A stretch of 64,000 bases of DNA from Synechococcus sp. PROS-U-1 (GTDB taxonomy: Bacteria > Cyanobacteriota > Cyanobacteriia > PCC-6307 > Cyanobiaceae), in contig NZ_CP047951.1 of assembly GCF_014279755.1 (NCBI RefSeq), forward strand, positions 1,178,001 through 1,242,000, read 5' to 3'. Positions 1 to 64,000 of this stretch are shown piece by piece. The notes beneath the pieces are model-generated. The model saw nothing but the letters and a program-made list of their open reading frames with translations. It had not been told where the DNA came from and made no database searches. Both the position numbers and the translations under genes were made by a program. Numbering within the stretch: position 1 is the stretch's first letter; the number at the start of each line of letters is the position of its first letter.

Positions 1-572
1 CCTTCCAACTTCGCCAGGGGGTGGTTCGGCGGCTACTGGAGGCGCAGCAGCGTCTCCTCAATCACGACCCCAGCCTTCGCCTGAGCATTTTTGATGCGTG
101 GCGTCCGATCGCGGTGCAGGCCTTCATGGTGGAGCACAGCATTGCGGAGCTCTGCCGTGAGCGTGGAGTTGAACGGCGGTCGGGTGATGCCTTCGATCGC
201 GTGGTTGCCGATGTGGGCCGGTTCTGGGCTGCCCCCAGCCGCGATCCTGCGACGCCTCCACCCCACAGCACCGGTGCTGCTGTTGATCTCACCCTGAGCA
301 ACGGTGCAGGAATACCGCTGGCGATGGGTGGAGAGATTGATGCCATCGGCGCACTATCAGAGCCCCAGCATTACGCCGGACGGGAGGATCCGGAGGCGCG
401 ATGCTGGCATCAACGCCGACAGCTTCTGGCCGATGTCATGGATGCTTCCGGCTTCGCCCAGCATCCGAACGAGTGGTGGCATTACTCGTTCGGAGATCAA
501 CTCTGGGCCTGGCGCAAGGGTGCTGCCGCTGCGATCTATGCCGAAGCTGTCAACAGCGCGCTCACTTCCTGA
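1..572 (+). CDS. D-alanyl-D-alanine dipeptidase, VanX-like (5' end cut by window)
   Basis: Zn-dependent dipeptidase of the VanX/DdpX (peptidase M15D) family, expected to split D-Ala-D-Ala. The reading frame is open to the window edge (codons before the GTG at 21 continue without stop), so the start lies outside. Zinc-site motifs are present: HSTGAAVDL, matching SxHxxGxAxD, and near the C-terminus EWWHY, matching ExxxH. The last 37 bases overlap the 3' end of the convergent sulfite reductase gene. In a bacterium without glycopeptide resistance genes nearby, a role in peptidoglycan turnover is more likely than resistance; that is inference. Confidence 0.85.
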   Translation, partial: FQLRQGVVRRLLEAQQRLLNHDPSLRLSIFDAWRPIAVQAFMVEHSIAELCRERGVERRSGDAFDRVVADVGRFWAAPSRDPATPPPHSTGAAVDLTLSNGAGIPLAMGGEIDAIGALSEPQHYAGREDPEARCWHQRRQLLADVMDASGFAQHPNEWWHYSFGDQLWAWRKGAAAAIYAEAVNSALTS

Positions 573-2272
573 TCACCCAGCTTCTCAATGTGGTCCCCGA
601 AGCTGCGTCGACCACCGGCAGCCTTCCAGCTCAGCAGCAACGGTTCGAGGGTCTTTTCCAGATCGTCGAGTGGCAATTTCTCCATGTAGGGACGCGCCAG
701 ACGTTGGAGATTGGGGGTGCCCCCGAGCCAGAGTTGGTACTGGTTGACTCCGTTGCCGACCAAACCAAGTTCCGCCATGTAGGGCCGAGCACACCCATTG
801 GGGCAGCCGGTCATGCGCACGAGCAGTGACTTCTCGATCTCGAGCCGACGCAGCTGAGCATCCAGGCGATCCAGAACATCCGGCAGGATGCGCTCCGATT
901 CGGTGATCGCCAGGCCGCAGGTGGGCAAGGCCGGGCAGGCGATGGCATGTCTGGCCAGGCGGGCTGGAGCTTCAGGCACCTCAAAACCAAGCGCCTCAAG
1001 CTGCGTTCGGATGCTGGCGCGCTGGGAGGTGCCGATGTTGCAGAGCAGCAGGTCTTGATTGGCGGTGAGACGAATCTCCAGCTGGTAGGTCTCAACGAGC
1101 TGGCGCAGTCCTGCTTTCAGATCACCGTTCAAGCGTCCGCACAGCAGGGGCAGGCCAACGAACCACATCCCCGCCTTCTGCCGATGCCAGCCGAGGTAGT
1201 CGAGCAGTTTGGCTTTCGGCTCATTGCGCAGCCCTTTGAGGGTTCCCTTGAAGTAAGTCGCGCAAAGGGTGTCGCGGAACCACTGAATACCCTTGTCATG
1301 CAGCAGGTATTTCATGCGGGCGTGCTTGCGCACTTCCCTGTCGCCGTGGTCCCGTTGCAGCGCCAGGATCGCCTGGACTACATCGAGAACGTTCGCGGCG
1401 TCGACATAGCCCAGGGGGTCCGCCGTGCGGGCGAAGGTCTCGTCCTTGTTGTGGGTGCGGCCCATGCCACCGCCGACGTAGACGTTGCAACCACGCAGTT
1501 CGCCGGAGGGATCGGTGAAGGCCACCAGGCCGATGTCCTGGGTCAGCAGGTCCACGGAGTTGTCCCCGGGCACGGTGACTGCGACCTTGAACTTTCTTGG
1601 GAGGTAGGTGTCCCCGTAAAGAGGTTCATCCGCGCTACCTGAAAACAAACCGTCTTCGCTCTGGCGCTTCCTGGCCTTCTGTACGGCGCGGCTGGGCTTG
1701 AAGCGATAACTAAGGTCACCATCCACCCAGAGATCGAGGTAAGCCCCTTCGGCAGCCTCAGGGCTCAGCAGATCGGCGATTTCATCCGCCAGGCGGCGCG
1801 CCACGGGATAGCCACCCTTCTCGAAGGGAGCCGGAGGAGCCATCACATTGCGGTTGATGTCTCCGCAGGCCGCCAAGGTCGAACCCAGGTTGCGAACGAT
1901 GGTGCCGATCACCTCCTTCAGATCAGCCTTGGCGATGCCATGCATCTGGAAGGCCTGGCGCGTGGTGGCCCGCAGCGTTCCATCACCCAGACGGTTGGAG
2001 AGGTCATCCAGGGCGAGAAAAAGCCTGGCGGGGATGCGTCCGCCCGGACTGCGCAGCCGCAGCATCATTTGCCAGCTACGGACCTTATCGGTTTTGCGCA
2101 GTTCGCGGTGGTGCTGCTGGTAGCTGCCGTGGAACTTCAGCAGCTGAACGGCATCTTCCGTAAAGCGAACCTCATCGTTGCCGAGCTCGCTCAGCAGTGG
2201 ATCGCGCAGATGGTCGCTATCCAACTTGCGCTGCTCCGCCTTGGACAGCGATTGAGATCCGGTTTCCGCCAC
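536..2272 (-). CDS. sir: Ferredoxin-sulfite reductase
   Basis: Reduces sulfite to sulfide with six electrons from ferredoxin in assimilatory sulfur metabolism. About 578 residues, normal for plant/cyanobacterial Sir. Two sulfite/nitrite-reductase repeats can be followed, and the siroheme-4Fe4S ligand cysteines sit in CPALPTC (CX5C) and, further on, CPNGC (CX3C). The start is uncertain: the frame stays open into glyS, but similarity begins only near V-A-E-T-G, so I chose the GTG at 2272; a GTG at 2293 is the alternative. The gene is divergent from glyS with under 100 bases between, and convergent with the VanX-like gene. Sir and not NirA is judged from overall sequence; a nitrite reductase reading is less likely. 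Confidence 0.92.
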   Translation of the reverse strand: MAETGSQSLSKAEQRKLDSDHLRDPLLSELGNDEVRFTEDAVQLLKFHGSYQQHHRELRKTDKVRSWQMMLRLRSPGGRIPARLFLALDDLSNRLGDGTLRATTRQAFQMHGIAKADLKEVIGTIVRNLGSTLAACGDINRNVMAPPAPFEKGGYPVARRLADEIADLLSPEAAEGAYLDLWVDGDLSYRFKPSRAVQKARKRQSEDGLFSGSADEPLYGDTYLPRKFKVAVTVPGDNSVDLLTQDIGLVAFTDPSGELRGCNVYVGGGMGRTHNKDETFARTADPLGYVDAANVLDVVQAILALQRDHGDREVRKHARMKYLLHDKGIQWFRDTLCATYFKGTLKGLRNEPKAKLLDYLGWHRQKAGMWFVGLPLLCGRLNGDLKAGLRQLVETYQLEIRLTANQDLLLCNIGTSQRASIRTQLEALGFEVPEAPARLARHAIACPALPTCGLAITESERILPDVLDRLDAQLRRLEIEKSLLVRMTGCPNGCARPYMAELGLVGNGVNQYQLWLGGTPNLQRLARPYMEKLPLDDLEKTLEPLLLSWKAAGGRRSFGDHIEKLGDQEVSALLTASA

Positions 2273-2366
2273 TGCCAAGGAGCTTTCCCCCACCCCGAAA
2301 AGGATTTCTTGATTTGAACGTAGCGAAACGGCTTCCAATACAGTCGCTTTCGGCTCTGACCTTGGC

Positions 2367-4532
2367 GTGACGGCAACCTTTCTTCTGGAAATCGGTACCG
2401 AGGAGCTTCCCGCCGATTTCGTCAAGCAAGCGCTTGACCAGCTTGAGCAGCGTGTGAGTCGCGATTTGCTTGAGGCAAGGCTCGGCCATGGGGTGGTGTC
2501 GGTGTTCGGCACCCCTCGGCGCCTGGTGGTCTCCGTTGCTGATCTGGAAGACCAGCAACCCGACCTTCAGGAAGACCGCAAAGGCCCCCCCGTGGCCCAG
2601 GCTTTCAAGGACGGCCTCCCCGGGCCTGCGGCGATTGGCTTCGCCAAGCGTTGCGGTGTTGATCCCTCAGCGCTGGAGCAGCGAGAGACCCCAAAGGGCC
2701 CCTGCGTCTTCGCAACGGTGTTGACCCCTGGCCAAGCCAGTGCTGATCTGCTCCAGGGTCTGATCCCCCAGTGGATCGATGCCCTTCAGGGGCGGCGGTT
2801 CATGCGCTGGGGGACTGGGGCGCAGCGCTTCAGTCGTCCCATCCGTTGGTTGCTTGCCCTCAAGGGGGCCGAGGTCATTCCCGTGGAGCTGGATGGTGCG
2901 GACCCCAAGGTTCGCAGCGATCGGTACAGCCGTGCGCACCGGCTCCATGGTGACCAGCCGCTCTCCATCACAACGGCGGATGAGTTCGGTGAGACCCTCG
3001 CCGCCGCAGGCGTTGTTGTCGATCGTGCGGAGCGGGCCAAACGGATTCGTACCAGCCTTGACCAGTCGGCGAAGGCCGCCAACGGAACACCCGACTGTCC
3101 GGAGTCTCTATTCGAGGAACTGGTGGACCTTGTCGAGGATCCCAGGATCCTTGAGGGGACCATTGCTGAGCGCTTCCTGCAGCTTCCCCCGGAGGTGATC
3201 AGCACCGTCATGCAGGCCCATCAGCGTTATGTGCCACTGCAGGTGCCTGGCCTGGAGGCTGACCCGCTCCGACTCACTGCTGAGGCTGTGCTTCGGCCCC
3301 AGTTCCTTTTGGTGGGCAATGGCCTGGCCCCGGCGTCTTCGCTAATCGTTCGTGGCAATGAACGCGTGCTTGGAGCGCGCCTGGCGGATGCCGAATTTTT
3401 CCTGGACGTTGACCGACGTCAGTCCAGCGCATCTCGGCGTGAAGCCCTTGATCGAGTCACCTTCGCTGAAGGGCTGGGCAGTCTTCTCGACCGCTCCGAG
3501 CGGATCGAGCGGCTGACGGGGCTGCTGTTGAAGCAACTCGGTCTTGATCCGAGCGTGGCGGATGCGGCCCAGCGTGCCGCTCATTTCTGCAAGAACGATC
3601 TGGTCAGCCAGATGGTGGGCGAGTTCCCTGAACTTCAGGGCCTGATGGGGGGCAAATACCTTCTGGAGGAGGGAGAGCCCCGCGATGTCGCTCTCGCTGT
3701 GGTGGAGCACTATCTGCCCCGGGGAGCCGGTGATGCCCTGCCCGCAACCCTCGCGGGAGCAGTTGTGGCCTTGGCGGAACGGCTCGAGCTGCTGCTCAGC
3801 ATCTTTGCCAAGGGAGAGCGGCCGACAGGATCCTCCGACCCCTATGCCCTTCGGCGGGCTGGCAATGGTGTTGTGCAGATTCTCTGGGGCATGGCTTGGC
3901 GCCTTGACCTCATGGCTTTCCTGAACAATGCCGTGGCGGAGTGGGCTGCCCTGTTCCCTGCCTTTGGGGTGGACTCCAGCCAATTGCACAACGACCTCTG
4001 TCAGCTGATGCGGCAGCGGATCGTGTCTCAACTGGAAGACGACGGCTTTGCTCCCGATCTGGTGCAGGCTGTTGCTGGTGATGCCGTCTCCAGCCAGCGT
4101 CTGCTCAGTGATCCCCTGGATGTGAAACAACGGATTCAGCTGTTGCGTGACCTTCGGGACAGCGGTCAGCTGGATGCCGTCCAGGCGGTGGTGCAACGGG
4201 CAGCCAAGCTTGCTGAAAAAGGTGATCTGGCGCGGGATCAGCTTGTGGCCGGCGATGTGGTTCAGCCCGATCGATTCGAGTCAGCCAGTGAGAAGGATCT
4301 GTTCGCAGCTCTGGAGCAGCTGCAGCCACTGGCTCAGCAGCGGTCGTATCAATCCCTCGCCGATGCGCTTGTCGCGGCAACCCCGGCTCTTCAGGCCTTC
4401 TTTGACGGTGACACCAGTGTGATGGTGATGGTCGAAAACCCCGACTTGCGGCTCAATCGCCTCAATCTGTTGGCCGTTCTGCGGAATCAGGCTTCGGTGT
4501 TGGCTGAATTTGAATCGATTCAATCCAAATGA
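2367..4532 (+). CDS. glyS: Glycyl-tRNA synthetase beta subunit
   Basis: Beta chain of the bacterial alpha2beta2 glycyl-tRNA synthetase, which charges tRNA-Gly; the beta chain holds tRNA-recognition and HD-like domains while alpha holds the catalytic site. The N-terminus FLLEIGTEELPADFV is the family signature, and 721 residues is the usual length. Starts at GTG 2367. The alpha partner is not in this window, which is common in cyanobacteria where glyQ and glyS are apart. The TGA at 4530-4532 is followed within about 50 bases by a small membrane-protein gene. Confidence 0.95.
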   Translation: MTATFLLEIGTEELPADFVKQALDQLEQRVSRDLLEARLGHGVVSVFGTPRRLVVSVADLEDQQPDLQEDRKGPPVAQAFKDGLPGPAAIGFAKRCGVDPSALEQRETPKGPCVFATVLTPGQASADLLQGLIPQWIDALQGRRFMRWGTGAQRFSRPIRWLLALKGAEVIPVELDGADPKVRSDRYSRAHRLHGDQPLSITTADEFGETLAAAGVVVDRAERAKRIRTSLDQSAKAANGTPDCPESLFEELVDLVEDPRILEGTIAERFLQLPPEVISTVMQAHQRYVPLQVPGLEADPLRLTAEAVLRPQFLLVGNGLAPASSLIVRGNERVLGARLADAEFFLDVDRRQSSASRREALDRVTFAEGLGSLLDRSERIERLTGLLLKQLGLDPSVADAAQRAAHFCKNDLVSQMVGEFPELQGLMGGKYLLEEGEPRDVALAVVEHYLPRGAGDALPATLAGAVVALAERLELLLSIFAKGERPTGSSDPYALRRAGNGVVQILWGMAWRLDLMAFLNNAVAEWAALFPAFGVDSSQLHNDLCQLMRQRIVSQLEDDGFAPDLVQAVAGDAVSSQRLLSDPLDVKQRIQLLRDLRDSGQLDAVQAVVQRAAKLAEKGDLARDQLVAGDVVQPDRFESASEKDLFAALEQLQPLAQQRSYQSLADALVAATPALQAFFDGDTSVMVMVENPDLRLNRLNLLAVLRNQASVLAEFESIQSK

Positions 4533-4583
4533 ATGGCAGCTCCAGCCCCAGCGGCTAAGCAGGAGCTAGTCCATTCCTTTGGA

Positions 4584-4808
4584 ATGCCTGATCAAGAGAC
4601 CAACACCACCCAGCAGCCTGTCGTGATTCGCCAGGGAGGCAACGGCCTGGGCACCGTCATCGCGGCCGTCATCATCGCGGCCGCAGCCATCTACGCCGTC
4701 AACGTTTGGTCGACCACCAAAAAGGAAACCTCCCCGGCCAAGAACATCGAGCAGGGGATTGAGCGGATCAAGGACGCCGCGGGCAAAGCGATCGAATCGC
4801 GCAACTAA
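4584..4808 (+). CDS. Small single-pass membrane protein, unknown function
   Basis: A 74-residue protein from ATG 4584; the frame also allows an ATG at 4533, directly after the glyS stop. A polar Gln/Thr-rich N-terminus is followed by a glycine hinge and one hydrophobic segment rich in Ala/Ile/Val (about residues 25-41), then a charged Lys/Glu tail that looks helical. It lies directly downstream of glyS and is followed by a good hairpin terminator, so it probably ends that transcript. I recognise no domain; it resembles the many small conserved membrane proteins of picocyanobacteria. Confidence 0.7.
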   Translation: MPDQETNTTQQPVVIRQGGNGLGTVIAAVIIAAAAIYAVNVWSTTKKETSPAKNIEQGIERIKDAAGKAIESRN

Positions 4809-4831
4809 CCCACGGCATCAAGGTTGTTTTG

Positions 4832-4863
4832 GGCCGGCCTCCTTCAGGAGACGCCGGCCTTTT
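4832..4863 (+). terminator. Rho-independent terminator after the small membrane-protein gene
   Basis: Stem GGCCGGC paired with GCCGGCC, extended by CTCCT/AGGAG with a small bulge, followed by TTTT. The T-run is on the + strand only. The stop codon of the convergent chlP gene (4844-4846) falls inside this hairpin, so chlP messages would carry the complementary stem at their 3' end. Confidence 0.75.
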
Positions 4864-6226
4864 CCTTCGACTCGGTCTCCTTCGAATTGGATCCTTTCGG
4901 ATCGGTGGCTTGAGCCTTGATCTGCTGTGCAGCTTCCTCGGCGAGGAAATCACCGTCCGAACGACCAACGGCAGAAGGCACAGGGTCGTATTTGGACGGA
5001 GCCAGGGCCTCTCCGCGAATCAGGCTGCCCAGGGTGCGAAGGGTGAGCTTGATCTGCTGCCAGGGGTTCATCATCACCACCCGTTTGTACAAATAGCTAT
5101 CGAAGGTCAGCTTTTGTACGTCCTTGTCGTCGCACATCTCGACGAAGGCTTCCCGGGCGGCATCGTTGCGGTAGAAGATCCGCTGCAGGATGTCGAGCAC
5201 CGCGTAGGTGGCGCCGTACTTGCGGTCCCAGCGCTTGATGTAGGTCGACTTGATCTGCTTTTCCGTTGGGATGGATGCACCGCTGTTGGAGATTTCCACG
5301 ATCGCCTCGGCACACATCCGGCCGCTCTTGGCAGCGAAATAAATCCCTTCCCCTGAACTCTTGGTGACGTAGCCCGCTGCGTCGCCCACCAGGGCCATGC
5401 GGCCTACAACCCGTCGCGGGCGGGGATGCTCAGGAATGGGGTGGGCTTCCACCTTGATCACCTCTCCCTGGAACAGACGCTTGTTGGCCCGCTCGCGGAT
5501 GCCCTTTTGCAGACCCTTGATCAGGCTTTGGTTCTGCTGCATGGTTCCGGTGCCTACGGCCACATGGTCGTATTTGGGAAACACCCAGGCATAGAAATCA
5601 GGGGACACATCGGTCCCGACATACATCTCCGCGAGATCCTCGTAGTAGGTCATCTCTTCGGCGGGGAGCTTGATCCGCTCCTGGAAGGCGATGGCAACGT
5701 TGTAATCACCGGCATCCATGGCTTTCGCCACCCGGGAATTGGCGCCATCGGCACCAATGATCAGATCAACCGCGAGGGTCTTCTGCTCGCCGGTGGGGCC
5801 ACCACCGCTGTAATCGGCGTAATGGATGGTGTAGGGCCCCTGACGGTTGGTGCCGGTGTCGATTTTCTGAACAAGACCATTAATCAGGGTGGTGCCCAGA
5901 TCAGCAGCTCTGTTGCGAAGGAAGGCGTCGAAGACCTCGCGACGGCACATGCCGATGTAGGCGTTCTCGTCGTAGCCGAGGGGATCGAGCTTGATGTCCA
6001 CCTCCCTGTTGGAAGGGGAGATCATCTTCATGTTGCGAACCTTGCGGTCAATAATCTCGTCTGGCAGGTCGAATTCTTCGACCATGCAGAGCGGTATAGC
6101 CCCACCGCAGGGTTTGGCGTTATCGAGTTTGCGCTCGAACAGCCAAGTCTGAATTCCTGCCTTGGCAAGGATCTCCGCAGCACAGGAGCCACTGGGGCCA
6201 CCGCCGATCACCGCAACTCGCAACAT
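4844..6226 (-). CDS. chlP: Geranylgeranyl reductase
   Basis: FAD/NADPH enzyme that reduces geranylgeranyl-diphosphate or geranylgeranyl-chlorophyllide to the phytyl form, supplying phytol for chlorophyll a and tocopherol. The N-terminus has the Rossmann motif VAVIGGGPSGSCAAE, then the CGGAIP segment and the GDAAGYVTKSSGEGIYFA flavin motif that mark ChlP-type reductases. At 460 residues it is full length. Starts at ATG 6226 with the dinucleotide fold intact immediately after. Divergent from the VanY-like gene; its 3' end overlaps the terminator of the opposite strand. Confidence 0.96.
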   Translation of the reverse strand: MLRVAVIGGGPSGSCAAEILAKAGIQTWLFERKLDNAKPCGGAIPLCMVEEFDLPDEIIDRKVRNMKMISPSNREVDIKLDPLGYDENAYIGMCRREVFDAFLRNRAADLGTTLINGLVQKIDTGTNRQGPYTIHYADYSGGGPTGEQKTLAVDLIIGADGANSRVAKAMDAGDYNVAIAFQERIKLPAEEMTYYEDLAEMYVGTDVSPDFYAWVFPKYDHVAVGTGTMQQNQSLIKGLQKGIRERANKRLFQGEVIKVEAHPIPEHPRPRRVVGRMALVGDAAGYVTKSSGEGIYFAAKSGRMCAEAIVEISNSGASIPTEKQIKSTYIKRWDRKYGATYAVLDILQRIFYRNDAAREAFVEMCDDKDVQKLTFDSYLYKRVVMMNPWQQIKLTLRTLGSLIRGEALAPSKYDPVPSAVGRSDGDFLAEEAAQQIKAQATDPKGSNSKETESKEKAGVS

Positions 6227-6334
6227 CTCAGCCCGTCTCCGCTGGATTGTTTTTTGAAGCTATCACTGTCACAACAACCATTGTGGGTCGAACTGGCCAC
6301 TGCCTTTACGATCGAAACAACACGCATCAGCGCC

Positions 6335-7087
6335 TTGGCTCGGGCCTCCTCTGCGCGACGCACCGAGCGGGAGGATATTCCGGTCGCCCGTCGGACACGA
6401 CCGCCGCGGCAACGGAAGGGAAATGGCACTGCTGGTCTGCTGTTCGGACTTGTTCTTGTCTGCGCTGGAACCCTTGTGGTGTTGCTGGTTGCTCCCACCC
6501 TGTTCTCGCGTCGCCAACCCACGCAGACATTGGAGATTTCAGGCTTTCGTGAACGTCCTGATGCGGATGGCCGGCTTCTGGGTCACTTCCCCTACAGCGA
6601 AGCGCAAGCCGATCAACTCATCGTGTTCCAACCGGGAATTGAGCTGAATCTGGAGGCAGCCGATGCTCTCGACACGATGATGCGATCCGCCTCGGCTGAT
6701 GGTGTTGATCTCCGATTGCTCAGCGGGTTTCGCTCCCTGGACCTTCAGGAATCCATTTTCTTCGATGTGGCTTCGGAACGGAACCAGACAGCTGAGGAAC
6801 GCGCCCAAGTGTCGGCTCCACCGGGCTATTCCGAACACAGCACTGGCTATGCCGTTGATCTTGGCGATGGCCGCGCTCCTGAAACCAACCTCTCCCAGAG
6901 CTTTCAAGACACCGACGCCTTTCGCTGGCTGCAAGACCATGCCGCTCGTTATCACTTTGTTCTGTCTTTTCCGGAGGGAAACCAGCAGGGTGTGATGTAC
7001 GAACCCTGGCACTGGCGCTATGAGGGAAATGCAGATGCACTGCGCCTCTTCGAGGCGGCCCGTCGGTTTTCCAGGCGCGATCCTTGA
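6335..7087 (+). CDS. D-alanyl-D-alanine carboxypeptidase, VanY/M15B family
   Basis: Membrane-anchored Zn carboxypeptidase expected to trim the terminal D-Ala of peptidoglycan stem peptides. A basic N-terminal stretch rich in Arg precedes one membrane helix (LLFGLVLVCAGTLVVLLVA), then the periplasmic domain. Zinc motifs are SEHSTGYAVDLGD (SxHxxGxAxD) and EPWHWRY. The start is not clear: no ATG or GTG is available in the right place, so TTG 6335 or TTG 6281 are the candidates; the upstream open frame is only the shadow of chlP. The stop overlaps the start of the U32 gene (TTGA), suggesting translational coupling. Confidence 0.82.
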   Translation: MARASSARRTEREDIPVARRTRPPRQRKGNGTAGLLFGLVLVCAGTLVVLLVAPTLFSRRQPTQTLEISGFRERPDADGRLLGHFPYSEAQADQLIVFQPGIELNLEAADALDTMMRSASADGVDLRLLSGFRSLDLQESIFFDVASERNQTAEERAQVSAPPGYSEHSTGYAVDLGDGRAPETNLSQSFQDTDAFRWLQDHAARYHFVLSFPEGNQQGVMYEPWHWRYEGNADALRLFEAARRFSRRDP

Positions 7088-9627
7088 ACGTCCCTGAGCT
7101 GCTGTCTCCCGCCGGTGACTGGGCTTCGATGCGGGCGGCCGTCGCCTCCGGTGCCGATGCGGTGTACTTCGGCGTTGATGCCTTTAACGCGCGGCAGCGG
7201 GCGGAAAATTTCAGGCTCAATGATCTGCCTGAGGTCGTCCAGTGGTTGCATCAGCGCGATGTGAAGGGTTTCCTCACCTTCAACGTGTTGGTCTTTAGCG
7301 ATGAACTGGAAGCGGCCGCGCAGTTGCTGATCGCTGCAGACGAGGCGGGTGTGGATGCGGTCATCGTCCAGGACGTGGGGCTCTGTCGTTTAGCCCAGCG
7401 GCTGGTGCCCCATCTCTGTGTGCATGGCTCCACCCAGATGTCGATCACGAGTGCAGCCGGCGTTGCCCAGGCTGCGGCGCTTGGTTGTCAGCGGGTGGTG
7501 CTGGCGCGTGAGCTGGCCCTCCACGACCTTGAGCGTCTGACGAAGCAACTGGGTCAGCGGAACCTTGTGATGCCGTTGGAGGTTTTCGTTCATGGAGCTC
7601 TTTGCGTCGCCTATTCCGGCCAGTGTTTGACCAGTGAATCCCTCGGCCAACGCAGTGCAAATCGAGGTGAATGTGCCCAGGCCTGTCGCCTCCCTTACGA
7701 AATGGTGGTCGATGGTGAACCTCACGCTCTTGAGGATCAGCGTTATCTGCTCTCTCCCCAGGATCTTGCGGCCTGGGAGCTGCTGCCGGAGTTGCAGCGG
7801 ATCGGCGTGGCCAGCTTGAAAATTGAGGGTCGTCTCAAGGACGCGGCCTATGTGGCTGCGGTCACCGACGCCTATCGACAACGCCTAGATCAGACTCCCG
7901 CTTCGTCGTCGCAGGTTCAGCCGCAGATTCAGCGGCAGCTCGAGCTGGCCTTCTCGCGTGGTTTGTCCACCGGATGGCTGGAGGGGGTCAACCATCGCCG
8001 CCTGGTGCATGGCCGCTGGAGCAAAAAGCGGGGACCACTGCTGGGGCAGCTGTTGCGGGTTGAGCGGGGTGGTTGGTTGCATCTGCGCAGCCGAGAGCAG
8101 CTGCATCCCGGTCAGGGCCTGGTGCTGGAAGAGCTCTCGTCCGATCCTCTGCAGCCACCACGGGAAATCGGTGGCCGGATCATGGTGTGTGAACGGATGG
8201 GTGCCGAGCGTTGGAAGCTGCGGCTGGGTCCGGATCGCGTGGATGTGGCTGGTTTGAGCTCGGGAGCTTCTGTCTGGCTCACCAGTGATCCCGATTGGCA
8301 GTCCCGTTGGCAGCGTGCTGCCCGCCGAACCGTCGAGGCGCGGCCCCGGGATCTGGCGCTGCGGGTGTCCGGTCGGTTGGATGCACCGCTGCAGCTGCAC
8401 GTGCTGGCGCCGCAGGGCGTGGATCTGAAGCTCACCAGCACCATGCCGTTGCAGACAGCTGCCCAGCGCCCTCTCGACCGTGGACGCCTCCAGGAGCAAC
8501 TGGGACGGCTTGGGGGAACCGGATGGTCGCTTCAGCGTCTGGAGATTCAGTTGCAGGGAGATCTTTTTCTGCCTGTGGCGGAGCTGAACCGCATGCGCAG
8601 GGCCTTGCTTGAGCTCTTGGAGGCTTCGCTGGACACCACAACAGAGTCTGGCCTCGTACCAGCTGCTTTCGAACGGGCGGATGCCCAAGAGCTGCTGGCC
8701 CGAATGTGCCCCCAACCTCCCGACCCGCACAGCGAAACGGCTCCGGGTCTGGTTGTTCTGGTGCGCAGTCTTGAGCAGTTGCAGACACTGGTGAATCTCT
8801 CTGATGAGGGTCTGCCGGTTCAATCGGTGGTTGCGGACCTTGAACAGCCCCGCGAGCTGCGGGAAGCGGTGGCGATGGGGCGAGGCTGCTGGCCGGATGG
8901 GCTCTGGTTGGCCGGTGCACGGATCACACGGCCCGACGAACGCTGGAGCCTTGAGCCTCTGGTTCGCGCACGGCCTGACGGGTTTTTGGTGCGGAATGCC
9001 GATCAACTGGAGGTGTTGACCCCCCTGGCCCCCTGCATTGGCGATTTTTCCCTGAATACCGCCAATCCCCTGAGTTTTCATTGGTACCGAGACCACTGGA
9101 AGCTGCAGCGGCTCACAGCCAGTTACGACCTCAACCTTCAGCAACTTTTGGATCTAGCGGCTGCTGTTGATCCAGCTCTGCTGGAGGTCACCTTGCATCA
9201 GCACATGCCCCTGTTTCACATGGAGCATTGCCTGTTCTGTGCGTTTCTGTCCGACGGAAAGGACCACACCGACTGCGGTCGTCCCTGTGAGACCCACCAC
9301 GTGACCCTGAAGGATCGCAGCGGAGTGGAACATCCCCTCCGTGCCGATCTGGGCTGTCGCAACACGCTTTTCAATGGCACGGCGCAATCCGGCGTGGAGG
9401 CGCTGCCGTCTCTGCTGCGGGCAGGTGTGCGCAGGATTCGGCTTGAGCTTCTCGACGAGGATGCCAATGCCACGCGCCGACGTGTAGGCCTCTACGCCGA
9501 GGCCCTGGCGGGTCGGATGGCCACCCAGGACGTCTGGTCCCAGGAGCGGATCCACCATCAGCTCGGCGTCACCCGCGGCAGCCTGCGGATCAAGGGTCCT
9601 GAGCGCACCAGTCGAATCTCACGTTGA
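7084..9627 (+). CDS. Peptidase U32 family protein with C-terminal DUF3656-like region
   Basis: 847 residues beginning NVPELLSPAGDW, the classic U32 N-terminus, with the family segment GYSGQC-like (here AYSGQCLTSESLGQRSANRGECAQACR) holding the conserved cysteines. A second cysteine set lies near the C-terminus (HMEHCLFCAFL, DCGRPCETH). This long architecture is shared with RlhA, which makes 5-hydroxycytidine in 23S rRNA, and with collagenase-like U32 proteins; an RNA-hydroxylation role is therefore plausible but not shown. Starts at TTG 7084, overlapping the VanY-like stop codon. Confidence 0.88.
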   Translation: MNVPELLSPAGDWASMRAAVASGADAVYFGVDAFNARQRAENFRLNDLPEVVQWLHQRDVKGFLTFNVLVFSDELEAAAQLLIAADEAGVDAVIVQDVGLCRLAQRLVPHLCVHGSTQMSITSAAGVAQAAALGCQRVVLARELALHDLERLTKQLGQRNLVMPLEVFVHGALCVAYSGQCLTSESLGQRSANRGECAQACRLPYEMVVDGEPHALEDQRYLLSPQDLAAWELLPELQRIGVASLKIEGRLKDAAYVAAVTDAYRQRLDQTPASSSQVQPQIQRQLELAFSRGLSTGWLEGVNHRRLVHGRWSKKRGPLLGQLLRVERGGWLHLRSREQLHPGQGLVLEELSSDPLQPPREIGGRIMVCERMGAERWKLRLGPDRVDVAGLSSGASVWLTSDPDWQSRWQRAARRTVEARPRDLALRVSGRLDAPLQLHVLAPQGVDLKLTSTMPLQTAAQRPLDRGRLQEQLGRLGGTGWSLQRLEIQLQGDLFLPVAELNRMRRALLELLEASLDTTTESGLVPAAFERADAQELLARMCPQPPDPHSETAPGLVVLVRSLEQLQTLVNLSDEGLPVQSVVADLEQPRELREAVAMGRGCWPDGLWLAGARITRPDERWSLEPLVRARPDGFLVRNADQLEVLTPLAPCIGDFSLNTANPLSFHWYRDHWKLQRLTASYDLNLQQLLDLAAAVDPALLEVTLHQHMPLFHMEHCLFCAFLSDGKDHTDCGRPCETHHVTLKDRSGVEHPLRADLGCRNTLFNGTAQSGVEALPSLLRAGVRRIRLELLDEDANATRRRVGLYAEALAGRMATQDVWSQERIHHQLGVTRGSLRIKGPERTSRISR

Positions 9628-9684
9628 GATAACCTGTCGCACTGCGCCTTTGGCGTTCTTCACAATTTCTTACGGTTAGCCCGC

Positions 9685-11493
9685 ATGAGCGCCAACAGCA
9701 AGGCGATCCGCAACATCGCGATCATCGCCCACGTTGACCACGGCAAGACGACTCTGGTCGACTCGCTGTTGGCGCAGTCAGGGATTTTCCGCGACAACGA
9801 AGCGGTGCCCACCTGTGTGATGGACTCCAACGATCTGGAGCGTGAGCGAGGTATCACGATCCTGTCGAAAAACACCGCGGTCACCTACAACGAGACCCGG
9901 ATCAACATCGTTGACACCCCAGGCCACGCTGACTTCGGCGGCGAGGTGGAGCGGGTGCTTGGGATGGTGGACGGTTGTCTGTTGATCGTCGACGCCAACG
10001 AGGGGCCCATGCCCCAGACCCGCTTTGTGCTGAAGAAGGCCCTCGAGCAAGGGCTTCGTCCGATTGTGTTCGTCAACAAGATCGACCGTGCACGGGTGGA
10101 TCCAGAGACCGCCGTCGACAAGGTGCTCGATCTGTTCATCGAACTGGGCGCTGACGACGATCAATGCGATTTCCCCTATTTGTTCGGCAGTGGTCTCGGA
10201 GGCTTCGCGAAGCCGGACATGAAGACCGACAGCGACAACATGCGCCCGCTGTTCGACGCCATCCTGCGCCACGTTCCGCCTCCGGTTGGTGACCCCGAGA
10301 AGCCTCTCCAGCTGCAAATCACCACGCTTGATTATTCCGACTTTCTCGGCCGGATCATCATTGGTCGGGTTCACAACGGAAAAATCAAACAAGGTCAGAG
10401 CGCTGCTCTGATCAAGGACGACGGCTCCGTGAAGAAGGGCCGTATCAGCAAGCTGCTGGGCTTCGAAGGCCTCCAGCGTGTCGAGATTGAAGAGGCCTCC
10501 GCCGGAGACCTGGTGGCCGTGGCTGGTTTTGACGACGTCAATATCGGCGAAACGATCGCCTGCCCGGATGAACCCACGGCTCTGCCGCTGATCAAGGTGG
10601 ATGAGCCCACCTTGCAGATGACCTTCGTCGTCAACGATTCCCCGTTTGCAGGCAAGGAAGGCAAGTTCGTCACCAGCCGTCAGGTGCGTGACCGCTTGCA
10701 GCGTGAGTTGCTCACCAATGTGGCCCTGCGTGTCGAAGACACCGATTCACCGGACCGTTTCTCCGTGAGTGGTCGCGGCGAGCTCCACCTCGGCATCCTG
10801 ATCGAGACCATGCGTCGTGAGGGCTATGAGTTCCAGGTGTCTCAGCCTCAGGTGATTTACCGCACCATCGATGGCACCCCCTGTGAGCCGGTGGAAACCC
10901 TGGTGATGGATGTTCCTGAACCCGCGGTTGGAAGCTGCATCGAAAAACTGGGCACCCGCAAGGGCGAAATGCAGAACATGGAAACCAGCGCCGATGGCCG
11001 CACCCAGCTGGAATTCATCGTTCCCTCCCGTGGTCTGATTGGTTTCCGTGGTGAATTCATTCGGGCCACCCGTGGCGAAGGAATCATGAGCCATTCCTTC
11101 TACGAATACCGCCCGATGATGGGTGAATTCGACACCCGTCGGAACGGTGTTTTGATTGCTTTTGAAGAGGGCACAGCCACCTTCTATGCCTTGAAGAACG
11201 CCGAGGATCGTGGCCAGTTCTTCATCAGCCCCGGCACAAAGGTCTACAAGGGAATGATCATCGGTGAATACAACCGACCTCAGGATCTTGAGATCAACGT
11301 CTGCAAGACCAAGCAGCTCACCAACATGCGCTCTGCCGGTGCTGAGGAACTGGACACGCTGCAAGCGCCGGTTCAGATGACCCTGGAACGGGCTCTGGAA
11401 TACATCGGACCCGATGAGATGCTCGAAGTGACACCTGAATCGATTCGTCTGCGCAAGCTTCCCGGCAAGAAGCCTGCGAAGGCCAAGCGCTGA
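9685..11493 (+). CDS. typA: GTP-binding ribosome-associated protein TypA/BipA
   Basis: Translational GTPase of the EF-G group that binds 70S ribosomes and supports ribosome assembly and stress growth. 602 residues, normal length. G1 [11 protein letters not shown]2/effector region RERGITIL, G3 [10 protein letters not shown] and G4 NKIDRARV are all intact, followed by the EF-G-like domains and the TypA-specific basic C-terminus rich in Lys/Pro/Ala. Starts at ATG 9685. The stop shares its A with the ATG of the DUF309 gene (TGATG). Confidence 0.96.
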
Positions 11494-11849
11494 TGCCCCA
11501 GTCGGATCCCCGCTTTCAGCAGGGCATCGAGCTCTTCAATGCCGGTGAGTGGTATGCCGCCCACGATCTGTTTGAGGAGCTCTGGCATGAAACGGCTGAC
11601 CCGGAGCGGCGCAGCCTGCAGGGGATCCTGCAGGTCGCTGTGGCGCAGTTGCATCTGCAGCGAGGCAACCGGCGCGGCGCAACCATCCTTTTCGGTGAAG
11701 CCCTAGGTCGTCTGAAACGACCGGGAACGCCTGACCTGGGCCTGAACCTTGAGGCGTTGTGCCGTGCGACGCGACAACGTCTTGAAGCGCTTCAGCAGGA
11801 TGGGGATCCCGAGTCATGCACTGTCCCTGTTCTGCAGTTGCAGCGCTGA
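11493..11849 (+). CDS. DUF309 domain protein
   Basis: A 118-residue protein of the DUF309 family, recognised by the helical pattern FNAGEWYAAHDLFEELWHE, with conserved H, D, E and W, followed by a second helix hairpin around LQGILQVAVAQLHLQRGN. Function is not established in the family. Its start overlaps the typA stop by one base, so it is probably co-transcribed and translationally coupled with typA. Confidence 0.88.
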   Translation: MPQSDPRFQQGIELFNAGEWYAAHDLFEELWHETADPERRSLQGILQVAVAQLHLQRGNRRGATILFGEALGRLKRPGTPDLGLNLEALCRATRQRLEALQQDGDPESCTVPVLQLQR

Positions 11850-11885
11850 AGCGCCGGTAATCTCAACGAACTGTGGATTGATTGC

Positions 11886-12338
11886 GTGGCAGCCAAGGCG
11901 ATGCTCCGTTCAGGGGGCCTTCTTCTGTTTCTGCCTCTTCTGGCCGCATTTTGCTCACTGTTCCCTGCACAGGCCCAGCAAGCTGCCGAAGCAGGTGTGA
12001 TCACGATCGAATCTGATCTTCAATCCGCCGATAACAACACGGGTGTGATCACCGCCAGCGGCAATGTTCGCTTGGTGCATGCCGATCGCGGCCTGGTGGC
12101 CACGAGTCGTCAGGCCCAGTACTTCACGGAAGAAGATCGGATTGTGCTGAGTGGTGATGTGGATGTGATCCAGGCCGACGGCAACCTGCTCCGTGCTGAT
12201 CGCTTTACCTATCTGCTGGAGGATGGACGGGCCATCGCCCGTCCCCTCCCCGGCCAGCAGGTGTTCAGTCAATGGTCGCTTCAACCCAGCCAGCCAGTGC
12301 TGGATGAAGCTCCAGAGACAACCCCGGTGGTCCCATGA
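11886..12338 (+). CDS. lptA: LptA/OstA-like lipopolysaccharide transport periplasmic protein
   Basis: Periplasmic bridge protein for lipopolysaccharide export. GTG 11886 (or ATG 11901) opens a signal peptide with hydrophobic core LLLFLPLLAAFCSLF and a likely cleavage after AQA. The mature part shows the OstA/LptA beta-jellyroll repeats, with segments GVITASGNVRLVHADRGLVAT and LSGDVDVIQADGNLLRADR. 150 residues, short but typical for LptA. Overlaps lptB by four bases (ATGA), giving the order lptA-lptB-lptF. Confidence 0.88.
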   Translation: MAAKAMLRSGGLLLFLPLLAAFCSLFPAQAQQAAEAGVITIESDLQSADNNTGVITASGNVRLVHADRGLVATSRQAQYFTEEDRIVLSGDVDVIQADGNLLRADRFTYLLEDGRAIARPLPGQQVFSQWSLQPSQPVLDEAPETTPVVP

Positions 12339-13063
12339 CCCTGGAACTATCGAATGTTTCCATCACGCTGGGTGGGCGTCAGCTGGTGAAGGGCTTGGAT
12401 CTGGAGCTCTCCCCAGGCGAGGTCGTGGGGCTGCTCGGACCGAATGGAGCCGGTAAAACCACCACCTTCAATCTGGTGATCGGTCTACTTTCGCCTGATC
12501 AGGGCGACGTCATCGTTAACGGACAGCGGGTCACCGACCTTCCCATGCCGGAGAGGGCCCGTCTTGGTGTGGGGTATCTCCCGCAGGAGGCCAGTGTTTT
12601 TCGCCATCTCACGGTGCGTGAAAATCTGGACATCGCCCTTGAACAAACCGATCTCAGTGCGGAACAACGCCGGGATCGGCGCCAGCAGCTGATTGAAGAC
12701 TTTCACCTCACCGCGTTCATGAACCGCCGTGGCTTCCAACTCTCCGGGGGTGAACGTCGCCGTTGTGAGGTGGCCCGGGCGCTTGCTTCTGGTGCGAATG
12801 GTCCGACATATCTGCTTTTGGATGAACCCTTTGCCGGCGTCGATCCCCTGGCGGTGGCGGATCTTCAGTTGTTGATTGAGGGCCTTCGTTCACGGGGAAT
12901 GGGCATCCTGATTACCGATCACAACGTGCGCGAAACGTTGGCCACCACAGATCGCGCTTACATCCTCAACGATGGTGCGGTGTTGGCTGCCGGATGCTCC
13001 GATGAGGTCGCGGCTGATCCCCAGGTACGTCGTTACTACCTCGGGGAGGGATTCCAGCTGTGA
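12335..13063 (+). CDS. lptB: LPS export ABC transporter ATP-binding protein
   Basis: Cytoplasmic ATPase of the Lpt exporter. Walker A GPNGAGKTTT, signature LSGGERRRCEVARAL and Walker B YLLLDEPFAGVDP are intact, and the SGGERRR form plus ITDHNVRETL are characteristic of LptB rather than branched-chain amino acid transporters. 242 residues. Coupled on both sides by four-base overlaps, with lptA before and the permease after. Confidence 0.94.
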   Translation: MTLELSNVSITLGGRQLVKGLDLELSPGEVVGLLGPNGAGKTTTFNLVIGLLSPDQGDVIVNGQRVTDLPMPERARLGVGYLPQEASVFRHLTVRENLDIALEQTDLSAEQRRDRRQQLIEDFHLTAFMNRRGFQLSGGERRRCEVARALASGANGPTYLLLDEPFAGVDPLAVADLQLLIEGLRSRGMGILITDHNVRETLATTDRAYILNDGAVLAAGCSDEVAADPQVRRYYLGEGFQL

Positions 13064-14223
13064 TTTTGGATCGTCTGAAACGGGCCACCTGGATGCGGCT
13101 GGATCTCCTGGATCGCTGGTTGCTGAAGGAGCTTCTGGGTCCGCTGCTGTTCTTTATTGCCCTGTTCACATTGCTGCTGCTTACGGGCGGCGTCATGTTT
13201 GAGCTGGTGCGGCAGATGGTCGACAAGAACCTGCCGATCACGATCGCCGTTCAGGTTCTGTTGTTCAGCATTCCGCGTTGGCTGGCCTTCTCTGTTCCGA
13301 TCGGAACCCTGATGGCGTCGCTGTTTGTGTTCACCCGCCTTTCAGCGAACAGTGAACTCACCGCCCTGCGCAGCCTTGGCATCACCACGGTGCGAATGAT
13401 CAGTGCGGCCCTCGCCCTCTCGATGGTGATGACGCTGTTCACGTTCGTTCTCAACGACGTGGTGGTGCCTCGTACGCAACGCTATGCAGAGGTCACCCTG
13501 AAGCGGGCTCTGGGTCGATCCCTCGCCAGTGAGACAGGACGCGACATTATTTATCCCCGATTCGGGACCCGCTTCGATTCTGAAGGTGAAGAGGATGGGA
13601 AGGGCCTGAATCAACTCTTCTATTCGAGGAAGTTCCAGGACGGTGAAATGGTGGATGTGACTGTCCTGGATTTCACCCGATCAGGTTTCACCCAGATGTT
13701 GCGGGCCGATCGGGCTATCTGGAATGAAGCTCAAGCCAGCTGGGACTTTTTGGACGGCCAAATTCTCACCTTGGCCGCCAATGGCAGCTCAACGAAGGCC
13801 GATTTCGATCGTTACGTTTATCCCCTTGGCTCAGGTCCGGTGCGCCTAGCGGGGATTGAGAAGGATGCCGTCAACATGACCGTTGGCGAGGCTTTGCAGG
13901 CTCAGCAGCTCTATGAGGAAGCCGGCAGCATCAAGGAAGCCCGCAAGATCCGTGTGCGGATCCAGGAGAAATTCACGGTTCCGATGGCCTGCCTGGTGTT
14001 TGGTCTGTTTGGAGCCACCCTCGGCGCGCAGCCCAGTTACCGAAGCAGCAGAAGCTTCTCGTTTGTGCTGACCCTTGGGATCATCGCTGTCTACTACGTG
14101 ATCGGCTTCAGCTTCAGTTCGCTGGGGGTCAAGGGCACACTGCCTCCTGTGATGGCGGCATGGCTGCCTGTGGTGTTGTTTTTGGGGGCGGGTGGTCTGT
14201 TGCTGAAACAGGCCAGTCGCTGA
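13060..14223 (+). CDS. LptF/LptG family permease (YjgP/YjgQ)
   Basis: Transmembrane partner of LptB in the LPS exporter. 387 residues: a membrane block near residues 15-110 (RWLLKELLGPLLFF, PRWLAFSVPIGTLMA), a periplasmic domain in the middle, and further membrane helices at the C-terminus. The segment SVPIGTLMASLFVFTRLSANSELTALRSLGI is the family hallmark. Starts at GTG 13060 inside the lptB end. Only one such permease is encoded here, while proteobacteria use an LptF-LptG pair; a second copy elsewhere or a homodimer are both possible. Confidence 0.9.
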   Translation: MILDRLKRATWMRLDLLDRWLLKELLGPLLFFIALFTLLLLTGGVMFELVRQMVDKNLPITIAVQVLLFSIPRWLAFSVPIGTLMASLFVFTRLSANSELTALRSLGITTVRMISAALALSMVMTLFTFVLNDVVVPRTQRYAEVTLKRALGRSLASETGRDIIYPRFGTRFDSEGEEDGKGLNQLFYSRKFQDGEMVDVTVLDFTRSGFTQMLRADRAIWNEAQASWDFLDGQILTLAANGSSTKADFDRYVYPLGSGPVRLAGIEKDAVNMTVGEALQAQQLYEEAGSIKEARKIRVRIQEKFTVPMACLVFGLFGATLGAQPSYRSSRSFSFVLTLGIIAVYYVIGFSFSSLGVKGTLPPVMAAWLPVVLFLGAGGLLLKQASR

Positions 14224-14264
14224 TCTTCCAAGGCAGAATCGCCATGTCTTTGTGAAATGCTGGG

Positions 14265-15176
14265 TTGAACACGCCTTTTGAGCTGGTCACCAGCCTCGGT
14301 TTTGCTGGCTTTGTGTTGCTGCTAGTGGCCATGCCTCTGGCCTTCTGGGCAGTGTCGAGCCAGTCCCGTGGAGGATTGGTGCGCCTGTTGGTTGCCGTCG
14401 CCAACCTGCTGTTCACCGCACAGTTGGTCCTGCGCTGGTGGCAATCCGGGCACTTCCCGATCAGCAATCTCTACGAATCGCTCTGCTTCTTGGCCTGGGC
14501 CTGCACGCTTACCCAGCTGTTGGTGGAGCGGGCCTGGCCTTCACCGATCGTGGCGGCAGCGGCTACACCGATGGGGCTCGGTTGTATCGCCTTCGCCAGC
14601 TTTGCTTTGCCAGACCAGTTGCAGTCTGCGGCTCCCTTGGTGCCTGCTCTGCGTTCCAGCTGGCTGGTGATGCACGTGAGCGTGATCATGGTCAGTTATG
14701 CGGCCTTGCTTGTGGGATCTCTTCTCTCACTGGCGGTGTTGGTTACGGATCGCGGCCAGGCTCTGGAGCTGCGCAGCAGTTCCATCGGCAGTGGTGGATT
14801 TCGGCAGGCTGCCTCTGTAACGAATGGTGGTTCTGTTGCCCTGCAATCGGTGCAGCTGAGCACCACGGAACAAATCGACAGCCTGAGCTATCGCACGATC
14901 ACGGTTGGTTTTCTGATGCTCACCGTCGGCATCGTGAGTGGTGCGGTTTGGGCCAATGAAGCCTGGGGAAGTTACTGGAGTTGGGATCCCAAGGAAACCT
15001 GGGCTTTGATCTGCTGGTTGGTTTACGCGGCCTATCTGCACACCCGCCTGAGTCGCGGCTGGCAGGGACGTCGCCCTGCGCTTGTTGCCGTTGTTGGGCT
15101 TGTGGTGATCGCTGTTTGTTACATCGGCGTCAACCTGCTGGGCATCGGCTTGCACAGTTATGGGTGGTTCTTCTAG
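14265..15176 (+). CDS. ccsA: Cytochrome c biogenesis protein CcsA (system II)
   Basis: Heme-handling membrane subunit of the Ccs (system II) machinery that attaches heme to c-type cytochromes on the lumenal side of thylakoids. 303 residues, about eight hydrophobic segments, and the tryptophan-rich WWD-type motif [20 protein letters not shown]; conserved His residues occur in MHVS and at the C-terminal GLHSYGWFF. Starts at TTG 14265. It is the last gene before the gene-poor stretch and lies 40 bases after the Lpt permease. Confidence 0.93.
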
Positions 15177-15395
15177 TCGCTTGGTATGACTGGATTAACC
15201 GGTTTCTATATCCCTTGACTTCGACCTAGCGGTGGCAACACCGTATGCCCATGCTCCATTTAGACCATGGGGTACTTCATGGGCAATTGTGGTTGCTGCG
15301 AGAAGTGACGCTTTCATAGAACTCTCACCAGACTCTCTCCTATTAGTGATGTACAGCGGACGAGAGGCAATGAGGATTGGCATATCCACAAATCA

Positions 15396-15869
15396 ATGGG
15401 CATGTCTTTTGTTCAGTCCATGCGATTCACCAAGAAATGGATCGCGAAGAACAATCTTGACATCCTTAACGAGGATCACACTCGGAGGCGAATCCAGTAC
15501 TTGGTTCAAGACCCCATCGACGGTCAAACGACGCTTGTCACTTCCAATCTCGACCGTCAAGCCAAGATTAACAAGGTTGAGTATTTCGCAATTGGAAGGG
15601 ATTCCGTGCTGGTCAATGTCAACGCTAGGAATACCCAGGTCAGTAACTTGACAAGTGGTGAGAACACTTCTGATACCCTCTACATCCAGGTAGATACCAG
15701 CAACGCAAAGCGGTTCCTCAGAGCAACCTGGGGTGACGTTGCAACAACAGTCATTGCACCTGGGAACATCCAACAGGTTGCAAACCAACTAGACGACTTA
15801 CCTGGAGTGGCACCAGGTCAGTTATCGACTTACATCAGTATAAATGGGGACTTTCATGCCTTTGCTTAG
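15396..15869 (+). CDS. Hypothetical protein, orphan
   Basis: 157 residues from ATG 15396 (ATGs at 15402 and 15420 are alternatives). No signal peptide or membrane segment. Rich in Asn, Thr, Gln and Val, with beta-like stretches such as DSVLVNVNARNT and DTLYIQVDT, so it may be a soluble beta-rich protein. I recognise no family. A 131-codon frame is open on the opposite strand over the same bases, so the coding choice rests on the more protein-like composition of this strand. It sits at the edge of a gene-poor region after ccsA. Confidence 0.5.
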   Translation: MGMSFVQSMRFTKKWIAKNNLDILNEDHTRRRIQYLVQDPIDGQTTLVTSNLDRQAKINKVEYFAIGRDSVLVNVNARNTQVSNLTSGENTSDTLYIQVDTSNAKRFLRATWGDVATTVIAPGNIQQVANQLDDLPGVAPGQLSTYISINGDFHAFA

Positions 15870-16135
15870 GCGCTGACCACAGGGGGCGTCTTTCTTCATG
15901 CCTGCCGATAAGTCCGATTGGGGGTCCCCTCCCGCTTCCACACCTATGCCTAATATCTGAGGAGACCAAAGGAACCGTTTCTATACCTGCTTCTATAGAC
16001 CTCAAATCGCAGTAATAGTAAGGGCTCCTGGTTATGGATGGTTCTTTGGTGGGTGGTTATACAAAAGTTTTTCGTGTTTGATTTGTTTGGTTGTACTGCT
16101 AACGGAAGTTAGATAAAAGGGATCATCGTTACTGG

Positions 16136-16166
16136 AGGGTTCCCGGTTAGGGAGCCCTATTTTAAT
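16136..16166 (+). terminator. Hairpin with weak U-tail, possible terminator
   Basis: AGGGTTCCC and GGGAGCCCT pair (one G-T wobble) around the loop GGTTA, followed by ATTTTAAT on the + strand. It is 270 bases beyond the orphan ORF, so it may end that transcript or a short RNA. Confidence 0.45.
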
Positions 16167-16188
16167 GTCTGGATCTGCCGGACATAAG

Positions 16189-16229
16189 AAGACCCCCCTG
16201 GAGGTCTTCCAGAGGGGTTTGTCTTTATG
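16189..16229 (+). terminator. Second hairpin, two exclusive pairings possible
   Basis: ACCCCCCTGG pairs with CCAGAGGGGTTT, followed by GTCTTTATGG; the same bases can instead pair AAGACC with GGTCTT, which would break the first stem. A terminator is the simplest reading, and the alternative pairing is noted because it resembles attenuator logic. Confidence 0.4.
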
Positions 16230-16525
16230 GGGAGTCGATCACTCCTGTTGTTCCCATGTGCGTGGAGAATGACCTAATCGTTTTCTAGATCTGCCAACTC
16301 TAAATGCCAAGTATGTGTGAAATATAATCGTGGTCACAAGATTACCGACATACCACCAAAAAGACATGTCCTCGCATATGTCTTAGCTCTCCTTGCACGA
16401 CCAACCTATCCACATCCCTCCGAACAAGACAATGTAAAGACTGAACAGCTGATAAGCGACAAGAACTGAGAGCTTGAGGAAGGTTTTGAATCTCATGGAT
16501 CATTGGTGCCTGATGTGAACTTCAT

Positions 16526-17359
16526 TTAACACTGATTCGTCACCCATTCAGCAGCTTTTTTAAATCCTAAATCTGCTGATTTTCTCCAATCCTGACATGC
16601 ACCCTCAAGATCATTTGCTAATTCCTTTGAAGCGCCGCGATTGCGGTAGGCCTCAGAATCCTGCGGATTAATATCTATCACCTTGCTCCAATCATCAATA
16701 GACCCGTGAAGATCTTCTAAGTTAACCTTTGCATAGCCACGAAGATTGTAGGCAATAGAATCCTTCGGGTCAATCTCTATTGCGTTGTTTAAATCAGAAA
16801 TTGCTCCTTCATAATCTTCTAATCCCTTCAGTTTCAGCTCACCACGATTTCTGTAGGCACGAGCTTGTTTAGGATCAATCTCTATTATCTTCGTGTAATC
16901 AGAAATTGCTCCTTGATAATCTGCTAGGTGATACTTTGCAGTCGCACGATTGTAATAGGCATTAGTAGACTTAGGGTTTATTTCTAGTGCCTTCGTGTAA
17001 TCATGAATAGAACCTTGGTAATCCTTTAATGCGCCCTTGGTAACGCCACGATTGTCGTAGGCAAGGGCTTGTTTGGGATCAATCTCTATTGCCTTCGTGT
17101 AATCAGCAATTGCTCCTTGATAATCTTCTAAATCATACTTAGTAATGCCACGATTATAGTAGGAATCAGCATCCTGAGGGTTGATCTCTATTGCCTTCGT
17201 GTAATCCTCGATTGCTCCTTGGTAATTGTCAGCCTTGTATTTCTCTACTCCTTGATTGAAATACTGAATTCCCAATGGGTTCGTACAACCAGTAATCAAC
17301 GGAGACCCAAATGCAAGCACAGACAATGCTGCAGCAATGGCAGTAGTCCGGCGAGACAT
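16526..17359 (-). CDS. TPR-repeat lipoprotein
   Basis: 277 residues from ATG 17359, chosen because it gives a clean lipoprotein signal: MSRRTT, a hydrophobic core and the lipobox LITGC. An ATG at 17413 would add 18 residues. The rest is seven tandem 34-residue tetratricopeptide repeats, each close to AYYNRGxxKxxLxDYQGAIxDYTKAIEIDPK; the last is degenerate and rich in Trp, Cys and Lys. TPR solenoids bind other proteins; the partner is unknown. The lipobox points to the outer face of a membrane. Third codon positions look more A/T-rich than in nearby core genes, and the repeats are near-identical at DNA level, a sign of recent expansion. Confidence 0.85.
   Translation of the reverse strand: MSRRTTAIAAALSVLAFGSPLITGCTNPLGIQYFNQGVEKYKADNYQGAIEDYTKAIEINPQDADSYYNRGITKYDLEDYQGAIADYTKAIEIDPKQALAYDNRGVTKGALKDYQGSIHDYTKALEINPKSTNAYYNRATAKYHLADYQGAISDYTKIIEIDPKQARAYRNRGELKLKGLEDYEGAISDLNNAIEIDPKDSIAYNLRGYAKVNLEDLHGSIDDWSKVIDINPQDSEAYRNRGASKELANDLEGACQDWRKSADLGFKKAAEWVTNQC
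16560..17265. repeat. Tandem 102-base repeats coding TPRs
   Basis: About seven in-frame copies of a 102-base unit. Short strings such as AATTGCTCCTTGATAATCT and CTTCGTGTAATCA recur at this spacing. Such DNA can change copy number by slippage or recombination. Confidence 0.6.
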
Positions 17360-17460
17360 TGGTTTGGTGTTCTGCTTCAACCAGTGTAAGAAGGATCCTG
17401 AGTGAGGCATCAAAAAGGCTCCCCCTTAAGGAGTGCCTGCGGTTGAGTTGAGGTCGAGAC

Positions 17461-17695
17461 TCACTCCTCTTCTTCAGCACCCCCGACAGGAACCAAACGG
17501 ATCTGCTTCTTGCCCAACTTGATCGTATTCGTCACCGGGGTTGAGTTCCAGCATGGCGGTGTATGCCTTGCCGATCAGAAGGTTGCCGTTTCCTTGGACA
17601 ACTGCTTTGTAGGACAGCTTGCGATCACCTTTGCCGATCCATGAGGAACCGCATGTAGAGAAGGTTAGACCTTTGGCTTCAAGAAGCTTGGAGGT
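17461..17695 (-). pseudogene. Truncated, frameshifted cyanobacterial AbrB-like regulator
   Basis: Read on the - strand, the frame encodes LLEAKG, then KLSYKAVVQGNGNLLIGKAY, then AMLELNPGDEY, which fits the conserved core of the cyanobacterial AbrB-like (CalA/CalB type) DNA-binding proteins. The matching C-terminus, IKLGKKQIRLVPVGG followed by four Glu and a stop at 17461, is in another frame: the shift falls near 17530, where the pairing GDEY to IKLGK needs one base removed. A stop codon lies just upstream of LLEAKG, so the N-terminal half is missing too. Not visible as one open frame. The gene appears dead unless sequence errors are involved. Confidence 0.65.
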
Positions 17696-17735
17696 AAAAG
17701 TTTAGACAAATTAGGACATATTTTCCACTATGTCG

Positions 17736-17892
17736 ATGCGCTCATCTCAAGAACCTTTGCTTTTGCGTGAACAAACCAACCGATGAGTCGAAGCACCGGT
17801 TGCATTTGTAGCGAGGAGATACATAATTGAAATTGTACGGTCGCAGAGAACCGTGCGCTGGAGGGCAAGGGTGGTGCCTTGCCCCTTTTTTT
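17736..17892 (+). ncRNA. Candidate small RNA ending in a strong terminator
   Basis: A promoter-like pair TAGACA and CACTAT with 17-base spacing (17703-17731) precedes about 150 bases without a sound reading frame. The stretch ends with a small stem ACGGT/ACCGT and then a perfect terminator. No family recognised; I did not find the motifs I know for Yfr1. Confidence 0.35.
17863..17892 (+). terminator. Strong rho-independent terminator without an upstream gene
   Basis: GGGCAAGG and CCTTGCCC pair with a six-base loop, followed by C and seven T on the + strand. The nearest + strand protein gene is more than 1.9 kb upstream, so a small RNA or a very short ORF is the likely source. Confidence 0.75.
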
Positions 17893-18652
17893 GGTCATAT
17901 CTTGGTGTGCCTTGTGCTCTCTGCATTAATCAAGAGCAAACACGATCAATAAATCCTTGGTGCGCTAGCTCTCTTTGGCGAAATCTGATGTGTTCTCTCA
18001 ATTTCGCCATGGCATCCGACGTTATGGAGAGTTGCCTAGGAGTCACTCAAGAGCTGAGGCCACACGCGAGCCCGAAGCTGTTGAACGAAGATGCTGGCAT
18101 TGAATGTGAATCCCTTCACTGTGCTCGGCTCGGATCCACATGCGCGAAATGAATATCGGCTGTTTAGAGAGTGTCGCCCTGTCCGTTGGGTGGATTCTTC
18201 CCTCCGATCTCGACATCCATGGCGACGCAAGAACAGAGCTCAGCACTGCGATGTATATCACTGTTTGCTTTGACTCCTCTGTCCTCATAATATTGCTTGA
18301 TCCTGCAGGGTCTTCCAGGAATAAGGCCGAGCATTGTTCGTGGCATCAATCGGATAGATGGAGCTAAAGATTGAAATAGAACAATATTTTTCCAATCACT
18401 TGTTCAACATTGCTCAAGTTTCACGTTCATTCAATGCATGTGATGCGTCCGACTTTTTCCTGGCAATCCATCATTTCCCTTCTCAGCAGATCACATCTCT
18501 GGAACGGGTGATCAAACTCTGACGACGCCTCCCCCAACTTATGAATCTCACCCCGCTTGCTTCAGCCTGGTTGGCCCTCAAGGCCAGCCCCGCTAACCCA
18601 CTCAGGCAGATTTGATCGTAGGAAGTGAACTTGTCGAGTTCCGACCGTCTGA

Positions 18653-18688
18653 CAAAAAGGAAGGCCACCCCTGCCAGAGGGATGGCCT
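18653..18688 (-). terminator. Terminator on the - strand, no clear gene before it
   Basis: On the - strand AGGCCATCCC and GGGTGGCCT pair (one bulge), followed by TCCTTTTT. It would end a transcript coming from the right, where only the doubtful frame 18847-19107 lies. Confidence 0.55.
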
Positions 18689-19291
18689 AAACCTTGTTGG
18701 CGTTCTTTGAAGCTGAACGAAGCGTCTGGCTGTTGGCTTGTCAGGCCAGTCAGGCAGCTTCTAGTGCCTGCTGAGTTGGACCGTCGTCACACATTGGACG
18801 CCTCCGACTTCGACCCTTTCACCATCCCTCAGGTGGGTTCATTTCATCATCCGTATTTCGACTCAAGCGTGCCGACCAGGGAGCCACGTCGGATGGCCGT
18901 CTTCTTGATGACACATCCAGCGACGCCGCAAATCACTTGATACTCCGTCTCTTGCCCTTGCGGCAGGTCTGTATTGCCTGGTAATCCCAGGCTTTTGCCG
19001 ATCCTGCGTGCAGCTTTGAGCCACTGGTAGGTCATCTGTGCGACAGGCGAAGGACGGACAGGGAGTGACCTTGTGATCTGCCCGCTTCCACTCTGAGCCT
19101 TCTTCAAGTTCTAAACATCAGCTCATCGGCCCATTGCCATCGGGCGCCCTGAACAGATTGGATTTGCATTTGTGCTTGAGAAGCGCCGACGGCCCTTGCG
19201 TTCTCTGGGGTCCATCACCTCGATGCTGAAGGATCCTGCTCGTTCGCTTGTGGGAGGGACTGGAATTTTGATTCGAAACGGTGTTATCAAC

Positions 19292-19330
19292 GGAAAGGCA
19301 GTGGTGGGCCACTGCCTTTCTTCTCTTTCA
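19292..19330 (+). terminator. Strong terminator on the + strand, no clear gene before it
   Basis: AAAGGCAGTGG pairs perfectly with CCACTGCCTTT around a four-base loop, followed by CTTCTCTTTC. No protein gene on the + strand precedes it for over 3 kb, so a short RNA is suspected. Confidence 0.6.
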
Positions 19331-19459
19331 TCGATTGAATCTGTTGGCTAGGGGTGACACGGCTACTTCGTTAATGGTCTGTTGACTCTGAAGTCGATGG
19401 CTGAAGGGTTAGCCGTATTGCTGATCATCTCGAGCTTGGTAGGCAGCATCGAGCTGGGT

Positions 19460-19588
19460 TCATTGACTCAAATGTTGAATAACGGCGCCAAGGTTCATTC
19501 CACCCTTGGAATACCCAGCAATGGCTAACGCGATCACACCAGCATTGAGGGTGAGAAATGCTGCAACCAGCTTGACTTCATGATTCAT
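19460..19588 (-). CDS. 42-residue hydrophobic micro-protein
   Basis: Short frame from ATG 19588 to TGA 19460. A charged N-terminus MNHEVK is followed by one long hydrophobic segment (about residues 7-25, Leu/Ala/Val/Ile with LNAGVIALAIAGY) and a Gly/Lys-containing tail ending IQHLSQ. This is the shape of a single-pass thylakoid or plasma membrane micro-protein. No clear Shine-Dalgarno site precedes it. I recognise no known photosystem subunit. It lies in an otherwise gene-poor area, and the clean membrane profile is the main support. Confidence 0.5.
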   Translation of the reverse strand: MNHEVKLVAAFLTLNAGVIALAIAGYSKGGMNLGAVIQHLSQ

Positions 19589-20162
19589 GCGGCAATTATC
19601 GCCACTGCGTTTGCAGCAGCGTGGCCATGAATTCTTTGAAGATCATGAAACTGCTCCATGGTTGCACGGATGCGTGGTGCTCTGTTGACCTTCTCTCTCT
19701 GAATGATGGTGAAAATTGTGTGGCCTAATGGCTCCGCTTCAGATTAACGATTGTGCGTTCTATCAGTCCATCCGTTTGATTGTTCTCGTGATTCGAGGCC
19801 TAAAGCGTTCGCATCATGCTCTTTGCCGCGATTGCTGTGGTTCCACTGTTGCGTTATTCGCCAGTGATCCCTATTGATTGTGATGCTTTCGAGTGCGCTT
19901 GATTGACGTTGAATTCGATGCCAGCCTGTTGCCATGGCTCAATAGTGCTTTTCACATCAAAATACCCAGCAGGCCAATTCTGTTGATTTGCCCAAGTGTG
20001 ATTCCGAGTTGCACCACGGCTGCAATGGAACTCTGATCAGGATGACGATTTCTTGGAAAGGCTTTGCTCCCTTTAGAAATTTCCTTGTGTCATGAAGTGG
20101 TGGCCAGTTGTCTCTAGTTCCAGTGTCTTCATCGTTGGTTCTTGTCGTGATCAAAAGAACCT
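19589..20162. other. Stretch with no convincing gene
   Basis: Several short frames are open (for example 19628-19729 on the + strand and 19744-19935 on the - strand) but none has protein-like composition or a ribosome site. I see no repeats or RNA motifs here. Confidence 0.5.
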
Positions 20163-20164
20163 AC

Positions 20165-20191
20165 AAAAAAGCCCGGCTTCAATGCCGGGCT
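20165..20191 (-). terminator. Terminator of rpe
   Basis: On the - strand AGCCCGGC and GCCGGGCT pair around ATTGAA, followed by TTTTTTG, 28 bases after the rpe stop codon. Confidence 0.85.
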
Positions 20192-20219
20192 TCGTTCATT
20201 CGTGCAAACTGATTGAAAA

Positions 20220-20903
20220 TCAGGCAAGTACAGCTTCTTTGCTGCTGCTGTTCCTGATGCCTTTGATGGCTTCAGCGTAATCAGGTTGGTTGAACACCCC
20301 TGAGCCGGAAACAATTGCGTTGGCCCCTGCCTCGATCACTTTCCAGGCATTGGCACCCTTGATGCCACCATCCACTTCGATCCAGGGATCAAGACCTTTT
20401 TCGTCGCACATGCGGCGCAGGTCGCGAATTTTTTGTACCTGGCTTTCGATGAAGCTTTGGCCGCCGAAACCGGGGTTGACACTCATGATCAACACCAGAT
20501 CGCAAAGCTCAAGGCAGTACTCGAGGGTGTCGAGGGAAGTCGAGGGATTGAGCACCGCGCCTGCTTTTTTGCCCAGGTCTTTGATCTGAGCGAGGTTGCG
20601 ATGCAGGTGTGGGCAAGCCTCAACCTGCACCGAAATGATGTCTGCACCGGCCTTGGCGAAGTCGGGGACGTACTTCTCCGGTTCAACAATCATCAGGTGA
20701 ACGTCCAGGGGTTTCTGGGTCACCGGACGCAGCGCTTCAACAATCAGGGGCCCAATGGTGATGTTGGGAACAAAGCGCCCGTCCATCACATCCACATGGA
20801 TCCAATCCGCCCCTGCTTCGTCCACGGCTTTCACCTCTTCGCCGAGGCGTGCGAAGTCAGCCGAAAGGATCGACGGCGAGATCACCAGGGGCTTGGTGCT
20901 CAT
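20220..20903 (-). CDS. rpe: Ribulose-phosphate 3-epimerase
   Basis: Interconverts ribulose 5-phosphate and xylulose 5-phosphate in the Calvin cycle and pentose phosphate path. 227 residues, the usual length for this TIM barrel. Motifs: [33 protein letters not shown] (metal and active-site His/Asp), [20 protein letters not shown] and VSGSGVF. Start ATG 20903; the open frame runs far upstream, but that part is only antisense to glpX. A clean terminator follows. Divergent from glpX with about 150 bases between, both genes acting in carbon fixation. Confidence 0.96.
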
Positions 20904-21053
20904 GGAAGTGGAGCGCGAAATGCCGAGTGATTTTAGGGACTCCTGCAACCACTGATACAGTGAGCCGCGCTCAGACGTCGAGATCCACTGCGGCGGCGGC
21001 AAACTGCCCGTCCAGGAGATCTCGCCAACCCGTCCCACCCCATCCGGAGTCCC

Positions 21054-22058
21054 GTGGATCAGACCCTCATTCAGGAAATTCTCGAGATCGTCGAGCAAGC
21101 CGCCATCGCTTCCGCCACGCTCTCCGGCAAAGGTCTGAAGGATGAAGCGGATGCATTGGCTGTTGATGCCATGCGCAAGCGCATGAATCAAATTCAAATG
21201 CAAGGTCGCATCGTCATCGGTGAGGGCGAACGCGACGAGGCTCCCATGCTCTACATCGGAGAAGAGGTCGGTACTGGCAATGGTCCTGGCGTGGATTTTG
21301 CTGTTGACCCTTGCGAAGGCACCAACCTTTGCGCCTTCAACCAGCGCGGCTCGATGGCTGTTCTTGCCGCTTCCGATCGCGGTGGTCTGTTCAACGCCCC
21401 CGACTTCTACATGAAGAAGCTGGCTGCTCCTCCGGCTGCCAAGGGCAAGGTGGACATCCGCAAATCGGCCACTGAAAACATCAAGATCCTCAGCGAGTGC
21501 CTGGGTCTCCCCGTCGACGAGCTGAACATCGTGGTAATGGATCGGGCCCGTCATAAGGATCTGATCGCTGAGATCCGTGCCACCGGTGCGCGCATCCAAC
21601 CCATCTCTGATGGTGATGTTCAAGCCGCCATCGCCTGCGGTTTCGCTGGCACCGGAACTCACTGCCTGATGGGCATTGGTGCTGCCCCTGAAGGTGTCAT
21701 CTCCGCCGCTGCCATGCGCGCTCTTGGTGGTCACTTCCAGGGTCAACTGGTGTACGACCCGGCTGTGGCTCAGACCTCCGAATGGGCTGACATGACCAAA
21801 GAGGGCAACCTGGCGCGTCTCTCTGAGATGGGCATCAGCGATCCCGACAAGGTCTACGAAGCAGAGGAGCTGGCCTGTGGCGAGCATGTTTGTTTCGCTG
21901 GAAGCGGCATCACTGATGGTCTGCTCTTCAATGGCGTTAAGTTCGAAAAGGACTGCACCCGCACTAGCAGCCTGGTGATTAGCAACTTGGACAACACCTG
22001 CCGCTTCACCAACACCGTGCACATCAAAGACGGCGCCCAGAGCATCGCTCTGAGCTGA
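21054..22058 (+). CDS. glpX: Fructose-1,6-/sedoheptulose-1,7-bisphosphatase class II
   Basis: Dual-function phosphatase that in cyanobacteria removes the C1 phosphate from both fructose 1,6- and sedoheptulose 1,7-bisphosphate in the Calvin cycle. 334 residues. Metal-site motifs include [26 protein letters not shown] and PISDGDV, typical of the GlpX class. Starts at GTG 21054. Followed 30 bases after its stop by hemA, so both could share a transcript. Confidence 0.95.
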
Positions 22059-22089
22059 TCGTCACTAACTGGTTGAGAGGAACGTCTTC

Positions 22090-23388
22090 ATGCATATCTC
22101 CGTCGTCGGCCTCAGTCATCGCACGGCACCGGTGGAGATCCGGGAACGGCTCAGCATTCCTGAGCAGACCATGGAGACGTCCCTTCAATCCCTCCGCGGC
22201 AATGAGCAGGTGCTCGAGGCATCGATCCTCAGCACCTGCAATCGCCTTGAGATTTACACCCTGGTTCGGAACCCCGACCTCGGCGTATCTGCTGTCAGCG
22301 ACTTTCTCAGCAGCCATTCCGGCCTTGAGACCGGTGAACTGACCCCTCACCTGTTCAGCTTTCACCACGAAGACGCTGTCGACCACCTGATGCGGGTGGC
22401 AGCAGGCCTCGACAGCCTCGTGTTGGGAGAAGGTCAGATCCTCTCCCAGGTCAAAAAAATGATGCGGCTCGGGCAGGAGCACAAATCCCTTGGCCCGATT
22501 CTGAATCGCCTGCTAACCCAGGCTGTCACCACTGGCAAACGGGTCCGCAGTGAGACCAACCTTGGAACGGGAGCCGTTTCCATCAGTTCAGCGGCCGTTG
22601 AGCTTGCCCAGCTCAAGCTGGGTCAATCCCGCGGTCTGGATCAACTGGTCACCCTGGAAAGTGAGCAGATCGCTGTGGTTGGTGCAGGGCGCATGAGCCG
22701 TCTGCTGCTGCAGCACTTGCAGGCCAAAGGTGCTTCAGGGGTGGTGCTGCTGAATCGCACCGTCGAGCGTGCCGAACAGCTTTCAGCAGATTTTCCTGAT
22801 CTTCCTGTTCAGTGCAGGCCCCTCTCCGATCTGGATCAGTACCTGAGCACTTGTTCCCTGGTGTTTACCAGTACCGCTGCGGATGACCCGATCATTGATG
22901 CGTCCCGGCTGGCTCCACTGAACCGTCGCAGCAAGCTTCGCCTGATTGATATTGGGGTGCCACGCAACATCGCTGCCGATGCGGCCGATGTTGATGGGGT
23001 TGAATCCCACGATGTGGATGATCTTCAGGAGGTCGTCGCCCGCAATCAGGAAGCTCGCCAAGCCATCGCGCGAGAGGCTGAGCAGTTGCTTCAGCAGGAA
23101 GCGCAGCAGTTCCTGGAATGGTGGGACAGCCTCGAGGCAGTGCCGACGATCAACCATCTGCGTTCGTCGATGGAATCGATCCGCTCGGAGGAACTGCAGA
23201 AGGCCCTTAGCAGGATGGGGCCTGATTTTTCAGCCCGAGAGCGCAAGGTGGTTGAGGCCTTGAGCAAGGGGATCATCAACAAGATCCTCCACACGCCAGT
23301 CACTCAGCTGCGGGCTCCGCAGACACGGCAGGATCGTCAGCAGGCGCTTCGGATCGTGGAACGACTGTTCGATTTGGGGGCCTCTTGA
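22090..23388 (+). CDS. hemA: Glutamyl-tRNA reductase
   Basis: First enzyme of the C5 path to 5-aminolevulinate: reduces glutamyl-tRNA to glutamate-1-semialdehyde with NADPH, the entry point for heme, chlorophyll and bilins. 432 residues. Catalytic cysteine in LSTCNRLEIYT near residue 50, GEGQILSQVKK, and the NADPH fold AVVGAGRMSRLLLQHL. Starts at ATG 22090 after GAGAGGAAC, a fair ribosome site. The position directly behind glpX joins pigment supply to carbon fixation genes in one direction. Confidence 0.96.
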   Translation: MHISVVGLSHRTAPVEIRERLSIPEQTMETSLQSLRGNEQVLEASILSTCNRLEIYTLVRNPDLGVSAVSDFLSSHSGLETGELTPHLFSFHHEDAVDHLMRVAAGLDSLVLGEGQILSQVKKMMRLGQEHKSLGPILNRLLTQAVTTGKRVRSETNLGTGAVSISSAAVELAQLKLGQSRGLDQLVTLESEQIAVVGAGRMSRLLLQHLQAKGASGVVLLNRTVERAEQLSADFPDLPVQCRPLSDLDQYLSTCSLVFTSTAADDPIIDASRLAPLNRRSKLRLIDIGVPRNIAADAADVDGVESHDVDDLQEVVARNQEARQAIAREAEQLLQQEAQQFLEWWDSLEAVPTINHLRSSMESIRSEELQKALSRMGPDFSARERKVVEALSKGIINKILHTPVTQLRAPQTRQDRQQALRIVERLFDLGAS

Positions 23389-23509
23389 GCTGCTGAGCCG
23401 TTCAGTCGCGAACTGAATCCCAGTAATCTCTACTGATTCTTCTCGAAGACGGTTCTGAAGCCAAAAACTCCGGTAAGTTCTTGCGGCAACGCCGATTTGG
23501 GATAACGGC

Positions 23510-24805
23510 ATGAAGCGGGTTTTGGCCATCATTCTGGGCGGAGGTGCTGGTACGCGCCTGTATCCGCTCACCAAAATGCGCGCTAAGCCGGCTGTCCCTT
23601 TGGCTGGCAAATACCGTCTGATTGATATCCCGATCAGCAACTGCATCAATTCCGACATCAACAAGATGTACGTGATGACGCAGTTCAATAGTGCGTCTCT
23701 CAATCGTCATCTGAGCCAGACCTACAACCTCAGTAATACCTTTGGTGGAGGTTTCGTTGAGGTGCTCGCGGCCCAGCAGACACCGGACAGCCCCTCTTGG
23801 TTTGGGGGCACCGCCGATGCTGTACGCAAATACCAATGGCTCTTTCAGGAGTGGGATGTTGATGAATATCTGATCCTCTCCGGTGACCAGCTCTACCGGA
23901 TGGATTACAGCCGCTTCATTGAGCATCACCGCCGCACAGGCGCGGACCTCACTGTTGCCGCTCTTCCTGTTGATGCCAAGCAGGCGGAAGCCTTTGGCCT
24001 GATGCGCACGGATGAAAACGGCACCATCAAGGAGTTCCGTGAGAAGCCAAAAGGGGATTCACTCGTCGAGATGGCTGTTGACACCTCACGCTTCGGTCTG
24101 AGTGCTGACTCCGCGAAGGAGAGGCCCTATCTGGCATCGATGGGCATTTACGTCTTCAGCCGTCAAACCCTGTTTGACTTGCTCGATAAGCATCCCGGCC
24201 ACAAGGATTTCGGCAAGGAAGTCATTCCTGAGGCTCTCGCGAGGGGCGACAATCTTCAGAGTTATGTGTTTGACGATTACTGGGAAGATATCGGCACCAT
24301 CGGTGCCTTCTATGAAGCGAATCTGGCGCTAACGCAACAACCGAAGCCTCCCTTCAGCTTTTACGACGAGAAGTTCCCCATCTACACCCGTCCCCGTTAT
24401 TTGCCCCCCAGCAAACTTGTGGACGCTCAAATCACAAATTCGATCGTCGGAGAGGGCTCCATTTTGAAGTCCTGCAGCATCCACCACTGTGTTCTTGGTG
24501 TGCGCAGTCGCATCGAAAGTGATGTCGTCCTTCAGGACACGCTGGTGATGGGCTCTGATTTCTTTGAATCGAGTGAAGAGCGTGCTGTGCTTCAAGAGCG
24601 CGGAGGTATCCCCCTTGGTGTGGGTAAGGGCACCACTGTGAAACGCGCCATCCTCGACAAGAACACCCGCATCGGTTCCGGTGTTTCCATCATTAATAAG
24701 GACAACGTCGAAGAAGCTGATCGTTCGGATCGGGGCTTCTACATCCGCAACGGCATTGTGGTTGTTCAGAAAAACGCCACCATTCCCGATGGCACAGTGA
24801 TCTGA
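23510..24805 (+). CDS. glgC: Glucose-1-phosphate adenylyltransferase
   Basis: Makes ADP-glucose from glucose 1-phosphate and ATP, the committed step of glycogen synthesis; cyanobacterial forms are activated by 3-phosphoglycerate. 431 residues, normal. The nucleotide motif [12 protein letters not shown], substrate segment [20 protein letters not shown] and the C-terminal left-handed beta-helix with a lysine-bearing tail are seen. Starts at ATG 23510, 121 bases after hemA, enough for its own promoter. A long hairpin follows the stop. Confidence 0.96.
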
Positions 24806-24823
24806 TCGTTGATTTGAACCCTT

Positions 24824-24868
24824 GTCAGGAAGGCCATCTGCCCCGAAATCTGATGGCCCATTCCTGAC
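24824..24868 (+). terminator. Long hairpin after glgC
   Basis: GTCAGGAAGGCCATC pairs with GATGGCCCATTCCTGAC (two-base bulge) around a 13-base loop. There is no U-run, so it may act as a 3'-protecting or factor-assisted structure. Confidence 0.5.
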
Positions 24869-24943
24869 ATAACTTGGGTGATTTGCGGTCGAAGCGGTCC
24901 GGCCTCAACACACTGAGCACAGTTGTCAGTGGTCCTCCAGACC

Positions 24944-26362
24944 ATGTCCAAGTCTCACTTCGGCCTCATCGGTCTCGGCGTGATGGGGGAAAACCTCGTC
25001 CTCAATGCGGAGCGCAATGGCTTCTCCAGCGTTGTCTACAACCGCACCTATGCGAAGACTGAAGACTTCCTCAATGGTCGCGGCAGGGAGAAGAACATCC
25101 AGGGCGCCACGGATCTTGAAGACTTCGTCGGCAAACTTGAACGCCCCCGCCGGATTTTGATGATGGTGAAGGCGGGCCCTGCAGTTGATGCTGTGGTGGA
25201 TCAGCTTTCTCCCTATCTGGAAGAAGGAGATCTGCTGATTGATGGTGGTAACTCTGATTATCACGACACCGAACGCCGGGTGAAGCAGCTCGAAAGTAAG
25301 AGTTTTGGCTTCATCGGCATGGGTGTCTCCGGTGGTGCAAAAGGCGCCTTGGAGGGGCCAAGCATGATGCCCGGGGGGACGAAAGCCTCCTATGAGGCCA
25401 TCGAGAGCCTCGTGAACAAGATGGCGGCACAGGTCGAGGATGGCCCCTGTGTCACCTATATCGGCCCCGGTGGATCAGGTCATCTGGTCAAGACGGTCCA
25501 CAACGGCATCGAGTACGGCATCGAGCAGATCCTTGCCGAGGGCTACGACCTGATGAAGCGGGTCAAGGGAATGACCGGTGTGCAGATGGCTGATGTTCTC
25601 GGTCAATGGAATGCCACTGAGGAGTTGTCGTCCTACCTGGTGGAGATCACGGAGGTGTGTCTGCGCACCAAGGATCCTGAAGATGGAACCGATCTGGTCG
25701 AGAAAATCACGGATCAGGCTGGCCAGAAGGGGACGGGCCTCTGGACTGTGGTGACTGCACTGCAGATGGGTGCCTCGGTTCCCACCATCTATGCATCGCT
25801 CAATGCGCGTGTGATGAGCTCCATGAGGCCCCAACGGATGGCGGCTGAATCCATCCTCAAGGGCCCAGCAATCAAGGACTTTGATCTGGGGACGCCTGAC
25901 GATGCCATGTCTCCGTTGATGGATGCCACGGTGCTGAGCTGCATCGCCAGTTATGCCCAGGGCATGGAACTGCTCCGCATTGCGTCCCAGGATCTCGACT
26001 ATGAGCTCCATATGCCTTCCATCGCTCAGATCTGGAAAGGCGGCTGCATCATTCGCGCGCGCCTGCTCAAGCGGATTCAGGATGCCTTTGACGCTGATCC
26101 CCAACTGCCCAACCTGATGGTGGATCCTTGGTTCGCCGAGCAGATCAACCGCCGTCTCCCCGGCCTGGCCAAGGTGGTTGCCGGTGCTGCCGAAGCTGGC
26201 ATTCCGGTTCCCTGCTTCAGCAGCACCCTCGACTACATCAACAGCTACCGCTCAGGTCGCCTTCCCCAGAACCTGGTTCAGGCGATGCGCGACTGTTTCG
26301 GGTCCCACACCTATCAACGGGTCGACAAGGAGGGAACGTTCCACACCGAATGGCTCAGCTGA
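24944..26362 (+). CDS. gnd: 6-phosphogluconate dehydrogenase (decarboxylating)
   Basis: Oxidises 6-phosphogluconate to ribulose 5-phosphate and CO2 with NADP in the oxidative pentose phosphate path. 472 residues from ATG 24944 (a GTG-started frame opens at 24923 but adds residues outside the Rossmann fold). Motifs: FGLIGLGVMGENL, GMGVSGGAKGALEGPSMMPG, KTVHNGIEYG and a full C-terminal helical domain. The next gene, pgl, starts 10 bases after the stop, so the two oxidative-path genes form an operon. Confidence 0.96.
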   Translation: MSKSHFGLIGLGVMGENLVLNAERNGFSSVVYNRTYAKTEDFLNGRGREKNIQGATDLEDFVGKLERPRRILMMVKAGPAVDAVVDQLSPYLEEGDLLIDGGNSDYHDTERRVKQLESKSFGFIGMGVSGGAKGALEGPSMMPGGTKASYEAIESLVNKMAAQVEDGPCVTYIGPGGSGHLVKTVHNGIEYGIEQILAEGYDLMKRVKGMTGVQMADVLGQWNATEELSSYLVEITEVCLRTKDPEDGTDLVEKITDQAGQKGTGLWTVVTALQMGASVPTIYASLNARVMSSMRPQRMAAESILKGPAIKDFDLGTPDDAMSPLMDATVLSCIASYAQGMELLRIASQDLDYELHMPSIAQIWKGGCIIRARLLKRIQDAFDADPQLPNLMVDPWFAEQINRRLPGLAKVVAGAAEAGIPVPCFSSTLDYINSYRSGRLPQNLVQAMRDCFGSHTYQRVDKEGTFHTEWLS

Positions 26363-26372
26363 GCGGTCAGCT

Positions 26373-27086
26373 ATGACGAACTACCGCGTCGAGCGGGCGA
26401 GGGATCCTCAGGACCTTGCCCGCCGGGCTGCCGAAACAATCGCTGCCCAGATCGATCTTGCTCTGGATCAACGGGATCGCTGCCAGATTGCACTCTCTGG
26501 TGGCAGTACCCCTGCCAGTGCCTATTCACTGCTTGGTCAGGAGAGGCTGCCCTGGGATCGGGTGGATGTGGTGCTCGGTGACGAGCGTTGGGTTGCTGCC
26601 GAAGATGAATCCAGTAATGCGGGCATGCTTCGGCGCACCCTGCTTGCCCCTGGGCCTGGATCTTCTGCTGCCTTTCACCCGGTGCCCACGGTGGAACTTG
26701 AGAGCCCGGAGGCCAGTGCGCTTGCCTTTGCTGAACAGGTTTCCCAGCTTTGCTCGGGGGTTCCTCCCGTGTTCGATGTGATGTTGCTTGGGCTTGGCGA
26801 CGATGGTCACACCGCATCCCTTTTTCCCGGTACGGAAGCTCCAGCGGTGGTGGATCGCTGGACAACCATTGGTCGAGGAAAGGGGTTGGATCGCATCACC
26901 TTGACGGCTCCTGTGCTCAGTGCCGCCCGACAAGTGATTTTTCTGGTGAGTGGGGCCGGCAAGCAGGAAGCCCTGCGGCGACTGCTGGATCCTTCAGAGT
27001 CCGCCGATCGCACTCCCGCACGGCTGGTTCAGCCTGCTAGTGATGTGCTGGTCCTTGCTGATCAGGATGCAGCCGCCGGCCTCTGA
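26373..27086 (+). CDS. pgl: 6-phosphogluconolactonase
   Basis: Hydrolyses 6-phosphogluconolactone, the step before gnd. 237 residues from ATG 26373; the longer open frame upstream is the shadow of gnd. Phosphosugar motif ALSGGSTPASAYSLL, VDVVLGDERWV and the catalytic GLGDDGHTASLFPG are present. It overlaps the start of the CIA30-like gene by 20 bases. Confidence 0.94.
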   Translation: MTNYRVERARDPQDLARRAAETIAAQIDLALDQRDRCQIALSGGSTPASAYSLLGQERLPWDRVDVVLGDERWVAAEDESSNAGMLRRTLLAPGPGSSAAFHPVPTVELESPEASALAFAEQVSQLCSGVPPVFDVMLLGLGDDGHTASLFPGTEAPAVVDRWTTIGRGKGLDRITLTAPVLSAARQVIFLVSGAGKQEALRRLLDPSESADRTPARLVQPASDVLVLADQDAAAGL

Positions 27087-27627
27087 ACAGATTCTTTTCC
27101 AGGGCAGCGATTTCGCTGACTGGGCCAGCTTGAATGACACCATCATGGGCGGCCGATCCCGCGCCGGATGTCATGTCTCCCCGGAGGGACTTTTGCTCGA
27201 GGGGGATTTGGTGGAAACCGGTGGCGGTTTTGTCAGCTGTCGATCGCCCCGCCTGCAGCCCCCGCTCGACCTGTCTCCTTTCTCCGCTTTGCAGCTGGAT
27301 GTTGAGGGAGAGGGCCGAACCCTGAAGATTGCCATCGGTTGCCGGGATGGGGCGATGGGGCTTACCGAGTTGATTCCTGGTGGTCTGCGCTGGGTCGTTG
27401 ATGCTGCAACTGATCCAAATGGGGTGACCCGCTTGGTCGTGCCCTTCACCGATCTCAGGCCCACGGTGCGTGCCAAGCCAGTTGGTTTGCCGCTGCGCTT
27501 CGATCCCAGTGGCATCACGCGCATTCAGGTACTGCATTCCAAGTTCGGCGGTGCGGGCGATCTCAATCCAGGCTTCCGCCCCGGCTCCATACGAATGCTG
27601 ATTCGATCCATCCGCGCCTTGCCCTAA
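27067..27627 (+). CDS. CIA30-family protein
   Basis: 186 residues with the CIA30 beta-sandwich (galactose-binding-like) domain: WASLNDTIMGGRSRA near the N-terminus, then FVSCRSPRL and the C-terminal PSGITRIQVLH. The family is named after a mitochondrial complex I assembly factor; cyanobacterial members are mostly uncharacterised and have been linked to photosynthetic complex assembly only by analogy. Start ATG 27067 lies inside pgl, which suggests coupling. Membership of the gnd-pgl operon is the only functional hint. Confidence 0.82.
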   Translation: MQPPASEQILFQGSDFADWASLNDTIMGGRSRAGCHVSPEGLLLEGDLVETGGGFVSCRSPRLQPPLDLSPFSALQLDVEGEGRTLKIAIGCRDGAMGLTELIPGGLRWVVDAATDPNGVTRLVVPFTDLRPTVRAKPVGLPLRFDPSGITRIQVLHSKFGGAGDLNPGFRPGSIRMLIRSIRALP

Positions 27628-27631
27628 ACCG

Positions 27632-28000
27632 ATGGACCTTCTGGTGTTGATCGCCAAGGCGGCCGATGTTTGTCTCAAGCCCTGGAGCCATGCGGTGGTC
27701 TTGATTGACCCCTCCGCTCCTGAGCAACTCGATGACCTTCATGTGCGGATTGAAAGCCGGGATGGCGATGGCCAGCGCCATCCCGATCACGATCTTGAGC
27801 TGGAGATTTATCGGAGTGGTGATGAAATCAATCTGATGCTCAGCTGGTGGGATCAACCCGAACGCCCAATGCTCTGGCACGGGCGACATCCGGTCTGGAT
27901 GGATGGCGCCTCGGGCCAACGTTGCTCGGCGCCGCAGGATGCCACTCCTTTGGAGGCGCTGGGTCGACGCTTAAGGGCTTTGGTGCAACCTGCCGTTTGA
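27632..28000 (+). CDS. Conserved hypothetical protein, 122 residues
   Basis: Starts at ATG 27632 four bases after the CIA30-like stop, so part of the same operon. Acidic, with a central run of Asp, His and Arg (DGDGQRHPDHDLELEIY) and several Trp residues (LSWWDQPERPMLWHGRHPVWMDG). No signal peptide or membrane segment. I do not recognise a domain. It is convergent with ilvD, with no gap for a terminator between them. Confidence 0.72.
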   Translation: MDLLVLIAKAADVCLKPWSHAVVLIDPSAPEQLDDLHVRIESRDGDGQRHPDHDLELEIYRSGDEINLMLSWWDQPERPMLWHGRHPVWMDGASGQRCSAPQDATPLEALGRRLRALVQPAV

Positions 28001-28001
28001 C

Positions 28002-29675
28002 TCAGTCGTCGTGATCGGTTGTGGCGCCTCGACTCGAGCTGGAGACGAGCCGTGCGTATTTGCCGAGAATTCCGTTCCGATAGCGCGGTTGCGGTTTGGT
28101 CCAACCCGCACGACGACGCTCCAGTTCGGCCTCATCCACGTTCAGTTGAAGCAGCAGTTGGTCGGCATCGACGGTGATGCTGTCGCCTTCCTGAACCAGA
28201 CCGATGGTTCCTCCGACGGCGGCCTCCGGAGCAACGTGGCCCACAACGAGGCCGTAGGTGCCACCGCTGAAGCGCCCATCGGTGATCAGAGCGACCTTGT
28301 CCCCAAGGCCTTGTCCCACGATCGCTGAGGTGGGAGCCAGCATTTCCCGCATGCCAGGTCCACCGACGGGCCCCTCGTAGCGGACGACGACCACGTCACC
28401 GGCCTTGATCTGCTTGTCGAGGATGGCAGCCAGGCAGTCTTCCTCGCTTTCGAACACCCGTGCTGGTCCAGTGAGCACAGGCGTTTTCACACCGCTGATC
28501 TTGGCCACGCTGCCTTCTGTCGCCAGGTTGCCCTTGAGGATCGCCAGGTGTCCCTTGGCGTACATGGGGTTGCTCAGCGGCCGGATCACGTCCTGGCCTG
28601 AGGAGGGCTGTGAAGGAACGTCCGCCAAAAGCTCCTTCAAGCTTTTTCCTTCCACCGTGCGGCAGTCCCCATGCAGCAGTCCGGCATCGAGCAACAGCTT
28701 CATCACCTGGGGGATACCGCCGGCATTGTGCAGATCGACGGTCACGTAGCGACCGCTTGGCTTGAGGTCGCAGATCACCGGCACGCGCTGACGGATTCGT
28801 TCGAAGTCGTCAATGCTCAGGTCAACGCCTGCCGTGCGGGCAATGGCCAGCAGGTGGAGCACGGCATTGGTGGAGCCACCCACAGCCATGATCACGCTGA
28901 TGGCGTTTTCAAAGGCCTCTTTGGTGAGCAGATCGAGGGGGCGGATGTTTGCTTTTACCGCGTCCACCAGCACTTCAGCGGAGCGAGCGGCACTGTCGGC
29001 TTTTTCCTCGTCCTCCGCTGCCATCGTTGAGCTGTAGGGGAGGCTGAGTCCCATCGTTTCGATGGCGGCGCTCATGGTGTTGGCGGTGAACATGCCGCCG
29101 CAACTGCCAGCACCTGGGCAGGCATTTTTTTCAACTGCGGTGAGCTGCGCTTCATCGATCTTGCCGCTGGTCAGCTGGCCGACGGCTTCAAAAGCGCTCA
29201 CGACGGTGAGATCACAACCGCCAAGCTTGCCCGGCTTGATCGTGCCGCCGTAGACGAACACCGAAGGAATGTTCATCCGTGCCATGGCCAGCATCGCGCC
29301 TGGCATGTTTTTGTCGCAGCCACCAACAGCCAGCACGCCATCCATGCTCTGCCCGTTGCAGGCCGTTTCGATGGCGTCGGCAATCACCTCCCGACTCACC
29401 AGGGAGTACTTCATCCCTTCGGTGCCCATGGAAATGCCATCACTCACGGTGATGGTTCCAAACATCTGAGGCATGCCTCCGGCCTTCCGGGCTGCTTCTT
29501 CAGCCCGTTTGGACAGGTCATTCAGCCCCACATTGCAGGGGGTGATGGTGCTGTAGCCGTTGGCAATGCCCAGGATCGGCTTGCCAAAATCACTGTCTCC
29601 AAATCCAACGGCCCGAAGCATGGCCCGGTTGGGAGACCGCTGAATCCCCTTGGTGACGGCGTCGGAGCGAAGCAT
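28002..29675 (-). CDS. ilvD: Dihydroxy-acid dehydratase
   Basis: Dehydrates 2,3-dihydroxy-isovalerate and -methylvalerate in valine, leucine and isoleucine synthesis using an Fe-S cluster. 557 residues from ATG 29675; the upstream in-frame ATG at 29702 adds nine residues not typical of the family. Cluster and metal motifs: [17 protein letters not shown] and [17 protein letters not shown]. The C-terminal [20 protein letters not shown] is intact. Its stop is a single base away from the end of the convergent operon on the + strand. Confidence 0.96.
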
Positions 29676-29719
29676 GGAACGGAGCGGACCAGTGGCGATC
29701 AAGCCAACCTACCGAGCGC

Positions 29720-29998
29720 TCATCCTTCGCTACCGAGACCCTCGAGTTGGGCGCGAACGCGGGCGATTTCAGCGTTCAGTTTTTCAACCCGTTCCTCGAG
29801 GTGACCGTTGGGTGAGCTGTTGAGAACCTCTGAGCCGTCCTGCATCCTCGGCGCATGCAACATCGATTTCTGAACGCCGTAGTGCCTGCGCCTGTCGGCT
29901 TCATTCAAGAGCCACCAGGCCAGACCAGCTGCACCGAGCACTGCTCCGGTGACCAGCGTTACCAGAGTGCCGGAGCCCGTGTCGTGCTGGTGGGCCAT
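29720..29998 (-). CDS. Small membrane protein with C-terminal coiled coil
   Basis: 92 residues from ATG 29998. One membrane helix near residues 10-30 (LVTLVTGAVLGAAGLAWWLL), a basic loop (NEADRRRHYG), and a C-terminal coiled coil (LEERVEKLNAEIARVRAQLEGL). The function is unknown. It lies between ilvD and upp on the same strand, with short gaps, and could share a transcript with them. Confidence 0.78.
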   Translation of the reverse strand: MAHQHDTGSGTLVTLVTGAVLGAAGLAWWLLNEADRRRHYGVQKSMLHAPRMQDGSEVLNSSPNGHLEERVEKLNAEIARVRAQLEGLGSEG

Positions 29999-30034
29999 GG
30001 GTGCGATCAACCTTCCCGAAGGTTAGTCACGCTC

Positions 30035-30640
30035 TCAATGTCTGAGGTTGAGCCTTCGCACAGGGTCACCGATGCCCGGACGAATCTCGCCTTGTTCCCC
30101 AAGACCTTCGTCGATGCAAGCGGTGTGCAGCGTGAGGTCGGGAATCGTTTCTCCCAGCAGCTTCAGCCCCGGACTGGCACACAACGCGGTGATCAAACGC
30201 AGCCGCCGGCCCTCAACACCCTTGTCTTGCAACCCCTGCAGGAGCTTGAGCGTGGCCTGGCCATCGCGGATCTGATCAACAAAGAGAATCACCCCCGCGT
30301 TGGCCTCAATCTCCTGCGGGCATGTCCCCAAACAAAGAGATGCATCTGGAAGCACCGATCGTCCTCCTTGCCACAGCTCAAGGCCGCCCGGAAGAACCGG
30401 GATCGCGATCAGCGGCACAGAAGCCTCAACGATGGTTCCCTCGGTGTCTCCCTCCATTCCGGGCACCGTGTCGCGACGATGGGGCAACCAGTCCCGCAGG
30501 GCTTCGTAGGTGAGCCAACGGCCCAGTTCCTGCAGTGCAGTGGCATAGAGGGCCGGTGGGGTTTCCCGGTGCCGCAGCATCGTCAGCCAATGACCGATCA
30601 GGGGATGGGGTGGAACCACCACCCGCAGGCTCATGGCCAT
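30035..30640 (-). CDS. upp: Uracil phosphoribosyltransferase family protein
   Basis: Salvages uracil to UMP with PRPP. 201 residues. The N-terminal VVVPPHPLIGHWLTMLRHRETPP matches the UPRT start (HPLIxHKLTxLRD), and there is a PRPP-type segment GVILFVDQIRDGQATLK. The middle part is more divergent than in typical Upp, so substrate preference is not certain. Start ATG 30640 or 30634. Divergent from the pentapeptide-repeat gene, about 55 bases apart. Confidence 0.82.
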   Translation of the reverse strand: MAMSLRVVVPPHPLIGHWLTMLRHRETPPALYATALQELGRWLTYEALRDWLPHRRDTVPGMEGDTEGTIVEASVPLIAIPVLPGGLELWQGGRSVLPDASLCLGTCPQEIEANAGVILFVDQIRDGQATLKLLQGLQDKGVEGRRLRLITALCASPGLKLLGETIPDLTLHTACIDEGLGEQGEIRPGIGDPVRRLNLRH

Positions 30641-30695
30641 ATCGACTCGCTCCGTTGGTGATTGCCATAACGTGATTGCTCAAATTACCGGTTTC

Positions 30696-31205
30696 ATGGG
30701 CGCCTTTCGACGTATGGCCTCGCTGCTGGCGGTGATCCTTCTGGGATTGATCACTGTTGTCTGGCCTGAATCAGCGCAGGCGATCACGGCTCCGGAACTC
30801 CGTGGACAGTTTGCAGTTCAGGAGATCAGCTCCGACATGCACGGCCTCGATCTCAAGGAGAAAGAGTTCCTCAAGGCCGATCTTCGTGACGTGAATCTCA
30901 GTGGTACAGATCTGCGGGGAGCTGTGATCAACACCTCTCAACTTCAGGGCGCCGACCTGCGCGATGCCGATCTCTCCGATGTCGTCGGCTTTGCCAGTCA
31001 CTTCGAGGGCGCCGATCTGCGTGGTGCCAACTTCACCAACGCGATGATGATGCAAAGCCGTTTTACCGACGCGCAGATCGATGGTGCTGATTTCACCAAC
31101 GCCGTGATTGATCTGCCTCAGCAGCGGGCCCTTTGCGCCAGGGCTGATGGCTCCAATCCGATCAGTGGTGTCTCCACTCGTGAGAGCCTGGGCTGTCGCC
31201 CTTAA
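30696..31205 (+). CDS. Exported pentapeptide-repeat protein
   Basis: 169 residues from ATG 30696. Signal peptide MGAFRRM plus hydrophobic core and predicted cleavage after SAQA. The mature part has about 15 pentapeptide units of the A(D/N)Lxx type, such as ADLRDVNLSGTDLRGA and GADLRDADLSD, which fold as a right-handed quadrilateral helix. A final part holds two Cys (residues ALCAR and LGCRP). Similar lumenal pentapeptide proteins occur in thylakoids; a lumenal location here is inference. The gene ends five bases before cobW. Confidence 0.85.
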   Translation: MGAFRRMASLLAVILLGLITVVWPESAQAITAPELRGQFAVQEISSDMHGLDLKEKEFLKADLRDVNLSGTDLRGAVINTSQLQGADLRDADLSDVVGFASHFEGADLRGANFTNAMMMQSRFTDAQIDGADFTNAVIDLPQQRALCARADGSNPISGVSTRESLGCRP

Positions 31206-31210
31206 TCGTC

Positions 31211-32308
31211 ATGCCAAAGCGTCTACCGGTGACCGTGATCACTGGGTTTCTTGGGGCCGGTAAGACCACAGTGCTGCGCCATTTGCTCACCCGTGGTGGT
31301 CAGCGTCTGGCGGTCATGGTCAATGAATTCGGCAGTGTGGGGCTTGATGGTGATTTGATCCGCAGTTGCGGCTTCTGTCCTGACGAAGATCTGGACGGCC
31401 GTCTGGTGGAGCTGAACAACGGCTGCCTCTGTTGCACGGTTCAGGATGACTTCCTGCCGACGATGGAGAAGCTGCTGGAGCGGGCGGATCAGCTGGATGG
31501 AATCGTTGTTGAAACCAGCGGTCTGGCCTTGCCACGGCCCCTGCTTCAGGCCTTGGATTGGCCCGCCATCCGCAGCCAAGTCCATGTGAATGGTGTGGTG
31601 ACGCTGGTGGATGGCGAGGCCCTGGCTCAGGGCAGTCCTGTGGCTGACCCTGATGCTCTGGAGCGGCAGCGTGCAGAGGACCCCAGCTTGGATCACCTCA
31701 CAGCCATCGACGAATTATTTGAGGATCAACTCCATGCCGCCGATCTGGTTTTGATCAGTCGGGCCGATCGTCTTGAAGCATCGGCGATGGCTGATGTACG
31801 GGAGCGAATTAAAGACAAAGTGCGCGCAGGAACCGCACTGCTTCCTGTCTCTCAGGGGCAGGTGGAGACATCCGTTGTACTGGGACTGGACCACCAGGCC
31901 CAGCACGATCACGATCACGATCACCACCACGACCACGATCATCACGACCACAGCCATGTCGCGATGGTCGGCAGCAATGTGCGTGTCGAAGGCTCTCTGG
32001 ATCGCCAGGCCCTTGAGCAGCTTTTGCCCAAGCTTGTGAGGGATCAGCAGGTCGTTCGACTGAAAGGGCGTGTCTGGTTACAGGACAAAACGCTCCCTCT
32101 CCAGGTCCAAATGGTTGGCCCTCGCTTGAACAGTTGGTTTGAAGTCGCCCCCAGCCATGCCTGGAGGCCTGAGGCCGGCTGCGGTGCGGATTTGGTCGTG
32201 CTGGCGTTGAACAACTCCGCGGCTTCGGCTGTGGAAAGCAGTCTTCAGAGGCTTGTGCAAGCCACACCGGCCAAGGCCAGCACTGCAGCTGCCACGCCAG
32301 AGAGCTGA
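31211..32308 (+). CDS. CobW-family GTPase (G3E), His-rich
   Basis: Metal-trafficking P-loop GTPase of the COG0523/CobW group; CobW itself is associated with cobalt insertion in cobalamin synthesis, other members serve zinc. 365 residues. Walker A GFLGAGKTTV, the metal-binding NNGCLCC (CxCC), ETSG and SRAD (in place of NKxD) motifs. Between the G domain and the C-terminal CobW domain lies a His/Asp-rich linker (HDHDHDHHHDHDHHDH) that may store metal. A link to B12 is plausible since the window encodes a B12-dependent NrdJ, but zinc cannot be excluded. Confidence 0.88.
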   Translation: MPKRLPVTVITGFLGAGKTTVLRHLLTRGGQRLAVMVNEFGSVGLDGDLIRSCGFCPDEDLDGRLVELNNGCLCCTVQDDFLPTMEKLLERADQLDGIVVETSGLALPRPLLQALDWPAIRSQVHVNGVVTLVDGEALAQGSPVADPDALERQRAEDPSLDHLTAIDELFEDQLHAADLVLISRADRLEASAMADVRERIKDKVRAGTALLPVSQGQVETSVVLGLDHQAQHDHDHDHHHDHDHHDHSHVAMVGSNVRVEGSLDRQALEQLLPKLVRDQQVVRLKGRVWLQDKTLPLQVQMVGPRLNSWFEVAPSHAWRPEAGCGADLVVLALNNSAASAVESSLQRLVQATPAKASTAAATPES

Positions 32309-33111
32309 ATCGGGTCACCCTCCATTCGGCCCACAAAAAGTGCCATCACCGGCGCCGTCGCCATCAGTGTGACCCCCTCTCCAACGGGCATGGTCTGCAA
32401 CACGACTTGCTGCAACAGGATGCCTGCGTTGGTGCCAATCACGGTGGCCACCACGAGCCTGAATTGCTCGCGTCGTGTGATGGCCACCCTGCCCCGGATC
32501 CCTCTCAAGAGAGGGAGAAGTCCAATCCATCCCCCCAGCAAACGGATGGCTGCCGTCTGCAGTGGGGTCAGGTCAGTGGTGACCAGCACATGACGGGCAA
32601 GAAAGGCTCCGCTCAGGCCACAGACCACCGCCGTCAGGGCGAACACGAGGCCAGTGCTCAGTTCGCTGCCCTTGCCTCCCTGCTTCGAGCAGCCTGTTTC
32701 GTTGGCCTGCAGTGCGATCAGGACCACCGCGCCCGACACCAGGATCGCCCCGAGCCAGGTCCTCGAGCTCAAGCTGTCCCCCATCACAACGACCCCAGCG
32801 ATGCTTGCCAGCACTGGTCCGCTGGCTTCAACGGTGAGGGTGCGTCGGGTGCCCAGTCGCCGTAAGGCTCCGAGGTAAAAACTGTCTCCGGCTGCAATGC
32901 CGACCAAGCCGCTGATCAACAGCAGCACTACGGCCCATCCGCCGTTGTCCATCGGAAGTGTGAGCAGAACCGGCAGAAACAGCAGGCTCGCCAGGCCGTT
33001 TTTCATGGCATTGAGCCGGATCGCCGTCATCCGACCCGTCAATGAACGCCAGAGTGCACTGGCTCCCGTCCAGGCCATGGCCGCTCCGAGGGCCGCCAGA
33101 ACTCCCGTCAT
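32245..33111 (-). CDS. DMT-superfamily (EamA) membrane transporter
   Basis: 288 residues, about ten hydrophobic segments arranged as two EamA repeats: TGVLAALGAAMAWTGASALW at the start and the second beginning around FALTAVVCGLSGAFLARH. Family members export amino acids, nucleobases or other metabolites; the substrate cannot be inferred. The 3' end overlaps cobW by 64 bases on the opposite strand. Divergent from the DUF389 gene. Confidence 0.88.
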   Translation of the reverse strand: MTGVLAALGAAMAWTGASALWRSLTGRMTAIRLNAMKNGLASLLFLPVLLTLPMDNGGWAVVLLLISGLVGIAAGDSFYLGALRRLGTRRTLTVEASGPVLASIAGVVVMGDSLSSRTWLGAILVSGAVVLIALQANETGCSKQGGKGSELSTGLVFALTAVVCGLSGAFLARHVLVTTDLTPLQTAAIRLLGGWIGLLPLLRGIRGRVAITRREQFRLVVATVIGTNAGILLQQVVLQTMPVGEGVTLMATAPVMALFVGRMEGDPIQLSGVAAAVLALAGVACTSL

Positions 33112-33182
33112 CTCTTGTTGGTGATCGTCGTGAAGTCTGCTGCGCAGTTTCGAACTCTGTGCACAATTCAGAAACGTGAGTC

Positions 33183-33340
33183 CTGGAGACGCTCAAGGTG
33201 CTGGGGCAAGTGTTGGAGACCCTCTCGGGGTATTGGGCGCTCCATCTTGAAAATCGTGTCCCGCGAACTGAGCTCTATGAAGCTCGGATCAAATCGTCCA
33301 ACCTTCGCTGGTTTTTTTCATCCTTCTGATCAGTTCAGCG
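33183..33340 (+). other. Frame-shifted N-terminal part of the DUF389 gene
   Basis: Reading from about 33198 (GTG; GTG 33210 and TTG 33213 are alternatives) gives a continuous peptide ending ARIKSSNLRW-F-F, as expected just before the first membrane helix of DUF389 proteins. At a run of seven T (33312-33318) the frame must change by -1 to continue as FILLISSAVIDTLGLI in the frame of the main ORF. Without the change it stops at 33327. One more T would restore a single frame. It may be a sequencing error, a real mutation, or slippage on the T-run. Confidence 0.65.
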
Positions 33341-34294
33341 GTGATTGACACCCTTGGGTTGATCTCCAACAGCACGGCCGTCGTGATTGGGGCCATGATC
33401 GTCGCCCCGCTGATGGACCCCATTCTCAGCTTGGCCTTTGGTTTGGCGGTCAGTGACGGGACATTGATCCGACGTTCTGCCGTCAGGATCAGCTTTGGGG
33501 TGATGGCTGTGATCGGAACCGCTTCGCTGATCAGTTGGGGGCTTGGCATCAGCCATGTGCAGTCGGAAATCACCGGACGCACTTCTCCGAACCTGATCGA
33601 TCTCGGAATTGCCATAGCTGCTGCTGTTGCCGGGTCGTTTTCGATGACCCGCAAACAATTGTCGAACTCCATTGCTGGTGTGGCGATTGCTGTTGCCCTT
33701 GTTCCTCCTCTGTGCGTCAGCGGCATTGGCCTCACCCTCGGCTCGGAAATGGTGGCTGTTTTTGGTCGTGGAACGGTGGCAGGCCTGACCAATCAGATCG
33801 CGGAGGGCTCGTTTCTGCTCTTTGTGACAAACCTGATCGGCATCACGGTCACCAGCCTTGTGGTGTTTTTGCTGCAGCCGTATGGCTCATTTCGCACGTG
33901 TTGGCGCAATCTTCTGGCCTGGCTGGGTTTGCTTGGATTGCTGAGTCTGCCGTTGTCCTCTGCATTGCACGATTTCAGCGTGCGGCAGGAGATGGATGCT
34001 GAGTTTGGTCGCTTCAAAGCTGGTCAACTTAAACGCGTTGCGATAGCTCAGAACAACCCGAGATTTTGGTCAAAGGCTCGTTTGATGTATAGCAATGTGA
34101 GCGTTGTCGATAACAAGGCAAGACTCGATCTGGTGTTGAATGTGCCCGAAGACTTTTTAGACCAAGCGTTGATAGATTTTGTTTATCAAAGCATGCTCAA
34201 ACGTGCAAAATCATTTGGATTGGATGATCTGTATGTGAACATTAGTGTAATTCTCAATCGTGTTTATAAATTTGATAGCCAGGGTATGAATTAG
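33341..34294 (+). CDS. DUF389 membrane protein (main frame)
   Basis: 317 residues from GTG 33341, but the true N-terminus seems to lie in another frame further upstream (33198-33340). The family segment TLGLISNSTAVVIGAMIVAPLMDPILSLAFG opens the frame, followed by about five to six membrane helices and a soluble C-terminal tail with beta-like stretches. DUF389/TIGR00341 proteins are of unknown function. Codons in the last 250 bases are clearly more A/T-rich than in the membrane part. No terminator is obvious afterwards. Confidence 0.78.
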   Translation: MIDTLGLISNSTAVVIGAMIVAPLMDPILSLAFGLAVSDGTLIRRSAVRISFGVMAVIGTASLISWGLGISHVQSEITGRTSPNLIDLGIAIAAAVAGSFSMTRKQLSNSIAGVAIAVALVPPLCVSGIGLTLGSEMVAVFGRGTVAGLTNQIAEGSFLLFVTNLIGITVTSLVVFLLQPYGSFRTCWRNLLAWLGLLGLLSLPLSSALHDFSVRQEMDAEFGRFKAGQLKRVAIAQNNPRFWSKARLMYSNVSVVDNKARLDLVLNVPEDFLDQALIDFVYQSMLKRAKSFGLDDLYVNISVILNRVYKFDSQGMN

Positions 34295-34459
34295 TTTTTA
34301 TGGATGCAGATATTTTGTAGTTGCGAAAAAGTTTCTGTATGCAGAGGCATGATTCCCTGTTGTTTAGGCGTTGAACAGGCGTAGAGTTGATTGATGCAAG
34401 AATTTAATTTGAATGATAGCTGTATGTCTTGTATCTGGGTCGTTCTATGGAACTGAATG

Positions 34460-35413
34460 TCAGCTTGATGTCGAAAGTGATGCTTTGATCAGCTTGGATG
34501 ACAACGTCCAGAGCGTTGTCGCCTTGTTGCCGTCGGATGCGTCTTGGGACGGTTCAGTTGGGCTGAATTGATGTCGACCAGGACCCAGCAACCCGTTGCT
34601 CCAGTAGGTGAATCCAGGCCGGTTGGGCGCTTCGTCGATGAGCTGAACCAAAAGACCTCCGGCCTGTTCAACACGTTCCGTCAACTTCAAAACATCTCTG
34701 GCAACAAACCCGAACAGAGCTTGCCCGAGTGGATTGGCTTGGCGACTACTCCTGAAAAAACCGTCTGATGTCCGAGGAATCACCAGCCCAGGACTCCATG
34801 CCACGACAGGTAGTCCTGGGCTTTGACGATGAATCTCCTTGGCCAACAGCAGATTGCAGAGCTTGCTGTCCTTGTAGGCCTTATCAGCATTGAAAGGGCT
34901 GATGCCGTCCACCATGGCTGCCCCTGCTCCCTGGTGAATGCCCTGCAACGTGCCAAGACCTGCAGGCTGGCCGACCCGTCCACCTCCAGTTGACGGGTTG
35001 TGCACCTCAGAGGCGGTGATGACGATGGCTTGGGCTTGATCTCTGAGTCCTTCAACGAGGAACTGGTGGGCCAGATGGTTCACCGCAAAGGTGAGTTCAA
35101 TCCCCTGTCGACTCCAACGGGGTGAACGATGTCCGGCATATTGCAACCCTGCGTTCAGCACCAAAGCATCGAATGATGTTTGCTCTTGATGGAGCACTTC
35201 AATCGCCTTGGCCACGGACGCAAGGTCAGCCAGATCAGCAACGCAGGTCTGAACGGATTCAGATAATGCCGCTCGGGTTTGCTCGGACCGCTCCGCATTG
35301 CGGCAAAGAATGGTCAGCTCATCTCCACGAGCCAGCAGAATCTTTGCCGCCTCAAGACCGATCCCGCTGCTGGCACCGGTGATCAAGATCCTGCGCCGTT
35401 CAGCTGTCGTCAT
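34460..35413 (-). CDS. Short-chain dehydrogenase, protochlorophyllide-reductase-like
   Basis: 317 residues from ATG 35413, which overlaps the end of the upstream gene by 14 bases. Rossmann motif ITGASSGIGLEAAKILL, NAG in LVLNAGLQYAG and the catalytic pair YKDSK. The run AYKDSKLCNLLLAKEIHR and the C-terminal layout resemble light-dependent POR and related retinol-dehydrogenase-type SDRs, but several regions differ, so I treat it as a paralog rather than POR itself. Substrate unknown. Coupled with the beta-propeller gene before it. Confidence 0.82.
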   Translation of the reverse strand: MTTAERRRILITGASSGIGLEAAKILLARGDELTILCRNAERSEQTRAALSESVQTCVADLADLASVAKAIEVLHQEQTSFDALVLNAGLQYAGHRSPRWSRQGIELTFAVNHLAHQFLVEGLRDQAQAIVITASEVHNPSTGGGRVGQPAGLGTLQGIHQGAGAAMVDGISPFNADKAYKDSKLCNLLLAKEIHRQSPGLPVVAWSPGLVIPRTSDGFFRSSRQANPLGQALFGFVARDVLKLTERVEQAGGLLVQLIDEAPNRPGFTYWSNGLLGPGRHQFSPTEPSQDASDGNKATTLWTLSSKLIKASLSTSS

Positions 35414-36206
35414 GGACTTTGTAGACGTAGAGATCGGCATCACGATCGCTCACCACGTACATCCTCTTTCGTTGTGGATCAAAGGCAACACCCTCCGCTT
35501 TGCGGATCAGCTTGTCCTTGTTTCCCGTATTGATGGTGAGATCAAGGCGCTGGAGAACAGCATCACGCGTCCAGTCGTATTGGAACAGGCACTGGCCTTT
35601 GTCGCTTGCAATCCAGAGGGTGTCGTTTCTGCTGTCGAAACTCAGTCCAGAAAAATCCAGCTTGTCGGCTTTCAGTTTTGGGTGGGTGAAGCCCTGGCTG
35701 GCTTGCAGCACCCTTGTTGAAAGGATGGTCGTCAGAGAGGGATCAAGTTCGATGAGCAGACCCGGACGTCGCTCTTTGACCACAAACACGTGGTCGTTGC
35801 TGGTGTTCACGGTGATTCCCTCCAATCCGTTGTTGTCAGGAGGGTCTGGGAAATGGTGCGCAATGGTGGCGTAGTTGCCCATGGCTGAGAGGGGCCGTCG
35901 AGAGTGTTCACGGCGTGTCTTGAGATCAACCAAGACGACTGAATTGGTTGCCTCCTGGACGACGAGCAGCTCGCTGTCCTCGCGGCGGATGGCAATGCCC
36001 TCCAGGTCGTCGAGACCGATGAAGAATGAGTCGGCCACCGATACTCTGCCCTTGAGATCCAGGCGAAAAATCGCCTTGGTGTCATCACTGACGGTGTAGA
36101 GCGCGGATCCATCACGATTCAACGTCAGCCCGGAGGGTTCATTCAGGCCGAGCCCTGGGTCACGAAGCCGATGGCGGCTCAGCAGTTCAAGGCGCGTCGA
36201 AGTCAT
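35400..36206 (-). CDS. SdiA-regulated/YjiK-type beta-propeller protein
   Basis: 268 residues from ATG 36206. Repeating blades with the pattern EPSGLTLNRDGSALYTVSDD, DDLEGIAIRRED, NGLEGITVNTSNDHVFVVKE and KAEGVAFDPQRKRMYVVSDRDADLYVY fit the SdiA-regulated (phytase-like) propeller family. No signal peptide is evident, unlike many relatives. The function in the family is unclear; calcium-dependent phosphatase activity has been suggested for similar folds only. Overlaps the POR-like SDR gene. Confidence 0.78.
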   Translation of the reverse strand: MTSTRLELLSRHRLRDPGLGLNEPSGLTLNRDGSALYTVSDDTKAIFRLDLKGRVSVADSFFIGLDDLEGIAIRREDSELLVVQEATNSVVLVDLKTRREHSRRPLSAMGNYATIAHHFPDPPDNNGLEGITVNTSNDHVFVVKERRPGLLIELDPSLTTILSTRVLQASQGFTHPKLKADKLDFSGLSFDSRNDTLWIASDKGQCLFQYDWTRDAVLQRLDLTINTGNKDKLIRKAEGVAFDPQRKRMYVVSDRDADLYVYKVHDDS

Positions 36207-36298
36207 CGTTCCATGCAACTCGCGTCTTCAATTCTCGCTCCAGATGGTCGCCAATTGATCCCGATGGGTGCGAAGCCTTCATCTGTTGCTTGCCAATG

Positions 36299-36466
36299 TT
36301 AACTATCTGAATAAATTTGATTTAAGTCATATTGAATCTGATCAATCCTTGCATTCAATTCCGTTACTCTGCTTTTCCACCCCATTTGCTCGAAGTAAGC
36401 ACATCGGGCACACTCCCATCGCAAGCCGAATTCAAGTCTTTCGATAGGTGAATATTGAATCGCCAT
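36299..36466 (-). CDS. 55-residue protein with CxxC motif
   Basis: Short frame from ATG 36466 to TAA 36299. N-terminus MAIQYSPIERLEFGLRW, then CARC, then an amphipathic helix rich in Gln, Asp and Ile (TELNARIDQIQYDLNQIY). The composition is protein-like: a CxxC pair, several aromatic residues and a likely coiled-coil tail. A purine-rich GAAAGAG lies about 10 bases before the start. I recognise no family. It may be a metal-binding or redox micro-protein, but this is a guess from the CxxC alone. Confidence 0.6.
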   Translation of the reverse strand: MAIQYSPIERLEFGLRWECARCAYFEQMGWKSRVTELNARIDQIQYDLNQIYSDS

Positions 36467-37194
36467 TGTTTACTCTTTCTTGGGTCCGCACCTTAGTAGT
36501 GAGATCAATGGCTTTGGACCCTTTGTGTTGGTTTGAATTTCGTATTACCCGTACAAGCCCTGCCCCATGGTGTGGGCACTTCCTGGCTCGGCCATGCTTT
36601 GCATGCCCTTGGGTGACTTCTCGTTCATCCTTTGATCTTGCATGACTTCTCAAGTGTTGACCTTTTTCAATCTTATTGGATCTTATGTATTCTCCAAATG
36701 CAGGGTGCTAAATGAAAGCAAGCACTTGCGCTTATCGGTTTGATATTCCTTTGTAGAGTAGATGATGCAGTTGCATCGCGTATGATGCCATTTGCTTTTA
36801 GCAATAGGAAAGAAACCATTGATTGGTTGATGATTATTTCATCCGTTTGATCTATTCCTGAAGGGCTGGTCTTCGTTCTCCCTTTCTGAATTCCTCATGG
36901 CGTTGTTCTTTAATTCCTGGATTCTGTTTGGTGTTCTGAAACCATTGGCTGAGGATGGTTTAGATCTTATTCAAGGGACGCTTGTAAGTCGTTGCTTGAT
37001 ACGAACAAGACCCCGAAACTATTTTCCGCAGGTTGCCGCTTCAGCGCCGCGTCGGACGCTATGAGTGAGCTTGTGTTGGGTTGCGCGCCATCCCACAGGG
37101 ACTCTCCCAAGTCGCTGCTGGTCATGGCCCCTCAGCATTCTCTTGCCCGCTGTACCTTGTTGATTCGACTGAATGCTTGGGTGGTCCTTCAGCC
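36467..37194. other. A/T-rich stretch without a convincing gene
   Basis: Frames such as 36448-36645 and 36897-37064 on the + strand are open but lack support. A perfect inverted repeat GATGCAGTTGCATC sits at 36764-36777. The base composition is visibly lower in G/C than in the flanking core genes. Confidence 0.5.
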
Positions 37195-37737
37195 GTGAAG
37201 AGCATCGCTGTCTATTGCGGCTCCCGTTGTGGCAATTCCGGCTTGTTCATGGCTGCTGCCCATGAGTTGGGGGCATTGCTCGCGTCTCAGGGAATCTCTC
37301 TGATTTATGGCGGCGCTCGGATTGGCTTGATGGGGGCTGTTGCAGATGCTGCTCTTGCTTCTGGTGGTGAGGTGATTGGTGTGATCCCTGATCCATTGGT
37401 CCTCGATGAAGTCGTGCACACGGGTTTGACGCGTCTGGATGTCGTTGGCTCGATGCACGAGCGCAAGGCACGGATGTTGGACCTGGCCGATGGGGTCATT
37501 GCTATGCCCGGTGGTCTTGGAACACTCGAAGAGTTGTTTGAGGCGCTGACCTGGGCACAGCTTCGCTTTCATGCCAAACCCATCGGCATGCTCAATGTGA
37601 ACGGCTACTTCGACAGCTTGCTGAGGTTTCTGGATGACAGTGTCTCGTCAGGTTTCATTTCGGAGCTGAATCGCTCTCTCCTGGTGGATGCTTCAACGTC
37701 GGAGTCTCTGCTCAATCGACTCGTCAATCAGTCCTGA
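37195..37737 (+). CDS. LOG-family protein (TIGR00730)
   Basis: 180 residues from GTG 37195. Lysine-decarboxylase-like fold of LOG proteins, which release free cytokinin bases from nucleoside monophosphates or act as AMP/IMP-type phosphoribohydrolases. Hallmark PGGLGTLEELFEALTWAQL and the GGARIGLMGAVADAAL nucleotide loop. The bacterial substrate is not settled. Its stop overlaps the next start (TGATG), giving a coupled string LOG-SDR, then a membrane protein and a HIT protein. Confidence 0.88.
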   Translation: MKSIAVYCGSRCGNSGLFMAAAHELGALLASQGISLIYGGARIGLMGAVADAALASGGEVIGVIPDPLVLDEVVHTGLTRLDVVGSMHERKARMLDLADGVIAMPGGLGTLEELFEALTWAQLRFHAKPIGMLNVNGYFDSLLRFLDDSVSSGFISELNRSLLVDASTSESLLNRLVNQS

Positions 37738-38432
37738 TGCAACGTACGGTTTTGCTTACCGGAGCCAGTCGTGGCATCGGTCGTTCCATTGCGGAGCGAC
37801 TACTCAATGATGGTCATCGTCTCAGCCTCGGATTGCGAAACCCAGATGCACTCTTGGGTACAGATCTTGATATCGACCGTGTCGCTGTTCACTCTTATGA
37901 CGCCAAGGATCCGGGGAGCGCTCAGGAATGGGTTGATGCCACTGTCACCCAGTGGGGCCAGATCGACACTCTGATCCACTGTGCTGGGATTTTGCATCGC
38001 ACACCACTGCTTTTTTCCGATGGAGAAGAGCACGACCTTGATGAACTTTGGTCGGTCAATGTGATGGGCCCCTGGTGGCTGACTCGGGCGACCTGGCCCA
38101 GTTTGGTCTCCAGTGGCCGTGGCCGAATTCAGGTTTTGGTGTCGATGAGTGGTAAGCGGGTCAAGGGCAGGATGGCGGGCTATCCCGTCAGCAAATTTGC
38201 CTTGATGGGCCTCTGCCAGAGCATCCGCAATGAAGGGTGGGAGGAGGGGATTCGTGTGACCGCAATTTGCCCGAGTTGGGTTAACACCGAGATGGCTGGT
38301 GCGGTGACGGCGGTGAAGGCTGCCGAGATGACGCAACCCGACGACCTTGCGACGCTCTCCAGCACTCTGCTGACGCTACCGGCAGCTTCCGTTCCTTTCG
38401 AGTTGGCGATGAATTGTTCCCTGGAAACCTGA
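37737..38432 (+). CDS. Short-chain dehydrogenase/reductase
   Basis: 231 residues with LLTGASRGIGRSIAE, the CAG of NAG type (HCAGILHRTP), VLVSMSGKR (active-site Ser), and YPVSK (YxxxK). A classical SDR with NAD(P); acceptor unknown. Coupled to the LOG gene by a one-base overlap. Confidence 0.88.
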   Translation: MQRTVLLTGASRGIGRSIAERLLNDGHRLSLGLRNPDALLGTDLDIDRVAVHSYDAKDPGSAQEWVDATVTQWGQIDTLIHCAGILHRTPLLFSDGEEHDLDELWSVNVMGPWWLTRATWPSLVSSGRGRIQVLVSMSGKRVKGRMAGYPVSKFALMGLCQSIRNEGWEEGIRVTAICPSWVNTEMAGAVTAVKAAEMTQPDDLATLSSTLLTLPAASVPFELAMNCSLET

Positions 38433-38477
38433 ATCTTCTGGTGGCGACGCTGTCGTGCCGTTGTCACGTCGCTATGG

Positions 38478-38789
38478 ATGTCTCAGCGTCTGTTCACCTT
38501 GATGTGTCTCTTGGCGGCGATTGGCCTGCTTGCACCACGCCTCGTTCTGGTCTTGATGTGGTTCGTCAACAGCAGCTTTGTTCTGCAGCCATTTAGCGGC
38601 ACCAGTGTTCCCAACCCAGTGCTCCCTGTTCTTGGCTTGCTGTTTTTACCCACAACAACCCTGGGCTATTGCTGGGCTGTGGCGTCGTTTGGAGGGGTGT
38701 CTTCATTCAGCGGACTTTTGGTTGTCTTGATCGGACTGATCATTGATTTCGGTTTGATTGGCAACGGTCGCGGTGTTGTGCGCCGTTGA
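38478..38789 (+). CDS. Small integral membrane protein, 103 residues
   Basis: Three hydrophobic segments: residues about 5-35 (LFTLMCLLAAIGLLAP onward), 48-72 (PVLPVLGLLFLPTTTLGYCW) and 75-97. Ends in GNGRGVVRR. Similar small proteins are widespread in cyanobacteria but their function is unknown. The stop overlaps the TTG of the HIT-family gene. Confidence 0.75.
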   Translation: MSQRLFTLMCLLAAIGLLAPRLVLVLMWFVNSSFVLQPFSGTSVPNPVLPVLGLLFLPTTTLGYCWAVASFGGVSSFSGLLVVLIGLIIDFGLIGNGRGVVRR

Positions 38790-39253
38790 GCAACTTGTTT
38801 GTGGAAAACTGCGCCATCTGTCGACTGCATGCCGACCCCGTCGCCCGAGAGCGTTTCGAGATTCAACGATCTGGCTTCTGGTTGTTGCGCCACCACCCCG
38901 ATCCAGCACCCCTCCCCGGCTGGCTTCTGTTGGATTCCCTGCGCCACTGTGCGGGGCCCGTGGATTTTTCTGAGGAAGAAGCCGCCGATTGGGGCCGTGC
39001 TGTAAGGGATGCAAGCCATCTCGTGAAGCAGATCACCGGATGTCAGCGCGTCTATGCCATCGCGTTTGGAGAGGGAGCCCAGCACCTTCACCTGCATCTC
39101 ATCCCGCGACACCTTGACGATGCAGCATCCAAAGCCTGGGCGGTTGCTGATCTGTATCGGGCGATGGATTCAAATGATGACGTTGCGGCCGACCCGGCAG
39201 TGGTGGCGTCTGTGGTTCAACGCTGTCGCTCCTGGATCAGCGATCACAGTTGA
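38786..39253 (+). CDS. HIT-family nucleotide hydrolase
   Basis: 155 residues from TTG 38786. The catalytic histidine triad is in HLHLHLIPR, and the N-terminal CAICRLHADP has the C-x-x-C of many HIT proteins. HIT enzymes cleave dinucleoside polyphosphates or nucleoside-phosphoramidates. The exact substrate is unknown. The stop overlaps the end of the convergent hypothetical gene by 17 bases. Confidence 0.85.
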   Translation: MSNLFVENCAICRLHADPVARERFEIQRSGFWLLRHHPDPAPLPGWLLLDSLRHCAGPVDFSEEEAADWGRAVRDASHLVKQITGCQRVYAIAFGEGAQHLHLHLIPRHLDDAASKAWAVADLYRAMDSNDDVAADPAVVASVVQRCRSWISDHS

Positions 39254-39659
39254 AGCGTTTGCGCATGTTGGTTGAATTGACGCGTTGTTTCAAGCTCCCA
39301 AGCGGCCAGCCAAGGTGTCTGAGGTGACTCAGGGTGTTGGTTGAAGCGCTGAAGCAGTTCTCGCTGTAGCTGCTTTTGATCCCAATTTCCTTGAGGGTGA
39401 GTAGCAGCAACCGCTGCTCTCGACGGGTTCCACGACGGCTGGCGAGAACCACAAAATCGCAGTGGCTGAGCTGTTCAGAGATCGCCTCGATGTTGTCGCA
39501 ATAGCCAAGGTTCAATGTTTGATCAATGGCGCGATAGGCGGTGTAGATCCGTCCTGCGGGATTGTCTTGAAGGGTTTGGACCCTTTCGCTCAGAGCAATA
39601 ACGGCTTCCATGACTGGCGCCTGGAGAGCTTGTTCCATCTGATCAATCAGCATGATCAA
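39237..39659 (-). CDS. Hypothetical protein paired with an RHH protein
   Basis: 140 residues; start ATG 39659 (or 39653). No signal or membrane segment. N-terminal helix MEQALQAPVMEAVIALSERVQTLQ and a basic C-terminus (SLKQRVNSTNMRKR). Contains three Cys. Its start overlaps the stop of the RHH gene by four bases (ATGA), the layout common in toxin-antitoxin or regulator-target pairs, but I cannot see any toxin motif, so no function is assigned. Confidence 0.65.
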   Translation of the reverse strand: MIMLIDQMEQALQAPVMEAVIALSERVQTLQDNPAGRIYTAYRAIDQTLNLGYCDNIEAISEQLSHCDFVVLASRRGTRREQRLLLLTLKEIGIKSSYSENCFSASTNTLSHLRHLGWPLGSLKQRVNSTNMRKRFNCDR

Positions 39660-39892
39660 AGCCCCCCCACGGCCAAGCGTTCATCACAGGCGCCTTCGTA
39701 AGCACGGATGGCTGCGTTGGGAATGGAGCCATTGCTCTTGAGTTGGCGCACCGAGAGCTCCACGCACTGGAGCACAACGCTGGTGAGTTCTCGGCCCTCG
39801 CACAGCGCCCAGCTCCGAAGCAGGACGTGAAGGCTTGGAGGAACGGAGACCGTGAGCTTGACCTGGGTTTCGCGGGTGGAAGTTTTGATCAT
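39656..39892 (-). CDS. Ribbon-helix-helix (CopG-like) protein
   Basis: 78 residues from ATG 39892. The N-terminal strand QVKLTVSVPPSLHV followed by helix VLLRSWAL and helix ELTSVVLQCVELSVRQL fits a ribbon-helix-helix DNA-binding fold of the CopG/MetJ type. The C-terminal tail (AAIRAYEGACDERL) may contact the partner. Coupled to the next gene by ATGA. The upstream DNA has direct and inverted repeats that could be its operator, so autoregulation is likely but not shown. Confidence 0.7.
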   Translation of the reverse strand: MIKTSTRETQVKLTVSVPPSLHVLLRSWALCEGRELTSVVLQCVELSVRQLKSNGSIPNAAIRAYEGACDERLAVGGL

Positions 39893-39908
39893 GTCCCAGG
39901 GTATGCCC

Positions 39909-39983
39909 AAGCGTCTCAAGAGTACCTCATGAGTTGCTGACGAGCAACTTGCGGGTATCTCAGGAGTTGATTTCGAGACGCTT
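39909..39983. promoter_or_regulatory. Repeat-rich control region upstream of the RHH gene
   Basis: Outer inverted repeat AAGCGTCTC (39909-39917) and GAGACGCTT (39975-39983). Inside, a direct repeat GTACCTCATGAGTTG (39922-39936) and GTATCTCAGGAGTTG (39955-39969), two mismatches, 33 bases apart. Between them a perfect hairpin AGTTGCTGACGAGCAACT (39932-39949). Layered symmetry of this kind just upstream of an RHH gene is what an operator looks like. Confidence 0.5.
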
Positions 39984-40325
39984 GGTCGCTGTTCGAGCTG
40001 TGTTGTGGATCTTTGGAAGCGGCCTGCTCTGCGAGCTTGGTTGAAGCCTGTTTGTTCGGCGAATTGGTTTTCCTTCGATGCAAATTGTTGATGCGCTGCA
40101 GTTAACCAAACCGTTTGTTTGTACTTGTGATGGGCTGGCGATCCATCCCTGGTAGCGGTCTGAACCGCATGCGGGGACGTGCTCGCTCAGCGAGTTGGGT
40201 CGCCAGGCTCACTAGAAATCAAGGAATGAGTTTTGGTCATGCAACTTGAAGAGGTGTTGACCAGCTGACGTCGTGGTTTTACCAAGCTCCGAAGACCCAA
40301 AATCAGCCGAATTCATCTGCCTTCA
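39984..40325. other. Intergenic stretch without a convincing gene
   Basis: About 340 bases between the RHH control region and the next + strand gene; no frame with protein-like composition seen. Confidence 0.5.
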
Positions 40326-40553
40326 ATGTCGGCCGCCACACGCTTGATCAAAAAATTAGATAATTCTCTGGCCAGTTACGACAGTTTTGGAGACAACCCC
40401 AGCGCTCTCACGGAAGAGATCTTGGCCAAGCTTGAAAAGCACTTGGACAAACTGCGGTCCAAGTCGAATCCTGAGCTGATGTCCGAGATCTATGTGGAGC
40501 GAGACCGTGCTCTGCTGAAGCAGGAAATCCTGAACCGCGTGATGGCCGGTTGA
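40326..40553 (+). CDS. Hypothetical protein, 75 residues, helical
   Basis: Starts at ATG 40326. Highly charged and mostly helical (LTEEILAKLEKHLDKLRSK, YVERDRALLKQEILNRVMAG), no Cys and no membrane segment. Consistent with a small soluble helical-hairpin protein. No family recognised; the regular codon pattern supports it being real. Confidence 0.6.
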   Translation: MSAATRLIKKLDNSLASYDSFGDNPSALTEEILAKLEKHLDKLRSKSNPELMSEIYVERDRALLKQEILNRVMAG

Positions 40554-41401
40554 GTTGTTTGACAAGCAGTCTGAACTTCAGGAGCTGTGGTTTGTCTGGA
40601 GTCATCGGTTGGTGAGCTGAAGGATCTTCTTGATGTTCATCTTTCCAAATCGGCCACTTCTTCACTGTGACTTCGATGTGCGGGAGTGCGTTGCCCCACG
40701 TACTCCCCAGCGACTGAGGTCGATGGCTCCCAGCAGATGCTTTGAAGGAAGGAGATACAGATCAGGATCAGATGGATCACAAGGCATGTGTACGTCCACA
40801 GCCAAAGGAACTGGATCTTGACCAGGCCGACCCATTGGCTCAGCCCATCTGGGGCATGCACGCCGTCTCCACGATCGGTCGGCCGGCCCCAAAAGGCAAT
40901 GAGCACGACAGCTGATTGCCGGGCGTTCCGTCACTGACGAGAGTGTGTTCATCGAGATCGGAGGAGCCCATGACGGCCGACACTCCACCTGAGCACATCC
41001 CAGAAGCAGCCTGACTTTTTTGGCCCCTGCTCCAACTTTTCAACCCAACCGTGAGCACTTCGTCTGTGACGACACTGATGTGCGTCTGATCAGTCGACAC
41101 TCCTCTGCACCGTGATTAGGTGCCCCGTAGGAGCTCTGCTTCACACCTGGTCCCAATGGCCCCAGGGTTGCCACAAGCCAGACGCTTCGACCTTTTTCTT
41201 TCAGTTCACTGTTCTTCGATAAAGCATTTCGCTTCACGGATACAGCTTCACTGATTAGGTCGACCGCAATGCATAAACGAGCGAGCTAGGCCGTCTCTCC
41301 ACCGGGAGGGGCGGCCTTCCTCTTTGGCAAGGATTTAGGCATTAAGCCTTAGCCATCGGCCAGAGAAAAAACAGCAGACTCATACGACCCACAGAGGCCG
41401 C
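40554..41401. other. Sparse stretch with one orphan terminator
   Basis: Overlapping frames on both strands (for instance 40637-40906, with a hydrophobic stretch) lack support and exclude each other. The terminator at 41289-41325 is the only clear element. Confidence 0.5.
41289..41325 (+). terminator. Terminator on the + strand, source transcript unknown
   Basis: GGCCGTCTCTCC pairs with GGAGGGGCGGCC (two G-T wobbles) around ACCG, followed by TTCCTCTTT. The nearest + strand gene ends 740 bases upstream, so a short RNA may end here. Confidence 0.6.
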
Positions 41402-41494
41402 ATGAAAGGACTTCACACGAACGTTGCCTATTTCGGTGGCACCGTCGCCATTGCAGTCCTCGTCATGGCTTTCGTCGTCAAAGCAACCGCATAA
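41402..41494 (+). CDS. 30-residue membrane micro-protein
   Basis: Frame from ATG 41402 to TAA 41492-41494. Polar N-terminus MKGLHTN, one hydrophobic segment (VAIAVLVMAFVV) and a short KATA tail. AGAGG lies four bases before the start, a usable ribosome site. Size and layout fit the single-pass micro-proteins attached to photosynthetic complexes, but I do not recognise a named subunit. Confidence 0.5.
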   Translation: MKGLHTNVAYFGGTVAIAVLVMAFVVKATA

Positions 41495-41505
41495 GAGGGC
41501 CTGGC

Positions 41506-41670
41506 TCAACTCTCCTGCGGTGTTGTGAGATCTTTTGGATTTCGCTCCACTGCTTCGTTGCTGCGCTGGAGCTCTTGCTCACAGTCCCCCTCAGCAGCAT
41601 CGAGATGCTGGCGACCCTCGTTCATCATCTCGGTGTATGTGAGTGCCCTGGGCATTTTGTCGTCAGCCAT
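41506..41670 (-). CDS. Small acidic hypothetical protein
   Basis: 54 residues from ATG 41670 (frame open to ATG 41853, but the upstream part looks non-coding). Charged and helical, rich in Glu and Gln (GRQHLDAAEGDCEQELQRSNEAVE). No domain recognised. The support is composition only. Confidence 0.35.
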   Translation of the reverse strand: MADDKMPRALTYTEMMNEGRQHLDAAEGDCEQELQRSNEAVERNPKDLTTPQES

Positions 41671-42641
41671 CAGCTTTGCACCAAAGCAAGCACGTTCAGC
41701 TGGAGGTTGGTCAGCAGCTGGTGGATTGCCAACTCCTTGCACCCCTTGCCCACGCTCACCGACTGAATGAATGGCATGAACGGCTTGCTTGAGGATTCCA
41801 TTTTCGCCTTGGGGCGTTTGTCCAGCAATCTCATGCCACCCCAAGTTGACCAAAACTCTCAGTGATCCCTCAGAGCAACATCGCAGGCCGCACTTATGAC
41901 AGAGAGGCGAAAAACACCAAGGCCCAGGCGATCGCTCAACGTCTGGGTTTTTTATTGCGACGCCAACCTCGGGCTATACAGAAACCACTGCAATCGCCAT
42001 GTTTTTGTGGATGTTGAGAAAGTGCTTGCCAAGGCACGTCAGTTTTGCTCAATCCGTCCCATCATCGAACGGCTGGGTTGCTAAGTGGACCCGGAAGCCG
42101 GGCAGAGCGATGCCCGACGAGAGCTGTGATTTGACCTGGGCATCGCATCGGGTCAAGTCCGTTCTTCCTTAAGAAATTCGGTGGTGTTGTCAAAAGAACC
42201 TTCGTGTCGATCAAGGTGCGATCGTGGTCGAATCGCTCCGGTGGTGCATCACCGTCGGCCACAAACAATTCACTGTCAGCCCATCTGTTCAGTTCGGATT
42301 CTGGGGATGTTGATTGGGCTTTAGATGCAGTAGCACTGTGATGAACCGTGCAAGCGATTGATTGGCTGCAAACGACGTCAGGGCAAACCGATATTCCGCA
42401 GCACTGAGACGGGATCACTCAGCACAACAAACCACTGGATCCACAGGACTCTGCTGAATGACCCCAATGGTGCTGTTGCCCATCTGTGGTTCTGCTAACC
42501 GGTGTGCGTGGCGTGCTTGTCACGATCTCCCCTCATCGCGAGGTCCGTCTGAGCAGGCGTGATGAGCGAACAATTGGTTTCGCCAGTCTTGGGCCGACTC
42601 ACCGCTTCCTTTCAGAGGGCCTGGAATGACTTCCAGGCAAT
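41671..42641. other. Stretch without convincing genes
   Basis: Frames such as 41896-42084 (+) and 42062-42418 (-) are open but not protein-like. No mobile-element feature seen beside the tRNA gene. Confidence 0.45.
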
Positions 42642-42664
42642 AAAAAACCCAGTCAATGACTGGG
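42642..42664 (-). terminator. Terminator after tRNA-Ser
   Basis: On the - strand CCCAGTCA and TGACTGGG form a nearly closed palindrome followed by TTTTTTA, 19 bases after the tRNA 3' end. Confidence 0.75.
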
Positions 42665-42682
42665 CTTAGGTACTTTAGGAAG

Positions 42683-42769
42683 CGGAGAGGGTCGGATTCG
42701 AACCGACGGTGGGCTTGCACCCACGCTGGTTTTCAAGACCAGAGCCATAAACCACTCGACCACCTCTCC
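42683..42769 (-). tRNA. tRNA-Ser (anticodon TGA)
   Basis: 87 bases on the - strand: acceptor GGAGAGG/CCTCTCC, D arm, anticodon stem CTGGT/ACCAG around the loop with TGA, a long class II variable arm (GTGGGTGCAAGCCCAC) and T arm GTCGG-TTCGAAT-CCGAC. The long variable arm and the discriminator G are proper for serine. CCA is not encoded. Reads UCN-type serine codons. Confidence 0.96.
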
Positions 42770-42773
42770 AGAG

Positions 42774-42803
42774 GGTGTCAGGCGCCCCTTAGGACACCTG
42801 ACA
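42774..42803 (-). other. Hairpin between nrdJ and tRNA-Ser
   Basis: TGTCAGG/CCTGACA (42776-42803) and, alternatively, GGTGTC/GACACC (42774-42798) can pair. No U-run; it may mark the 3' end of nrdJ mRNA or a processing site before the tRNA. Confidence 0.4.
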
Positions 42804-42827
42804 ACTGTATCGGGACGTGATCGGATG

Positions 42828-45158
42828 TCAGCTCTCTGGCTTGGCCAGAGGCAGCAGACATTTGTCGGAATCACAGCCGGCGGGGCCTGCCTCAGTCAGC
42901 TCACCTTGGTCGTAACGCTGGAGCGCTTCGAAGAAATCACTGCTGACGCGACGCTTCACCACTGCGGCTTGCATGTCTTCATAGGTGGCCAAATCAATGG
43001 GCTCGAAGGGAAGACGGGGGAAGGTTGCGTTGGCGTCAAATCTTGCCAGCAGTGCCGCGGAGATGTAGCCCTCACCGTTTTCCATCGCTTGATGGAGAGC
43101 ATTCGCCAGTGGCTCGATTTCGTGCTCGCGGAATTCGATCGTGGCTGAGGTGTTGTGGGCGGTGTAATGCCGCTGCACCTGCATATAGAAATCGAATTGA
43201 GCCATGGCACTGAAGCCGTTGATGTCGACGGCGTCGGCTCCAGGCAGGTTCGCCCAGCTCACCTCGGTGGGGATCTCCACCAACCATTCGGTGCAGCGTG
43301 GGTCAAATGGATCATCCAGAAGACGGCCGTCGTCGTCCTTGTCGGACTGGGACGGCACCACGGTGTAGCCGTAGTCCATGCAAGCCATGGCCACTGGATC
43401 ATTCTTGCGGAACGTGATCCGACGGATGAAGCGCTGAGCTTTCGGGGGATGCCAGCCAGGGGCTGCTCCGGTGAGCAGGCTCTTGGTCCCAGCAGGTTGA
43501 ACGGTGGTACAGCGGTTGGGGCGTCGCAGCCCCTGACGGTCGCAGTAGTCCCAGACGGTTTGATTGACGATCTCCTTCCAGCGGCTCAGGTATGCGGTTT
43601 CCTGCTCCTTGAAACGAAGACCTTCCTCAGTTTCCGGTCGTCCTGCTTCCCACCAACGCAACCATTCAGTTCCGAAGGCATGCACGAAGAAGTCGAACAG
43701 ACCTGTGAAGCTGACGCCCACGATCGGATCCCACTCGCGGCTCTGGCGATAACGCTCAACCTCAAAGCGATGGTTGAGAAGACAGGCCACGGATAAGGCT
43801 GCAGCGCGGAAGGCGTCGGCCTGACCTTCTTCATCGCTTGGGTCAATCTGGTTGAGATGCACCTCGGCGAGGTTGCAGTGGAAGTCGGTACCCAGGATCT
43901 CTCCACACGGATTCAGTCCGTAACGACTGAGCCGATGCTCCAGTTCCTTTGTTCCGATGGGGCCGTGGTTGTCGGCCAACCATCGACCAGCTTCCTCACG
44001 ACCTTGGTCGCAATAAATTTCGATGAATTCGCTGCGCAGCTCTGGGGTGATGAGCAGATCGGCGTTGGAACGCGCGATGGCCTCGGGGGCGAACTGGATG
44101 GCGCCTTCACCAGAGTGGAACTGCTTGGTTACAGCAGCGTGCACCACGTCCTTGCTCGGACGGGTGTGATACACGCGGGTGTGGTTGGCCATCCGGAGCG
44201 CGTCACGCTCGGGATCAATCCGCCAGTTTCCGTCCTTGTCCTGTTGCCAGAGGTTGTCCTTGGATGAGGCAGCGGCCTGGTCATCGGCGGCGAACTGGCG
44301 CATGCCAGCACTCCGACGGATATTTCCGGCAACGATGGTGACAGCGGCTTCGTCAATAAGCAGACAGCACTCAACTGACGTCAGGCGACGGCCCTGGGCC
44401 TTGTTCAGCAGTCGGGCGACACGCCCGTAGAGATCCTTCAGCTTCACGGGATTGGCCATGCCGCCGAAGCCCTTCAGGGTTTCACCGACGGGGCGGACAT
44501 CGTTGAGGTCCACCACAACCTGAACCGGTCCGCCGTTGAAGCGTTCATCGCTGCTGAGCTCAAGCATCAGCTGGTAGCTGTCAACCCAGCCCCGGCGGGT
44601 GTCCCCCACCTTGATGGTCACCGTGTTGCCATCGATGCTGTGGGTGCATTCGTCTTGACGCTCGGCCGTCGGAGTGATGCCGATGTCACTAACGCTGAGG
44701 ACTTCAAGGGTGTTGCGCACCACAGGAAGCCTGTCGATCAAGTGAGGCTCAATGATGGCGCCGGTGCCGCAGCCCATCATCGCCAGGTCCATCATCAGAC
44801 CGAAGGCCTGCCAGTCCACAAGATTGGTGGAGGTGCAGTTGTAGGAGCCGGAGAAGTTCTCGGATTGTTCAATCCAGCGGGTTCCACCAATCCACAGCCA
44901 GCGGCCTGAAGGAAGGGCTTTCTTTTCGGCCTGCATTCGTGCCAGCAGGGCAACTTCTTCGGTGTTGAGGTTGCCCAGCTGACGGAGACCTTCCAGGTTT
45001 CTTTGGCCAACCTGGCTCCAGCTTTCACGGCCGTCTGGGGTCTTACGGCTGTAGGTGCGATAAAAAACCGGGTTGGCAGCTGGAGCCGTTGCGGGGAAGT
45101 CGCCGAACGCGGCGACGGCTCCAGCAGAGGCCTCCACACGGTTTGGAGTGAGAGTCAC
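42828..45158 (-). CDS. nrdJ: Adenosylcobalamin-dependent ribonucleoside-triphosphate reductase (class II)
   Basis: Makes deoxyribonucleotides from ribonucleoside triphosphates using coenzyme B12 as radical source, so it needs no oxygen or iron. 776 residues, the monomeric Lactobacillus leichmannii-like type. Active-site features: NCTSTNLVD (first redox Cys), LNPCGEILG with the thiyl Cys and Glu, and the C-terminal CDSDKC pair that re-reduces the active site. Start ATG 45158. I found no cobalamin riboswitch before it. B12-dependent reductase is usual in marine picocyanobacteria, which must make pseudocobalamin. Confidence 0.95.
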   Translation of the reverse strand: MTLTPNRVEASAGAVAAFGDFPATAPAANPVFYRTYSRKTPDGRESWSQVGQRNLEGLRQLGNLNTEEVALLARMQAEKKALPSGRWLWIGGTRWIEQSENFSGSYNCTSTNLVDWQAFGLMMDLAMMGCGTGAIIEPHLIDRLPVVRNTLEVLSVSDIGITPTAERQDECTHSIDGNTVTIKVGDTRRGWVDSYQLMLELSSDERFNGGPVQVVVDLNDVRPVGETLKGFGGMANPVKLKDLYGRVARLLNKAQGRRLTSVECCLLIDEAAVTIVAGNIRRSAGMRQFAADDQAAASSKDNLWQQDKDGNWRIDPERDALRMANHTRVYHTRPSKDVVHAAVTKQFHSGEGAIQFAPEAIARSNADLLITPELRSEFIEIYCDQGREEAGRWLADNHGPIGTKELEHRLSRYGLNPCGEILGTDFHCNLAEVHLNQIDPSDEEGQADAFRAAALSVACLLNHRFEVERYRQSREWDPIVGVSFTGLFDFFVHAFGTEWLRWWEAGRPETEEGLRFKEQETAYLSRWKEIVNQTVWDYCDRQGLRRPNRCTTVQPAGTKSLLTGAAPGWHPPKAQRFIRRITFRKNDPVAMACMDYGYTVVPSQSDKDDDGRLLDDPFDPRCTEWLVEIPTEVSWANLPGADAVDINGFSAMAQFDFYMQVQRHYTAHNTSATIEFREHEIEPLANALHQAMENGEGYISAALLARFDANATFPRLPFEPIDLATYEDMQAAVVKRRVSSDFFEALQRYDQGELTEAGPAGCDSDKCLLPLAKPES

Positions 45159-45277
45159 GTGCGGTGCTGGGGGGATAGGACAAGTTCCAAAACACTAACG
45201 CCACAGATGGTGGGAGCAAGGTCTCTTCACCACCATCAACAGTGTCCCGTTCAAACTGGCCTGGAAATGGGCAGCAA

Positions 45278-45958
45278 ATGATGCAGCGGCGGCTAGAGCC
45301 TGAGTTGATGACCGGTGTTGATCAGGTGCAGGCCTATGCAGCCGCTGACTTCAATTCAGGCGATCAAGCCACTGTGCGTGGGGTCCAGAGGCTCATTGCC
45401 CGCACATCAGCACTGCCACCTGACCCATTGGTGGTGGATCTGGGATGTGGACCGGGCAACATCACCCTGCGACTCGCCGAACTGTTTCCCCAGGCTCGGA
45501 TCGTCGGCATCGACGGTGCAGAAGCAATGCTCTCCCTTGCCCGCCAACGAGCCCAGCTCCAAGAGCTGGAGATTTCGTTCCTCTGTCAGACCCTTCAGGA
45601 TGTTCTTCACGGCTCTTTGGCCCGACAGGCTGATTTGATCATCAGCAACAGCCTTCTGCATCACCTGCATCAACCCGATCTTCTATGGATGGTGACCCAA
45701 CACCTGGCGGCTCCGGGTTGTCGGGCCTTTCATCGGGATCTGCGCCGTCCAGCATCTGTAGCTGAGCTCCAAGATCTTCTGATCAAGCATCTGCCGTCGG
45801 CTCCGGAGGTGCTGCAGCACGACTTCGCTGCTTCCTTGGCAGCAGCCTTCGAACCCCAGGAGGTCATCGCGGAGCTCCGCAAGGTTGGGCTCAACGGGTT
45901 GACGGTGGTGGAGGAGGACGACCGTTATCTGGTGGTGTCAGGCTTGGTGGAGTCCTGA
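45278..45958 (+). CDS. Class I SAM-dependent methyltransferase
   Basis: 226 residues from ATG 45278 (ATG 45281 or 45308 possible). SAM-binding motif I VVDLGCGPGNITLRLAELFP, acidic residue in VGIDGAEAM, and motif IV region ADLIISNSLLHHL. The substrate is not evident; the fold resembles small-molecule and quinone-type methyltransferases. Ends six bases before prfC. Confidence 0.82.
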   Translation: MMQRRLEPELMTGVDQVQAYAAADFNSGDQATVRGVQRLIARTSALPPDPLVVDLGCGPGNITLRLAELFPQARIVGIDGAEAMLSLARQRAQLQELEISFLCQTLQDVLHGSLARQADLIISNSLLHHLHQPDLLWMVTQHLAAPGCRAFHRDLRRPASVAELQDLLIKHLPSAPEVLQHDFAASLAAAFEPQEVIAELRKVGLNGLTVVEEDDRYLVVSGLVES

Positions 45959-45964
45959 AATCCG

Positions 45965-47611
45965 ATGACCGGCAGTCAAGCGACCACCGATGGCGATCTG
46001 GCCGAGGTTCTGGCCTCGGCAGTCGATCGCCGTCGCAACTTTGCAATCATTTCCCACCCCGATGCGGGAAAAACAACACTCACTGAGAAGCTTCTTCTCT
46101 ACGGCGGTGCGATTCAGCAGGCTGGTGCGGTGAAGGCGCGCGGTGAACAGCGCAAGGTCACCTCCGACTGGATGGAACTGGAGAAGCAACGCGGGATTTC
46201 AATCACATCAACGGTGCTGCAGTTCGATTACGACGCCACCACCATCAATCTCCTGGACACCCCAGGTCACCAGGATTTTTCGGAAGACACCTATCGCACG
46301 TTGGCTGCAGCGGATAACGCTGTGATGCTTGAGGACGCCGCCAAAGGTCTGGAGCCTCAGACCCGGAAGCTGTTCGAGGTCTGCCGCATGCGCCAGATTC
46401 CGATCTTCACTTTCATCAACAAGATGGATCGACCGGGGCGTGAACCGCTCTCCCTGCTCGATGAAATCGAGTCAGAACTCGATTTGACACCCTGGGCTGT
46501 CAACTGGCCCATCGGCAGCGGAGAGCAGTTTCGCGGTGTGATCGACCGTCGCAGTAAGGACGTGGTTCTGTTCAGCCGAGCTGAGCGTGGCAAGCAGGCC
46601 AGCGAGCAACGCCTTTCCCTGGATGACCCAGCCCTGCGCGATCTCGTGGAAGAGGAGCTTCTGGATCTGGCCGTTGAAGAAATGGAATTGCTGGAAGCGG
46701 CAGGAGCCGAACTGGACCTTGAGATGGTGCACGCCGGTGAGCTCACACCTGTGTTCTTCGGCTCCGCCATGACCAACTTCGGGGTTCGCCCTTTCCTCGA
46801 TGCATTTTTGGAAATGGCGCAACGGCCGATCGCCCGATCCAGCAGCGACGGACTCGTTGATCCGCTGCGGGAGGGGTTCAGCGGCTTCGTGTTCAAACTC
46901 CAGGCCAACATGGATCCCAGGCATCGGGACCGTGTGGCCTTCGTCCGGGTCTGCAGCGGACGTTTTGAAAAGGACATGACGGTCAAACATGCCCGTACAG
47001 GCAAAGCCATCCGTCTTTCGCGTCCCCAAAAGCTGTTCGGTCAGGAGCGAGCTGTTGTGGAAGACGCTTATCCCGGAGATGTGATCGGCCTGAACAACCC
47101 CGGCATGTTTTCCATTGGCGACACGCTCTATGTGGGCGCGAAAGTGGAATACGAGGGCATTCCATGTTTCAGTCCAGAAATTTTCAGTTGGCTGCGGAAC
47201 CCGAATCCCTCGGCATTCAAAAATTTCCGTAAAGGGGTGAATGAGCTGCGGGAAGAGGGGGCTGTGCAGATCCTTTACGACACCGATGAAAGCAAGCGGG
47301 ATCCGATTTTGGCTGCTGTTGGACAACTCCAACTCGAGGTTGTTCAGCACCGGCTCGAAAATGAATATGGGGTGGAAACTCGTCTGGAGCCAATGGGTTT
47401 CCAGGTCGCCCGTTGGATCAACGGTGGATGGCCCGAACTCGACAAGGTGGGTCGGATCTTCAATTGCAAAACCGTTCGCGATGCCTGGAATCGCCCCGTT
47501 TTGCTTTTCAAGAATGAGTGGAATCTCAACCAGCTCAGGGAGGATCATCCCGACCTCGAACTCAGCAGCGTTGCCCCGGTGGTGAGTGGAGTGGAGCCGA
47601 TCAGTCTTTGA
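45965..47611 (+). CDS. prfC: Peptide chain release factor 3
   Basis: Translational GTPase that removes RF1/RF2 from the ribosome after termination. 548 residues. GTPase motifs [33 protein letters not shown] and [10 protein letters not shown]. The whole length and the C-terminal domain are normal for RF3 and shorter than EF-G. Starts at ATG 45965. Confidence 0.95.
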
Positions 47612-47695
47612 CAGGGGCTGTTTTGCCTGGGGTGGAACACCTCATCCACACCCGCGCGTCCCAATCGCCAGAATCGTGCTGCGACATCAACTCCC

Positions 47696-47917
47696 GTGGG
47701 TACGTTTTGGCTGCTGAGGAACAATGCTGACGGTGGCACCGAATACGTGTGTTTTCGTGGCGATGATGAATCAGTGGAGATGCTTGAGGGGTACCACTTC
47801 CCTCCACAGATGCCGCTGATCAAGCGTCGTTCCTGGATGAACCGTGTTGAAGCCCTCAGCTGCCGCAGCCGACTGGAACGAAGCGAGGGTTTTCGTCACG
47901 GTGCACCACTCTTCTGA
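47696..47917 (+). CDS. Small hypothetical protein, 73 residues
   Basis: Starts at GTG 47696. Aromatic N-terminus FWLLRNNADGGTEYVCF, acidic middle (GDDESVEMLEG) and basic C-terminus. Soluble; no domain recognised. Its arrangement between prfC and the CPP1-like gene, all on the same strand, supports a real gene. Confidence 0.55.
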   Translation: MGTFWLLRNNADGGTEYVCFRGDDESVEMLEGYHFPPQMPLIKRRSWMNRVEALSCRSRLERSEGFRHGAPLF

Positions 47918-47958
47918 ACAAGCCCCGATACGCTCATCGGAAGAACCGGACCGACGCA

Positions 47959-48654
47959 ATGGCAGCCCTTGGTGAATCTGGTCCTGACGCAAGTTCGGAT
48001 GATCCATTCGCTCGCCTCGGCTTGAGCCGTGATGCGAGTTTTGATCAGGTCCAAGCGGCCAAAGTTCGCTGTCTGGCCGAAGCCTCCGGAGATGATCAGG
48101 CCAGGTCAAAGATTGAAGCGGCTTACGACGCCGTGCTGATGGCCCGTCTTCGCGATCGCCAGCAGGGTCAGGTCAGCGCTGCAGCAGCGACAGCATCGGA
48201 GCGGGAGGCGTCCGCAGGATCTGTGCCCTCGCTGCCTGCACAGGCTCCGATGACCAATGTCTTCGCGAACCTTCGCAACAGGTTGCCCGATCCCAGCCAA
48301 TCCCTCTCCGGCCTGAAGCCCGATTGGGCACTTGTGGAGGGCCAGGGACGTTCGGTTCGAATCATTGCCGGGATCATCGGCGTTGCTTTGCTTGCGATCT
48401 CACCCGCCAGCATTCAGCTTGTTCTCGCGCTGGCCACGATCGGTGTGTTTCTCAGCCAAATTCGCCGCGGTCGTCGTCCTCTTGCCTCCCTGGGCTGGAC
48501 GTTGCTGGTGCTCAGCATCGGCTTAGCGGCAGGTTCACTCTTGAATCTGGCGCTGTCCCCCACTGCTTTCGACCAGCTCGCACTCAGTCCTCTTCAGATT
48601 CAGGCCCTGCCTGCTGGCCTGTCGCTCTGGGCTGCAGCACTTTTTCTGGCCTAA
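47959..48654 (+). CDS. CPP1-like membrane protein (J-domain-like N-terminus)
   Basis: 231 residues. The N-terminal part DPFARLGLSRDASFDQVQAAK is J-like but lacks the HPD motif. Then a Ser/Ala-rich linker and three to four membrane helices (IIAGIIGVALLAISPA, IQLVLALATIGVFL, WTLLVLSIGLAAGS, LSLWAAALFL). This is the layout of CPP1 (DUF3353), which in plants stabilises light-dependent POR and in cyanobacteria is a homolog. A chaperone role for a chlorophyll-synthesis enzyme is likely by analogy. Confidence 0.82.
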   Translation: MAALGESGPDASSDDPFARLGLSRDASFDQVQAAKVRCLAEASGDDQARSKIEAAYDAVLMARLRDRQQGQVSAAAATASEREASAGSVPSLPAQAPMTNVFANLRNRLPDPSQSLSGLKPDWALVEGQGRSVRIIAGIIGVALLAISPASIQLVLALATIGVFLSQIRRGRRPLASLGWTLLVLSIGLAAGSLLNLALSPTAFDQLALSPLQIQALPAGLSLWAAALFLA

Positions 48655-48657
48655 TGC

Positions 48658-49575
48658 TCAAGCAGCTGCCGGCAGCACATCAATCAGCTCCTGCAGTTCC
48701 GCAGCGCTGACGTCATACCGGTTGTTGCAGAAGTGACAGGTCAGTTCTGCACCCCCATCTCTGTCACGCATATCGGTGAGTTCATCTCTGCCGAGCAGGA
48801 GCAACGCTGCTTTGCTGCGTTCTCGACTGCAGGGACAGAAGAAACGAAGCTCCTGAGTTGCCTCGGTATCGTCGAGAGGTTTGGGATCAAGGTCTGGGAA
48901 GACGTCCCGCAGGAGATCTTCAAGCCGGTCGCCACTGTCGGCGAGTCGCTGACTGAATCCAGAAATCTCGCGGCAACGCTGTTCGATTAATTCCACCAGG
49001 GCCGGCTCTTCTGCTGCTTTGGGCAGAATCTGCACCAAGAGGCCCCCGCTGGCATGGATGCCTTGGGTGTTCACTTTTTCTCCCACAAACACAGCCGAAG
49101 GGGTTTGCTCGGAGTGCAGCAGATAGGACGCAACATCCTCTCCAATCCCTCCACTGACCAGCTCAACGGTGCTGTTGAAGGGTTCCCCTTTGCCGTCGTC
49201 CCGCATGACGTGGAGGTAGCCAGTACCAACGGCCTCCTTGAAGTTGAAGCTGAAATGGCCTGCCTTGTCTTGAATGGGGTCGAGTTCCAGAGCTGGCTCT
49301 CCGACGTAGCCGCGAACGGTTCCATTGCGACCGGCATCGACCATCAACCCTTTGATCGGCCCGTCCGAGCCAAGACGAAGATTCACCCGCCCATGGCGGA
49401 CCTTCATCGAACTGGCCAGCATCAGTCCAGCAGCCATCGCACGTCCGAGCATTACGGTCGTCAGGAAGGACAGTCCATGGCGCTCCTTTGCCTCCCGCAC
49501 GATGTTGGTTGTTGAGACCGCGACCAGCCGGATTCCGCCTGCAGCGGCTGTTGCGCGTACCAGCCGGTCGGCCAT
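48658..49575 (-). CDS. hslO: 33 kDa redox-regulated chaperonin Hsp33
   Basis: Holdase chaperone activated by oxidation. 305 residues. The zinc centre is visible: [16 protein letters not shown] and then [15 protein letters not shown] (CxC-Xn-CxxC). Family segments [19 protein letters not shown] and [11 protein letters not shown] are intact. The start at 49575 is ATG. The stop codon is three bases after the end of the convergent CPP1-like gene. Confidence 0.94.
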
Positions 49576-49589
49576 GTCCTCTCGGAATC

Positions 49590-50228
49590 TCAGGGCAATG
49601 TAGTCATCGACTCGAGCCGACCGCCCTGCAACCGCAGTCGCTGGCAGTCCCAGTCTTGGAAGAGTTCGGGTTCATGGGTCACCACGATCAGAACTTGGTC
49701 ACGGGCCAGGCTGGCGAGTAGATCGAGCACGTCGCGCCGGACTGACCAGTCCAATCCTGCTGTGGGTTCATCCAGCAGCAAAACTTCAGCCCCACGGAGG
49801 ATTTGAACGGCAAGGGCCAGACGCCGTTGTTGACCACCGCTCAGTCGTTCCGGTGCTGTGGTGGTCGCGATTCGGCTGAGACCGACACGTGCAAGCACGC
49901 TCTGCTCACGCTCATGACCGAGCCGGCGATGCCCCAAACGCAGTTCCTGGGCCACGCTCAGACCAAGAAAATGACGTTCTGGGAATTGGAAAACGATGCC
50001 GCACAGCCAGCGCAGTTGCCGGCGGCTCATCTTGCTCCCGTTCCAGCGGATGCTCCCGGATGTTGCTGAGGCAAGTCCGCTGATGATCTCCAGCAATGAC
50101 GTCTTGCCCGATCCACTGGCGCCAGCGATCAGAAGTGGCCGTCCCTGTTGCGTCTGAAAACAAACACCATCGAGGACGCGGGCACCCGCCGTTGCGGGTG
50201 AATAGCTGATTCCGGAGAGCTCGAGCAT
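49590..50228 (-). CDS. ABC transporter ATP-binding protein
   Basis: 212 residues. Walker [12 protein letters not shown]-loop QFPERHF, signature [14 protein letters not shown], Walker [13 protein letters not shown] and H-loop VTHE. The QFPERHF and size resemble energy-coupling-factor or cobalt-type ATPases. No permease gene lies next to it, so the transport substrate is unknown. Ends 14 bases before hslO starts. Confidence 0.85.
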
Positions 50229-50269
50229 GCGATCAGCTTGAACGATGATGCAGGTGTCGCGATGGCCCC

Positions 50270-50719
50270 ATGGACATTCGTTTTCGTGAAGTGGATCCCT
50301 TCAATTGCTGGTTGTGGATCCGATTTTCGGAACCACCCAGTCAGGGGGAGCAAAATTACGTTGATGGTGTGTTCGACAGCTGGTATGTGATCGGACGTTT
50401 GGGGGGCTTCAATGCTGAGAACATGCAGGTTCATGACGCCGGTTCCGATCTGAGTTGGATGGCCTACGACAACGACGGGGCTGAGTCGGCGATGCCAGCC
50501 CTGATGCACAACATGGGCCAGCTGGAATATCAGCGGGATTGGGGCCGTTGCTGGGTGGATCTCGGGACCTCAGATGGTGTCGCCATTGACGTGCTGATCA
50601 ATGCTCTGCGCCAGTTGGATTCCGACGTGGTTCAGATCGAGGAGCTGGTCGTCGGCGGGGTGAATGAAAATTGGCCCGTCGAGGAGCATCCCGACAGCGT
50701 TTTCCCTGTTGGTGGCTGA
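50270..50719 (+). CDS. DUF3531 protein
   Basis: 149 residues. Aromatic and acidic protein conserved in cyanobacteria and plastids: FNCWLWIRFSEPPSQGEQNYVDGVFDSWYVIGRLGG (in pieces) and ALMHNMGQLEYQRDWGRCWVDLGT. Function unknown. Its 3' end overlaps the start of rsmE, so both are likely coupled; this link with rRNA methylation may be informative. Confidence 0.85.
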   Translation: MDIRFREVDPFNCWLWIRFSEPPSQGEQNYVDGVFDSWYVIGRLGGFNAENMQVHDAGSDLSWMAYDNDGAESAMPALMHNMGQLEYQRDWGRCWVDLGTSDGVAIDVLINALRQLDSDVVQIEELVVGGVNENWPVEEHPDSVFPVGG

Positions 50720-51455
50720 ACACCGACGCTTGCTCCTGACGCCGGAACGTCTGACACCGGAACGTCTGATCGAGGGTGCTGTCTTACTGAACAAAGAGGA
50801 GCAGCACTACCTCCGGCGGGTGTTGCGTTTGCGGTGCGGTGGACGGGTGGATGTCACCGATGGTTGCGGTCGCCTCTTGGTCGGCACCCTCATGGAAACC
50901 AATCTGCTTGAGGTTGACCCAACTCCGCAGCAGATCGCGCCGTCGCCTTCACCCCAGCTTGGCTTGGCCGTTGCCCTGATGCGGAGGGGGATGGATGACG
51001 TGGTCCGGATGGCCTGCGAGCTTGGCATTGATCGCATTCAGCCACTCCGTTGCGAGCGTTGTGCTCCCCAGGCTGAACATCGACCGGAGCGTTGGGCTGT
51101 CATCGTCCGTGAAGCTGTGGAGCAGTGCGAGAGGTTGTGGATGCCGCAGCTCCTTGATGTGGCGGAGTTATCCCGATGGATGGGTGATGGCGAGGGGCAG
51201 CGACTGGTGGGAGTGACGCGCGAAAGCTCATCTCCGATGTTGCACCAATGGTTGTCGCAACAGGGCAAGGCAAATCAGATCACCTGGTTGGTGATCGGTC
51301 CGGAAGGAGGTTGGACCGCAGCAGAGCAACGTTTGTTTTCTCAAGAAAGGGCTCAGCCCATTCAGATGGGGGCAACGATCCTCCGCAGTTCCACCGCAGC
51401 GGTTGCGGGTGTGGTGGAACTGGTGCGTTGGCGGGATGGTCTGATCAGCTCTTGA
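50712..51455 (+). CDS. rsmE: 16S rRNA (uracil1498-N3)-methyltransferase
   Basis: SPOUT methyltransferase that modifies U1498 of 16S rRNA. 247 residues from GTG 50712 (TTG 50709 possible; the frame is open from 50664). Knot motifs LVIGPEGGWTAAE and MGATILRSSTAA are typical. Contains an N-terminal PUA-like part with HYLRRVLRLRCGG. The start lies inside the DUF3531 gene. The end overlaps the convergent Pro/Ala-rich gene. Confidence 0.93.
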   Translation: MAEHRRLLLTPERLTPERLIEGAVLLNKEEQHYLRRVLRLRCGGRVDVTDGCGRLLVGTLMETNLLEVDPTPQQIAPSPSPQLGLAVALMRRGMDDVVRMACELGIDRIQPLRCERCAPQAEHRPERWAVIVREAVEQCERLWMPQLLDVAELSRWMGDGEGQRLVGVTRESSSPMLHQWLSQQGKANQITWLVIGPEGGWTAAEQRLFSQERAQPIQMGATILRSSTAAVAGVVELVRWRDGLISS

Positions 51456-51903
51456 ACAGATCCTGAGCAATGCCTCGGAACGATTTCATCGAGGCTCCAG
51501 GACGACGGCTGCGTTGGCGCAATCCGCCACCTGGGGCGAGGTTGCTGGGAGCGAAGGTTGTGTAAGTAACGGCAGGACGTGATGCGTCCGCTGCGGCGAG
51601 TTCCGCTGCGATGGCGTCCGCAGTGGTCATCCCAGAGGAGGACTGAGGACGGTCTTCACCCTTGGGTTCAGCAACAGCCTTGGGAGCAGGAGCAGCCTTG
51701 GGAGCAGGAGCAGCCTTGGGAGCAGGAGCAGGAGCAGGAGCAGTGGCTGTGGGCTTGGGAGCCTCCAGCGTGGTGGTGGCTACCGAGGACTCAGGTGTTG
51801 CTTGCTTCTCCTGGGAAGCCTCTTTCTGAGGCACCTCAAGGGTGGCCGGATCGGCGGCGTCATCCAGGGTGAGGAAAAAGCCCTTGTTTCTGTTGAACAC
51901 CAT
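51445..51903 (-). CDS. Pro/Ala-rich hypothetical protein with AAPAPK repeats
   Basis: 152 residues from ATG 51903. N-terminal MVFNRNKGFFLTLDD, then a low-complexity central part with three APAPKA-type hexamers, then a conserved-looking C-terminus (ADAIAAELAAADASRP, RSRRPGASMKSFRGIAQDLFK). Probably unstructured in the middle. A conserved C-terminal patch suggests binding; the function is unknown. DNA repeats of about 18 bases (GGGAGCAGGAGCAGCCTT) encode the hexamers. Confidence 0.7.
   Translation of the reverse strand: MVFNRNKGFFLTLDDAADPATLEVPQKEASQEKQATPESSVATTTLEAPKPTATAPAPAPAPKAAPAPKAAPAPKAVAEPKGEDRPQSSSGMTTADAIAAELAAADASRPAVTYTTFAPSNLAPGGGLRQRSRRPGASMKSFRGIAQDLFKS
51660..51742. repeat. 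Short tandem repeats coding Ala-Pro-Lys units
   Basis: 18-base unit GGGAGCAGGAGCAGCCTT repeated about three times and followed by GGAGCA repeats. In frame in the gene at 51445-51903, so copy changes alter only the linker. Confidence 0.7.
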
Positions 51904-51962
51904 CCGGTCGACCAGAGAACGAACGAACCCGATTCTCCCTCTGCCAAGCCCGAAGGCAGGAG

Positions 51963-52709
51963 ATGCTTAGGGCACTGCAACACGGTGTGATGTCTGGACT
52001 CTGGATTCAGGCCCTGGTGATGAACACGGTCTTGATTGCTTTGGCTCAGCGAACACCCTTGCTCACCCGTAGTGGCTGGGTTCACGCGGCAGCGCTAGGC
52101 ACGATCCTTTGGGGTTGTCTTGGTTGGTCGGGCTGGCTTGCCGTTGTGGCCTATCTCAGCCTGGGAACTCTGGTCACCAAGATCGGTTTTCAGAACAAGC
52201 AGAGCCGCGGCCTCGCCGAAGCCCGCGGTGGTCAGCGGGGCCCAGAAAATGTCTGGGGTTCGGCAGCGGTTGGGGCGTTCCTGGCGTTGCTCATCGGTGC
52301 CGGTGTCGAGCCCCGCGCGCTGCTGATGGTTGGTTTTGCCGCAAGTTTCGCCGCCAAGCTCGCCGATACCTTTGGCAGCGAGATCGGCAAACGCTTCGGT
52401 CGCAGCACGGTTTTGATCACTAGCCTGCGCCCGGTTCCGCCGGGAACGGAGGGGGCCATCAGCCTCGAGGGAACCCTGGCGAGTGCCGTCGGCAGCATTG
52501 TGATGACCCTCGTGATGCTGGCGCTTCAGCTGCTTCCCTCTTGGCCCTTGGCTGGGCTGGTGATGGTGGTTGGTCTGCTGGCCACCCTTGCCGAAAGCCT
52601 GCTTGGCGCCCTGGTGCAGGATCGCGTGGCCTGGTTGAGCAATGAGCTGGTCAATGCTCTCCAGACCCTGCTGGCCGCTCTCCTGGCCATGCTGCTGATG
52701 GCGCTTTGA
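51963..52709 (+). CDS. DUF92 membrane protein (phytyl-phosphate kinase-like)
   Basis: 248 residues with about six to seven membrane segments and the conserved GSEIGKRFGRSTVLITSLRPVPPGTEGAISLEGT. DUF92 includes VTE6, the phytyl-phosphate kinase of plants, and archaeal homologs, so a role in recycling phytol to phytyl-diphosphate is a reasonable inference; substrates are not provable here. Start ATG 51963 (GTG or later ATG possible). Ends one base before the convergent sigma factor gene. Confidence 0.85.
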   Translation: MLRALQHGVMSGLWIQALVMNTVLIALAQRTPLLTRSGWVHAAALGTILWGCLGWSGWLAVVAYLSLGTLVTKIGFQNKQSRGLAEARGGQRGPENVWGSAAVGAFLALLIGAGVEPRALLMVGFAASFAAKLADTFGSEIGKRFGRSTVLITSLRPVPPGTEGAISLEGTLASAVGSIVMTLVMLALQLLPSWPLAGLVMVVGLLATLAESLLGALVQDRVAWLSNELVNALQTLLAALLAMLLMAL

Positions 52710-53465
52710 TCAGCTTGTCTGGATAGGCATCAGACCATCGCGCTGGGCCCATTGCCTCAGGAGCTTCAGTCCCACTTTCAGATGAATCCGCAAGGAGGCA
52801 CGGCTGCAGTTCAAGGCTTCAGAGAGGTCTTTGATGCTCTTGCGTTCGATCAAGTGGGCCTGTACAACCATGCCTGGCGTGCCCTCCAGCTGGTGCATCA
52901 CGCTCTTCAGCCAGCTCAGTTGCTCATCGTCCTCGCAAGGTTGTGTTGGTTCCATATGGCTGGCACTCAGGTCGAAGACCTGGCTAGCCCCATGGCTCTG
53001 AACGGCAGCGGCCCACCGTTCAGGGCGTACAGACAGTTCTGCGGCAAGAGCCTGATCACTGAGGGCAGGTTCCTGGTTCTGTTCGCGATCGCGTTGAATC
53101 TTCTTCCCTGCGGCGTACAGATCCCGCAACCTCCAGGGAATTCGGATCGTTCGAGATCGATCGCGGCGGTAATGAAGGATCTGACCTGTGGCTCGAGAAA
53201 GGAGATAGCTGCTGGGTCGGATGCCCCGTTGTGGATCAAACAGATCAAGACCTCGAATCAACCCAAACCGCGACTCCTGAATGAGGTCGTCAAATTCTTC
53301 AGGCCCGCGTTGCTGTTGGCGACGGGCTGCGCAGTGGGCCAGACCGAGGTGTTCAAGCACCTGTTGATTGCGCCGCGCAATGCAGGGGGGCAGCACGCGG
53401 CGGGATTCCTGGCGCAGGTGACGTTGTGAAATCAAGGGATCAGTGCAACTGATCCAACGGTTCAA
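52710..53465 (-). CDS. RNA polymerase sigma factor, sigma-70 family (alternative)
   Basis: 251 residues starting at TTG 53465 (GTG 53396 is the alternative). Region 2 is recognisable: EEFDDLIQESRFGLIRGLDLFDPQRGIRPSSYLLSRATGQILHYRRDR (in pieces), region 3 ALSDQALAAELSVRPERW, and region 4 KSIKDLSEALNCSRASLRIHLKVGLKLLRQW. The lack of region 1.2 and the shortness place it with group 3 type factors, not the principal sigma. Target genes are unknown. Divergent start with the PCP_red gene. Confidence 0.85.
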   Translation of the reverse strand: MNRWISCTDPLISQRHLRQESRRVLPPCIARRNQQVLEHLGLAHCAARRQQQRGPEEFDDLIQESRFGLIRGLDLFDPQRGIRPSSYLLSRATGQILHYRRDRSRTIRIPWRLRDLYAAGKKIQRDREQNQEPALSDQALAAELSVRPERWAAAVQSHGASQVFDLSASHMEPTQPCEDDEQLSWLKSVMHQLEGTPGMVVQAHLIERKSIKDLSEALNCSRASLRIHLKVGLKLLRQWAQRDGLMPIQTS

Positions 53466-53548
53466 TGCTTCGCTTTCAACCGGTCGGCCCTTTGGTGCCG
53501 CAATTCGGCACTTTCGTGCCGGAGTATGGGAGCAACGGTTTTGGACGG

Positions 53549-53713
53549 ATGGACTGGCAACCAGATGCCCTGGCAGCCCTCAAAAAAGATGTTCCTTTCT
53601 TCGTGCGTCCTGCAGTCCGCAAACGCGTTGAGGCGATGGCGAATTCAGAAGGACGCTCTGACATCGATCTGAGCTTCTACCAGTCCGCAAAGCAGGCGAT
53701 GGCGCCGAGTTGA
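53549..53713 (+). CDS. Stand-alone PCP_red-domain protein
   Basis: 54 residues from ATG 53549 (the frame is also open from ATG 53465). DALAALKKDVPFFVRPAVRKRVEAMA matches the PCP_red domain, otherwise found at the C-terminus of light-independent protochlorophyllide reductase subunit ChlB. It lacks the ChlB catalytic body. Function of single-domain copies is not established; binding to a chlorophyll-synthesis complex is a guess. Divergent from the sigma factor. Confidence 0.72.
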   Translation: MDWQPDALAALKKDVPFFVRPAVRKRVEAMANSEGRSDIDLSFYQSAKQAMAPS

Positions 53714-53716
53714 TGC

Positions 53717-53884
53717 TCAGGACGGGTCAAGATCGCAGCGTCGCAGCTCCGGCTGGGTGAGCCTGTCAATAATCCGTGCCATATCAACGGCAGTCAGTTC
53801 ACCGTTGTCGTCCCACTTGAGCGTGGTTTTGCGCTGGGCAGGGTGTTGGCCGGAAGCGCGTTCTGCAGAGCGGTCAGGTCCCAA
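53717..53884 (-). CDS. Possible 55-residue protein
   Basis: Frame from TTG 53884 to TGA 53717. The C-terminal half KWDDNGELTAVDMARIIDRL looks protein-like, but the start codon is weak and another frame with ATG overlaps. It might be the remnant of a larger gene. Low confidence. Confidence 0.25.
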   Translation of the reverse strand: MGPDRSAERASGQHPAQRKTTLKWDDNGELTAVDMARIIDRLTQPELRRCDLDPS

Positions 53885-53938
53885 ATCTGATCACCAATGT
53901 CAGGAGAGCCACACATTAGTCGCCGCTGTGAGTGGCGT

Positions 53939-54625
53939 TTACATCTTGATAGGTGTTGATGTGTTAAGTGGAGCGAGTCCGGCCCATTGGCGTAACGGCG
54001 CCCACTGATCCAGGCGCTGGTCCAGCCAGCGGTGTCCTTCGGAATTGAGATGAAGCCCGTCGGGTTCCATCCAGGTCAACCAGTCGTGCTCCCCCTGCAT
54101 CTCCTGATGCACGGGGAGGAAGGGCACGTCAGCTTCGCGACACTGTTCTGCCATGGCGGCTTCCGTTGCCTTGATCTGCTCATTGCTGTACCAGAGACAG
54201 CCGGCGAAGGGCATGACGGGTTCATCGACAGCGGTGAGACCAAGAACAAACACCTGGATTTCCCGCGTCATCTCACTGAGCAGCTGACCCATGCCGAAGG
54301 AAAAGGCATCCACATCCAGCTGCGGTCTGCCGTCCACCCGCCCAACTCTTGCGGTGTCATTCAGCCCGACACTGAGCAGAAGACCGCCAGGTGTCTGGCG
54401 GCGCAGTTCGCCGCGACAGGACCACTCGCTGCGCCAACGGGACGCGACACGTTCCAAACCATCTCCACGCACGCCCAGTGGATAGACCACTGGTGCTCCT
54501 GGGAGATTCATCCAGCGCATGCGCAGCCTCTGACACCAACCGCCCTCTTCACGGTCGCCCCAGCCATGCACACCGCTGTCCCCAAGAATGATCAACTGAC
54601 GAGGGGCGTCGTTTGCACCGCTCAT
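53939..54625 (-). CDS. SGNH/GDSL-type hydrolase
   Basis: 228 residues from ATG 54625; the longer frame to 54730 is the shadow of the permease. Block I LIILGDSGVHGWGDREEGGW (catalytic Ser), block III GLND, and C-terminal DGLHLNSEGHRWLD (catalytic Asp-His). SGNH enzymes are esterases, lipases or deacylases. Its ATG overlaps the PhnE stop (ATGA), so it belongs to the phn operon; a role in releasing the phosphorus compound or in lipid handling is possible but unproven. No signal peptide. Confidence 0.85.
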   Translation of the reverse strand: MSGANDAPRQLIILGDSGVHGWGDREEGGWCQRLRMRWMNLPGAPVVYPLGVRGDGLERVASRWRSEWSCRGELRRQTPGGLLLSVGLNDTARVGRVDGRPQLDVDAFSFGMGQLLSEMTREIQVFVLGLTAVDEPVMPFAGCLWYSNEQIKATEAAMAEQCREADVPFLPVHQEMQGEHDWLTWMEPDGLHLNSEGHRWLDQRLDQWAPLRQWAGLAPLNTSTPIKM

Positions 54626-56148
54626 AACGCCATGGCTCGGCTGTTCCAGCACCCCTGAAGACGTTCCCCCAAACTCTCGCCCAGCAGTGTCAGCACGGCA
54701 GACATCAGCACAATCCAGAGCACCAACCACCAGTGAAAGGAACTGAGGGCTTCCATCAGCTGCCAGCCAAGGCCTGCCCCGCCGACGAGTCCGATGATCG
54801 CGGTGTCGCGCAGGATCACATCCATTCGATAAGTCGCATAGGTGAGGTAAGAGCGGCTGACATCAGCCAGGGGGCCGTAGAGCCAGCTGACGCGGGAGGA
54901 TGCGCCGCAGGATTTCAGTGTTTGAGCAGAACCCATGCCCGTGCTGCGGATCTCGTCCATCAGCACCCGTCCCATCACACCACTGTGATGAAGCCCAAGG
55001 GCCAGCCCTGCCAACGCCAGACTTGGTTTAACCAACATCAGCAGCAGCAGTGCCGTGAGTGGTGCGGGGAGGAGTCGAAGCGCGCCCCACACCACGTCCT
55101 GCAGGTGAAGGCTGGTCTGACTGGGCCAGACCAAGAGCAGAAGCGGGGGCAAGCCGGTGGCAATGCAACAGGCGATCACCGTGATCCACAACGTTGCCGC
55201 GATCACCCCTGGCCAGGAGATCTCCAAGGCAGCAGACAATCCACTGGCCCCGTCCATGACGTTCCCAAAGAGTGCCGACCACTGGCCAACAGGCCAGGAC
55301 AACTGCAGATTCAGGTGCGCACCCCAGGCGATGGCGATCAAGGGGCTGATCACTGGAAGAAACAGCATGCGTGACCAGGTTCGGAGCATCCGGAGGAGCC
55401 GGTCCAGAACCACCATGGCGATGGCCAGCAGCCATAGGCCGCTCCACATCTCTTGAAATTGCAGCGACCTCAGGCTGAGGCTGAGGTCTGTGCCCAAGCC
55501 TCCAAGACCGAAAACACCCAGAATGAGGGCTGACCGAAGTGCGCAGTCGAGACGATGGCCAAGATGGTCGCAGATCGGTTGAGCCAGAGGAGGCGCCAAG
55601 CCGGTCAGGATGACGGCCCATGGTGTGGCTCCGGTTCCCTTGAGCATCGGGATGGCAGGGGAGACGTGACAGTCCACCTGATCGGCAATGACCCTTGCCA
55701 TCAGAACTGAGTAGGGAATGGCAATGGCGCAGACAGCAACCCAGCCATTCAGTCCGAACACCTGCAGGAGCAGCAGTCCCCAAATCAATTCATGAATGGC
55801 TCGGAGGGGTGCCATGCAGCGCCGCAGAAGCACAGCTGGCCAGCTCACCCCAGCCAGGATGTCCCAAACTGATCTGGAGCTCAGGAATCCCAGAACCACG
55901 CCAGCAACGCTGCTGATTCCCCACGACAGCAGGGAGATGAAAACAGTGATCTGCAGTCCATTCAGCAAGCTGCTCAGAACAAGGGGATCCATGGAGGGCT
56001 GCACCGCTGCTGCAGCGAATTGCTGCAGTAGAGGCAGCCCTCCGCCATGCGCATCCCGCACCAGAACAGCCAGCATTCCAAGCAGGCTGAGGCCAGGCAG
56101 CAGAGGCAGCAGCGGCAGTGCCGGCTTCAGGGTGATGCGTAAAGCCAT
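54622..56148 (-). CDS. phnE: Phosphonate/phosphite ABC transporter permease, fused double PhnE
   Basis: 508 residues, twice the normal PhnE length, with two complete permease halves. Each half has an EAA-type cytoplasmic loop: DQVDCHVSPAIPMLKGTGATPW (in pieces) and EIRSTGMGSAQTLKSCGASS. About ten to twelve membrane helices. It forms the inner-membrane channel with PhnC as ATPase and PhnD as binding protein. The fusion means one chain replaces a homodimer or two genes. Start ATG 56148 is inside the phnC end. Confidence 0.88.
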   Translation of the reverse strand: MALRITLKPALPLLPLLPGLSLLGMLAVLVRDAHGGGLPLLQQFAAAAVQPSMDPLVLSSLLNGLQITVFISLLSWGISSVAGVVLGFLSSRSVWDILAGVSWPAVLLRRCMAPLRAIHELIWGLLLLQVFGLNGWVAVCAIAIPYSVLMARVIADQVDCHVSPAIPMLKGTGATPWAVILTGLAPPLAQPICDHLGHRLDCALRSALILGVFGLGGLGTDLSLSLRSLQFQEMWSGLWLLAIAMVVLDRLLRMLRTWSRMLFLPVISPLIAIAWGAHLNLQLSWPVGQWSALFGNVMDGASGLSAALEISWPGVIAATLWITVIACCIATGLPPLLLLVWPSQTSLHLQDVVWGALRLLPAPLTALLLLMLVKPSLALAGLALGLHHSGVMGRVLMDEIRSTGMGSAQTLKSCGASSRVSWLYGPLADVSRSYLTYATYRMDVILRDTAIIGLVGGAGLGWQLMEALSSFHWWLVLWIVLMSAVLTLLGESLGERLQGCWNSRAMAL

Positions 56149-56831
56149 TCCAACTGATCGCGATGGATCGCTTCCGGTGGTGCATCGATCACTAGGGCGC
56201 CGTCACGGAGCCCCAGAACCCGCTCAAATCTGTGAATTAGGTCCGGGCGATGCAGGCTGATCAGACATCCCGACGAACGCAGAAGCGTATTGAGGACATC
56301 ATCGGCAAGGGTGGGATCAAGAGCTGAGAGGGGCTCGTCAGCCAGAACCATCTCAGGAATCTGGCGCAGTAAACGGGCCAGGGCCACCCGCTGGCGCTGC
56401 CCCCCCGAGAGCTCACGAACGGGCTGATTCATCAGAGCACCGTCAAGATTCACCAGCCTCATTAACGCAAGACAGCTTTCCTGCTCCAGGGAGCCCATCA
56501 AGTTCCGCAGAGCCCAGAGCAGACCATGGCGTCCGAGGGCGCCACTGTTGATGTTCTGGATGACACTCAGCTCCTCCACCAGGCGGAGGTCCTGCCAGAG
56601 GGTGCCGATACGCCGTTGTTGTCGGCGAGCTAGGTGTTGAACGGGTTGCCCACACCAGTGCACTGATCCTGTGTCGGGTTGCAGGGACCCATTGCAAAGC
56701 TTCAGAAATGTGGTTTTGCCGGCACCACTGGCACCAAGCAGAACCACACGCTGGTCAGCACGAAGCGTGACGCTGATCGGTTGAAGCCGTTGGCCCAGGC
56801 AGGCCTGGTTCAGCTCCAGCAGAGATGTCAA
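56127..56831 (-). CDS. phnC: Phosphonate/phosphite ABC transporter ATP-binding protein
   Basis: 234 residues. Walker A LGASGAGKTTFLK, Q-loop LWQDLRLVEELSV, signature LSGGQRQRVALARLL, Walker B MVLADEPLSALDP and H-loop LHRP (H present). The order phnD-phnC-phnE with overlaps of 4 and 22 bases shows one operon. The family also covers phosphite uptake. Confidence 0.88.
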   Translation of the reverse strand: MTSLLELNQACLGQRLQPISVTLRADQRVVLLGASGAGKTTFLKLCNGSLQPDTGSVHWCGQPVQHLARRQQRRIGTLWQDLRLVEELSVIQNINSGALGRHGLLWALRNLMGSLEQESCLALMRLVNLDGALMNQPVRELSGGQRQRVALARLLRQIPEMVLADEPLSALDPTLADDVLNTLLRSSGCLISLHRPDLIHRFERVLGLRDGALVIDAPPEAIHRDQLEWLYASP

Positions 56832-57751
56832 CGGATCTTTCCGAGCTGGCGACCCACTTCTTCGATCATCTCGTAGTCCTCGTTCTGAGCAGGGATGAAG
56901 CGTTCCGCCCCGAACAACTCCAGGACTGTGGCGCCTGTGGGCGTTTCAGACGACAACTCCAAAAGCGCAGACTGCACTTTGTCGGTGAAGCCATCACCAA
57001 AGCGTTGATCAAGATCAGGGCGCACAACCCAGTGGTAATCGACGTAGGGAGGGGTTTCCCAGATGACTGTCACTTTGTCTGGGTCAACGCGGCCCGCATC
57101 CACGTTGCTGCGCCAGACCTGCGAGTTCAAGGCACCCACGTCGTAAGCACCGCTTTGAACCACAGCAATGGTGGCGTCGTGGCTGCCGCTGAAGCCCGGA
57201 CCACCCCCTGCAAGATCCTCAGGCTTGACGCTGTTTTCCCCCATGAAGTACTGCGGCATCAGGCGACCTGAAGTCGAGCTTTCTGAACCGAAGGCCAGTC
57301 GGCGTCCCTTGAGTTCAACCAGTTGGTCAGCACTGGTGAAAGGGCGCAAACCACTGGCGCCATTGGCAATGAACACGCTGGTGAACTCAGCATCGATATC
57401 CCGTTGCGCCAGAACGCGGGCTCCAGGCGTCTGCAGCCTTGCCTGTACTCCGGTGAGCCCCCCGAACCACACAAGATCAAGGCTGCCAGTGCGGAAGGCA
57501 CTGACCGCCGCCGCGTAATTGCTGACTGGCGCATAGCTGACGGGAACCTCCAGCTTTTCGCTGAGTTCTTCCGACAAGGTGCCGTAAAGCCGATTCAGCT
57601 TTTCAGGGTTCTGGTCGGGAATGGCACCGATCCGCAGCGCACTCTGCTCACTCGTTTTTTGAGGTGTACCGCAACTGCTCACACTGACGGCAATGACCAG
57701 ACCTGCGATCAGGCTGTTGGCCGCCACTGCCTGCTGTTTTCGTACAGACAT
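56828..57751 (-). CDS. phnD: Phosphonate/phosphite-binding lipoprotein
   Basis: 307 residues. Signal with lipobox VSVSSCG, then the PhnD fold: ALRIGAIPDQNPEKLNRLYGTLSEEL, DLVWFGGLTGVQARL, GSESSTSGRLMPQYF and GSHDATIAVVQSGAYDVGALN, which hold ligand-binding residues (S/T and aromatic). Marine picocyanobacteria have more than one PhnD-like protein with different preference for phosphite, methylphosphonate or phosphate; which one this is cannot be told. Starts at ATG 57751. First gene of the operon. Confidence 0.9.
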   Translation of the reverse strand: MSVRKQQAVAANSLIAGLVIAVSVSSCGTPQKTSEQSALRIGAIPDQNPEKLNRLYGTLSEELSEKLEVPVSYAPVSNYAAAVSAFRTGSLDLVWFGGLTGVQARLQTPGARVLAQRDIDAEFTSVFIANGASGLRPFTSADQLVELKGRRLAFGSESSTSGRLMPQYFMGENSVKPEDLAGGGPGFSGSHDATIAVVQSGAYDVGALNSQVWRSNVDAGRVDPDKVTVIWETPPYVDYHWVVRPDLDQRFGDGFTDKVQSALLELSSETPTGATVLELFGAERFIPAQNEDYEMIEEVGRQLGKIR

Positions 57752-57779
57752 TCAGGGGTGTTGAAGAGGATGACTGGGA

Positions 57780-58958
57780 TCAGAAGGCGCTGAGCAATCG
57801 CTTCAGTCGTTTCAGTCCTTCGTTGATCGTCTCATCCGCTACGGCACATGACAGACGGATGCACCTGTTATCGCCGAAGGCGAGGCCTGGAACGACCGCC
57901 AGGCCTTCCTGCTCGAGAGCTTGTCGACAGAACTCCATGGAGTCAGGTGCCCCGTCCGGCAGGCGCGGGAAGGCATAGAAGGCCCCCTGGGGTGGGGTCA
58001 ACGTGATGCCATCCAGCGCTAAGAGCCCTTCTGTGAGCAACGTGCGCCGGTGGTTGTAACTGATCGCCATCTCGCGAACGCAGTCTCTTGAGCCCTCAAT
58101 TGCAGCCAAGGCACCCCGTTGGGCAAAGCTGCATACATTGCTGGTGCTTTGGCTTTGCAGGGCTGAGGCGGCCTTGATCACCGCAGCATCACCGGCGAGA
58201 TATCCCAAGCGCCAGCCCGTCATGGCCCAGCCTTTGGCAAACCCGTTCACGGTGAAGCAACGCTCGCGGATGTCTTCGGCAACCGCAGCAAAGCTGCAGT
58301 GCTGTTGGCCGTCAGCCAGGAGATATTCATAGATCTCATCGCTCATCACCAACAGCTGGGGGTGACGGGCCACCAGTTCGGCCAGAGCCTCGAGTTCGGC
58401 CCGTGGCATCACCCGACCGCTGGGGTTTCCGGGTGAATTGATCACCAGAAGACGGCTGCGGGGGGTGATGTGCTGCTCCAGCAGGTCGAGATCCAGCTGG
58501 AATCCCTCATCGGCTTTTGTGGGGACGATGGTTGTGCTGGCACCAGCCAACGCAGCCATCTCCGGATAGCTCAGCCAGTAAGGCGAAGAGAGCAGCACCT
58601 CATCGCCGGGATTCAGCAGCACCTGGAACAGGTTGTAGATCGCCTGCTTCCCGCCGTTGGTGATCAGAACCTGCTCAGGTTGGGTTGGGATTCTGTTTTC
58701 GACGCTCAGTTTGAGAGCGAGCGCGGCACGGAGCTCTGGATCGCCTGCTGCGGGGCCGTAACGGGTGAAGCCGGATGCCATGGCCCGCTGGGCAGCTTCA
58801 ACGATGAACGGGGGTGTGTTGAAGTCAGGCTCTCCGGCACTGAGGCTGCAAATGTCTTGGCCACTGTCGCGGAGCGCTTTGGCCTTGGCACTGATCTCCA
58901 GCGTCAAGGACGGTTTCAGGGCCACGGCCCGATCGGAAAGTTCTGGCGGGCGTGGCAT
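57780..58958 (-). CDS. aspC: Aspartate aminotransferase (class I)
   Basis: 392 residues from ATG 58958 (GTG/ATG further upstream up to 59009 lies outside the family alignment). PLP enzyme of the I-gamma group: LSAGEPDFNTPPFI, INSPGNPSGRV, MSDEIYEYL and the PLP lysine in VNGFAKGWAMTGWRLGY. It exchanges amino groups between aspartate and 2-oxoglutarate; a preference for prephenate is possible in this group. Ends 28 bases before phnD starts. Confidence 0.9.
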   Translation of the reverse strand: MPRPPELSDRAVALKPSLTLEISAKAKALRDSGQDICSLSAGEPDFNTPPFIVEAAQRAMASGFTRYGPAAGDPELRAALALKLSVENRIPTQPEQVLITNGGKQAIYNLFQVLLNPGDEVLLSSPYWLSYPEMAALAGASTTIVPTKADEGFQLDLDLLEQHITPRSRLLVINSPGNPSGRVMPRAELEALAELVARHPQLLVMSDEIYEYLLADGQQHCSFAAVAEDIRERCFTVNGFAKGWAMTGWRLGYLAGDAAVIKAASALQSQSTSNVCSFAQRGALAAIEGSRDCVREMAISYNHRRTLLTEGLLALDGITLTPPQGAFYAFPRLPDGAPDSMEFCRQALEQEGLAVVPGLAFGDNRCIRLSCAVADETINEGLKRLKRLLSAF

Positions 58959-59044
58959 CAGCAACGCACCTCGCCGCGGCGCGTCTAAAACGTCATCATC
59001 CTGCCTCAAATGGTGTCGCAGACAACCTTGATGTCACCGCAAAA

Positions 59045-59446
59045 ATGAACGCGATGAAGATGATCTGGGTTCTTGCCGCTGATGACACCGGCACCCTTGG
59101 CCGCTTCTACAGCGATTTGTTCCAAGCCAGGTTCATGCCTGGAATGGGAGACCACCACTGCGTTGTTGAGTTTGGCGATGGAACCCGCCTTGAGATCTAC
59201 AGGCCCTCTCGCAAGCGCCCTTTCCCCACACGTGGGCGGGCGTTGGCCCCTTGTTTGCGTCTTGATCCATCGCTGGATCCTTTGCCTGAGCTTCGACGTC
59301 TTCTCAGCACAGCTCTTGAATGTGGTGGATCGCTTCTGGAAGACGCGAGGGTCGAAGCCTTCGGTGCCGAGGCCTGGATCCAGGATCCAGAGGGCAATCC
59401 ACTTTTGTTGCTGGCTCCCGTGGTCTCTGCTGATTCGATGTCATGA
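59045..59446 (+). CDS. VOC/glyoxalase-like protein
   Basis: 133 residues from ATG 59045 (ATG 59054 possible). Pattern of a vicinal-oxygen-chelate fold: IWVLAADDTGTLGRFYSDLF, then HCVVEFGDGTRLEIYRP and the C-terminal WIQDPEGNPLLLLAP. VOC proteins bind a metal and act on diverse substrates; none is evident here. The stop overlaps the start of the UDG gene by four bases (ATGA). Confidence 0.82.
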   Translation: MNAMKMIWVLAADDTGTLGRFYSDLFQARFMPGMGDHHCVVEFGDGTRLEIYRPSRKRPFPTRGRALAPCLRLDPSLDPLPELRRLLSTALECGGSLLEDARVEAFGAEAWIQDPEGNPLLLLAPVVSADSMS

Positions 59447-60006
59447 CCGGTTCAAGCCTGAAGGATTGCTCCACCTGCACGGCCTGTGAACTCGCCTCCA
59501 ACCGACAGACGGTTGTGATCAGTCGCGGCAATCCAGATGCCGATGTGATGCTGATTGGCGAAGCGCCAGGAGCGCAGGAGGATGTTCAGGGCATTCCGTT
59601 TGTGGGTCGCTCCGGTCGAGCCCTTGACCAATTGCTGCAGGAGGTGGACCTGGATCCATCCCGTGACCTTTACATCTGCAATGCCATCAAGTGCAGGCCA
59701 CCCAAGAACCGGCGACCGAAGAAAGCCGAGCTGGCCTCCTGCCGTTCATGGCTTGATCTGCAACTGGCTGCCGTTGACCCCAAGGTGATTGTGTTGACGG
59801 GAGCCACGGCTGTGGAGGCGATCCTGGGGATCAAGGGCGGCATGACCCAGTTGCGAGGCCAGTGGCAGAGCTGGAATGGACGCTCCGTGATGCCGATATT
59901 TCACCCGTCGTATCTGCTGAGGAATCCCTCCAAGGCAGCGGGTGCTCCCCTCGACCTCACCAGACAGGATCTAACCGCGGTTAGGCGCAGGCTGTGCGAA
60001 CGTTGA
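59443..60006 (+). CDS. Uracil-DNA glycosylase, family 4 (Fe-S type)
   Basis: Removes uracil from DNA. 187 residues. Motif [18 protein letters not shown], motif [11 protein letters not shown] and the Fe-S cysteines ([10 protein letters not shown] near the N-terminus, then CNAIKC and SCRSWLD). Coupled to the VOC gene; its stop lies just before ispG, and overlaps a GTG possible start at 59994. Confidence 0.9.
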
Positions 60007-60026
60007 CGCGCTTCACAACCGGCCCC

Positions 60027-61223
60027 ATGACTGCCCTGGATCGGCGTTACGACACCAAGATCCACCGCCGTGTCACCCGCACCGTGATGGTGGGTGATGT
60101 GCCGATCGGCAGTGAACACCCCGTCGTTGTTCAGTCGATGATCAACGAGGACACTCTTGACATTGATGGTTCCGTGGCGGGGATCCTCCGGCTTGTGGAA
60201 GCCGGCTGCGAAATCGTTCGGGTGACCACCCCTTCAATTGGTCATGCCAAGGCCATGGCCAAGATCAGGGCTGCGCTGCGGGAGCAGGGCTGCATGGTTC
60301 CCCTGGTGGCGGACGTTCACCACAACGGCATCAAGATCGCCCTGGAAGTTGCCAAGCACGTCGACAAAGTTCGAATCAATCCAGGTCTGTTCGTTTTCGA
60401 CAAACCAGATCCGGATCGGCAGGAGTTCAGCGCAGACGAATTTGCCGCCATCGGCAAGCGCATCCGGGAAACGTTTGAGCCTTTGGTGACCCTGCTGCGG
60501 GATCAGAACAAAGCACTGAGGATCGGTGTGAACCATGGCTCTCTGGCGGAGCGGATGCTGTTCACCTATGGCGATACCCCCGAGGGGATGGTCGAATCAG
60601 CCATGGAATTTGTGCGGATCTGCCATGAACTTGATTTCCACAACATCGTGATTTCGATGAAGGCCTCTCGGGCTCCGGTGATGCTGGCGGCCTATCGGTT
60701 GATGGCCGACACGATGGACAAGGAGGGCTTCAACTATCCCCTGCACTTGGGCGTGACAGAGGCAGGCGATGGTGATTACGGCCGGATCAAAAGCACAGCA
60801 GGCATCGCCACGCTTCTTGCCGATGGTCTGGGCGACACCCTTCGGGTTTCCTTGACGGAGGCTCCTGAAAAGGAAATTCCTGTTTGCTATTCGATCCTCC
60901 AGTCGTTGGGTCTACGCAAAACCATGGTTGAGTACGTCGCTTGTCCGAGCTGCGGGCGCACCTTGTTCAACCTGGAAGAAGTGCTCCACAAAGTGCGGGA
61001 TGCCACCCAGCATCTGCAGGGTCTTGATATCGCCGTAATGGGATGCATCGTCAATGGCCCTGGAGAGATGGCTGACGCGGATTACGGCTATGTGGGCAAA
61101 GGACCAGGAACCATCGCTCTTTACCGAGGGCGCGAAGAAATCCGCAAGGTTCCTGAAGCGGAAGGCGTCGAAGCCTTGATCCAGTTGATCAAAGAGGACG
61201 GGCGTTGGGTGGAACCCGCCTGA
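60027..61223 (+). CDS. ispG: 4-hydroxy-3-methylbut-2-enyl-diphosphate synthase
   Basis: Iron-sulfur enzyme of the MEP isoprenoid path, using ferredoxin in cyanobacteria. 398 residues from ATG 60027 (GTG 59994 possible). Motifs: [48 protein letters not shown], and Fe-S cysteines in [10 protein letters not shown] and [18 protein letters not shown]. The product feeds ChlP and carotenoid synthesis. Preceded by the UDG gene with 20 bases between. Confidence 0.95.
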
Positions 61224-61257
61224 TCTCGTTAGGGTGAAGAATCAGTCCTGAGGGGAC

Positions 61258-62607
61258 ATGGTCCGGAGTCAACGCTTGCGTTCCGTTGTTCGATCGACTC
61301 CGTTGCTTTTGATGCTTGCTGTTGGAGGTGTCGCAACCGCCATTGGCATCAGCTCTCCGGGGCTTTCCCTTCCCTCAGCCTCCGGCGGCTCGATTCGTGA
61401 TAGCCCCAAAGAGGTCATCGATCAGGTCTGGCAAATCGTCTATCGCGATTACTTGGATTCCACGGGCTCCTACGACGAGACGGGGTGGCGCCAATTGCGC
61501 AGCAATCTGCTGAGCAAGTCCTACGCGGGCAGCGCAGAGTCTTACGAGGCGATTCGCGGCATGTTGGCGAGCCTCGAAGACCCTTACACGCGTTTTCTTG
61601 ATCCGAAGGAGTTCAAGGAGATGCAGATTGACACCTCAGGTGAGCTGATGGGTGTGGGGATCCAGCTCAGTCTCGACAAGGACAGCAAGGAGTTGATCGT
61701 TGTCTCCCCCATTGAGGGGACGCCTGCCTCCCGTGCCGGGGTTCAGCCCAAGGATGTGATCGTTTCGATTGATGGGGCTTCCACGAAGGGGATGACCACC
61801 GAGGACGCTGTGAAGTTGATCCGTGGTCCGGAGGGAACCGACGTTGTGCTGGGACTCAGGCGTCAGGGCCAGGTTTTGAATGTGCCGCTGAAACGGGCAC
61901 GCATCGAGATTCACGCTGTGAAGTCCGCACTCAACACGGCACCCAATGGGCGGAAGGTGGGCTACATCAGGCTGAAGCAGTTCAATGCCAACGCATCTCG
62001 AGAGATGCGTCAGGCCATCAAAGTTCTGGAGTCTCAAGGCGCTGAGGGGTATGTGCTCGATTTGCGCAGTAATCCTGGCGGGCTGCTTGAGGCCAGTGTC
62101 GACATCGCGCGTCAGTGGCTGAACGAGGGCACCATCGTCAGCACCCGCACTCGGGAAGGGATTCGCGATGTTAGGCGTGCGACTGGGAGTGCGATCACCG
62201 ACAAACCCTTGGTTGTTCTGATTGATCAGGGGTCTGCAAGTGCCAGTGAAATCCTTTCAGGAGCCCTGCAGGACAATTCCCGTGCTCAGCTCATCGGTCA
62301 GAAGACCTTTGGCAAGGGCCTGGTTCAGGCCGTCCGTGGCCTGGCTGATGGATCAGGTCTGACAGTCACTATCGCCAAATATTTGACGCCAAAAGGAACA
62401 GACATTCACAAGAACGGAATCCAACCAGATATCGAAGTCGCGATGTCTGAGAGAGAAATAAAAAACTTCTCGATCGATGATTTAGGGACCCAAAAAGACA
62501 GTCAGTACAGAACTGCAGAGAAGACCCTGGTGAAGCAGTTGAGAAGAGCACAAGCTGGAACAACGTTCCAGCCGGGCAAAACAAATCTCAGCTATGCCTT
62601 GCCGTAA
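61258..62607 (+). CDS. C-terminal processing protease (S41)
   Basis: 449 residues. N-terminal membrane anchor or signal (PLLLMLAVGGVATAIG), PDZ domain near residues 110-190 (GVGIQLSLDKDSKELIV), and the peptidase domain with GSASASEILSGALQDNS (catalytic Ser) and GQKTFGKGLVQ (Lys). Cyanobacteria have CtpA, B and C; CtpA matures the D1 protein. Assignment among these needs an alignment. Starts at ATG 61258. Confidence 0.92.
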   Translation: MVRSQRLRSVVRSTPLLLMLAVGGVATAIGISSPGLSLPSASGGSIRDSPKEVIDQVWQIVYRDYLDSTGSYDETGWRQLRSNLLSKSYAGSAESYEAIRGMLASLEDPYTRFLDPKEFKEMQIDTSGELMGVGIQLSLDKDSKELIVVSPIEGTPASRAGVQPKDVIVSIDGASTKGMTTEDAVKLIRGPEGTDVVLGLRRQGQVLNVPLKRARIEIHAVKSALNTAPNGRKVGYIRLKQFNANASREMRQAIKVLESQGAEGYVLDLRSNPGGLLEASVDIARQWLNEGTIVSTRTREGIRDVRRATGSAITDKPLVVLIDQGSASASEILSGALQDNSRAQLIGQKTFGKGLVQAVRGLADGSGLTVTIAKYLTPKGTDIHKNGIQPDIEVAMSEREIKNFSIDDLGTQKDSQYRTAEKTLVKQLRRAQAGTTFQPGKTNLSYALP

Positions 62608-62608
62608 C

Positions 62609-62779
62609 TCAGGAGATCGGCTGCATCAGGCCACCGCCACCGCCACCACCATTGGAGTCATCATCATCGGATGCTCCGGGCTGGAACAGGGCATAAACAC
62701 CGAGTGCCGTCGCACAGAACACACCGCTGATCAGTTCCAGAGAAACGCCACCAGCACCGATTTCGACAAATTCGCCCAT
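62609..62779 (-). CDS. Small membrane protein with Asp-Gly-rich tail
   Basis: 56 residues from ATG 62779. Short polar start MGEFVEIGAG, one membrane segment (GGVSLELISGVFCATALGVYALF), then QPGASDDDDSNGGGGGGG and LMQPIS. A tail of Asp followed by Gly after a single helix is unusual. Function unknown. It lies between two convergent larger genes, and its clean membrane profile and ATG support it. Confidence 0.65.
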   Translation of the reverse strand: MGEFVEIGAGGVSLELISGVFCATALGVYALFQPGASDDDDSNGGGGGGGLMQPIS

Positions 62780-62857
62780 GCCAGTCGATTTCACTCGAAC
62801 CAATGTAACGAAGAATTGCGTGGGTGGTCATTTTTTTCTCAGAATTGGCCTTAAGCC

Positions 62858-64000
62858 TCAGACCTGAACCACCTCGGCGTTCTTCGCGCTGAGAGCTTCT
62901 TGGCGCTGGGCCTCGGTTTTGCCGTCGGCATCAGGAATCTGTGCCGCCATCAAACGAAGCCACTCCATCAGCTGTTCAAGTTGTTTTTCCATGGGCAGAA
63001 CGCCGAGGCCACGGGCCATGACCTTGTGCTGGATGCCGCTGCCGGCTTGATAAACCAAACGACCATGCAAATGTTGGGGGAGTCCCTGACGCAGCAATCG
63101 GAACGCAGGTTCCTCCATGGGTGTCTCGAATACCACATTTGGCTTCTCCGGTTTGATCCTGGAGAAGCCGCACCGCTTCGCCAGAAGCTTGAGTTCCATG
63201 AGCTGCAGAAGAGACACCACTGCAGCGGGCAACGCTCCGTAGCGATCGGCCCAACCCGCTGCGAGTTCCACGAGTGCCTCTGCCGTCAGGCAATCAGCAG
63301 CGGCTCGGTACGCAGCGATTTTCTCGTCGGGATCGGTGATCCAGTCGGCAGGCACGAAGGCCGTGACCGGTAGATCGACTTGAGTGTCATCAACACTGGG
63401 GATGTCTTGGCCCTGAATTTCGGCCAGTGATTCCTGCAGCATTTCCATGTACAGATCAAAGCCAATGGTTTCCATTTGGCCGCTCTGCTGCACACCGAGC
63501 AGATTGCCAACCCCACGGATCTCCATATCCCTCATGGCGAGTTGATAGCCGCTGCCCAGCTGGGCGAACTCCTGAATGGCGCGAAGCCGTTGACGCGCGT
63601 TATCGCTCAGCGAGGCGTTGCCGGGATAAAACAGCCATGCGTGGGCCTGAATGCCACTGCGGCCAACGCGACCCCGCAGTTGATACAGCTGTGCCAATCC
63701 AAAACGGTGGGCGTCTTCAATCAGGATGGTGTTGACGCGGGGGATATCAAGACCGCTCTCAACGATGGTGGTGCAGAGCATCACGTCGGCTTCGCCGGCA
63801 TTGAAGGCAACCATGGCGCTTTCCAGCTCGCCCTCGGCCATTTGGCCATGGGCAACCAGCAGTTTCAAGCCCGGCAACATTGCTCTCAAACCAGTAGCCA
63901 CCTCTTCGATCCCCTCCACCCTGGGAACCACGTAAAACACCTGTCCCCCCCGATCCAGTTCCTGGCGGATGGCGCTTCGTACCGCTTCCGGATCCAGTGA
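62858..64000 (-). CDS. mfd: Transcription-repair coupling factor (3' part, 5' end cut)
   Basis: Frame open to the window end, coding the last 380 or so residues of Mfd. Helicase motifs from the second RecA domain are visible: [15 protein letters not shown]-like ([17 protein letters not shown]), [21 protein letters not shown] and [10 protein letters not shown], then the C-terminal TRCF domain ([16 protein letters not shown]). Mfd pushes stalled RNA polymerase and recruits UvrA. The ATP-binding part lies beyond 64000. Confidence 0.95.

Follow-up and report, generated by a model that had tools for sequence, protein, structure and literature searches.

The question raised by the locus described here is what a short ribbon-helix-helix (RHH) gene, the second small gene coupled to it and the cluster of repeats that precedes both (Table 1) do in a picocyanobacterial chromosome. 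Few photosynthetic cells are as abundant as marine Synechococcus and Prochlorococcus, and both possess only a small number of transcription regulators. The window, that is, the whole stretch of 64,000 nucleotides analyzed here, comes from a 2.58-Mb single-contig genome (G000) in which the pair is present in one copy. A sequence-only reading of this DNA had likened the arrangement to toxin-antitoxin or plasmid-copy operons.

Table 1. Features of the RHH locus and its flanks (window positions).
Feature	Position	Strand	Basis or remark
HIT-like gene; flank, convergent with the partner gene, outside the system	38786..39253	+	conserved neighbor; TTG start
Partner gene, 140 aa	39237..39659	-	predicted GIY-YIG/T5orf172-type fold without the catalytic Arg
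RHH gene, 78 aa	39656..39892	-	structure prediction; alignment with RHH chains
11-bp-phased array, 7 units of RGNNNCY + 4 bp	39906..39982	-	self-match, unit matrix, profile scans
Perfect hairpin, two 7-base arms + 4-base loop	39932-39949		two neighboring array units in opposite orientation
tRNA-Ser (TGA); marks the other conserved flank with the next gene	42682..42769	-	
B12-dependent ribonucleotide reductase gene; conserved flank	42828..45158	-	

Both open reading frames of the pair proposed earlier, the RHH gene and the 140-residue gene coupled to it, were confirmed on the minus strand. The RHH frame opens at TTG 39919 and has an ATG at 39892, and the partner starts either at TTG 39659, where TTGA gives a 4-nt overlap with the RHH stop codon, or at ATG 39653, 2 nt past the stop. 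The coupling itself thus stands, but the ATGA junction through which it had been proposed occurs in relatives and not here. Partner starts chosen by a script in 20 loci were readable in 18, with the 4-nt overlap in 12 and the +2 nt spacing in six.

The earlier description of the first gene as an RHH gene is tentatively supported by its predicted structure and structural neighbors. The window RHH protein has no Pfam RHH match, the family-library searches gave no match above cut-off for either protein, and nothing convincing was found in sequence searches of the PDB. The model of the RHH protein has pLDDT 68 and pTM 0.40, and the N-terminal strand of the monomer is not modeled as a strand. With this modest model and its unformed strand, the best 17 rows against known structures reach Z 4.1–4.8 over 43–49 residues, the best match being PutA (2gpe; Z 4.8, 2.4 A over 47 residues). 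The structural neighbors comprise PutA, CopA(SO), Rv0298, TacA, CopG, AmrZ and Arc, and we take the best 17 to be RHH chains throughout.

The partner is predicted to be a protein of the GIY-YIG/T5orf172-type fold. Its model (pLDDT 76.8, pTM 0.63) has the beta-beta-alpha-beta-alpha order of GIY-YIG domains and, in comparison with viral structures, matches T5orf172, MUG113, Bro and GIY-YIG proteins with E from 3e-4 and probability 1.00 (13 rows at E<=0.001 among the matches listed). Informative names are attached to 18 of the best 50 among 1,125 viral matches, and each of the 18 is T5orf172, MUG113, Bro, MTG or GIY-YIG. A Foldseek search against the PDB gave no row at E<=0.001, the weak rows including UPF0213 BH0048 (1zg2) and I-TevI (1ln0), and the best PDB rows after realignment are Slx1 chains with Z 4.8–5.6 (Z 5.6 at 4.4 A over 97 residues), suggestive values that stay under the tool's caution line of 8. 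No sequence-profile match to the GIY-YIG or T5orf172 families was found. The predicted fold is that of T5orf172, MUG113 and GIY-YIG proteins such as Bro, ICP1 Gp88/Odn, Slx1 and I-TevI, but the partner differs from these in the missing catalytic Arg, the lack of a Pfam match and the coupling to an RHH gene. In GIY-YIG nucleases, Arg and Glu are named as the catalytic residues (PMC8263062). The Arg, which belongs in helix 1 and would mark a catalytic nuclease, is absent from the window partner and unconserved in the alignments, from which L068, L071 and L077 were left out for the partner, whereas Glu 81 in helix 2 is kept in 18/18 Synechococcus-type rows. A keyword search of the literature found no paper in which an RHH protein is combined with a GIY-YIG-fold pseudo-nuclease.

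Two remote homologs of the partner, of 188 aa in G020 (L139:3630-4196) and 191 aa in G377 (L140:3641-4216), have an R..H after the YIG-like strand and no convincing Pfam match. Judged from this motif, they are possibly active GIY-YIG nucleases, which would fit the descent of the partner from an active nuclease fold.

Among the 400 genomes of the family, 132 contain a strong RHH match (E below 1e-37); the other 268 have none, so the family as a whole does not depend on the operon. The co-occurrence of the two genes in relatives, on which the sequence-only reading depended, holds wherever the RHH match is strong: the partner lies directly downstream of the RHH gene, on the same strand, in 132/132 genomes. 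Related loci in a collection of named contigs are titled Synechococcus in 18 of 20 cases. Weak matches to the RHH profile were seen in G029, G046, G100, G144, G160, G302, G308, G358, G366 and G421; G046, G100, G144 and G160, which have weak matches only, were not counted among the 132. Conversely, a partner match is present without a strong RHH match in five genomes, G101, G142, G168, G252, where it lies at a contig edge, and G350, where it is weak.

Several of these remote cases have an organization of their own. In genus g61 (G101, G142 and G168; L136, L137 and L138), the partner homolog is encoded without an RHH gene; two further small genes come after it, the latter of which ends in GVGPK, a helix-hairpin-helix-like motif. 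In G100 (L142:3449-4587), a remote RHH relative of 237 aa, which matches RHH_5 at E 9e-4, under the cut-off of that family, overlaps a different second gene of 142 aa by 4 nt, an arrangement that suggests partner exchange. A weak match to a single protein, with 32% identity, was seen in G097.

The neighborhood of the pair is conserved as well. In the 12 other single-contig genomes of the genus, a short-chain dehydrogenase gene is found near the pair in all 12, and the HIT-like gene and the reductase gene in 11 each. The HIT-like protein has no Pfam or NCBIfam match; its HLHLHL motif is HIT-like. In one genome, G022, both flanks are intact, with the HIT-like gene on one side and tRNA-Ser and the ribonucleotide reductase on the other, but only 133 bp separate the HIT-like stop codon from tRNA-Ser (L105, contig 3, 5993-6773), and the RHH gene, the partner and the array are all absent. 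None of the three was found in G008 (98% complete), where the HIT-like flank was not found either.

These observations bear on the possibility that the pair is a type II toxin-antitoxin module consisting of a new GIY-YIG-fold toxin and an RHH antitoxin. Two small coupled genes with the RHH gene first, an operator array, the strictly adjacent same-strand arrangement and the joint absence of both genes from G022 would all suit such a module. The conserved synteny does not, nor does the lack of any match at E<=0.01 in 50,697 phage and 72,556 plasmid records. As the earlier reading had it, the partner has no known toxin motif: comparison with Pfam, NCBIfam and PADLOC yielded no toxin or defense family, and the predicted catalytic Arg is missing. 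Furthermore, partner matches occur without a strong RHH match in the three g61 genomes, and the RHH protein is far more conserved than the partner (79–99% vs. 41–81% identity to the window proteins, the former in 17 relatives). On account of the conserved synteny, the lack of phage or plasmid matches and the degenerate state of the partner, we consider a toxin-antitoxin role very improbable; the likeness to toxin-antitoxin or plasmid-copy operons is not upheld for a pair with a conserved chromosomal place, no phage or plasmid match and a partner that resembles an Arg-less GIY-YIG fold.

The DNA before the RHH gene is probably regulatory. The outer inverted repeat, the direct repeat and the inner hairpin reported there earlier are all present: the inverted repeat joins 39907-39933 and 39959-39985 (78% complementary), and the direct repeat joins 39922-39951 and 39955-39984 (73%, spacing 33). 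Their operator-like character is retained, but they are not separate layers; they belong to one array of seven 11-bp units, and the spacing of 33 is 3 x 11. Each unit consists of a 7-bp pseudo-palindrome, RGNNNCY, and four loosely defined bases, with the cores at 39910, 39921, 39932, 39943, 39954, 39965 (degenerate) and 39976, and the array stops 13 bp before the RHH ATG. Because the units read much alike on both strands, inverted repeats and a perfect hairpin arise. The self-match at lag 11 has a computed z of 5.4, which was reached by 0/500 dinucleotide shuffles, and for lags 11/22/33 the array is the strongest stretch of the 64-kb window (0.509 vs. a mean of 0.26, sd 0.031; the next stretch reaches 0.390). 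Three exact consecutive RGNNNCY units occur in the window only at the array. A Tandem Repeats Finder run on the window did not report the array. The top-scoring short-period array of the window is an 18-bp tandem repeat at 51660-51743 (four copies, 92% matches), which, at a guess, probably encodes a low-complexity protein linker, and a 102/204-bp tandem repeat at 16763-17226 overlaps an ORF (16526-17413, minus strand) that looks like a repeat protein.

The same phasing is found throughout the Synechococcus-type loci. Array statistics cover the 110 bp that precede the RHH gene in 35 such loci, 27 from whole genomes and eight from named contigs. L029-L031, in which the match starts inside a longer gene, were analyzed separately, and L062-L073 were excluded from these statistics: 11 of the 12 duplicate the DNA of loci used, and L064 is a very near relative of L015. 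At lag 11 the mean self-match is 0.424, compared with 0.253 for dinucleotide shuffles (z 23.8); harmonics follow at lag 22 (z 19.3) and lag 33 (z 15.8), and all remaining lags of 4–33 are at z <= 2.6, although these z values overstate independence because the loci are related. Read singly, all 35 loci have 11, 22 or 33 as the best lag of 4–33, and lag 11 alone gives p < 0.05 in 34, the exception being L027 (p 0.068). The matrix of 247 units has R, G (0.89), C (0.96) and Y at core positions 1, 2, 6 and 7 and, the central base apart, closely resembles its reverse complement. The letters and the number of units, from 4 to 10 per array, vary between genomes, a variability that suggests maintenance of the phasing by selection and not a recent shared origin.

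A conserved RNA hairpin was considered and rejected. A perfect 6-bp hairpin is present in only 13/35 loci vs. 79/700 shuffles, a moderate enrichment as expected of palindromic units, and the RNA folding z, which is -4.7 in the window, averages -1.1 over the 35 loci and falls below -2 in seven of them.

The array is also closely linked to the genes. A five-unit profile run over both strands of G000 at E<=10 matched the array and no other place, 150 of 585 first-look candidates having been scored. In the scan across genomes, with 60 candidates scored per genome, the array adjoins the RHH gene in all 27 of the 34 genus genomes that have this gene, and the profile finds no match at E<=0.1 in the seven that do not, six of which are <80% complete; a match just upstream of the RHH gene was likewise obtained in 20/20 named loci, including L064. 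Since the profile was built from such arrays, uniqueness and absence are informative here and the matches themselves are not. Weak profile matches in other genera and distant cyanobacteria (e.g., G066, G073, G078, G082 and G089; E 5e-4 to 0.1) may be due to chance or simple repeats.

Uniqueness is relevant to another explanation, namely that the RHH protein and its partner regulate other genes at weaker sites that a strong-array profile misses. That the RHH protein is so strongly conserved suggests that more than a single operator constrains it, and single or paired units would escape a five-unit model. Against this, no second array appeared in the G000 scan, and 6 of the 11 three-unit matches with at most one mismatch in the 64-kb window lie outside the array, vs. 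11.3 expected by chance. We therefore hold wider regulation of this kind to be unlikely, if still worth bearing in mind.

We consider it probable that the pair is a vertically inherited, autoregulated two-gene operon of part of the picocyanobacteria, with RHH dimers loading side by side on the array. Each dimer would bind one 7-bp pseudo-palindrome (RGNNNCY, or the AATCTATNTAG-type unit in small-genome genera), and, as the units recur every 11 bp, approximately one helical turn, the dimers would load side by side and cooperatively on one face of the DNA. The loaded protein would cover the DNA directly before the start codon, and the operon would be repressed when the protein is plentiful; a search for a sigma-70-like promoter in 39100-40400 found none, so repression by promoter occlusion is an assumption. 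Since no other strong target was found in the genome, the RHH protein would regulate mainly its own operon. The partner would most likely either modulate the RHH-DNA complex, binding nucleic acid or protein without cleavage, or act as the effector of the operon. The number of units, 4–10, is large for a simple autorepressor and counts against this best explanation. The proposal lends itself to direct testing, as the putative DNA-binding protein is conserved, its binding array is precisely predicted and only one target is predicted for it.

Among characterized systems, the predicted autorepression may be compared, by description, with TrcR of Anabaena, a cyanobacterial RHH repressor of its own promoter; unlike the present system, TrcR has an 18-bp motif, several targets and, in the available part of its account, no coupled partner (PMC10272220). 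RHH proteins that combine regulation with partition are similar in other respects. The omega protein of plasmid pSM19035, an RHH ParB, recognizes many 7-bp units in either orientation that overlap the promoter of its own gene, and its array serves both regulation and partition (PMC9499535). However, its heptads are contiguous, with a 7-bp period instead of the 11-bp period seen here, and omega is plasmid-encoded, works with a ParA (Delta) and has no GIY-YIG-fold partner; for the window array, no promoter was found in 39100-40400 with which to compare the overlap. ParR of plasmid R1 likewise combines an RHH protein with 11-bp direct repeats in parC (PMC9426499), but that system is plasmid-borne and includes the actin-like motor ParM, neither of which applies here.

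These parallels raise the possibility of a centromere-like nucleoprotein array on which the RHH protein would load in the manner of ParR or ParB, with the partner as an adaptor, for chromosome positioning or organization in addition to autoregulation. A repeat array of several units stands right before the operon in all 35 loci, as in partition systems, and there is one array per genome in the genomes scanned. In pSM19035, sites comprise 7–10 heptads overlapping the promoters of the plasmid's own genes, and at least four contiguous heptads are needed for full ATPase activation (PMC9499535). Unlike ParMRC and RHH-type ParABS systems, however, the operon encodes no motor ATPase: the partner is no ParA or ParM, and AAA_31 (ParA/MinD-type) matches in G000 come no closer than ~155 kb. 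The system is, furthermore, absent from many genomes, including the near-complete G008. We accordingly regard this explanation as unlikely. A motor-free variant, in which the RHH protein would coat the single array of each chromosome, a pseudo-nuclease adaptor would give position or copy information and the system would regulate itself, appears to us quite unlikely.

A special position near the terminus, which would suit a centromere-like site, was examined and rejected. The locus lies at 0.44–0.50 of the circle from dnaN in 13/13 single-contig genomes of the genus, and at the smaller distances of 0.40 and 0.42 in two single-contig small-genome genomes. However, recA (0.15–0.21) and ftsZ (0.30–0.39) hold their distance from dnaN equally well (sd 0.017 and 0.024, respectively, vs. 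0.016 for the locus), and the neighborhood of the pair moves together with it. Genes generally keep their distance from the origin, and this accounts for the near-terminus position.

For the autoregulated operon, additional information comes from the small-genome genera of the same family, which are probably Prochlorococcus. There, the RHH protein is extended at its N terminus by a helical region (163–183 aa as longest ORFs in the six loci read), and the array units are AATCTATNTAG-like, vs. RGNNNCY in the Synechococcus-type loci. The 11-bp phase is kept, with z 18.8 in 34 sequences (G036 and G042 contributing twice) and 10.7 in the 11 non-redundant ones left after removal of 23 near-duplicates, against shuffles that kept single bases only; in this A+T-rich set other lags deviate too, 9, 13 and 15 at z 6.5–9.0 in the 34 and 13 at 4.1 in the 11. 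Read singly, five of six loci have their maximum at lag 11 or 22; in the sixth, L098, it falls at lag 13.

The protein changes together with the unit. The strand KLTVSVP is found in 35/35 Synechococcus-type loci, and K[LV]Q[VI]S[VI]P, with T (residue 14) replaced by Q, in the small-genome genera, where that very strand pattern served to locate the reading frames and a length rule set the gene starts. In RHH proteins, alternate strand residues contact bases, which makes the T to Q replacement a candidate specificity change. The switch of unit and residue was observed just once, separating two sets of genomes, and this co-divergence may therefore be a single event. The two natural versions of protein and array, T with RGNNNCY and Q with AATCTATNTAG, are well suited to a specificity-switch test of DNA recognition by the beta-ribbon.
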